From the NCBI GenBank assembly GCA_024685995.1, contig JAIBDY010000008.1, forward strand, positions 24,001 through 57,186: a stretch of DNA of 33,186 nucleotides, written 5' to 3'. The notes beneath the pieces were generated by a model that worked only from the letters and a program-made list of their open reading frames with translations, ran no database searches and was not told where the DNA came from. Made by a program: the position numbers and the translations under genes. Positions 1-33,186 of this stretch are shown piece after piece; the first letter of the stretch is position 1, and each line of letters begins with the position of its first letter. This DNA comes from Piscirickettsiaceae bacterium (GTDB lineage: Bacteria > Pseudomonadota > Gammaproteobacteria > Nitrosococcales > Methylophagaceae).

Positions 1-294
1 TTGGCCGAACGCTACTTCCCAATGCTGATGACGGCATTAGGCAATGTCGCAACGCGGAAAACCCATACCAATGTACTGATGCACCTACAAGGCTATTTAA
101 AGAAGGTGTTATCAAGCGAAGAGAAACAAGAATTAGCAAGACTGATCGACGAATATCGCATCGCTCAGATACCTTTAATTGTGCCAATCACATTATTAAA
201 ACACCATTTTAATAACCATCCTGACCCCTATATTGCTAAACAAGCCTATTTACAACCTTACCCAGATGATTTGAGCTTACGCAATGCAATCTAA
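1..294 (+). CDS. ybgA: YbgA-family (DUF1722) protein, 5' end missing
   Basis: Only the last 97 residues lie in the window; the reading frame is open from base 1, so the start is upstream. The segment has the typical DUF1722 ending: a helical stretch with RKTHTNVLMHLQGYLKK, then LIDEYR...IPLIVPITLLKHH and the terminal HPDPYIAKQAYLQPYP. The biochemical function of DUF1722 is not established; in many gammaproteobacteria it is fused to DUF523 and lies upstream of a MerR regulator and photolyase, as here. Its stop codon (292-294) overlaps the start of the merR gene (284) by 11 bases, so the genes are very likely one operon. Whether a DUF523 half exists upstream cannot be seen. Confidence 0.85.
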   Translation: MAERYFPMLMTALGNVATRKTHTNVLMHLQGYLKKVLSSEEKQELARLIDEYRIAQIPLIVPITLLKHHFNNHPDPYIAKQAYLQPYPDDLSLRNAI

Positions 295-1189
295 AGAAGC
301 GGTCAACATCAGTGAAGTTTGCCAACAAACAGGCGTGGCCGCGGTGACATTGCGGGCTTGGGAGCGCCGTTATGGGTTGATCAAACCGAAGAGAACACCA
401 AAAGGTCATCGTCTCTATAGCCGGGCCGATATAGAACAAATTAAGCAGATAGTAAGTTGGTTAAATCGTGGGGTGGCAATCGGTAAAGTAGCAGGATTAC
501 TCGCTACGGCTGAAATGATGCCCCAACAGCCTATCAAGGCGGAGACTTGGTTGGCGGTACAACAAGAGTTATGGGATACATTGATAACGCTTAAGCCAAG
601 AAGCCTGAACCCCTTATTGGATAAGCTCAATAAATCCATGCCTTTCGTCAACCTCTGTGAGCTGGTATACCAGCCTTTGTTAAACCAATTCATGGCGCGT
701 TGGCAGCGTCGGCCTTTAGGGTATCAGTTGGAACAACAGCTTTGGCAGCAATGTTGGCAACGCCAGATAACGATCATGACGCTGCGCGTAGAGAAACAAA
801 AATCACACGGGCATTGCTGGCTAGTCAATATTGATAAGCAATATGCTGCATTAGATTATTGGTTATTTTATAGCTTACTGTTGCAAGCTGGTATTCAAAT
901 TCATGCCGTTAATCAGCTAGAGGATTTGAACGCGTTACCACGGCTTAAAAAGTCATTAGATCAACCCTTAATTATTTTTGGCGATCACAAAATAGCGACG
1001 CGAGAAGTCAATCAATTAATGAAAGCGAATGCGTTATGGCAGCAGGAGATGATTGCGATTGGTCGTGTTGCCGAGATACATTCAGGTGCCTTCGCTAACA
1101 TGGCCGTGGACGCTGTGAGAGGGGATGCCAGCACATGTTGGCAATCAGCACGTTATCAAGCTTGGCTCGCGCGGCTGGTACCAAAATGA
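284..1189 (+). CDS. MerR-family transcriptional regulator, CarH/LitR-like but with an eroded B12 site
   Basis: A 301-residue regulator. Residues about 9-75 form a MerR winged-helix DNA-binding domain with the family signature TLRAWERRYGL followed by GHRLYSRADI. The rest resembles the cap plus Rossmann layout of the B12-dependent photoreceptors CarH and LitR. In CarH the cap carries W-x9-EH; here W140 and E150 are present at the right spacing but the histidine is Q151. The Rossmann part lacks the E-x-H-x-x-G cobalamin-ligand motif; the equivalent stretch reads near NIDKQYAALDYW. So the fold is probably kept but ordinary cobalamin binding is doubtful. It sits between ybgA and phrB, overlapping both by a few bases (its TGA at 1187-1189 shares bases with the phrB ATG at 1186), which suggests control of its own photolyase operon. 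MlrA-like regulation is an alternative. Confidence 0.85.
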   Translation: MQSKEAVNISEVCQQTGVAAVTLRAWERRYGLIKPKRTPKGHRLYSRADIEQIKQIVSWLNRGVAIGKVAGLLATAEMMPQQPIKAETWLAVQQELWDTLITLKPRSLNPLLDKLNKSMPFVNLCELVYQPLLNQFMARWQRRPLGYQLEQQLWQQCWQRQITIMTLRVEKQKSHGHCWLVNIDKQYAALDYWLFYSLLLQAGIQIHAVNQLEDLNALPRLKKSLDQPLIIFGDHKIATREVNQLMKANALWQQEMIAIGRVAEIHSGAFANMAVDAVRGDASTCWQSARYQAWLARLVPK

Positions 1190-2619
1190 GGTCTCGGCAA
1201 TTAGTTTGGTTTCGCAATGACTTACGCGTGAGTGATAATCCCGCTTTGTTTAATGCCCGTGAAAACAGTGGCGTTATTATTGCCATTTATATCGCAACGC
1301 CTAGGCAATGGCTTCAGCACGATGATGCTGCCGTCAAGATCGACTTTTGGCGACGAAACTTAGACAGTCTGCGGGCAACATTGACTCAACTTAACATCTC
1401 TCTATATTATTTTCAGGTCGAGACTTATCAACAGATCCCCAGCCTGATGGCATCAATTTGCCAACAATGGCAGATAACACGACTCCATTTTAATCAACAA
1501 TATGGGGTCAATGAGCAGTCAAGAGATCAGCAGGTTATTGATGTCTGCCAACAAATAGGCGTCCAAGCCCAGAGTTATCATGATCAGCTACTGTTGCCAG
1601 CTAAAAGTATCCGTACAAAAGCCGGTGAGCCTTTTAAAGTCTTTACGCCGTTTGCCAAGCAAGCAAGGCAACAACTACCAGAATCATTCAACTTGTTACC
1701 AACACCTGCCAAGCAACAGTTCACAGAATTGGCCCGCTTGCCTGAACAACTTGAGTTGAACGAGCTATCATGGCCACCAGTGACAACAGCGATACAAGAG
1801 CTGTGGCCCGCAGGAGAAGTCGCCGCCACAAACAGGCTCATCCACTTTTGTGAACAGCGGATCGAGGATTACCAACAAAACCGAGACCTGCCAGCTGTTG
1901 CTGGCACCAGTCAACTATCGCCTTATCTCGCGAGCGGTGTTATCTCGATAAAACAGTGTTGGCTTGCCACGACGCATTATTGTGAACGCTCAGATGGTGT
2001 TATTGTTTGGCAAAATGAATTGTTATGGCGAGAATTTTATAAACAGTTATTGATTGATTATCCCCAACTATCCAAGCATCAGCCATGGAAACCACAAACG
2101 GACCATATTAAATGGCGGACTAATGACGCTGAGTTACGCGCATGGCAACAAGGGGAAACTGGCTTTCCAATCATTGATGCAGCAATGCGTCAATTACTGC
2201 AGTGTGGCTGGATGCACAACCGTCTAAGGATGATAACGGCCACGTTTTTAAGCAAACATTTATTGATCGATTGGCGATTAGGTGAGCGTTGGTTTATGCA
2301 GCACCTGATCGATGGCGATCTCGCTGCGAATAATGGCGGCTGGCAATGGTGTGCATCGACAGGTACGGATGCGGTGCCTTATTTCAGATTATTTAATCCG
2401 ATAACACAATCTCGAAAATGTGATCCTAAAGGGGCATTTATCCGACATTATTTGCCCGAATTATCGGAGCTAAGCGACAAAGAGATCCATTTTCCAGCCA
2501 AAAATAGACCCGATACATACCCGCTTCCGATGATTGATTTAGTCGCGGCCCGTCAACGCGTACTTGCTGAATTTAAGGGTTTAAGTCGCGACCGATCTCG
2601 CCATAGAAATAGGCAATAG
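1186..2619 (+). CDS. phrB: Deoxyribodipyrimidine photo-lyase (CPD photolyase)
   Basis: Repairs cyclobutane pyrimidine dimers using blue light and a reduced FAD cofactor. The N-terminal antenna domain starts with SRQLVWFRNDLRVSDNPAL; the C-terminal FAD-binding domain contains WQNELLWREFYKQLL, the MHNRLRMITATFLSKHLL stretch, and the signature with NNGGWQWCASTGTDAVPYFR. From the ATG at 1186 the protein has 477 residues, close to the 472 of E. coli PhrB. The frame is open to an ATG at 1135 inside merR, but 1186 fits the family N-terminus and gives the usual ATGA overlap with the upstream stop. No strong Shine-Dalgarno precedes it, so translation is probably coupled. It is the last gene of the ybgA-merR-phrB set. 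Confidence 0.96.
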   Translation: MRSRQLVWFRNDLRVSDNPALFNARENSGVIIAIYIATPRQWLQHDDAAVKIDFWRRNLDSLRATLTQLNISLYYFQVETYQQIPSLMASICQQWQITRLHFNQQYGVNEQSRDQQVIDVCQQIGVQAQSYHDQLLLPAKSIRTKAGEPFKVFTPFAKQARQQLPESFNLLPTPAKQQFTELARLPEQLELNELSWPPVTTAIQELWPAGEVAATNRLIHFCEQRIEDYQQNRDLPAVAGTSQLSPYLASGVISIKQCWLATTHYCERSDGVIVWQNELLWREFYKQLLIDYPQLSKHQPWKPQTDHIKWRTNDAELRAWQQGETGFPIIDAAMRQLLQCGWMHNRLRMITATFLSKHLLIDWRLGERWFMQHLIDGDLAANNGGWQWCASTGTDAVPYFRLFNPITQSRKCDPKGAFIRHYLPELSELSDKEIHFPAKNRPDTYPLPMIDLVAARQRVLAEFKGLSRDRSRHRNRQ

Positions 2620-2972
2620 CATCATAAAAACGACAAAACAACAAAAGCATTTTCGCTGTCAAAGAGGACAAGTTAACCATTGTTCTCACACTACGGTGTT
2701 GTCATTCCCGATCGTCAAAATTAAGGGGTATCCATAAATGATAAGATGGGCTAGAAAGGTCTATACTGAAATATGGAATGATGATTTTTGCCCAATACAG
2801 CGGATGAGGAGCGAATAAGGTCAATTGGCCGATAGTCGCTATGGTCATAAAAAGCAATCAGATGCGCTTGCTTTCAAGGTAAAGCGAGCGAAAGTGTTGT
2901 TGTGATTGCTTTGATGACAAACGGGCACTTTGAAACTCGATTAACGAACTCTGAAAATGGAGGAAGTTAGAC
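2620..2972. other. Intergenic region phrB to GGDEF gene, with a leader hairpin
   Basis: 353 bases without a convincing gene. The clearest structure is a hairpin at 2865-2890: arm CGCTTGCTTT (2865-2874), loop CAAGGT, arm AAAGCGAGCG (2881-2890), ten pairs if one U-G wobble is counted. It lies 83 bases before the GGDEF start and has no T-run, so it is not an ordinary terminator. A short ACAC-TACG-GTGT hairpin near 2690 is too small to call a phrB terminator. A 26-codon ORF at 2738-2818 was not accepted. Confidence 0.4.
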
Positions 2973-5183
2973 ATGACAAAGGACGATGACGAAGCTGACA
3001 AGAAAGCGACATTCCGCCAACGAGCCGAGCAGCGTGTTGCCAGTGCTGACATTCCTCGGAGTGGGACTAAAAAAGACAGGCTACTGCATGAATTGCAAGT
3101 ACATCAGGTCGAGTTGGAAATGCAAAATCAAGCGCTACGCGACTCGCAAGCGGCTCATACCGAAGCGCTTGAGCGTTATACGGAATTGTTTGAGTTTGCC
3201 CCCATTGCCTATTTTGTTGTCGATCAAGCTGGCGTCATTATCTCGGTTAATTTGACTGGCATAACACTTTTTGAAACAGCAAAATCGACGCTAATAGGCG
3301 ACCGCCTTAGCAATTACGTCTTGAGCTCGCATCGCAATCTATTAATCCATTATACGACAGCATTGTTTGCCTTTGGTAAACAAGTCGGTTTTGAGCTTGA
3401 GTTGGCGATAGGGGATCGTGTGATATGGGTGAATGTGGTGTTAAAGCTCGATACCACGGGGAAGCATGGCTTGGTCGCGATGATAGACATTACTTCCGAC
3501 AAAGGTACGCAAGTCGAATTGAAACTGATTGCCGCGGTCTACGATTCACTCACAGAAGCGGTGATGGTGGTCGATAAAGATAATAAGATTATTTCAGTCA
3601 ACCCCGCTTTTACGATGTTGACAGGGTATCTCGAAGAGGAGGCGCTTGGGCAGCCCTTGTCGATATTAAGAGCTTCCCAGCAAACACTCCAACTCGAACA
3701 ACAAATACGGCATCAGCTGCTTGTTACTGGTAAATGGGCTGGGGAAGTGGTGATGAGTCGTAAGAATGGCGATGAATATTTTGAATGGTTATCGATTACC
3801 ACGATTTATGATGATGAAGGCGAAGTAAGTCATCGTGTATCCACATTTTTTGATATTAGTGACAAAAAACAAGCCGCCGACATCATCCTTAGACAGGCCA
3901 ATTTCGATTTACTCACGGGCTTACCCAATCGTCGATTATTTCAAGATCGGATACAACAAGGCATACATAAGACAGCACGGAGCGGCACCAAACTCGCGTT
4001 ATTGAATCTTGATATCGACAATTTCAAGCGAGTCAATGATACCTTTGGACATCAGTTAGGCGATAAGTTGCTGGTAGAAGCCGCCGCAAGGATGAGTCAT
4101 TGCATTCGTGAGACCGATACATTAGCACGAGTCGCTGGAGATGAGTTTGTCCTCATCATGAGTGAGTTAGACGCGCCAAGTAATATTATTCAGCATGTCA
4201 GTGAACGTATTTTAGATGTGATGTCCAATCCTTTTGAGTTAGGAAATTCGTATGCTTATGTGTCGGTGAGTATCGGCGTGTCTATTTTTCCTGACGACGC
4301 TACAGAAATTGAAGCGCTCATTAATAATGCCGATAGCGCGATGTATGTTGCAAAAAGACAAGGGCGTAATCGCTTACATTACTTCACAGCACAGATGCAG
4401 GAAGCGATTACCAGAAAAGTGTTTTTGGGCAAGGAATTAAAACAAGCCATAGACCGAAGTGAATTAACCGCTGTTTATCACCCCATTATTAATTTACATA
4501 CTGGTGAGGTTCACAAGGCGGTAGCAGAATTACACTGGCAACATGCCTCATTGGGCACCATCTCCGCGGCAGAATTTATTCCAATAGCGGAAGAAAGTGA
4601 GTTGATTGGCAAGCTTGGCGACTGGTTGTTTTTTGATGTCGCACAGAAAATCAAGGCATGGCGTCAGCAATATGGGGTAAAGGTTCAGGCTAGCATCAAA
4701 AAGTTTCCTACCCAATTTAAGCACTGTCAGGATCAGCAACCCTGGCCTGAGTATTTGGCTGGAATTGGTTTAGAAGGGCAAGCGATCATCGTCGAGATCA
4801 CGGAAGATCTCCTGTTGGATGCCGATGTACAAATAAGACGGCAATTAACAGAATTAAAAGGTATTGGAATTCGGATTTCACTGGATAATTTCGGTACCCA
4901 GTATTCGCCATTGACCTTGCTTCAAGAGTTCCAAGTAGATTACTTGAAAATTGATAATGCTTTTGTCAGAGGTTTGACCGAAGACTCAAGCAAGATAGCG
5001 ATCTGTGAAGCCATTATTGTGATGGCACATACATTGGCTATCAAAGTCATCGCAGAAGGTGTCGAAACACAACAACAAGCCGATCTATTATCCAAGATGG
5101 GGTGTGATTATGGACAAGGTTCTTTATTTTCTAAGGCCTTATCTGCAGAGGAGTTCGGCACCCTTATCGGTCGTCCACTATGA
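2973..5183 (+). CDS. PAS-PAS-GGDEF-EAL protein, diguanylate cyclase with degenerate EAL domain
   Basis: 736 residues with no obvious signal peptide or membrane segment, so probably a cytoplasmic sensor. Order: charged/coiled-coil-like N-terminus (about 1-65), PAS (about 70-175), PAS (about 186-300), GGDEF (about 310-470), EAL (about 485-736). The GGDEF site reads A388-G-D-E-F392, an accepted active variant, and the inhibitory I-site R379-x-x-D382 lies exactly five residues upstream, so cyclic-di-GMP synthesis with product inhibition is plausible. The EAL half has lost catalytic positions: the EALLRW signature reads V517-A-E-L-H-W522, the metal-binding Asn of the VNLS motif is Ser in QASIKK, and DDFG is DNFG. 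Later landmarks such as AEGVET and the QG motif remain. Phosphodiesterase activity is therefore unlikely. A good Shine-Dalgarno (GGAGG) precedes the ATG. The gene is convergent with ectR. Confidence 0.92.
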   Translation: MTKDDDEADKKATFRQRAEQRVASADIPRSGTKKDRLLHELQVHQVELEMQNQALRDSQAAHTEALERYTELFEFAPIAYFVVDQAGVIISVNLTGITLFETAKSTLIGDRLSNYVLSSHRNLLIHYTTALFAFGKQVGFELELAIGDRVIWVNVVLKLDTTGKHGLVAMIDITSDKGTQVELKLIAAVYDSLTEAVMVVDKDNKIISVNPAFTMLTGYLEEEALGQPLSILRASQQTLQLEQQIRHQLLVTGKWAGEVVMSRKNGDEYFEWLSITTIYDDEGEVSHRVSTFFDISDKKQAADIILRQANFDLLTGLPNRRLFQDRIQQGIHKTARSGTKLALLNLDIDNFKRVNDTFGHQLGDKLLVEAAARMSHCIRETDTLARVAGDEFVLIMSELDAPSNIIQHVSERILDVMSNPFELGNSYAYVSVSIGVSIFPDDATEIEALINNADSAMYVAKRQGRNRLHYFTAQMQEAITRKVFLGKELKQAIDRSELTAVYHPIINLHTGEVHKAVAELHWQHASLGTISAAEFIPIAEESELIGKLGDWLFFDVAQKIKAWRQQYGVKVQASIKKFPTQFKHCQDQQPWPEYLAGIGLEGQAIIVEITEDLLLDADVQIRRQLTELKGIGIRISLDNFGTQYSPLTLLQEFQVDYLKIDNAFVRGLTEDSSKIAICEAIIVMAHTLAIKVIAEGVETQQQADLLSKMGCDYGQGSLFSKALSAEEFGTLIGRPL

Positions 5184-5240
5184 TCACGGCGTTAAAAGCT
5201 TAGCGGTATTGTATCATCACGTCTCTTTGCTAATCTTATA

Positions 5241-5777
5241 TTATTCACTGTCGATTGATGCCGTTCTACGATCTAAGGTACCAATATCTAATACCGGCGA
5301 AGCGTCAATATGCTGGGCATCCATCATTTGAGCCACACGTTGAATGGCGGAAATGATCATGGTTTGTTCCCATTCTTGCAGGTCACCGAATTGCTGGGTG
5401 AAATGTGCTTGTAGCGGAATGGGAGCTTCTTTTAACACATCAGTGGCCTGTTCAGTTAAATAAGCATGCATTTTGCGCTTATCCTCTTTTGAACGTTCTC
5501 GATACACTAAGCCTCGTTTTTCAAGACGATCTAAGATACTGGTCACCGTGGCCTGACTCAAACTGATCTTATTGGCGAGCTCGCCAATGGTCACTTCACC
5601 TTTATCGCGAATGGTTTGCAGTAATAAAATTTGCGGCGCGGTCAGCCCTGTCGTCTTGGCAAGATGTTTAGAGTGAAGATCCGTCGCTCGAATAACACGT
5701 CGCAGTGCTATTAATACTTCTTCAATGTTATTCAAAATACTTTCCCCTTCATCATTATCTCGTCGTCTTAAAGACAT
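5241..5777 (-). CDS. ectR: MarR-family repressor of ectoine genes, EctR-type
   Basis: 178 residues. After a charged N-terminus comes the MarR fold: helices at about 15-60, then the winged helix with ELANKISLSQATVTSILDRL (recognition helix about 73-86) and a wing with the D/R-rich stretch ERSKEDKRK typical of MarR proteins, then a long C-terminal dimerisation helix. Length and position, divergent from ectA, match EctR, which in halotolerant methanotrophs and methylotrophs represses the ectABC operon. A palindrome closely matching the published EctR1 operator (as I recall it) lies 10-28 bases upstream of its own ATG, so autorepression is likely. The Shine-Dalgarno is weak. Vibrio CosR is a related alternative; the assignment rests on family plus context. 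Confidence 0.88.
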   Translation of the reverse strand: MSLRRRDNDEGESILNNIEEVLIALRRVIRATDLHSKHLAKTTGLTAPQILLLQTIRDKGEVTIGELANKISLSQATVTSILDRLEKRGLVYRERSKEDKRKMHAYLTEQATDVLKEAPIPLQAHFTQQFGDLQEWEQTMIISAIQRVAQMMDAQHIDASPVLDIGTLDRRTASIDSE

Positions 5778-5787
5778 TATAGCTAAC

Positions 5788-5805
5788 TATTTAGAGTTCT
5801 AAGTA
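5788..5805. promoter_or_regulatory. Candidate EctR operator upstream of ectR
   Basis: Palindrome of two 8-base half-sites separated by GT: TATTTAGA-GT-TCTAAGTA (15 of 16 half-site bases symmetric). The EctR1 operator described for Methylomicrobium alcaliphilum is, from memory, TATTTAGT-GT-ACTATATA, with the same half-site length and spacer. It overlaps the region just before the ectR start, so EctR bound here would block its own expression. Confidence 0.6.
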
Positions 5806-5915
5806 AAAGTATGGGTTTGATTTTGTCGCAACCATTTGAATACCGACTGGCATTTGTCGCTTTTCAGGTGATGAGATGCCTTGAGCTATCGATTAGCCGG
5901 GCAGAGACAAGCCAT

Positions 5916-5977
5916 AATTAAGGTGTGATTAAATGGGGAAAGAGGCCAATATGCCCATCTAATCACCGTGCTTAATT
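5916..5977. repeat. 62-bp interrupted inverted repeat between ectR and ectA
   Basis: Three nested arm pairs: AATTAAG (5916-5922) with CTTAATT (5971-5977); GTGATTA (5925-5931) with TAATCAC (5960-5966); ATGGG (5933-5937) with CCCAT (5954-5958). These make 19 paired bases with one 1x1 mismatch, one 2x4 internal loop and a 16-base apical loop. No T-run follows on either strand. It is centred about 85 bases upstream of the likely ectA transcription start, where an activator site or looping element would lie. Function unknown. Confidence 0.6.
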
Positions 5978-5999
5978 TGAGACAATTCAGCGTTAGCGC

Positions 6000-6052
6000 T
6001 AGAGGTCTAGAATTAGTTCGTGTACAATGCTTCGTATTCTAAATAATTTTAG
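6000..6052 (+). promoter_or_regulatory. Likely ectA promoter with overlapping palindrome
   Basis: A -35-like TAGAGG (6000-6005) and a good -10 TACAAT (6023-6028) are 17 bases apart, predicting a start near 6035. An inverted repeat TAGAAT (6008-6013)/ATTCTA (6036-6041) brackets the -10, and CTAAA-TAAT-TTTAG (6039-6052) lies just after the predicted start. The TCTAAATA at 6038-6045 is the exact reverse complement of the TATTTAGA half-site in the ectR-proximal operator, so this may be a second, weaker EctR site. Confidence 0.4.
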
Positions 6053-6101
6053 GGTGTATTAACCTTATTAAATAAGGGCTGCTAGTGCTACCAGCTAGTT
6101 C

Positions 6102-6686
6102 ATGAGGCCCGAGAGGCTTATTCACGCTGACAACTTATTTAGACTACTAATCGTTAGTTTCGCCAATGGGATTGTTTTGTCAGGTATAGAAAATATTATA
6201 GTGAGAGTGCCAACGCTTGAAGATGGCATGAATGTTTTTCAGTTAGTCAATGCTTGTCCACCGCTCGATAGTAATTCCAGTTATTGCAATTTACTGCAGT
6301 GCAGTCATTTTGCAAAAACGTCGGTTATCGCGGAAAGGGCTAATGAAACCATGGGTTTTATTTCCGCTTATGTCATACCCGACAAACCGAATACTTTGTT
6401 TGTTTGGCAAGTTGCGGTAGCAAAAGACGCGAGAGGCCTAGGGCTTGCTTCGCGAATGTTAACGCATATTTTAGAACGCCAGCATTGTAAAAATATTGCC
6501 TATATCGAGACGACTATAACGGCAGATAATGGCGCTTCTTGGGCTTTGTTTAAGCGTTTCGCGGCAAAGCTATCAGTCGATTTTCAATCAACGCCATGGT
6601 TGGATAAGCATACCCATTTTGACGGTCAGCATGATTCTGAAGCGCTGATTCGTATCGGGCCGCTAAATTCACGCGACCAACACTAA
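6102..6686 (+). CDS. ectA: L-2,4-diaminobutyrate N-acetyltransferase (EctA)
   Basis: Second step of ectoine synthesis: acetylates diaminobutyrate at the gamma-amino group with acetyl-CoA. It is a GNAT-fold protein with the EctA signatures RVPTLEDG, ACPPLDSNSSYCNLLQC, the acetyl-CoA loop R111-G-L-G-L-A116 preceded by VWQVAVAKDA, and ETTITADNGASWALFKR. The start is uncertain. The ATG at 6102 gives 194 residues but has no Shine-Dalgarno, and residues 1-30 do not look like EctA; a TTG at 6177 with GGGA six bases upstream would give 169 residues starting just before the conserved region. Other EctA proteins range from about 160 to 195, so length does not decide. It is followed 17 bases later by ectB in the same operon. 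Confidence 0.93.
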   Translation: MRPERLIHADNLFRLLIVSFANGIVLSGIENIIVRVPTLEDGMNVFQLVNACPPLDSNSSYCNLLQCSHFAKTSVIAERANETMGFISAYVIPDKPNTLFVWQVAVAKDARGLGLASRMLTHILERQHCKNIAYIETTITADNGASWALFKRFAAKLSVDFQSTPWLDKHTHFDGQHDSEALIRIGPLNSRDQH

Positions 6687-6703
6687 TTATACAAAGAGGT
6701 AAC

Positions 6704-7999
6704 ATGAAAATTTTTGAAGAAATTGAATCCGAAGTACAAAGTTATGCCAGATCATTTCCACGCGTTTTTAATCGCGCTAAAGGTGAACTGATGTGGGATG
6801 AGGAGGGTAATGCGTATTTAGATTTCTTAGCCGGTGCAGGCACACTCAACTATGGACATAATAACCCTGTTTTTAAAGACGTTTTGCTCGACTATATCCA
6901 AAATGATGGCATCACCCATAGCTTAGATATGCACACAAAAGCGAAAGGCGAGTTTTTACAAGCGCTCAGCGACAAAATTTTAAAACCACGAAACATGGAA
7001 TATGTGGTCCAGTTTACCGGGCCAACAGGATCGAATGCTGTCGAGGCGGCGATGAAAATCGCGCGTAATGTCACTGGCCAACAGAATATTGTGACGTTTA
7101 CCAATGGCTTTCACGGTGTCAGTTTAGGATCGCTAGCGGTCACAGGAAACTCCCACCACCGTGATGCTGCGGGTGTTAGCTTGAATGGGGCACATAGGAT
7201 GCCGTATGACGGCTACCTTGGCGACAATATCGATACGATAGAATATTTAGATAAAGTCTTGAGTGATTCGAGCAGTGGTGTCAATTCACCCGCCGCGGTT
7301 ATCGTTGAAACGGTACAAGGCGAAGGCGGGGTTAATGTTGCCAGTATTGAATGGTTGCAGCACTTGCAAGCCGTCTGTAGGAAACACCAGATCTTGTTGA
7401 TTGTTGATGATATTCAAGCGGGTTGTGGCCGAACAGGCGATTTCTTTAGCTTTGAAGAAGCGGGCATAGAGCCTGATATCATCACCTTGTCTAAATCTTT
7501 TAGTGGTTACGGCCTACCGTTTGCTGTTGTGCTGATGAAACCTGAGCTCGATACTTGGAAGCCGGGTGAACATAATGGCACATTCCGAGGCCACAACCTG
7601 GCATTCGTTGCCGCCAAAGCAGCCATTGATCATTATTGGTCTGATAATCAGTTCTCTGAAGAGACGAAAAGGAAAGGTCGCTATATTTCTGAGCGGCTTG
7701 AGAATATTGTCAATTTATATGGTGAAGGTAATTTCACGACCAAAGGGCGAGGTATGTTCCAAGGTATTAACTGCGTCGATGGCGAGATCGCTGGAAAAAT
7801 CACTAGCAACGCTTTTAGAAAAGGCTTGTTGATTGAGACCAGTGGTGCCGACGATCAGGTCATTAAATTGTTATGTCCATTAACGATCAGTGACGATAAC
7901 TTGAAAAAAGGCATCGACATCGTTGAAGCTGCGGTGAAAGAAGAGTGTGCCAAGGTGAATGTCATCCCAGAAGAAAAAATATATTTTTCTGCGGCCTAA
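6704..7999 (+). CDS. ectB: Diaminobutyrate--2-oxoglutarate transaminase (EctB)
   Basis: First committed step of ectoine synthesis: converts L-aspartate-4-semialdehyde plus glutamate to 2,4-diaminobutyrate. A class-III PLP aminotransferase of 431 residues, the usual EctB length. Visible landmarks are MWDEEGNAYLDFLAGAGTLNYGHN near the N-terminus, FTGPTGSNAVEAAMKIAR, the PLP-ring binding VDDIQAGCGRTGDFFSFE, and the Schiff-base lysine K264 in TLSKSFSGYGLP. The Shine-Dalgarno AGAGG is 6-7 bases before the ATG. No aspartokinase gene (ask_ect), often present at the end of such operons, is found here, so the semialdehyde comes from the general aspartate pathway. Confidence 0.97.
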   Translation: MKIFEEIESEVQSYARSFPRVFNRAKGELMWDEEGNAYLDFLAGAGTLNYGHNNPVFKDVLLDYIQNDGITHSLDMHTKAKGEFLQALSDKILKPRNMEYVVQFTGPTGSNAVEAAMKIARNVTGQQNIVTFTNGFHGVSLGSLAVTGNSHHRDAAGVSLNGAHRMPYDGYLGDNIDTIEYLDKVLSDSSSGVNSPAAVIVETVQGEGGVNVASIEWLQHLQAVCRKHQILLIVDDIQAGCGRTGDFFSFEEAGIEPDIITLSKSFSGYGLPFAVVLMKPELDTWKPGEHNGTFRGHNLAFVAAKAAIDHYWSDNQFSEETKRKGRYISERLENIVNLYGEGNFTTKGRGMFQGINCVDGEIAGKITSNAFRKGLLIETSGADDQVIKLLCPLTISDDNLKKGIDIVEAAVKEECAKVNVIPEEKIYFSAA

Positions 8000-8055
8000 A
8001 CCTGAACTATTTTGGACTTATTGACCTTAAAGTTGTACCGAAATAAGGATACGTT

Positions 8056-8457
8056 ATGATCGTTAGAACATTATCAAGCGCCAATGAATCTAACCGAAAG
8101 GTTGTGTCGCCAGAGGGCAGTTGGGAAAGTACACGACTGTTGCTGAAAGCGGATCAGATGGGCTTTTCTTTCCACATCACGACCATTTATAAAGGTGCTG
8201 ATTTTCAGATGCATTATCAACACCACCTAGAATCGGTGTATTGCATTTCAGGAAAAGGGGAAGTGGAAACCATGGCAGATGGTCAGGTTTACCCGATAAC
8301 GCCTGGGACTATTTACATCTTGGATAAGCATGACAAGCATATCTTACGTGCAGAGGAAGAAATGGTGATGGCCTGTGTGTTTAATCCGCCGCTTAATGGC
8401 ACAGAGGTACACAATGCTGAGGGTGCTTATGCCTTACAAGCTGAGGCCATAGGGTGA
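8056..8457 (+). CDS. ectC: L-ectoine synthase (EctC)
   Basis: Cyclises N-gamma-acetyl-diaminobutyrate to ectoine with loss of water. A 133-residue metal-dependent cupin. Residues matching the iron ligands known for EctC (Glu, Tyr, His) are E59 in [12 protein letters not shown]87 in GTIYILD and H95 in KHDKHILRA, with the offsets expected for the family. Conserved ends are the N-terminal MIVRTL and C-terminal [17 protein letters not shown]. The Shine-Dalgarno AAGGA is upstream of the ATG. It lies 56 bases after ectB and only four bases before ectD, so ectC and ectD are probably translated together. Confidence 0.97.
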
Positions 8458-8461
8458 TCTT

Positions 8462-9412
8462 ATGAACAATGACGTCGATTTAGCCCCAATAACGGAGACT
8501 TCAGTTGAGACTCGAACTGATGTCTATCCATCAAGAATGGGGCAAAAAGCACAGTTAACCGAGAGACAAGACCCCGTTGTCTACGCGCCAGAGTCATTGG
8601 CACCGCCGATTGCTCAAGCCGATATTGATAGTTACCGCGAACAAGGCTTCGTAATATTAGATGATGTGTTTAGTGTGGAAGAAATCAGCGCTTTACAGCA
8701 GGAATTAACGCGACTTAGACACGACCCGCAACTGAAACAGTCGGATGATGTCATTACAGAACCCAGTAGCAATGATATCCGGTCTATTTTTCGTGTACAC
8801 GCCAACAGCGCGGTATTTCAAGCGTTGTCGGCGGATAAGCGACTAGCGGATATCGCACGATATATTTTGCATGATGAGGTCTATATTCATCAGTCTCGCT
8901 TGAATTACAAACCAGGTTTTAGAGGCAAGGAGTTTTATTGGCATTCTGATTTTGAAACATGGCATACCGAAGATGGCATGCCGAGAATGCGCGCATTGAG
9001 CATGTCGATTACCTTGACGGAAAACTTAGATTGTAATGGTCCATTAATGCTGATTCCAGGCTCACATAAACACTATGTCGTGTGTGAAGGTGAAACACCA
9101 GATAATCATTATCTCGCCTCTTTGAAGAAGCAAGAATATGGCGTGCCATCGGATGCGTGTTTAGCTACTTTGGCCAAACAAAATGGCATCGTTTCTGCCG
9201 TCAGTAAACCGGGAAGTGTCATCATTTTTGACTGTAATACCATTCACGGGTCGAATGGCAATATTACGCCTTTCCCCAGATCGAATGCTTTTTTCGTCTA
9301 TAACGCACTCAGTAACCAAGTCGGCGCACCGTATTGTGATCAGTCTCCTAGACCGGAATATATTTGTACACGGGAACAGATTCGACCTATTGAGCCTGAC
9401 GTAGATCTTTAG
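8462..9412 (+). CDS. ectD: Ectoine 5-hydroxylase (EctD)
   Basis: Fe(II)/2-oxoglutarate-dependent dioxygenase that converts ectoine to 5-hydroxyectoine, a stress protectant often linked to heat and desiccation. 316 residues, slightly longer than the typical 300 because of an N-terminal extension of about 45 residues. The iron triad is H161-x-D163 in FYWHSDFETWHTEDGMPRMR, the EctD signature region, and H262 in NTIHGSNGN. The sequence R-S-N-A-F-F-V-Y-N near 272 holds the arginine expected to bind 2-oxoglutarate. The start at 8462 has an AGGGTGA Shine-Dalgarno overlapping the ectC stop. It is the last gene of ectABCD. Confidence 0.97.
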   Translation: MNNDVDLAPITETSVETRTDVYPSRMGQKAQLTERQDPVVYAPESLAPPIAQADIDSYREQGFVILDDVFSVEEISALQQELTRLRHDPQLKQSDDVITEPSSNDIRSIFRVHANSAVFQALSADKRLADIARYILHDEVYIHQSRLNYKPGFRGKEFYWHSDFETWHTEDGMPRMRALSMSITLTENLDCNGPLMLIPGSHKHYVVCEGETPDNHYLASLKKQEYGVPSDACLATLAKQNGIVSAVSKPGSVIIFDCNTIHGSNGNITPFPRSNAFFVYNALSNQVGAPYCDQSPRPEYICTREQIRPIEPDVDL

Positions 9413-9484
9413 AGCGCACTCACGGTTTAATCTTTATCAGGCGATTGATAATCAGTGCAGAATTATTCAGGATGCAACAACAAT

Positions 9485-9520
9485 CCTCATACCGCCCGTT
9501 CATTTGGAGGCGGTATGAGG
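9485..9520. terminator. Perfect 12-bp hairpin between convergent ectD and siderophore receptor
   Basis: Arm CCTCATACCGCC (9485-9496), 12-base loop, arm GGCGGTATGAGG (9509-9520), no mismatch. Leftward it is followed by ATTGTTGTTG, so it works better as terminator of the receptor gene; rightward the T-rich GTTTTATT comes only after 15 bases. A weaker hairpin TTATCA-GGCGAT-TGATAA (9434-9451) lies closer to the ectD stop. Probably a shared bidirectional terminator. Confidence 0.7.
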
Positions 9521-9539
9521 CCTCATTAGCCGAGTTTTA

Positions 9540-11675
9540 TTAGAATGAATGATGCACGCTTAGCTCAAAGTTGCGCTCAGCGCCATATATCCATTGTGTC
9601 GCTTCATAATAGGATGTGGTGAAGTAATATTTATCAAACAAGTTGGCGGCACGTAATGTGACTTTAGTATCGTCGGTGACGCTCCATTGTAGTGATAAAT
9701 CAGTCACGGTATAGGACGGTAATTTTAAGCTATTGGCATTATCTGCATAACGCTTACCAACATAGCGTGTAGTGGTACTGGCGGTCCAGTCTGGCAAGAA
9801 GTTCCAGCTCAAGTTTGCATTAGCCACACGCTCAGGGACATCAGTAGGGACATTGTCTTGGCGAGAAACGGCTGTGCCGCCGACACTATCGGTGAATGAA
9901 TCATATTGTGCATCTAACACAGCCACGTTACCATCAAAGTACCAGTCTTTGGCAATCGGCAAGGCCAATGTCGCCTCGATACCTTGTGATGATTGTTGAC
10001 CGATCTGTACCCGAAGGCTCGGATTGACCGGGCTTCTGGTTAACAGATCTTTTTTCTCGATGTCGAAAACAGAGACTGTCCATTCGGCTGACTCATCCCA
10101 AAATGTTTTTTTCAAGCCAATTTCAAACTGCCTACCTTCTGCGAGCTCTAGATCAGGGTTAGATAATGAAACCATACTGCCGACGGGATCTGCGGCTTCA
10201 GTGTATTGGCCATAAACTGAGAAGCTGGGTGTTATTTTAAAGACAGAGCCCAAACGCCAACCTATATTATTAAATGTCGTATCGAGCGATTGTTGGTTGG
10301 ACACGAAATCTTTACGTGTGACTTTGACATGATCATAACGTACGCCAGCGATGACAGATAATCGTTCCGTCAACGTTAATTGGTCTTCCAAGAATAAGCC
10401 ATATTGTACGGCTTCATTACGATAGTCCGGCGCGATGGGGGCGGAGTTGCTAGGGATGTAATAACCCGCTTGCGGGTTTAAAAGGTTCACCGAACTCGAG
10501 GCGCCAGAATAACCGTTATTTTCATGCTGGAAGGTAGTCGTGCTGATATTAAATCCGACCGCAGTGTGATTTTCTAAACCAAAAATCTGGTTTACATTGC
10601 TTAACGTTGTTGTATTACCTAAAGAGCTTTGATCGTGAGTGATTTGTGTTTGCCAATTGCGATCGACTAAGCCGGTGCCGTTATTATAAAGATACTGTTC
10701 GGTATTCTTCCATTCACGATAAGAATCGATATTGTAAAATTTAGTTGATAGCGTGGTGTTTTCATTGGCTTGCCAATTAAAGGCGACTTCGGCCCATTCA
10801 TCATCGTATTGGATGACGCTATCTTTAACGTTGTAATTGTTACCACGTAATGATTTTTCTTGTTTGCCATTCACTAACGGTGTACCAAAATAACGTACAG
10901 GTTCTTGTTTGCCTTTTGCAACACTGAGTTTCATTTCTAAGTCATCGGTGATATCAACTAACAAGGCGCCATTGACGGTGACATTTTCAGTGTCACCATT
11001 ATCTATCCAACCATCAGATTTATCGGCGCTGACATCAACACGGTAAGCAACGCGATCATTAATCGCACCGCCGCTACCGAGACCAATTCGTCTAGTATCA
11101 TCAGAACCCACGGTGAGTTTAACCTCGTTTTGGATCTCACCGCGGTGTGGTGTTTTAGGAATGACATTGACGACACCGCCGATGGCACCGCTACCATAAA
11201 TAACAGAAGAGGGGCCGTGTAAGACCTCTACGCTATCCACAGACCAAGTATCAAATGGAAACGTTAAGATAAAGCCACCATATTGACGGGCACCATCATA
11301 GAGTCGTATGACGGTGTTGACGCCAGTAAACCCTCTAGAGGATAAGTCTTGACCGCCATTACCGTTATGACCTAGATTGGTCATACCAGTAGAGCGGGTA
11401 ATGACATCAATAAGCTTGATATCGCCACGTTGTTCGATGACATCGCGCGTAATAATATCGACACTCGCTGGGGTCTCTAAGGGAGTTAAACCTAAATATG
11501 AGCCCGTCGACGCGGGTTTGTTTAACTGTGAAGTTGTATCGCCTTCAACTACCAGATTCGGCAAGGTTTCCGTATCCGCTGCTAAGGCGATCGCATGCTG
11601 TGTTGATAACACGATAGCGAAGCCTACGCAGCGTGAAAAAAACTTCAATGGCCGACTGATTTTCTGTAAAGGCAT
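9540..11675 (-). CDS. TonB-dependent siderophore receptor
   Basis: Outer-membrane beta-barrel receptor that imports a ferric siderophore using TonB energy. From the ATG at 11675 (GGAG Shine-Dalgarno six bases upstream) it has 711 residues. Residues 1-32 are a signal peptide ending near AIALA; a TonB box ETLPNLVV follows at about 36-43; the plug domain holds TPLETPASVDIITRDVIEQRG and GLGSGGAIN; the barrel ends in a terminal phenylalanine (VHHSF). It resembles the FhuA/FpvA-type siderophore receptor family, but the ligand cannot be told from sequence. No siderophore synthesis or ABC transporter genes adjoin it, so it may take up a xenosiderophore. The frame extends 22 codons upstream to 11741, without a signal-peptide-like beginning. 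Confidence 0.92.
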   Translation of the reverse strand: MPLQKISRPLKFFSRCVGFAIVLSTQHAIALAADTETLPNLVVEGDTTSQLNKPASTGSYLGLTPLETPASVDIITRDVIEQRGDIKLIDVITRSTGMTNLGHNGNGGQDLSSRGFTGVNTVIRLYDGARQYGGFILTFPFDTWSVDSVEVLHGPSSVIYGSGAIGGVVNVIPKTPHRGEIQNEVKLTVGSDDTRRIGLGSGGAINDRVAYRVDVSADKSDGWIDNGDTENVTVNGALLVDITDDLEMKLSVAKGKQEPVRYFGTPLVNGKQEKSLRGNNYNVKDSVIQYDDEWAEVAFNWQANENTTLSTKFYNIDSYREWKNTEQYLYNNGTGLVDRNWQTQITHDQSSLGNTTTLSNVNQIFGLENHTAVGFNISTTTFQHENNGYSGASSSVNLLNPQAGYYIPSNSAPIAPDYRNEAVQYGLFLEDQLTLTERLSVIAGVRYDHVKVTRKDFVSNQQSLDTTFNNIGWRLGSVFKITPSFSVYGQYTEAADPVGSMVSLSNPDLELAEGRQFEIGLKKTFWDESAEWTVSVFDIEKKDLLTRSPVNPSLRVQIGQQSSQGIEATLALPIAKDWYFDGNVAVLDAQYDSFTDSVGGTAVSRQDNVPTDVPERVANANLSWNFLPDWTASTTTRYVGKRYADNANSLKLPSYTVTDLSLQWSVTDDTKVTLRAANLFDKYYFTTSYYEATQWIYGAERNFELSVHHSF

Positions 11676-11693
11676 GATGACTCCAAAGGCGTT

Positions 11694-11712
11694 GATATTG
11701 ATTAAAGTAATC
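11694..11712 (-). promoter_or_regulatory. Fur-box-like operator of the siderophore receptor
   Basis: On the minus strand the 19 bases GATTACTTTAATCAATATC match the classical Fur box GATAATGATAATCATTATC at 14 of 19 positions. It lies 18 bases before the receptor start codon, suggesting repression by Fur when iron is sufficient. Confidence 0.6.
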
Positions 11713-11774
11713 GGCCGATCATACAGACGGAATATAAGCACGAATGTGTCATTTGCCGTACTTATAATGGAGAT

Positions 11775-11808
11775 AGCTTACAATTTGTGTCGTTAGCGCT
11801 TGTAAGCT
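11775..11808. repeat. 9-bp perfect inverted repeat between leuA and receptor gene
   Basis: AGCTTACAA (11775-11783) and TTGTAAGCT (11800-11808) around a 16-base spacer. It follows the leuA stop at 11846 by about 40 bases on the minus strand but lacks a T-run, so it could be a weak leuA 3' hairpin or an upstream site for the receptor promoter. A T7 run occurs earlier, at about 11827-11833, without a clear stem. Confidence 0.4.
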
Positions 11809-11845
11809 GAAAATAGCTGTCTATGAAGCAAAAAAAGCGGCCTTC

Positions 11846-13531
11846 TTATTGATTAACGACCATTTTTGGCGTGGTTTGCTTGATAAAACGATTCACAGCA
11901 TTAAAGATGGCTTTAACCGCGGCAGTCATAATATTGCTATCTCGAGCCACGCCAAATAAGGTCACGTCATCAATGGTTATCTCGACATAACACATCGCCT
12001 CAGCATTCGCGCCTTTGCCTAAGCCATGCTCATGGTAGTCAACCACATTCACCGCTAAGCCTAAAGTCTCGGCAATAGCGTTCGCAGCTGCATCTACAGG
12101 GCCATTTCCCATACCTGACACTTCAATCACGTTTTGTTGGTGCTGCAATCTGATATGAGTATGGATACGGTCACGTTTAGAGGAGATGACTTGGCTGCTG
12201 ACAACTTGATAAGTTTGGTTCACATCAAGATAGGTTTCATTGAATAAGTTGACGACATCTGAGCCTGAGACTTCTTTGCTCGTTTTATCTCCTATCGCTT
12301 GCACCACCTTGCTAAACTCGATTTGCAAACGACGCGGTAACTCATACCCCGTATGTTGTTGAAGTAAAAAGCTCACACCACCTTTGCCGGATTGACTATT
12401 CACGCGTACAACCGCGTCATAGCTTCGGCTTAAATCAGCCGGATCAATCGGTAAATAAGGAATAGACCAATAGTCGCCATCTTGTTGCACCGCAAAGCCT
12501 TTTTTAATGGCATCTTGATGCGAACCTGAAAAGGCAGTGAACACCAATTCACCGGCATAGGGATGGCGTGGGTGCACTGGTAAATGGGTGCACGTCTCGT
12601 AAAACTGTTTCACCCGATCAATATCACTGAAATCTAATTCAGGGTCGATGCCTTGGCTATAAAGATTCAAGGCCAATGTTACCAAGTCAACATTGCCAGT
12701 ACGTTCACCATTACCAAATAAGCAGCCCTCAACACGGTCAGCCCCTGCCATCATGGCCAACTCTGCTGCGGCTACGCCGGTGCCACGATCATTATGAGGG
12801 TGCACGCTTAGAATAATACTGTCTCGGTATTGTATGTGACGCTGCATCCACTCAATCTGATCCGCATAGGTATTCGGTGTCGACATTTCGACCGTGGCAG
12901 GTAGGTTCAAAATCATTTTGTGGCTGGGAGTAGGTTGCCATATTGCAGCAACGGCATCTGAGACTTCTTTAGAAAACGCAAGTTCTGCACTCGAAAAAGT
13001 TTCTGGTGAGTATTGGTAAACCCATTCGATGTCTTGCTGTTGTGCCGTTAACTCTTTAACCCAGCGTGTCCCTTGCTCAGCAATGGCCTTGACCCCCGCT
13101 TTATCGGTTCGATATACAACCTCCCTAAAACTCGGGGCGATAGGGTTATAAAGGTGCAAAATAACACGACGAGCGCCTTGCAAAGCGGCGATAGTTTGTT
13201 CAATCAAGTCATATCTGGCTTGCGTGAGCACTTCAATGGTCACGTCATCGGGAATACGATTTTCTTCGATTAAACGGCGCACGACGGTGTAATCGGTTTC
13301 TGAGGCAGAAGGAAAACCGACTTCAATTTCTTTGAAACCTATCCTGACCAATTCGTCAAAGAAATGAAGTTTGGTATCAACAGACATGGGATCAATCAGT
13401 GCTTGGTTACCATCACGTAAATCCGTGCTCATCCAGATGGGCGCGTGATCTAAAGTCCGACTTGGCCATTGACGATCGTGTAATGTGATTGGCTGAAAGC
13501 GACGGTATTTTTGCTCTGGATTATTCATCAT
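11846..13531 (-). CDS. leuA: 2-isopropylmalate synthase (long, fungal-type class)
   Basis: First committed step of leucine synthesis: condenses acetyl-CoA with 2-oxoisovalerate. 561 residues, belonging to the longer LeuA class that starts with KYRRFQPITLHDRQWPSR rather than the roughly 520-residue enterobacterial form. The catalytic TIM barrel has STDLRDGNQAL with R39-D40, the metal-binding HPHNDRGTGVAAAELA, and FGNGERTGNVDLVTLALNLY. A C-terminal regulatory (LeuA dimer) domain from about 420 suggests leucine feedback inhibition. Two adjacent ATGs (13531, 13528) are possible starts; GAGGAATAGGATC upstream supplies a Shine-Dalgarno. It is transcribed away from an Lrp/AsnC regulator and has a long leader containing a leucine-rich mini-ORF. 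Confidence 0.96.
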   Translation of the reverse strand: MMNNPEQKYRRFQPITLHDRQWPSRTLDHAPIWMSTDLRDGNQALIDPMSVDTKLHFFDELVRIGFKEIEVGFPSASETDYTVVRRLIEENRIPDDVTIEVLTQARYDLIEQTIAALQGARRVILHLYNPIAPSFREVVYRTDKAGVKAIAEQGTRWVKELTAQQQDIEWVYQYSPETFSSAELAFSKEVSDAVAAIWQPTPSHKMILNLPATVEMSTPNTYADQIEWMQRHIQYRDSIILSVHPHNDRGTGVAAAELAMMAGADRVEGCLFGNGERTGNVDLVTLALNLYSQGIDPELDFSDIDRVKQFYETCTHLPVHPRHPYAGELVFTAFSGSHQDAIKKGFAVQQDGDYWSIPYLPIDPADLSRSYDAVVRVNSQSGKGGVSFLLQQHTGYELPRRLQIEFSKVVQAIGDKTSKEVSGSDVVNLFNETYLDVNQTYQVVSSQVISSKRDRIHTHIRLQHQQNVIEVSGMGNGPVDAAANAIAETLGLAVNVVDYHEHGLGKGANAEAMCYVEITIDDVTLFGVARDSNIMTAAVKAIFNAVNRFIKQTTPKMVVNQ

Positions 13532-13595
13532 GATCCTATTCCTCGATAAAGGTATGTCATATGTGTGTTGAACCTCGCCTTATCGCTCAGCCATA

Positions 13596-13616
13596 TTTAT
13601 ATTGGGTAAATATAAA
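13596..13616 (-). repeat. AT-rich 8-bp hairpin in the leuA leader
   Basis: TTTATATT (13596-13603), loop of five, AATATAAA (13609-13616), perfectly paired. It sits between the leader ORF and the leuA ribosome binding site. It is too AT-rich, with no T-run after it, to be an ordinary terminator; it could be one of alternative leader structures. Confidence 0.35.
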
Positions 13617-13632
13617 AATCGTCTATCGTCCA

Positions 13633-13701
13633 TCACTTTTGATGAGGTAAAAACAGACGTGCCGTTGAGAGTTCGTGGCTCTTAAAGGCCAGCTCCAACA
13701 T
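13633..13701 (-). CDS. Candidate leucine-rich leader peptide of leuA
   Basis: A 22-codon ORF on the leuA sense strand ending about 100 bases before leuA. The peptide begins MLELAFKSHELSTARL and ends FLPHQK; five of 22 residues are leucine (2, 4, 11, 16, 18). The beginning of the ORF overlaps a possible hairpin with arms TGGC and GCCA, and its stop lies in CATCA-AAAG-TGATG. Leucine-rich leader peptides control leucine operons by attenuation in enterics. Against the idea: no clear Shine-Dalgarno precedes the ATG, the leucines are not consecutive, and no GC-rich terminator follows. Unproven. Confidence 0.3.
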   Translation of the reverse strand: MLELAFKSHELSTARLFLPHQK

Positions 13702-13836
13702 AGAGAATAATGTATAACTTTTCGGGCCGAATTTTATTGCGTATATTCTGACTTTAACCACAATATAAAAATATTATTCTAATAAGTGTATGATGATTGA
13801 TACATTATGCTAATAATCTCGATACTGGAGAATCAG

Positions 13837-14307
13837 GTGACTATTTCGTTAGATCGTTATGACCAGCACATACTCAAGTTGATCCAACAAAATGGCCGTA
13901 TTAGTAATCAAGAGTTGGCGGCTGAAATTAAGTTATCGCCTTCGCCAACATTACGCCGGGTTAAACAGCTTGAAGAACAAGGTGTGATTGAAGGCTATGT
14001 CGCTTTAGCCAATGCCAAAAAATTAGGATTAAGCTTAATGGCTTTCTTGGGTATTAGCATGGATAAACATATCCCTGAGCGTTTTGAAGCATTTGAAAGC
14101 GCGATAGCAGCCTATCCCGAAGTGCTTGAATGTCATTTGATCACCGGGCAATCGGCAGATTATTTACTGAAAGTCATTGTGAAAGATATGGAAGCGTATC
14201 AACATTTTTTGCTTCATAAATTGACTAAGATTGAGGGGGTATCGGGTGTGCATACTTCTTTTGTGATGAAATCTCCCATCAATAGCACCGCCTTGCCGGT
14301 TACTTGA
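13837..14307 (+). CDS. Lrp/AsnC-family transcriptional regulator
   Basis: Small amino-acid-responsive regulator. The GTG at 13837 has GGAG six bases upstream and gives 156 residues starting TISLDRYDQHILKLI, the usual Lrp beginning; an ATG ten codons earlier lacks these features. The N-terminal helix-turn-helix is LIQQNGRISNQELAAEIKLS then SPSPTLRRVKQLEEQGVI; the C-terminal RAM ligand domain holds VLECHLITGQSADYLLKVIV and ends with GVHTSFVMKSP. Divergent from leuA, so it may control leucine synthesis or itself, but local-regulator function is inferred from position alone. Confidence 0.92.
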   Translation: MTISLDRYDQHILKLIQQNGRISNQELAAEIKLSPSPTLRRVKQLEEQGVIEGYVALANAKKLGLSLMAFLGISMDKHIPERFEAFESAIAAYPEVLECHLITGQSADYLLKVIVKDMEAYQHFLLHKLTKIEGVSGVHTSFVMKSPINSTALPVT

Positions 14308-14383
14308 AGGATGTGACGTCACGGATTCAAACGATTAAGTTAAAGCTGGCTTTATCGTCAGATAAGCCACAAACGACATCATG

Positions 14384-15322
14384 TTAGGATTGGAAATGAT
14401 GATTAATAACGGCTAGGTTTTGCTGAATATAATCGACAAAGGCTTGGGCTACCGGTGTGAGATTTTTGCCTTTGGGGTGGACTAGACACCATGAGCGCCG
14501 GAGTGGAAAACCTTTGATCGGCAGGGTCTTGATTAAGCCCAGTGTTAGCTCAGGCAAGACACTCAACTTGGGCACCACGGCGACGCCCAAGCCAGCAATG
14601 ACCGCATGTTTGACCGCATCATTTGAGCCGAACTCGATATGGGAAGCGTAGCTTAACCGGCTTTGGAGACAATGTTGTTCAAAGGCCAAGCGACTCCCTG
14701 ATCCTTTTTCGCGCAAGATCAAAGGTTGTTGTAAAAACCGCTGCGCCGTGACGATGCTGTGTCCGGGAATCATGAAGTCAGGGGATAGGATGGGGATCAG
14801 TTCATTGTCCAAAAAGGGTAAAACGGTGAGGGGTCTGTCATTGGGTACCATCGCCATGATGGTAAGTTCATCTCGATTTTTCGTTAACCGCTCGAGTGCG
14901 CTGGCCCTGTTGACAATATTGACATTGACTTTAATCGATGGGAACTGCGCAGAAAAGCTCTTGACGAGATAAGGCACAACAGGCTGAGCACTCGTGACGG
15001 CGACGATATTGAGATCACCCGACAAATCGCCTTTTAAGGCAGATAAGTCATTTTGTAAGTTTGCAATATCTGCAAACATTGACGTGATGCATTGTGCAAG
15101 CCTTTCCCCGGCTTCGGTACAGTAGAGTGTACGACCAATATACTCAAACAATGGTTGGCCCAAGGCGAGTTCAAGTTTATTGATTTGAGAACTGACCGCG
15201 GGTTGTGTCAAGCCAAGCGATTCAGCGGCTTTTCGATAGCCTTTTAACTGATATACTCGCTGGAAAACTTGCAATTGTCTGAAAGAAAGACGCTTGATGA
15301 GCTGCTGTAGATCGCGTGACAT
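14384..15322 (-). CDS. pycR: LysR-family regulator, PycR-like
   Basis: 312 residues. The helix-turn-helix occupies about 12-71 (LSFRQLQVFQRVYQLKGYRKAAESLGLTQPAVSSQ region, with the family QPAVSSQI), followed by a periplasmic-binding-like effector domain typical of the CbbR/CysB-type members. It is transcribed divergently from pycA, matching the Pseudomonas aeruginosa arrangement where PycR activates pycAB. A dyad in the shared spacer is a candidate operator. The effector is unknown from the sequence. No strong Shine-Dalgarno precedes the ATG. The symbol is assigned by position and family; CbbR-like regulators are close relatives, but no Calvin-cycle genes are nearby. Confidence 0.8.
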   Translation of the reverse strand: MSRDLQQLIKRLSFRQLQVFQRVYQLKGYRKAAESLGLTQPAVSSQINKLELALGQPLFEYIGRTLYCTEAGERLAQCITSMFADIANLQNDLSALKGDLSGDLNIVAVTSAQPVVPYLVKSFSAQFPSIKVNVNIVNRASALERLTKNRDELTIMAMVPNDRPLTVLPFLDNELIPILSPDFMIPGHSIVTAQRFLQQPLILREKGSGSRLAFEQHCLQSRLSYASHIEFGSNDAVKHAVIAGLGVAVVPKLSVLPELTLGLIKTLPIKGFPLRRSWCLVHPKGKNLTPVAQAFVDYIQQNLAVINHHFQS

Positions 15323-15338
15323 AACGGTTTCTCATTAG

Positions 15339-15358
15339 TGATAATTTAAAGCTTATCA
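15339..15358. promoter_or_regulatory. Candidate LysR-type operator in the pycR-pycA spacer
   Basis: Perfect dyad TGATAA-N8-TTATCA, centred in the 115-bp divergent spacer and nearer pycR. LysR proteins bind AT-rich interrupted dyads of about this size; the core here is ATAA-N8-TTAT, one base wider than the classical T-N11-A. The rest of the spacer is very AT-rich, with no clear -35. Confidence 0.4.
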
Positions 15359-15437
15359 GTTATGTAAATATAATCAATTATAAATTATGGTTAGATTATT
15401 TTATGATGTAAATCATTGTTATTGAGGATCTGACACC

Positions 15438-16853
15438 ATGATAAAGAAAGTGTTGATAGCCAATAGAGGTGAAATAGCGCTAAGGATCGTACGAGCTTGT
15501 GCTGAAATGGATATCCGTTCGGTAGCGATTTATACCGATCCGGATAGATACAGCCTGCACGTCAAGCGGGCGGATGAAGCCTATAGCTTGGGCGAGGATC
15601 CCTTGGAAGGCTATCTCAATCCTTTTCGAATCGTCAATGTTGCGATACAGACAGGTTGTGACGCCATTCATCCGGGCTATGGTTTCTTATCTGAAAATGC
15701 CGATTTTGCCCGTTTGTGCGAACAAGCTGGCATTGTATTTATTGGGCCTGACTCGTCGATCATTGAGCGAATGGGGGATAAAACGGCTGCAAGAGACAGT
15801 ATGCGGGCAGCAGGCGTGCCCATCACGCCAGGATCGGACGGCAATTTAGCTGACTTAGCGGAGGCATTAAGCTTAGCGGAACAGGTTGGCTACCCCGTCA
15901 TGATCAAAGCGACGTCGGGTGGTGGTGGCCGCGGGATCCGCCGTTGTGATGATCCAGAAGAGTTGACGCAGCAATACCCACGAGTGATATCGGAAGCGAC
16001 CAAAGCCTTTGGTAGTGCCGAAGTCTTTTTAGAAAAATGTATTGTCGATCCAAGACATATCGAAGTGCAAATTTTGGGTGATAGTCAAGGTAATGTCATT
16101 CATTTATTCGAGCGAGATTGCTCGATTCAACGCCGTAATCAAAAACTGATCGAAGTCGCCCCAAGCCCACAGCTGACACCAGAGCAACGAAGTTATATGG
16201 GGGAGTTGGCCGTGAGAGCGGCTAAAGCCGTAGACTACCAAAATGCCGGCACGGTGGAGTTTTTATTGACTGGCAATGAAGTCTATTTCATGGAAATGAA
16301 TACCCGAATTCAAGTTGAGCACACGATTACCGAGCAAATTACGGGGGTCGATATTGTCCGTGAACAATTACGCATCGCGTCAGGCTTATCCTTATCTTAC
16401 CGCCAGCAAGATATTCAGTTTCGAGGCTATGCGATCCAGTTTCGGATCAATGCCGAAGACCCCAAGAATGATTTCTTACCCAGTTTTGGACGGATAACGC
16501 ATTACTATGCGCCAGGGGGGCCGGGGGTGAGAGTGGATACCGCTATCTACACGGGATATGACATCCCACCCTATTTTGATTCTATGTGCCTTAAATTAGT
16601 CGTATGGGCTTTGGATTGGGATGAAGTTATTGCCCGAGGACAACGGGCATTAAAAGGCATGAGTCTGCAAGGCATCAAGACGACCGCGACCTATTATCAG
16701 CAAATACTACAGCATCCAGATTTTCGTTCTGGCAAATTTGACACCAGTTTTGTCCCGAATCACCCCGAGTTATTACATTATTCTGAAAAACGCGATCCCA
16801 GTGCCGTAGCGCTGGCCATTGCCACCGCTGTTGCAGCGCACGCAGGTTGGTAA
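15438..16853 (+). CDS. pycA: Pyruvate carboxylase subunit A (biotin carboxylase)
   Basis: ATP-dependent carboxylation of the biotin carried by PycB, the first half-reaction in making oxaloacetate from pyruvate. 471 residues. Biotin carboxylase N-terminal domain starts KKVLIANRGEIALRIVRAC; the substrate region HPGYGFLSENADFARLCE follows; the ATP-grasp domain has GGGGRGIRR and EKCIVDPRHIEVQ; the signature EMNTRIQVEHTITEQ and the C-terminal FRINAEDP complete it. It resembles AccC but lies next to pycB and pycR, not accB, so pyruvate carboxylase is preferred. GAGGA lies about ten bases before the ATG. pycB starts 28 bases after its stop. Confidence 0.93.
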   Translation: MIKKVLIANRGEIALRIVRACAEMDIRSVAIYTDPDRYSLHVKRADEAYSLGEDPLEGYLNPFRIVNVAIQTGCDAIHPGYGFLSENADFARLCEQAGIVFIGPDSSIIERMGDKTAARDSMRAAGVPITPGSDGNLADLAEALSLAEQVGYPVMIKATSGGGGRGIRRCDDPEELTQQYPRVISEATKAFGSAEVFLEKCIVDPRHIEVQILGDSQGNVIHLFERDCSIQRRNQKLIEVAPSPQLTPEQRSYMGELAVRAAKAVDYQNAGTVEFLLTGNEVYFMEMNTRIQVEHTITEQITGVDIVREQLRIASGLSLSYRQQDIQFRGYAIQFRINAEDPKNDFLPSFGRITHYYAPGGPGVRVDTAIYTGYDIPPYFDSMCLKLVVWALDWDEVIARGQRALKGMSLQGIKTTATYYQQILQHPDFRSGKFDTSFVPNHPELLHYSEKRDPSAVALAIATAVAAHAGW

Positions 16854-16881
16854 TTAAATCGGCATATTGGAGAAAGAAACG

Positions 16882-18681
16882 ATGAAAAAGATACAAGTAA
16901 CAGATGTAATTTTAAGAGATGCACATCAATCGCTGATCGCCACCAGAATGCGAACAGAGGATATGCTGCCAATCTGTGACAAGCTCGATCAAGTCGGGTT
17001 TTGGTCATTAGAAGTCTGGGGCGGGGCGACTTTTGATGCCTGTGTACGCTTCTTAAAAGAAGATCCTTGGGAGCGTCTGCGTCAGTTGCGTTCGGCGCTA
17101 CCAAATACGCCATTACAAATGTTATTACGCGGTCAAAACTTGCTCGGTTACCGTCATTATGCCGATGATGTGGTGCGGGCGTTTGTGGCTCGTTCGGCCG
17201 AAAATGGCATTGATGTGTTTCGTGTTTTTGACGCCTTAAATGATTTGCGTAACCTTGAAACGGCGATGAAAGCAGTCAAAGATAATGGTAAACATGCCCA
17301 AGGTACAATCAGTTACACCACCAGCCCAGTACATACTTCTGCATTATTTGTCCAGCAAGCTAAAGCCCTACAAGATATGGGGGCTGACTCGATTGCGATT
17401 AAAGATATGGCGGGATTATTAACGCCATACCCAACTTATGATTTGGTGAAAGCGATCAAGGCAGAAGTGGATTTACCGTTGGTGATTCACAGCCATTCAA
17501 CATCAGGTTTGGCGGCGCAATGCCAATTAAAAGCAATTGAAGCGGGCGTAGATCGAATCGATACTGCGATTTCCTCATTTGCCTCTGGAACCAGTCATCC
17601 CGCGACAGAATCACAAGTAGCCGCTTTGCGCGGTACGGAATGGGATACGGGGTTGGACCTGTCATTATTATCTGAAATCGCTGATTACTTTCGGGAGGTT
17701 CGTAAAAAGTATCACCAGTTTGAAAGTGAATTTACCCGTGAGGACGTATCGGTTCAAATTAATCAAATTCCTGGTGGCATGATGTCGAACCTTGCCAATC
17801 AGCTAAAAGAACAAAATGCTTTGGATCGGATTAAAGAGGTGTTTGCAGAAATCCCTCGAGTGAGAAAAGATTTGGGGTATCCCCCCTTAGTGACACCAAC
17901 GTCACAAATTGTCGGGACGCAAGCAGTCTACAATGTGTTGGCAAATGAGCGCTACAAAACCATTACCAATGAAGTGAAACGTTATTTATTAGGCGGCTAT
18001 GGTCAGGCGCCTGCATCGGTAGACGCAAAGCTTCAGAAAAAAGCCGTCGGAAATGAGCAAGTGATAGATGGTCGTCCGGCGGACGGCCTCAAACCTGAGT
18101 TAGCAAAATTGCGTGCCGACATTGCTGAGCTCGCTCAATCAGAGGAAGACGTGCTGACCTTTGCGATGTTCCCTGACTTGGGACGAGAATTCTTGCAACA
18201 ACGTGCGGCGGGTACATTAGTCCCAGAACCCTTGTTACCGGAAGCCGAAACCAAAGACCGTATTATCGGATCCTCGGTCGCAACAGAGTTTAAAATTGAT
18301 GTGCATGGGGAGACCTATGATGTTGCGATCACGGGGGTTGGTGACGTGGGGGGCGGTAAGCGAAAGCTTTATGTATCACTCGATGGCATGCCAGAAGAAG
18401 TGACTTTCGAAACGCTAGGTGAATATGTCAGTGATAAGACCAGTAGCGGCCGTAAAAAAGCCACAGAACCCGGTCATGTGACATCACCATTGCCTGGCAA
18501 TGTGGTCGAAGTACTAGTACAAAAAGGCGATACGGTCAAGGAAGGCCAAGCATTGATAGCAACAGAAGCGATGAAGATGGAGACAGAGTTATTGGCCAAT
18601 ATTGCTGGTGTCGTGCAAGAAATCTATGTCGGAAAAGGGGATCGGGTCACCCCGGGCGAAGTGTTAATAGAAATAAAATAG
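16882..18681 (+). CDS. pycB: Pyruvate carboxylase subunit B (carboxyltransferase plus biotin carrier)
   Basis: Transfers carboxyl from carboxybiotin to pyruvate, giving oxaloacetate (anaplerosis). From the ATG at 16882 (GGAG nine bases upstream; a TTG five codons earlier overlaps that signal) it has 599 residues. The N-terminal TIM barrel begins VTDVILRDAHQSLIATRMR and has VFRVFDALNDLRNL and HSHSTSGLA; the PYC/OADA conserved domain spans about 290-490; the biotinyl domain ends the protein with the biotin-accepting K565 in EAMKMET. It is related to oxaloacetate decarboxylase alpha. No membrane beta/gamma subunits adjoin, and PycA does, so the anabolic role is preferred. Confidence 0.93.
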   Translation: MKKIQVTDVILRDAHQSLIATRMRTEDMLPICDKLDQVGFWSLEVWGGATFDACVRFLKEDPWERLRQLRSALPNTPLQMLLRGQNLLGYRHYADDVVRAFVARSAENGIDVFRVFDALNDLRNLETAMKAVKDNGKHAQGTISYTTSPVHTSALFVQQAKALQDMGADSIAIKDMAGLLTPYPTYDLVKAIKAEVDLPLVIHSHSTSGLAAQCQLKAIEAGVDRIDTAISSFASGTSHPATESQVAALRGTEWDTGLDLSLLSEIADYFREVRKKYHQFESEFTREDVSVQINQIPGGMMSNLANQLKEQNALDRIKEVFAEIPRVRKDLGYPPLVTPTSQIVGTQAVYNVLANERYKTITNEVKRYLLGGYGQAPASVDAKLQKKAVGNEQVIDGRPADGLKPELAKLRADIAELAQSEEDVLTFAMFPDLGREFLQQRAAGTLVPEPLLPEAETKDRIIGSSVATEFKIDVHGETYDVAITGVGDVGGGKRKLYVSLDGMPEEVTFETLGEYVSDKTSSGRKKATEPGHVTSPLPGNVVEVLVQKGDTVKEGQALIATEAMKMETELLANIAGVVQEIYVGKGDRVTPGEVLIEIK

Positions 18682-18895
18682 TCTGGAGAAAAAGGCCTGT
18701 TTGAAACAAAGCCGTCGACTTGACGATATTCTCTGACGAGGAAATGAGCAAGCGTTAACGAATAAAGTTATAAAAGTGATGGATCAAAATGAACCATTTG
18801 CTCATTCGGATGTACTAAATAGGTGCATGCCAATAAGGTCGATGAATAGTGAATCCAATTAAACTATTGATCTTTAACATCTTTATAATTTGGCA
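18682..18895. other. pycB 3' region with an internal inverted repeat
   Basis: No gene seen. ATGAGCAA (18744-18751) and TTGCTCAT (18798-18805) form a perfect 8-base pair of arms enclosing a smaller ATGG/CCAT hairpin, so the region could fold as a small structured RNA. A weak GGC...GCC hairpin lies near 18692-18711, without a T-run. A -10-like TATAAT occurs at 18884-18889 without a recognisable -35. Confidence 0.4.
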
Positions 18896-19008
18896 TGAAA
18901 TGTGATTTAAATTAGTCGATTAATTGGTTTTCCTCCACTTAAAGAATCGATTGATTTGTCTCGTAGTAGCGTTGGGACAGCCTTAGTGATAAGGCTGTCC
19001 CTTTTTTT
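18896..19008 (+). ncRNA. Candidate small RNA with anti-Shine-Dalgarno loop and intrinsic terminator
   Basis: About 113 bases. A 14-bp stem pairs 18908-18921 with 18945-18958 (11 Watson-Crick pairs and three G-U) and presents a 23-base loop containing TTTTCCTCC (18928-18936), complementary to Shine-Dalgarno sequences. It is followed by a perfect 12-bp stem and seven T. This stem-loop plus terminator layout with a C/U-rich loop is common in trans-acting small RNAs. TATAAT lies at 18884-18889 and would set the start near 18896, but the -35 is poor, so it may instead be processed from the pycB 3' end. Not matched to any family I know. Confidence 0.45.
18974..19008 (+). terminator. Strong intrinsic terminator
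   Basis: GGGACAGCCTTA (18974-18985), loop GTGA, TAAGGCTGTCCC (18990-19001), then seven T (19002-19008). It is the only good terminator after pycB, 293 bases past its stop. Confidence 0.95.
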
Positions 19009-19058
19009 ATCTGCACAAGCGACTTGTCACTACCTTATGCACTTGGCTAATTGGAGTA

Positions 19059-19086
19059 TTGAGCCGGCGGCATAGCCTAATAGTAT
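19059..19086 (+). promoter_or_regulatory. Possible sigma70 promoter for the DUF2797-pyrD operon
   Basis: TTGAGC (19059-19064) and TAGTAT (19081-19086) with a 16-base spacer, about 60 bases before the GTG start and after the preceding terminator. Moderate match only. Confidence 0.4.
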
Positions 19087-19146
19087 CGTCCGTCAGTAAT
19101 GATTACGTTAAGATAGTCGGCATTAATTAATGCTGAGGTAACAAGT

Positions 19147-19983
19147 GTGAGTGAAGTTGAAGGTTTATTATCTAAAATGGCGGTGTCCTTGTCGACAGAA
19201 CAAGGGGTAGCTCATTATGAGATGGTGTTGAGTGATCATCGTATCGATATGAATGCATTGGTCGGTAACCCCATTACGCTGACCTACCACGGCGAGATCC
19301 ATTGCCATGCCTGTGGCCGTTTAACCAAAAAGAGCTTTAGTGGCGGTTACTGTTTTCCTTGTTCGCAAAAACTAGCACAGTGTGACTTATGTATCATGCG
19401 CCCTGAGACCTGCCATTATGCGGCCGGAACATGTCGTGAACCGTCGTGGGGCGAACAGTTCTGTATGCAAGACCATATTGTCTACCTGGCCAATAGTTCA
19501 GGGATCAAGGTTGGGATTACCCGCATCAACCAAATCCCAACACGCTGGATCGACCAAGGGGCTACTCAAGCATTGCCTATCTTTAGGGTTAAAAGTCGCT
19601 ATCAATCCGGTTTGGTTGAGGTGGCCTTTAAAGCCCATGTGTCCGATAGAACCGATTGGCGAAAAATGTTGAAAGGAGATGCCGAATCGCTTAATTTACA
19701 GCAAGTGAGAGACGAGTTAATGCTGCAATGCAATGGCGAGATAATGGCACTGCAACAACGATTTGGGCCAGGAGAAATCACGCCTTTAAGCGATGAAAGT
19801 ATCGTTGATATTCGCTACCCAATCGACGCTTATCCGGCAAAAATAAAATCATTAAACCTAGACAAAACACCGGAAATTTCAGGGGTGTTGCAGGGTATCA
19901 AAGGTCAATATTTGATACTCGATACAGGGGTGATCAATATTCGTAAATTCACCGGCTATCAAGTTAAGTTTGGAGCCGCGTAG
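19147..19983 (+). CDS. DUF2797 protein with zinc-binding cysteines and GIY-YIG-like region
   Basis: 278 residues from a GTG with GAGG eight bases upstream. Function unknown. Residues 53-96 carry a cysteine cluster, C53-x2-C56, C69-x2-C72, C79-x2-C82, C89 and C96, likely to bind zinc. Directly after it, DHIVYLANSSGIKVGITR and RWIDQGATQALPI look like a GIY-YIG-type core (VYLA... then KVGITR). I cannot say whether the nuclease site is complete. The C-terminal 100 residues (near VDIRYPIDAYPAKIKSLNL) are family-specific. Its stop overlaps the pyrD start (TAGTG), so the two are translationally coupled, but no link to pyrimidine synthesis is known to me. Confidence 0.85.
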   Translation: MSEVEGLLSKMAVSLSTEQGVAHYEMVLSDHRIDMNALVGNPITLTYHGEIHCHACGRLTKKSFSGGYCFPCSQKLAQCDLCIMRPETCHYAAGTCREPSWGEQFCMQDHIVYLANSSGIKVGITRINQIPTRWIDQGATQALPIFRVKSRYQSGLVEVAFKAHVSDRTDWRKMLKGDAESLNLQQVRDELMLQCNGEIMALQQRFGPGEITPLSDESIVDIRYPIDAYPAKIKSLNLDKTPEISGVLQGIKGQYLILDTGVINIRKFTGYQVKFGAA

Positions 19984-21011
19984 TGTTGTATAAAATCTTA
20001 CGTTCATTATTGTTCCGATTGGATGCAGAACAAGCACACCACCTTGGGCTCAAAGGCATTCAAGCCTTGGATAGTTTGAATTTGTCCAAACTCGTATACC
20101 CGACACCCGATGCAGCACCGGTAGAAGTGATGGGGCTCACTTTTCCAAATAGTGTGGGGCTGGCTGCGGGCTTAGATAAAAATGGGGATTATCTCGCCGG
20201 CTTGTCGGCATTAGGTTTTGGCTTCGTTGAAATCGGTACTGTGACGCCACGGCCCCAACCCGGCAACCCCAAACCAAGATTATTTCGCTTGCCTGAAGCC
20301 GAGGCAATTATTAATCGAATGGGCTTTAATAACTTAGGGGTGGAACACTTAATTGCACAAGTGCAAGCGGTGCAAGTACCGGCGATAGTGGGTATCAATA
20401 TCGGTAAGAATATTGATACGGCGGTGGAAGACGCCACCAAGGACTATTTGATTGGCTTGGGGAAAGTTTACCCGTATGCCGATTATGTCACGATCAATAT
20501 TTCATCACCGAACACCCCGGGTTTAAGAAAATTACAATTTGGTGAATCATTAAACGCCTTATTAAGCGCCTTAAAAGACAAGCAAACCAGTTTGCATCAG
20601 CAATACAACCGTTATGTCCCTATGGCAGTGAAAGTCGCTCCTGACCTTAGCCCAGAGGAGGTTCAGGCGTTGGCAGAGGCTTTTGCATCTTTTGAAATAG
20701 ATGCTGTGATTGCGACCAATACCACCATGGCGCGCGATAAAGTGGCGGAGTTGAAACATGCTGAAGAAGCCGGCGGCCTGAGTGGTCGACCGGTGTTTGC
20801 CCAATCAACAGAGATTGTGCGTCAATTCAGGACGGCATTGCCGGATGTCATGCCTATTATCGCTGCTGGAGGCATTATGTCTGGTCAAGATGCCGTGGCC
20901 AAAATATCGGCAGGAGCCAGCCTAGTACAAATCTATAGTGGCTTTATCTATCACGGACCGGCTTTGATTAGCGATGTCATTAATGCATTAGCACAAAATA
21001 ATGAGCAATAA
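19983..21011 (+). CDS. pyrD: Dihydroorotate dehydrogenase (quinone), class 2
   Basis: Oxidises dihydroorotate to orotate with FMN and passes electrons to the respiratory quinone pool at the inner membrane; fourth step of pyrimidine synthesis. 342 residues, close to the 336 of E. coli. The N-terminal amphipathic segment (YKILRSLLFRLDAEQAHH) marks class 2. Also seen: GLAAGLDKNGDYL, EIGTVTPRPQPGNPKPRLFR, and NISSPNTPGLR with the catalytic Ser at 175, plus the FMN-phosphate region IAAGGIMSGQDA. The GTG start has GGAG seven bases upstream and shares one base with the previous stop. Confidence 0.97.
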   Translation: MLYKILRSLLFRLDAEQAHHLGLKGIQALDSLNLSKLVYPTPDAAPVEVMGLTFPNSVGLAAGLDKNGDYLAGLSALGFGFVEIGTVTPRPQPGNPKPRLFRLPEAEAIINRMGFNNLGVEHLIAQVQAVQVPAIVGINIGKNIDTAVEDATKDYLIGLGKVYPYADYVTINISSPNTPGLRKLQFGESLNALLSALKDKQTSLHQQYNRYVPMAVKVAPDLSPEEVQALAEAFASFEIDAVIATNTTMARDKVAELKHAEEAGGLSGRPVFAQSTEIVRQFRTALPDVMPIIAAGGIMSGQDAVAKISAGASLVQIYSGFIYHGPALISDVINALAQNNEQ

Positions 21012-21035
21012 ATAACACCGAGGAGAGTCACAGAC

Positions 21036-21800
21036 ATGTCAATTCTGATAAATATAGTCATTGCAATTGCCATCATCGTCGTTGGACGGATGGGCGTGAA
21101 ATGGGCGGTTAAGTTGATGGGTAAAATCATGGCGAAATCGCAAATTGATACCATCTTAATTAATTTTGTCAGCTCCATCGCAAAGGCAGTATTGCTGTTA
21201 TTGGTACTGATAGCGGCGCTGAACCAACTTGGTGTTGATACCACGTCATTAATTGCGCTCATTGGTGCCGCGGGTTTAGCGGTAGGCCTCGCTTTACAAA
21301 ACTCATTACAAAATTTTGCCGCTGGCGTGATGATGATTATTTTTCGTCCGTTTAAGTTAGGCGATTTTATTGAAGCGGGTGGCGTCGTCGGCGTTGTTGA
21401 ACAAATCAGTATATTCAGTACCATCATGAAGACAGGGGATAATCGTGAAATTATCGTTCCCAATGGTCAAATCTATGCCAGTGCCATCACTAATTATTCA
21501 GCGCGCGACACTCGGCGGATTGATTTAGTGTTTGGTATTGGCTATGACGATGATTTGATCGCTGCTAAAAAATTAATGGAAACTATATTAGCTGAGCATG
21601 CTTTGATATTAGAAACACCTGAGCCGGTCGTTGCGGTGGCTGAGTTGGGGGATAGCAGCGTTAATTTTAATGTGAGACCTTGGGTGAATAGCGCCGATTA
21701 TTGGGGGGTACGTGCCGATTTAATCGAAAAGATAAAGTTGGCCTTTGATGCCAATAATATTTCGATTCCTTATCCACACATTACGCTAGATAAATCATAA
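21036..21800 (+). CDS. mscS: Small-conductance mechanosensitive channel, MscS family
   Basis: Inner-membrane channel that opens under membrane tension and lets solutes out on osmotic downshock. 254 residues against 286 in E. coli MscS; only the extreme N-terminal periplasmic tail and the C-terminal tip are shorter. Three membrane segments: about 3-22, 41-62, and the pore helix 68-100 with LIGAAGLAVGLALQNSLQNFAAG. The conserved RPFKLGDFIE, TGDNREIIVPNGQI and NYSARDTRR follow in the cytoplasmic beta and alpha/beta domains. GAGGAG is about ten bases before the ATG. It starts 24 bases after pyrD. A release valve suits an ectoine-accumulating cell, but no co-regulation is visible. Confidence 0.94.
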   Translation: MSILINIVIAIAIIVVGRMGVKWAVKLMGKIMAKSQIDTILINFVSSIAKAVLLLLVLIAALNQLGVDTTSLIALIGAAGLAVGLALQNSLQNFAAGVMMIIFRPFKLGDFIEAGGVVGVVEQISIFSTIMKTGDNREIIVPNGQIYASAITNYSARDTRRIDLVFGIGYDDDLIAAKKLMETILAEHALILETPEPVVAVAELGDSSVNFNVRPWVNSADYWGVRADLIEKIKLAFDANNISIPYPHITLDKS

Positions 21801-21804
21801 GCGA

Positions 21805-22584
21805 TTAAAAAGCATCTTTCCATTGCCGAAGGGCGGTGAAAACAGCCAGTTCATCGACTAAAGGCTTAGCAACATGTTGTTCAACACGGTCGATGACACT
21901 GGCTTGCTGACAACGTAGAAATGGGTTAGTGGCATGCTCTAATGCAAGGGTTGATGGCAGGGTGATTTGACCTTGCGATCTTAATGCAGCAGTGTCTTGT
22001 CGTCGTTGTTGCGTAGCAGGATTATCGGGTTCAACGACGCTGGCAAAAGCCAAGTTATCGGCGGTGTATTCGTGAGCGCAGTAGATTTTAGTTGCTGACG
22101 GTAAGGTGCCAATATACTTGAGAGAGGCGAGTAACTGCGCCGCCGTACCGCCGAGTAGGCGACCACAGCCGGCGGCAAATAAGGTATCGCCACAAAATAA
22201 GCAATCATCGAACAAATAAGCAATATGATCTTGTGTATGGCCTGGCACAGCAATAACCCGGCAATCTGGAAAAGCATCATGCACCGACAAGTAACTGTCA
22301 TTTGCAGACAAAGGGTGGGTCATGCCCGGGATGGCACCATTTCGGGGCCCAAAAACAGGGACCGGGTACTGTGCTAGGAAAGGGACGATACCATCGATGT
22401 GATCGTAATGGTGATGGGTCGCCAGAATCGCGACGGGAATTAAGTTCTGTTGGCGTATGGCTTCAATAACAGGGCCGGCATCACCGGGGTCTACGACAAT
22501 CACATGAGCAGAGTCTAATGCACGGATAAGCCAGACATAATTGTCTTGAAAAGTCGGTATCGCTTGAACTGTAAATGTTGTCAT
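21805..22584 (-). CDS. gloB: Hydroxyacylglutathione hydrolase (glyoxalase II)
   Basis: Hydrolyses S-lactoylglutathione to lactate and glutathione, the second step of methylglyoxal removal. 259 residues. Metallo-beta-lactamase fold with the metal motif H57-x-H59-x-D61-H62 in ATHHHYDHIDG; further ligand regions are VPGHTQDHIAY, LFCGDTLFAAGCGR and YCAHEYT. The N-terminus IPTFQDNYVWLI matches the family start, which supports this ATG although the Shine-Dalgarno is poor. Convergent with mscS, divergent from the yafS-like gene, as in E. coli gloB-yafS-rnhA-dnaQ. Confidence 0.96.
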   Translation of the reverse strand: MTTFTVQAIPTFQDNYVWLIRALDSAHVIVVDPGDAGPVIEAIRQQNLIPVAILATHHHYDHIDGIVPFLAQYPVPVFGPRNGAIPGMTHPLSANDSYLSVHDAFPDCRVIAVPGHTQDHIAYLFDDCLFCGDTLFAAGCGRLLGGTAAQLLASLKYIGTLPSATKIYCAHEYTADNLAFASVVEPDNPATQQRRQDTAALRSQGQITLPSTLALEHATNPFLRCQQASVIDRVEQHVAKPLVDELAVFTALRQWKDAF

Positions 22585-22710
22585 GATTTAAAATAATAGC
22601 GCTTAATAGGTTAACGTGAACTCCGCTAGAGAGTAGAATGCCATGTTTAATATTTATGTATCTTAACGCCTTTTTGACTGGCACGACGCAAATACATCAC
22701 GGTGATAGCC

Positions 22711-23451
22711 ATGACCGACCCTGACATTGATAAGACTGATCCCCTGATCGCGTGGTGGCAAAGCCCGCTGGGTCAGAGTGTCTTGAAGCAAGAGCAGCAG
22801 TTATTTCAAAGTACCCCCGAACACTTCCATGGTTATTATCAATTACAGATTGGGGTGGATGAAAACGTATTGCCTGAAATGACGATACCGAAACTGAGGA
22901 AGCGCATGGCAAACTCAGCCGATGTTATGGGGTGTAATGAAGCCTTACCATTTAAATCGAAGAGCTTGGATACTTTAGTATTGAGTCATGTATTAGAATT
23001 TTCGCCGGATCCACACCAAGTATTACGCGAAGCGGAAAGGATCTTGGTCGGCGATGGCACCCTGATTATTTGCTGTTTTAACCCCTGGAGTTTATGGGGC
23101 TTACGTCATATCATTCCCTTTGAAACTGCGGCGCCCTGGCATGGTCACTTTTTTGGTCAAGCCAGGATAACAGACTGGCTATCGCTATTGAATTTTGATG
23201 TGATTTCGACCGAAAGACTGATGTTTAGGCCACCCTTTAAAAGTGAGAAATGGTTAGATAGAACCGCTAAATTAGAGACATGGGGCCATCGATTTTGGCC
23301 GGTTTTGTCTGGCGTGACCATCCTGGTTGCCAGCAAAAGAACCGTACCTTTAACCCCCGTAGCACAACGCTGGCATGCCGGACAATTGTTTCCAAAAAGG
23401 CAGTTGGCCTCCAAATCCGTAACAAGAGAAAAAGTAAATGGATCACGTTGA
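22711..23451 (+). CDS. yafS: YafS-like methyltransferase-fold protein
   Basis: 246 residues from the ATG at 22711 (GGTG about seven bases upstream; an in-frame GTG at 22702 is less likely). The class-I methyltransferase glycine-rich motif I (D-x-G-x-G) is absent; where it should be is [15 protein letters not shown]. The later part is typical: [48 protein letters not shown] and [12 protein letters not shown]. This matches the E. coli YafS family, encoded at the same place between gloB and rnhA. Substrate unknown; S-adenosylmethionine use is uncertain. Its end overlaps rnhA by 14 bases. Confidence 0.85.
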
Positions 23452-23878
23452 AGTATTCACCGATGGTGCGTGTAGTGGCAACCCCGGCCCAGGTGGTTGG
23501 GGGGCAATTCTGCGTGCTAAAGGGGTAGAAAAAGAACTCTCTGGTGGTGAGAAAGACACGACCAATAACCGAATGGAGATGATGGCCGTCATCGCGGCTT
23601 TAGAAGCCCTACAGCGTGATTGTAGCGTCAAGATTACCACCGACTCGCAATATGTCATGAAAGGAATGTTGGAATGGCTACCCGGTTGGAAGAAGCGTAA
23701 CTGGCAAACGGCGGCAAAAAAGCCTGTCAAAAATGTGGATTTATGGCAACGTTTAGAAAAAGCGGCACAATCACATCAATTGGAATGGGAATGGGTACGG
23801 GGGCATCAAGGCCACGAAGAAAATGAACGTGCGGATCAATTAGCGGTCGCCGCCCGTGAAGCTCTGGCAAAGGGATAA
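23438..23878 (+). CDS. rnhA: Ribonuclease HI
   Basis: Cuts the RNA strand of RNA-DNA hybrids (R-loops, primers). 146 residues. The active-site residues sit one position before those of E. coli: D9 in [18 protein letters not shown]47 in NNRMEMM, D69 in [11 protein letters not shown] and D133 in NERADQLA, with H123 in RGHQGH. The basic handle region [17 protein letters not shown] is present. The ORF overlaps the preceding gene by 14 bases and is followed nine bases later by dnaQ on the same strand, so the three are co-transcribed. Confidence 0.98.
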
Positions 23879-23887
23879 GGACAATAC

Positions 23888-24625
23888 GTGGCTGAACAAC
23901 AAAGTAAACGACAAGTTGTACTCGATACCGAAACGACGGGGTTAAGCACGGCCGATGATCACCGTATTATCGAGATAGGGTGTGTTGAATTAATCAATCG
24001 TCGACTGACGGGTGAGACCTTTCATCAATATATTAACCCTGAGCGTGAAATTGATGCTGGTGCGATGGAAGTGCATGGCATCACCAACGAGGCTCTGGCC
24101 GATAAACCAAAATTCGCAGAGATTGTGGATGATTTTATGCGTTTTATTGATGGCGCGGAATTAATCATTCATAACGCGGCGTTTGATGTGGGCTTTTTAG
24201 ACCATGAATTACGTAAAATAACAACAGAAACACGCACAATCAATGCTGTTTGCACTATCTTAGACACCTTAAAGTTGGCCCGTGATAAACATCCTGGCCA
24301 GAAAAATAACTTAGATGCATTGTGTCGGCGCTATGACGTTGATAATTCAAACCGAGAATTACACGGCGCTTTATTGGATTCAGAAATCTTAGCCGATGTA
24401 TATCTCGCAATGACTGGCGGTCAAGTCAGCTTATCGCTGGCGGCCGATACGGAGATAGCGAAAACAGATGATGACTCTAAAGCGGCGACTAGTCGCCCGA
24501 AAAAGCGAAAGCCACTGAACGTTATCATGGCGACTTCCGACGAGTTAGCAGCTCACGAAGCCCACCTTGAACTATTAGATAAAAGCAGTCACGGGCAGTG
24601 TGTCTGGCTAAAAAATAACGGTTAA
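23888..24625 (+). CDS. dnaQ: DNA polymerase III epsilon subunit (proofreading exonuclease)
   Basis: 3'-5' exonuclease of the replicative polymerase. 245 residues from a GTG with AAGGA seven bases upstream. DEDDh residues: D13 and E15 in VLDTETTGLS, D100 in HNAAFDVGFLDHEL, H159 and D164 in ELHGALLDSEILADVY. After the exonuclease domain, Q179-VSLSL fits the beta-clamp-binding motif, and the C-terminal tail (about 190-245, with RPKKRKPLNV) is the part that binds the alpha subunit. In E. coli it adjoins rnhA in opposite orientation; here both genes point the same way. Confidence 0.97.
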   Translation: MAEQQSKRQVVLDTETTGLSTADDHRIIEIGCVELINRRLTGETFHQYINPEREIDAGAMEVHGITNEALADKPKFAEIVDDFMRFIDGAELIIHNAAFDVGFLDHELRKITTETRTINAVCTILDTLKLARDKHPGQKNNLDALCRRYDVDNSNRELHGALLDSEILADVYLAMTGGQVSLSLAADTEIAKTDDDSKAATSRPKKRKPLNVIMATSDELAAHEAHLELLDKSSHGQCVWLKNNG

Positions 24626-24669
24626 TGGGTTCATCCGATTCCAGATAGATAAAAAAATTCCCCAAAACG

Positions 24670-24697
24670 GTTGAAATCAGCTTTTTTGCCCCCAAAT
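24670..24697 (+). promoter_or_regulatory. Sigma32 heat-shock promoter of grpE
   Basis: GTTGAAA (24670-24676), 12-base spacer, then CCCCCAAAT (24689-24697), close to the sigma32 consensus CTTGAAA and CCCCATnT. It is about 40 bases before the grpE ATG. Confidence 0.75.
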
Positions 24698-24735
24698 AGC
24701 TGACTTATCATCTAGTAATTTGGAAATATGGGATT

Positions 24736-25296
24736 ATGAGTAACGAAGAAACTGACAACATTGACAATCAAGCCCTCGAGAATCAGGAACCTGAAGCTGA
24801 GTCGTCAAACAATAATGAATCTCACAATGATATCGACCCAACAGCATTATTAGAAGATGCTCGGAACAAAGCAGACGAGCATTGGAACGAATTACTTCGA
24901 GCACGTGCTGACATGGAAAATCTGCGTCGTCGTCAATCTCGCGATTTAGAAAATGCCCATAAGCATGCCTTGGATAAATTTGTCGCTGAACTATTGCCTA
25001 TTTATGACAGCATGGAATTAGGCGTGAATGCGGCCTCGAGTGAAGAAGCTTCACTTGATGGTGTTCGCGAAGGCTTAGATATGACGATGAAAATGTTCAT
25101 CTCTTCGATCGCAAAATTTGGGCTTGAGCAAGTCAACCCTGCAGAAGGTGATGCATTTGACCCTGAGTTACACCAAGCCATGGCAATGCAGCCTGTCGAT
25201 GGTGTAGCCCCCAATCACGTGATCACCGTGGCACAAAAAGGCTTCCAATTTAATGGCCGCCTATTGCGCCCTGCAATGGTCGTGGTATCGCAATAA
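24736..25296 (+). CDS. grpE: Nucleotide exchange factor GrpE
   Basis: Releases ADP from DnaK, and acts as a thermosensor of the chaperone cycle. 186 residues: an acidic, disordered N-terminus (about 1-35), a long dimeric coiled coil (about 36-95; LLEDARNKADEHWNELLRAR then ADMENLRRRQ), and the C-terminal beta domain with NPAEGDAFDPELHQAM and GFQFNGRLLRPAMVVVS, the GrpE signature. It precedes dnaK by 107 bases and has its own sigma32-type promoter. Confidence 0.97.
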   Translation: MSNEETDNIDNQALENQEPEAESSNNNESHNDIDPTALLEDARNKADEHWNELLRARADMENLRRRQSRDLENAHKHALDKFVAELLPIYDSMELGVNAASSEEASLDGVREGLDMTMKMFISSIAKFGLEQVNPAEGDAFDPELHQAMAMQPVDGVAPNHVITVAQKGFQFNGRLLRPAMVVVSQ

Positions 25297-25320
25297 AACG
25301 ACGTTGGAGTCATGTCAGGG

Positions 25321-25349
25321 CTTGAAATAATTTTTTCACCCCCCACATA
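25321..25349 (+). promoter_or_regulatory. Sigma32 heat-shock promoter of dnaK
   Basis: CTTGAAA (25321-25327) matches the -35 exactly; the C-run CCCCCC (25339-25344) followed by ACATA gives the -10. It lies 55 bases before the dnaK start. Confidence 0.8.
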
Positions 25350-25403
25350 ACTATTCAACAGCTAGTGTAACTAGCAAGCATTTAAGCATAGTGGAGAATA
25401 AAA

Positions 25404-27314
25404 ATGGCTAAAATTATTGGTATTGACTTAGGAACAACCAATTCCTGTGTCGCAGTGTTAGAAGATGGCAAAGCACGCGTTATTGAAAATAGCGAAGGTG
25501 ATCGTACTACCCCTTCTATTGTCGCTTTTACAAAAGACGACGAGGTGTTAGTAGGTCAATCAGCCAAACGCCAAGCGGTAACAAACCCTAAAAACACATT
25601 ATTTGCGATTAAACGTTTAATCGGTCGTAAATTTAAAGACGATGTCGTACAACGCGATATCGATATGGTGCCTTATAAAATCATTGAAGCCGACAATGGC
25701 GATGCTTGGGTTGATGCCAATGGTAAGAAAATGGCACCACCTGAAATCTCTGCCCGCGTTTTGATGAAAATGAAAAAAACAGCAGAAGAGTTTTTGGGTG
25801 AAGAAGTGACGGAAGCCGTGGTGACTGTCCCTGCTTACTTCAACGACTCACAGCGTCAAGCCACCAAAGATGCTGGTAAAATTGCCGGTCTTGAAGTGAA
25901 GCGTATTATCAATGAGCCAACGGCAGCAGCATTGGCCTACGGGATGGATAAAAAACGCGGCGATTCAACCATTGTCGTTTATGACTTAGGTGGTGGTACA
26001 TTTGACGTATCAGTGATTGAAATCGCAGATATCGAAGGCGAGCACCAATTTGAAGTATTGGCGACTAATGGTGATACATTCTTGGGTGGTGAAGACTTTG
26101 ACCAACGTATCATTGAGTTTTTAGTCGACGAATTCAAGAAAGACCAAAGCATCGATTTATCGAAAGATCCTTTGGCTTTACAACGCCTTAAAGATGCCGC
26201 CGAGAAAGCAAAAATCGAGCTTTCTTCAAGCCAACAAACCGATATTAACCTACCGTATGTCACCGCCGATGCCACTGGCCCAAAACATATGGAAGTGCGT
26301 TTAACACGTGCCAAGCTTGAATCTCTGGTCGAAGACCTGATCAAGCGCAGCATGGAGCCATGCAAACTCGCACTGAAAGACGCCGGCTTATCAATGTCAG
26401 ATATCAACGATGTTATCTTGGTTGGTGGTCAGACAAGAATGCCGAAAGTACAAGAAGCTGTACAAGCCTTATTTGGAAAAGAACCTCGTAAAGATGTTAA
26501 TCCGGATGAAGCGGTTGCAGCAGGTGCAGCCATTCAAGCTGCGGTATTAGCGGGTGATGTCAAAGACGTTCTACTCCTAGACGTCACACCATTAAGCCTA
26601 GGTATTGAAACCATGGGTGGTGTGATGACAAAATTAGTTGAGAAAAATACAACGATTCCAACCAAAGCGAACCAAGTATTCTCTACTGCAGAAGACAATC
26701 AGCCTGCTGTAACGATTCATGTTATGCAGGGTGAGCGTGAGATGGCATCAGCGAATAAATCGCTCGGTCGTTTTGACTTGTCTGATATTCCAGCTGCGCC
26801 ACGTGGTCAACCACAAATTGAAGTCACATTCGATATCGATGCCAATGGTATTTTGAATGTGTCGGCCAAAGATAAAGCGACAGGTAAAGAACAATCTATC
26901 GTGATCAAGGCTTCAAGTGGTTTGTCTGACGAAGAAGTTGAACAAATGGTCAAAGACGCTGAAGCACATGCTGAAGAAGATCGCCAATTCCATGAATTGG
27001 TCAATGCGCGTAACCAAGGTGATGCACTTGTTCATAGTACTGAGAAGTCGATTACTGAGTTAGGCGACAAGATGGATGCCGACGAAAAAGTGAAAATCGA
27101 AGCCGCGGTTGCCGAACTTAAAACTGCCTTAAAGGGCGAAGATAAAGCGGACATTGAAGCGAAAACAGCGGCATTAGCAGAAGCGTCTGCGAAATTAGCC
27201 GAACAAGCATATGCAGAAAATGCTGAAGCAGGTGAAGGGGCGGCAGAAGCGAAAGCCGATACTGATGATGTGGTTGATGCTGAGTTTGAAGAAGTCGACG
27301 ACGATAAAAAGTAA
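25404..27314 (+). CDS. dnaK: Chaperone DnaK (Hsp70)
   Basis: ATP-driven chaperone for folding and disaggregation. 636 residues, standard length. Nucleotide-binding domain signatures: [17 protein letters not shown] (about 4-20), [17 protein letters not shown] (about 193-210) and [17 protein letters not shown] (about 338-354). The linker [19 protein letters not shown] leads to the substrate domain, and the acidic tail ends [12 protein letters not shown] precedes the ATG. Followed by a terminator-like hairpin and dnaJ. Confidence 0.99.
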
Positions 27315-27337
27315 GCGTCACGCAAGTGTGTTCTAAG

Positions 27338-27368
27338 AAACAGGCGTAGGTTTCCCCTACGCCTGTTT
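27338..27368 (+). terminator. Intrinsic terminator/attenuator between dnaK and dnaJ
   Basis: AAACAGGCGTAGG (27338-27350), five-base loop, CCTACGCCTGTTT (27356-27368), 13 pairs, then TGTTCT. The T-run after the GC stem is TTTTGTT, so it should terminate part of the transcripts and make DnaJ less abundant than DnaK. No heat-shock promoter is visible after it, so dnaJ depends on read-through. Confidence 0.8.
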
Positions 27369-27399
27369 TGTTCTATAAATAGCAGGTAGATAGCAGACA

Positions 27400-28515
27400 A
27401 TGGCCAAACGAGATTTTTACGAAGTACTGGAGATTTCACGTACCGCGACGGAGGCTGAAATTAAAAAAGCTTATCGCCGCATGGCAATGAAATACCATCC
27501 CGATCGCAATGCGGGAGGTGCCGATACAGAAGAAAAATTTAAAGAGGCAAAAGAAGCCTACGAGATTTTATCGAACCCACAAAAGCGGGCAGCCTATGAT
27601 CAGTTTGGTCATGCTGGCGTTGATCAATCGGCTGGCGGTGGCCAGGGTGGTGCCGGTGGCTTTAGTGATATTTTCGGGGATGTGTTCAATGATATCTTTG
27701 GAGCATCTGGCGGCGGTAGACAAGGTGGCGGCTATCGGGGTGCTGACTTACGTTATCACTTAGAAATGACATTAGAAGATGCGGTAGCCGGTAAAACGGT
27801 TGAAATCCGTATTCCCGTGCATGTTGACTGCAAAACTTGTGATGGTACTGGGGCGAAACCAGGGACTAAACCTGTGACTTGCACCACTTGTGGTGGTCAT
27901 GGTCAAGTGCGTATGCAACAAGGATTTTTCTCTGTTCAACAACCTTGCCCGCATTGTCATGGCACAGGAAGAATGATTCAGTCGCCTTGTGACGATTGTC
28001 ATGGTGAGGGCCAGATTCAAGAACATAAAACGCTCTCGGTGAAGGTGCCTGCAGGTGTAGATACCGGCGATCGCATTCGCCTTTCGGGTGAAGGTGAGCC
28101 TGGGCAAGGTGGTGCTGGACCAGGTGACCTCTATGTCGAAGTGCAAGTGCGACGTCATGATGTGTTCACACGTGATGATAATAATTTATTCTGCGATGTA
28201 CCGATAAGCTTTACGGTTGCGACCTTGGGTGGCGAACTCGAAGTGCCGACATTAGCTGGCAAAGCCAGTTTAAAAGTGCCGGAAGGTACCCAGTCAGGCC
28301 AACAATTCAGACTGCGCGGTAAAGGTGTTAAATCGGTTCGTAGTGGCGTGACAGGGGATTTAATGTGCCGAGTGATTATCGAAACGCCAGTGAAATTATC
28401 CAAAAAGCAAAAAGCCTTATTGGAAGAGTTTGCTGCGACATTAGAAGGTAGCCACAGCAAGCATAGCCCAAAACATAGTTCGTGGTTAGATAAGGTCAAA
28501 GAGTTTTTTGACTAG
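27400..28515 (+). CDS. dnaJ: Co-chaperone DnaJ (Hsp40)
   Basis: Delivers unfolded substrates to DnaK and stimulates its ATPase. 371 residues, type A: J domain with H33-P34-D35; Gly/Phe-rich linker (about 77-112); zinc region of four CxxCxGxG repeats starting at C144, C161, C183 and C197; then two beta-barrel substrate domains and the dimerisation tail. A usable but weak Shine-Dalgarno (AGCAGG) lies upstream. dapB follows 63 bases later. Confidence 0.99.
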
Positions 28516-28539
28516 GCCTTTAAGTGAGCTATTGCTTGA

Positions 28540-29388
<849 letters not shown>

Positions 29389-29396
29389 GGCGTTAT

Positions 29397-29963
29397 TTAG
29401 TAACGTTCTGCTATTTTTTGTGCTTTCTCGGCCGCGGTAATATTACCGGCTTGCATTCTGATATCGGCGATGAGTAACCAGAATTTCCGGAGTTGTTCAC
29501 GTTGTCCTTGCACGATAGAGACGCCTTTTAGAGCGACTTGCTCAGCCATTTTATAATCTTCTAAGTTACGGTGTGTCACTGCCAGTTTGTAATAGACATG
29601 GGGATCACGCGGTGCGATACGTTGTGCGCGTTGTAAGGTCGTTTGAGCAGACTTGAAATCGCCTTGTTGCTGCGCGGCTTCTGCAGAATTAAGTAAAGCG
29701 ATGACAGCATCATTTTGTTGCCGAGTTTCGATGATAGCTGGCGAAACCGGCACAATCGCCTTATTGATTTCAACAGGTTCAGGCACAACAGTAATCTCAG
29801 CCCGATCCGGCATGGGAATCGAGACGGCTGCAGGTGGAGGGGGCTCCACTGGAGCCGGGACCGAGACGGGTGGCATAGTAGAGCATGCACTCACACTCAG
29901 TAATAAGATTGCTGATAGTAGGTGGCGTGTCGATTGCTGACAAGATAAGTAGAAAAAGGTCAC
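29397..29963 (-). CDS. TPR outer-membrane lipoprotein, LpoP-like PBP1B activator
   Basis: 188 residues from a GTG with AGGA nine bases upstream. Residues 1-26 are a lipoprotein signal with lipobox V24-S-A-C27, so the mature protein is lipid-anchored; residue 28 is Ser, favouring the outer membrane. Then a Pro/Val-rich linker (about 30-75), and tetratricopeptide-like helices (about 80-188: LLNSAEAAQQQGDFKSAQTT, IAPRDPHVYYKLAVTHRNL, and the C-terminal TAAEKAQKIAERY). It starts 23 bases downstream of the PBP1B gene. This matches LpoP, the TPR lipoprotein that activates PBP1B in Pseudomonas, where the genes also adjoin. The function is inferred from architecture and neighbour. Confidence 0.8.
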   Translation of the reverse strand: MTFFYLSCQQSTRHLLSAILLLSVSACSTMPPVSVPAPVEPPPPAAVSIPMPDRAEITVVPEPVEINKAIVPVSPAIIETRQQNDAVIALLNSAEAAQQQGDFKSAQTTLQRAQRIAPRDPHVYYKLAVTHRNLEDYKMAEQVALKGVSIVQGQREQLRKFWLLIADIRMQAGNITAAEKAQKIAERY

Positions 29964-29986
29964 TCTATATCATCCTAAAAATGAGG

Positions 29987-32305
29987 TTATTCAAACCAGC
30001 GTCTAATCCAGCCCTCAAGAGTTGGCAGAGGATCGGACTGATTTCTGATGGCACAATCAGAGTGTTCTGTCGGACTATTGCCGATCAAGAAGGGTAATTG
30101 CTGAGCCCCGATGCATTGCATATCCGATAGCATACCAGTTTGTTGGTCAACCCAAAGATATTCAATATTTTCTGGGGTGGCCGCGATAAAGGGGTCTAAG
30201 GTTTCGTTTGCCATATAATCAGTCCAAGCACGCAAAGCGCCACTAGAACCAGTGATGGGTAAGGGGGAATTATCATCGAGACCAAGCCATACAACGGCTA
30301 ATCGATTACCAGCAAAGCCAGCAAACCAGCTGTCTCTTTGTAAGTCTGAAGTCCCGGTTTTTCCTGCCACATTGATATCCTCAGGTAAGCGGTAATAAAT
30401 TGAGCGCGCGGTCCCTATTCGCGTCACTTCTTGCAGCATATATTGCAATAAGTGGATGGCACTATGATCGATAGTTTGCTCTAATTCAAAGGGGTAGCGA
30501 GAGAGTTCTTCTCCATGACTATCCGTGACTTGCCTGATTGCTCTCAGTGGCATTTTAAAACCATTCGAAGCCATAGTTTGATACATAGTGGCGACTTCAA
30601 GGGGGGATAAGCCTTGGGCACCAAGCAATAAAGAAGGGTAAGGATCAAGTGGTCGCTCGACACCGAGCCGCTTTAAGGTATCAATCACATGGTTTAAGCC
30701 GAGTGACATGCCTAAACGCGCTGTTGATAAGTTGTATGAATAGGCCAAAGCTTGATGAAGTTGAACGTAGTCATGCGATTGATGATCAAAATTCTCCGGT
30801 TGCCAGATTTGACCATTCGGCATGGTTAAGGAGTAGGGCGAGTCATCGAGTTCACTGACCAAATTGTACCCCTGTTCTATTGCCGTTAAATACACTGCCG
30901 GTTTTACCAATGAGCCAATAGGACGTAAGGTATCCAAGGCGCGATTAAAACCTTGGTAACGGGTTTCTCGCCCCCCAATAACGGCAATGACTTCACCCGT
31001 TTGCGGATCGGTGATGATCATGCTGCCTTGCAAGCCGTCGAGACGCTCACCATAGTTTTTTTCAAGGGTCGTGATAGTTTTCGTTAATGCTGTCTCAGCC
31101 TTATGTTGCGCGATGGGGTTTAAATTAGTAAAGACGCGTAAGCCTTCAGAACTCAATGCTTCTTCCGGGTAATCATCTTTTAGCTGTCTTTTGACCAAAT
31201 CTAAATAAGCGGGGTAAGCGCCTTTTGATAAACTGGCCTGTTGGACAATACCCAAAGGGGCTTCACTGGCACGGTCATAGGTGTCTTTATCAATTACTTC
31301 TTGTTGATAAAGCACATTAAGCACGAGATCTCGCCGGCTTTTTGCACGTTCAGGGTGACGTCGAGGCTCATAATAAGAAGGACCTTTCACCATCGCTGCG
31401 AGCAAAGCCACTTGCTCAAGCTTAAGCTCTGTCAACGGTTGTGCGAAATAGTATTGGGCGGCTAGCCCGAAACCATGGATGGCACGGGAACCTTCTTGAC
31501 CAAGATAAACTTCATTCAAATAAGCTTCAAGGATATCAGCTTTGCTGTAATGCAATTCCAATAGGATCGCCATTGGAATTTCGAGTAATTTACGAACCAA
31601 AGTCCGATCAGACGTGAGATAAAAGTTTTTTATTAACTGTTGGGTGAGCGTGCTACCGCCTTGAATAAACCGACCTGCTTTAATGTTTGCCAACATGGCG
31701 CGGCTAATCCCTCTGAGAGAAATACCATGATGATCATAAAAGCCACGATCTTCAATCGCGATCAAGGCTTGGGTTAATGCTTCAGGTGCATCACTGAGTT
31801 GAATTAAATCACGATCTTCATTATTTAATGGGTAAATGCCACCAATGAGGACCGGCTCTAAACGAATCAACGGAATGGATTGACCTTGGTCTTGAGTGAT
31901 ATGACTTAAACGTGTGCCTGAAAAATGGAGAATTAAACGCTGCGCAGGCTCTAGGCCGTCAGTAAATTTAAAGCCACGGGTATAAAGAATGGCTCTGGTC
32001 TTGGAAACTGCCACTTGGCCGGGCCGCACCGCTTCTTGGACAAAATGATAGCCCAAGCTACGTAGCTCAACTTTTAATTCGTCTAATGAGATGGGTGAGC
32101 CCGCGTATAACTCGAGTGGGCGTGCATACACCTTGGCGGGAACAGCCCAACGTTTGCCTTCAAATTGTAGGCGAATGTGGTGATCTAAATAGGCTAAGCC
32201 AAGACCGAGTAATAGCAAAAAGGTGAGAAACAGTTTTGTCGCAAATCCAAAAGATCGACGCTGAGGGTAATAGGGCTTCATTTGACTAACCGGCCTGTAT
32301 GACAT
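29987..32305 (-). CDS. mrcB: Penicillin-binding protein 1B (bifunctional peptidoglycan synthase)
   Basis: Polymerises glycan strands and cross-links peptides in the periplasm. From the ATG at 32305 it has 772 residues; starts at TTG 32320 or ATG 32281 are possible, and none has a good Shine-Dalgarno. Short cytoplasmic tail, membrane helix about 22-40, UB2H-type domain (about 55-150, beginning VPAKVYARPLELY), GT51 glycosyltransferase with E185 in AIEDRGFYDHHG and GGSTLTQQLIKN, and transpeptidase with S465 in GSLVKPAVYL, the SYNLSTARLG motif and K649-T-G. The UB2H domain is the docking site for lipoprotein activators, consistent with the lpoP-like gene downstream. Confidence 0.97.
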   Translation of the reverse strand: MSYRPVSQMKPYYPQRRSFGFATKLFLTFLLLLGLGLAYLDHHIRLQFEGKRWAVPAKVYARPLELYAGSPISLDELKVELRSLGYHFVQEAVRPGQVAVSKTRAILYTRGFKFTDGLEPAQRLILHFSGTRLSHITQDQGQSIPLIRLEPVLIGGIYPLNNEDRDLIQLSDAPEALTQALIAIEDRGFYDHHGISLRGISRAMLANIKAGRFIQGGSTLTQQLIKNFYLTSDRTLVRKLLEIPMAILLELHYSKADILEAYLNEVYLGQEGSRAIHGFGLAAQYYFAQPLTELKLEQVALLAAMVKGPSYYEPRRHPERAKSRRDLVLNVLYQQEVIDKDTYDRASEAPLGIVQQASLSKGAYPAYLDLVKRQLKDDYPEEALSSEGLRVFTNLNPIAQHKAETALTKTITTLEKNYGERLDGLQGSMIITDPQTGEVIAVIGGRETRYQGFNRALDTLRPIGSLVKPAVYLTAIEQGYNLVSELDDSPYSLTMPNGQIWQPENFDHQSHDYVQLHQALAYSYNLSTARLGMSLGLNHVIDTLKRLGVERPLDPYPSLLLGAQGLSPLEVATMYQTMASNGFKMPLRAIRQVTDSHGEELSRYPFELEQTIDHSAIHLLQYMLQEVTRIGTARSIYYRLPEDINVAGKTGTSDLQRDSWFAGFAGNRLAVVWLGLDDNSPLPITGSSGALRAWTDYMANETLDPFIAATPENIEYLWVDQQTGMLSDMQCIGAQQLPFLIGNSPTEHSDCAIRNQSDPLPTLEGWIRRWFE

Positions 32306-32667
32306 TTTAGAATATGACAACGCTGTATGATGTTAAGTTACCTTTTTTCGCTAGCAGAAGAAAGCGCTGATGTCGAAAAAACTTTAAAATAAGACAACAA
32401 GTTATTAATATTTTTACAACTAATTTTACGCATTAGTCTCCATTAGGACAAATCTATAAATCCCCATCGGGTTTGAGGGACTTTATTAAAAGGCAGGGGA
32501 TAGATAAAAATACGTATCGAGCTTGTAAGGCTAGCTTGTTATAGATCAATTAGCTATATCGCATTAGCCTAGTTATTCTGATAGAATTAATGATTACGAA
32601 AAGCAATGACAACCCACCTTTTTATGCAGCAGTTAGCATAGAAATTATAAGATTTGAGCAGGAATAT
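32306..32667. other. Divergent mrcB / thioredoxin-like gene spacer
   Basis: About 360 AT-rich bases without a gene. Contains ATCCCC...GGGGAT arms (about 32459-32502), a 43-bp symmetric dyad at 32528-32570, and the palindrome ATTCT-GAT-AGAAT (32575-32587). I could not identify convincing -35/-10 pairs for either gene. Confidence 0.4.
32528..32570. repeat. Symmetric two-tier inverted repeat
   Basis: AGGCTA (32528-32533) pairs with TAGCCT (32565-32570), and TATAG (32540-32544) with CTATA (32554-32558). The unpaired segments between the tiers are six bases on each side, and the centre is nine bases. It is about 100 bases before the thioredoxin-like start. Operator or leader structure; function unknown. 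Confidence 0.4.
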
Positions 32668-33186
32668 ATGGTCAGTTTAGAAACGCCAGTATGTGACTTT
32701 GGCTTGCCCGCTATCGACTTTTCGTTATTGGGCGTAGACAACAAAATGTGGACGCTGGAGGATTGTCGGGGCGAAAATGGCTTGTTAGTAATGTTCATCT
32801 GTAACCATTGTCCGTATGTTAAAGCGATTATGGACCGTTTGGTTCGAGATACTGCCGAGTTAAGGCAGTACGGCATTAATACCGTCGCTATCATGTCCAA
32901 TGATGTGGCTGATTATCCGGAAGATTCTTTTGACAAGATGCAAGCTATTGCACAGCAACGGCAGTTTTCATTTCCATATTTGCTAGATGAAACGCAACAA
33001 ACAGCACAAGCCTATGGCGCTATTTGTACCCCTGATTTCTTTGGCTATAACAAAGATCTTCAATTGCAGTATCGTGGCCGTTTTGATGAAAGTAAAAAGT
33101 TAGCGGCTGCACCGAATGTACGACGTGACTTATTTGAAGCTATGAAATTAGTAGCAGAAACAGGACACGGCCCAGAACAACAAATC
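32668..33186 (+). CDS. Thioredoxin/peroxiredoxin-like family protein, 3' end cut by the window
   Basis: 173 residues visible, open to the last base. The ATG has AGGA four bases upstream. AhpC/TSA-type thioredoxin fold: N-terminal strand region VCDFGLPAIDFSLLGVDN, then FICNHCPYVKAI with the redox pair C45-N-H-C48, VAIMSNDVADYPEDSFDKM, and AYGAICTPDFFGYNKD containing the cis-proline TP. This subfamily of about 190 residues is widespread in bacteria and is usually annotated as a thioredoxin family protein; its substrate is not known. Only about 10-20 residues should be missing. Divergent from mrcB. Confidence 0.9.
   Translation, partial: MVSLETPVCDFGLPAIDFSLLGVDNKMWTLEDCRGENGLLVMFICNHCPYVKAIMDRLVRDTAELRQYGINTVAIMSNDVADYPEDSFDKMQAIAQQRQFSFPYLLDETQQTAQAYGAICTPDFFGYNKDLQLQYRGRFDESKKLAAAPNVRRDLFEAMKLVAETGHGPEQQI

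Follow-up and report, generated by a model that had tools for sequence, protein, structure and literature searches.

The window, by which we mean the whole 33,186-nucleotide stretch of DNA analysed (G000:C7:24001-57186; the G000 assembly is 81.64% complete), almost certainly carries a real, new and unannotated small RNA gene. We propose, with a probability of roughly 0.7, that it encodes a trans-acting small RNA (sRNA) of about 92 nt, activated by NtrC and sigma54, which covers ribosome-binding sites under nitrogen limitation. Control by NtrC and sigma54 is likely, judging from the promoter elements, and anti-Shine-Dalgarno action in trans is plausible. By computation, the hairpins are kept with compensatory changes, the promoter architecture is kept, and in roughly half of the loci a hairpin starts at the predicted +1 or beside it. 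The region that would switch the gene resembles one controlled by NtrC, the regulator of nitrogen starvation; the sRNA therefore probably lowers the expression of other genes in these methanol-using bacteria when nitrogen is scarce. The features of the locus are as follows.

18780-18796, + strand: distal element TGGATCAAAATGAACCA, probably a second (weaker) NtrC site
18811-18827, + strand: proximal NtrC-type site TGTACTAAATAGGTGCA (10/12 of the consensus), 80 bp before TGGC
18860-18872, - strand: IHF-like site, reverse complement GATCAATAGTTTA, 8/9 specified positions of WATCAANNNNTTR (hand-counted)
18891-18906, + strand: sigma54-like promoter (-24/-12) TGGCATGAAATGTGAT; TGGCAYG-N4-GTGA is common to type-I loci
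18908-18958, + strand: stem of the preliminary description (18908-18921/18945-18958), able to form completely only with a transcription start no later than 18908
18917-19008, + strand: predicted sRNA, about 92 nt, from the sigma54 +1 to the end of the T tract; homologues recovered by models R1/R2
18918-18956, + strand: 5′ hairpin from +2, arms 18918-18931 and 18943-18956, loop 18932-18942 CCUCCACUUAA
18957-18973, + strand: single-stranded linker TGTCTCGTAGTAGCGTT, from alignments of homologues
18974-19008, + strand: intrinsic terminator, 12 bp (arms 18974-18985/18990-19001), GTGA loop, seven T (19002-19008)

The gene lies downstream of pycA and pycB (biotin carboxylase/pyruvate carboxylase subunit genes) and upstream of DUF2797, which is followed by pyrD. 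A preliminary description had proposed an unannotated small RNA gene here, and the homologues found in relatives, in which stem and terminator covary, bear this out; the predicted 5′ end is moved from 18896 to 18917, which brings the length to about 92 nt. No open reading frame common to the members was seen by eye.

Homologues and covariation

With BLASTN the element was searched in 59 relatives; at E 1 or better 46 genomes had a match, almost always noise; the window aside, the sole match later seen to be a homologue was G002:C41 (E 0.001). Among the 30 DUF2797 loci listed, the element was found upstream of DUF2797 in the window and in four of 29 others (G003, G011, G016 and G010), all four from genomes of its genus, and was absent from G018 and G022, the closest by DUF2797 identity. 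A covariance model, R1, was built from these five loci and run on 57 genomes of the family. It matched G003 (two copies), G016, G000, G011, G010, G002, G013, G006 and G007 with E values from 1e-22 to 2.4e-4, five of the ten matched loci being those used to build it. The additions are the second G003 copy, a G002 copy without a sigma54-like promoter, and weaker copies in G013, G006 and G007. Among the R1 matches with E 0.004 or worse, the ten that were read were judged to be terminators alone or chance hits; the one exception, L183, overlaps the doubtful locus L272 (G017).

A second model, R2, was built from ten loci. Of 29 genomes of the genus it matched 15 at E 0.5 or better, several by chance; L278 and L279 were dropped once read, and L275 and L280 lay outside the reading. 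Across 63 genomes of the order, 23 were matched at E 0.01 or better. The range thereby gains G002:C31, G021 and 12 Methylophaga-group (g3) genomes, nine of which were read; G067, G068 and G064 lay outside the reading of the order matches. R2 matched none of the six genomes from the other family of the order.

In a plain MAFFT alignment of ten transcripts, which is not model-fitted and whose paired columns were chosen by looking at that same alignment, 90.9% of cells are paired and 15 of 20 pairs show two-sided changes. None of 500 shuffles reached this level, and structures slid along the alignment gave 1-4 such pairs. A model-fitted alignment of 20 sequences (19 distinct) has two-sided changes in 20 of 23 pairs, against 2-8 for slid structures, and is biased towards the structure; the loci are moreover not independent, the G062 and G063 elements being identical. 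Across homologues the 5′ stem has 93.9% of its cells paired, with two-sided changes in 6/10 pairs, and the terminator shows such changes in 9/10 aligned pairs. Stem and terminator are thus both kept in relatives with compensatory changes, and the pattern in which the terminator stays and the stem is lost did not occur.

Two of the loci deserve separate comment. On G003:C16 (L250) two sRNA gene copies, at 3176-3302 and 10597-10721, flank a cluster that has an FAD oxidoreductase gene at one end and an SDR gene at the other and contains, by eye, cyclopropane-fatty-acid synthase-like and MFS transporter-like genes. The arrangement suggests sibling sRNAs or duplication along with the cluster. A cluster that looks very similar lies beside the G002:C41 copy (L251, 9003-9122), whose RNA region is apparently complete and whose promoter is replaced by unrelated, coding-looking sequence; this is either a truncated gene or an artefact of MAG assembly or contamination.

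Promoter architecture

The loci are of two types, type I, which includes the locus of the window, and the Methylophaga type (type II). Type-I loci carry TTGGCAYG-N4-GTGA at a nearly fixed distance from a TGYACTAA-N-GTGCA-type site; the exceptions are G011, which has TTGACA and ATAA, and the C41 copy of G002, which has no such promoter. Mean pairwise identity among six type-I loci is 0.72 in the distal site as against 0.33 in the next 14 bases, between the sites; it is 0.63 in the proximal site, 0.47 in the spacer and 0.76 in the -24/-12 element. Within the transcribed part the values are 0.47 (5′ arm), 0.46 (loop), 0.75 (3′ arm), 0.61 (linker) and 0.56 (terminator).

The proximal site scores 13.4 with an NtrC PWM made from ten glnA sites of the genus and their reverse complements, and none of 200 mononucleotide shuffles scored as high. 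In 14 of 23 loci the best PWM match falls at -76 to -80 relative to the promoter, and in G013 and G001 at -68/-67, with second-best matches at -68 in G006 and -78 in G072; the remaining loci with nothing at the usual offset are G011, G002B, G007, L276 and the doubtful G017. The glnA promoter of G000 (TTGGCTCATTTTATGCT) offers a comparison: its NtrC sites lie 69 and 99 bp upstream of TGGC, those of the sRNA gene 80 and 111 bp, and the distal-to-proximal start spacings are 30 bp and 31 bp, respectively. The distal glnA sites of G010, G012 and G003 have, by eye, a similar TCAAAAT/CCAAAAT core. The P-II loci examined yielded no promoter information. An NtrC gene is present at G000:C15:4542-5909 (723.7 bits against a cut-off of 558.6), and 49 of the 57 family genomes have one above the curated cut-off.

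IHF-like matches were scored against the IHF consensus. At least 8/9 positions match within the spacer in 16 of 21 loci, G002B and G017 being left out of the count, compared with 3.7 expected from shuffles. For thirteen of the 16 the listed match lies on the minus strand at -28 to -30; the window is listed with another 8-of-9 match, at -15. As far as sequence goes, the putative IHF site completes the usual enhancer-promoter layout.

The sigma54 +1 is placed 12 nt after the -12 element, at 18917. In the window TGGC and the spacing match sigma54, and the -12 element is GTGA rather than TGC (GA instead of GC), whereas Methylophaga-type loci have TGGCAY-N-TGC and glnA of G000 has TGGCTC-N-ATGC. 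This deviation in the window's subfamily is a real weakness of the sigma54 reading. The window contains 94 loose sigma54-like sites on both strands, and just two have an NtrC-like site (at least 9/12) at this distance: the sRNA promoter (10/12) and a minus-strand site at 28013, which by eye resembles neither motif.

We infer transcription, binding by NtrC, IHF and sigma54, anti-Shine-Dalgarno action, a role for Hfq and the existence of targets, in the following scheme. Under nitrogen limitation phosphorylated NtrC would occupy the two upstream sites, IHF would bend the DNA between these and the promoter, and NtrC would activate sigma54 RNA polymerase at TGGCATGAAATGTGAT. Transcription from near 18917 to the terminator would yield the RNA of about 92 nt, with a 5′ hairpin from +2 presenting CCUCCACUUAA, a UCUC-containing linker, and the terminator with its U tail. 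The exposed pyrimidine-rich segments could then pair with purine-rich ribosome-binding sites and so repress translation, probably with Hfq.

Fold and stem register

The segment 18880-19015 folds at -40.7 kcal/mol, compared with -24.85 +/- 3.24 for 200 dinucleotide shuffles (z -4.89, no shuffle as low). Three terminator-like sites lie in 18600-19200, where 0.5 are expected, and that of the sRNA is by far the longest; its 12 perfect pairs and seven T were correctly described before, and its loop is GTGA. The 14-bp stem described upstream of it exists as well (18908-18921 with 18945-18958), and its 23-nt loop, 18922-18944, contains TTTTCCTCC.

A competing stem, 18918-18931/18943-18956, is the MFE structure when the RNA starts at the predicted +1, and it corresponds, with its loop CCUCCACUUAA, to the stem kept by homologues. 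When the region from -60 to +45 was scanned, 12 of 23 loci had their best stem beginning at +1 or +2. In the other 11, the window among them, it begins at +4 (G003A), -1 (L276), -3 (G002B, G007 and G059) or -8 (window), or lies beyond -10 (G021, G001, G073, G072 and G017). The 14-bp stem is the strongest at the window locus (-37.1 kcal/mol against -32.5 kcal/mol for its competitor), and the choice of stem there therefore rests on homology and the promoter. Because the best 5′ stem lies at +1 or +2 in 12/23 loci, the register first described is probably wrong; the hairpin is real, and the likely register exposes exactly CCUCCACUUAA.

The original register would hold if the sRNA were driven by sigma70 from 18896. 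A TATAAT at 18884-18889 is presumably the basis of that start, and the 14-bp stem is both the more stable and the strongest in the wider region. However, no matching -35 was found in the promoter listing of 18600-19200, the five other type-I loci that were aligned have no TATAAT at this position, and in those 12 loci the homologous stem begins at +1 or +2 of the predicted sigma54 transcript. We regard a sigma70-driven sRNA as very improbable and retain the sigma54 start.

Directly 3′ of the stem, UCUC is seen by eye in most members. Both the loop CCUCCACUUAA and the linker UGUCUCGUAG of the window RNA are exposed and pyrimidine-rich.

Genomic context

A link to pycAB and carbon flux had been suggested from the position of the gene. 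The neighbourhood is not conserved: homologues sit beside DUF2797, SDR, CDF efflux, MOSC or UreG-like genes, and the suggestion falls. The element might still be the 3′ end of the pycAB mRNA, a terminator with an incidental hairpin, or a 3′UTR-derived RNA tied to carbon flux, and it does hold the strongest terminator of 18600-19200, after pycB. Against this, by eye the element is not seen after pycB in any of six genomes with a close pycB (82-85% identical; 450 nt read, one of the six contigs ending at 169 nt); it has a conserved promoter of its own and its first hairpin covaries. Where a genome has both a close pycB and a model match, the match is on another contig or far away. An mRNA 3′ end accordingly seems scarcely probable.

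An alternative with rather more in its favour, which we nonetheless consider quite unlikely, is that the RNA serves as a leader or attenuator for the gene that follows (in the window, DUF2797-pyrD), the terminator being the regulated element. The nasF leader, NtrC/sigma54-driven and NasR-controlled, is a parallel, and many loci have a close co-directional gene (DUF2797, SDR or CDF). In G006 and G001 the next genes are, by eye, nitrate-sensing-like and response-regulator-like. However, the co-directional conserved gene directly downstream that a leader needs was not found: the downstream genes are unrelated and differ per locus, and G013, G021 and G073 have none that is co-directional and directly 3′ of the sRNA. 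Inspection by eye showed no alternative antiterminator pairing, and the 5′ hairpin loops are of about 11-16 nt, in contrast to the short hexaloops of NasR/ANTAR targets. We therefore prefer an independent sRNA to a leader.

We note that in G006 and G001 (L178 1501-1634 and L274 1501-1621) a sigma54/NtrC-type element lies, by eye, ahead of the nitrate-sensing-like gene and a small response-regulator-like gene, and could be an independent nas-type leader; Pfam found nothing at 1e-5 in the two G006 proteins. A CDF-type efflux gene adjoins five of the six Methylophaga-type loci examined, and G063, G059 and G034 also have a formate dehydrogenase-like gene (Pfam was run on the G063 proteins only).

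Loop and candidate targets

The loop had been described as complementary to ribosome binding sites. The segment CCUCCACUU occurs in 5/7 type-I loci; it is absent from G011, G010 and the Methylophaga-type loci, so the anti-Shine-Dalgarno loop holds for part of the family. It is kept in these five though the loop as a block does not stand out: its identity is no higher than that of the promoter spacer (0.46 vs 0.47 in six type-I loci, G016 being partly misaligned there). Type II lacks a CCUCC-type segment and has a UCUCUCU linker. The simplest interpretation of the pyrimidine-rich exposed segments is that they pair with ribosome-binding sites.

Searched in six genomes, the pattern AAGTGGAGG-N2..10-ATG points in three of them (G003, G010 and G011) to the same GST-like gene, with a 2Fe-2S/FAD reductase gene next and a ferredoxin-like gene ahead. 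Out of 116 background start regions, those binding the sRNA of their own genome as well as or better than the GST start number 1 for G003A, 1 for G003B, 3 for G010 and 22 for G011. The G011 sRNA has lost the loop part that matches the GST Shine-Dalgarno sequence, the G012 gene has the same sequence without a detected sRNA, the G018 and G002 GST genes have other such sequences, and no GST-like gene was found in G000 or G016. Because G011 binding ranks low and G012 has the site without a detected sRNA, the GST-like gene is a lead only; the search that had been proposed from the loop thus gave a recurrent candidate with inconsistent support across genomes. The pattern AGTGGAGG-(2..10)-ATG has no site in the 82%-complete G000 assembly. 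A relaxed pattern found nothing in G000, only the GST gene in G003, the GST gene and two others in G010, and three places in G016, one of them the sRNA gene itself on the other strand.

At L204 (560-2287) the order is a 59-aa ferredoxin-like gene, the GST-like gene and the 2Fe-2S/FAD reductase gene, with the end of a desaturase-like gene ahead. The sequence AAGTGGAGG before the GST gene is common to G003, G010, G011 and G012.

It may also be that the RNA is real and NtrC-driven and binds a protein or sponges another sRNA instead of pairing with mRNA starts. The loop varies between subfamilies and in type I is no better kept than the spacer, while hairpin, UCUC linker and terminator persist, and no conserved target was found. 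However, neither a repeated unpaired GGA (by eye) nor an obvious protein-binding repeat was seen, and exposed pyrimidine-rich segments are typical of seeds. We consider such a role unlikely, and pairing with mRNA starts remains our preferred reading.

Type I and Methylophaga-type RNAs

Methylophaga-type loci have canonical promoters, and most have an NtrC-type site. Their hairpin at +1 is of the TACAAACAA/TTGTTTGTA type (G072 lacks it); the loop is of the UUUUCAGCUGC type and the linker is UUUCUCUCUUGUCUACGUGCUGAG. The loop UUUUCAGCUGC (L281-L287) is self-complementary (CAGCUG) and could pair with GUGCUGAG in the linker; a dimer or a pseudoknot is possible.

With an RNA-only model, R3 (21 loci), Methylophaga-type loci have E values of 0.0002-0.023, overlapping plain-terminator decoys at 0.007-0.95; L274 is unmatched and only L276 is clear. 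The RNA by itself thus points weakly to common descent of the two types. The case for uniting them therefore comes mainly from the promoter, the spacing and the bridging sequences L179 and L276; G007 and G002:C31, both of the window's genus, bridge type I and type II.

Tentatively, the family may represent a nitrogen-starvation sRNA scaffold found throughout Methylophagaceae, with the seed exchanged between lineages and the gene at different loci. The enhancer, the IHF site and the promoter would stay, as would the +1 hairpin and the terminator, one genome having two gene copies, while the seed would be CCUCCACUU in the window clade and the UUUUCAGCUGC loop with the UCUCUCUUGUCUACGUG linker in Methylophaga. 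We hold this less likely than not, the weak footprint of the loop counting slightly against it. If it is true, the same NtrC signal would have been redirected to different mRNAs, perhaps ones for one-carbon oxidation. The sRNA family also provides a natural series, with a conserved scaffold and promoter and a changing seed.

Comparison with known systems

At gathering score Rfam has nothing in the window or in 11 homologous loci. Eleven sub-threshold matches were set aside as chance, the best being BTnc201 (E 0.018), RefA9 (0.04, other strand) and NmsRb (0.56). Membership of NmsRb (RF02877) was rejected, its 21.3 bits against a gathering score of 52 (E 0.56) being at chance level. NmsRb resembles the window sRNA in its hairpin-linker-terminator layout and is by its Rfam name a metabolic sRNA; NmsR has anti-Shine-Dalgarno action. 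It differs in belonging to Neisseria, which is of a different bacterial class from the window's host.

Methylophaga and relatives live on methanol and methylamines. Because methylamines supply both carbon and nitrogen, an NtrC-driven sRNA would link nitrogen status to one-carbon metabolism directly and testably. In the open-licence literature we found no report of a nitrogen-controlled sRNA in these bacteria.

Elsewhere, sRNAs under NtrC or sigma54 are already known (NfiR, NrsZ and GlnZ), and we compare them by description. NfiR of Pseudomonas stutzeri A1501 has an NtrC-bound promoter with a predicted sigma54 element, a mapped start 29 bp after that predicted site, and a seed inside its 5′ stem-loop (PMC6606865). 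It is like the window sRNA in its NtrC/sigma54-type promoter, shortness, 5′ stem-loop seed and nitrogen-related control. It differs in being 54 nt long and in pairing inside the nifD coding region, which stabilises nifD (PMC6606865), where the window sRNA is predicted to have about 92 nt and to pair with ribosome-binding sites. NrsZ of Pseudomonas aeruginosa is likewise an RpoN-dependent, nitrogen-regulated intergenic sRNA; unlike the window sRNA it lies downstream of ntrBC, is processed and activates rhlA (PMC9731577, PMC6606865). GlnZ of Enterobacteriaceae is released from the glnA 3′UTR by RNase E cleavage and so differs in being without its own promoter; it shares with the window sRNA a place in the nitrogen-limitation programme, where it couples nitrogen and carbon metabolism (PMC9731577).
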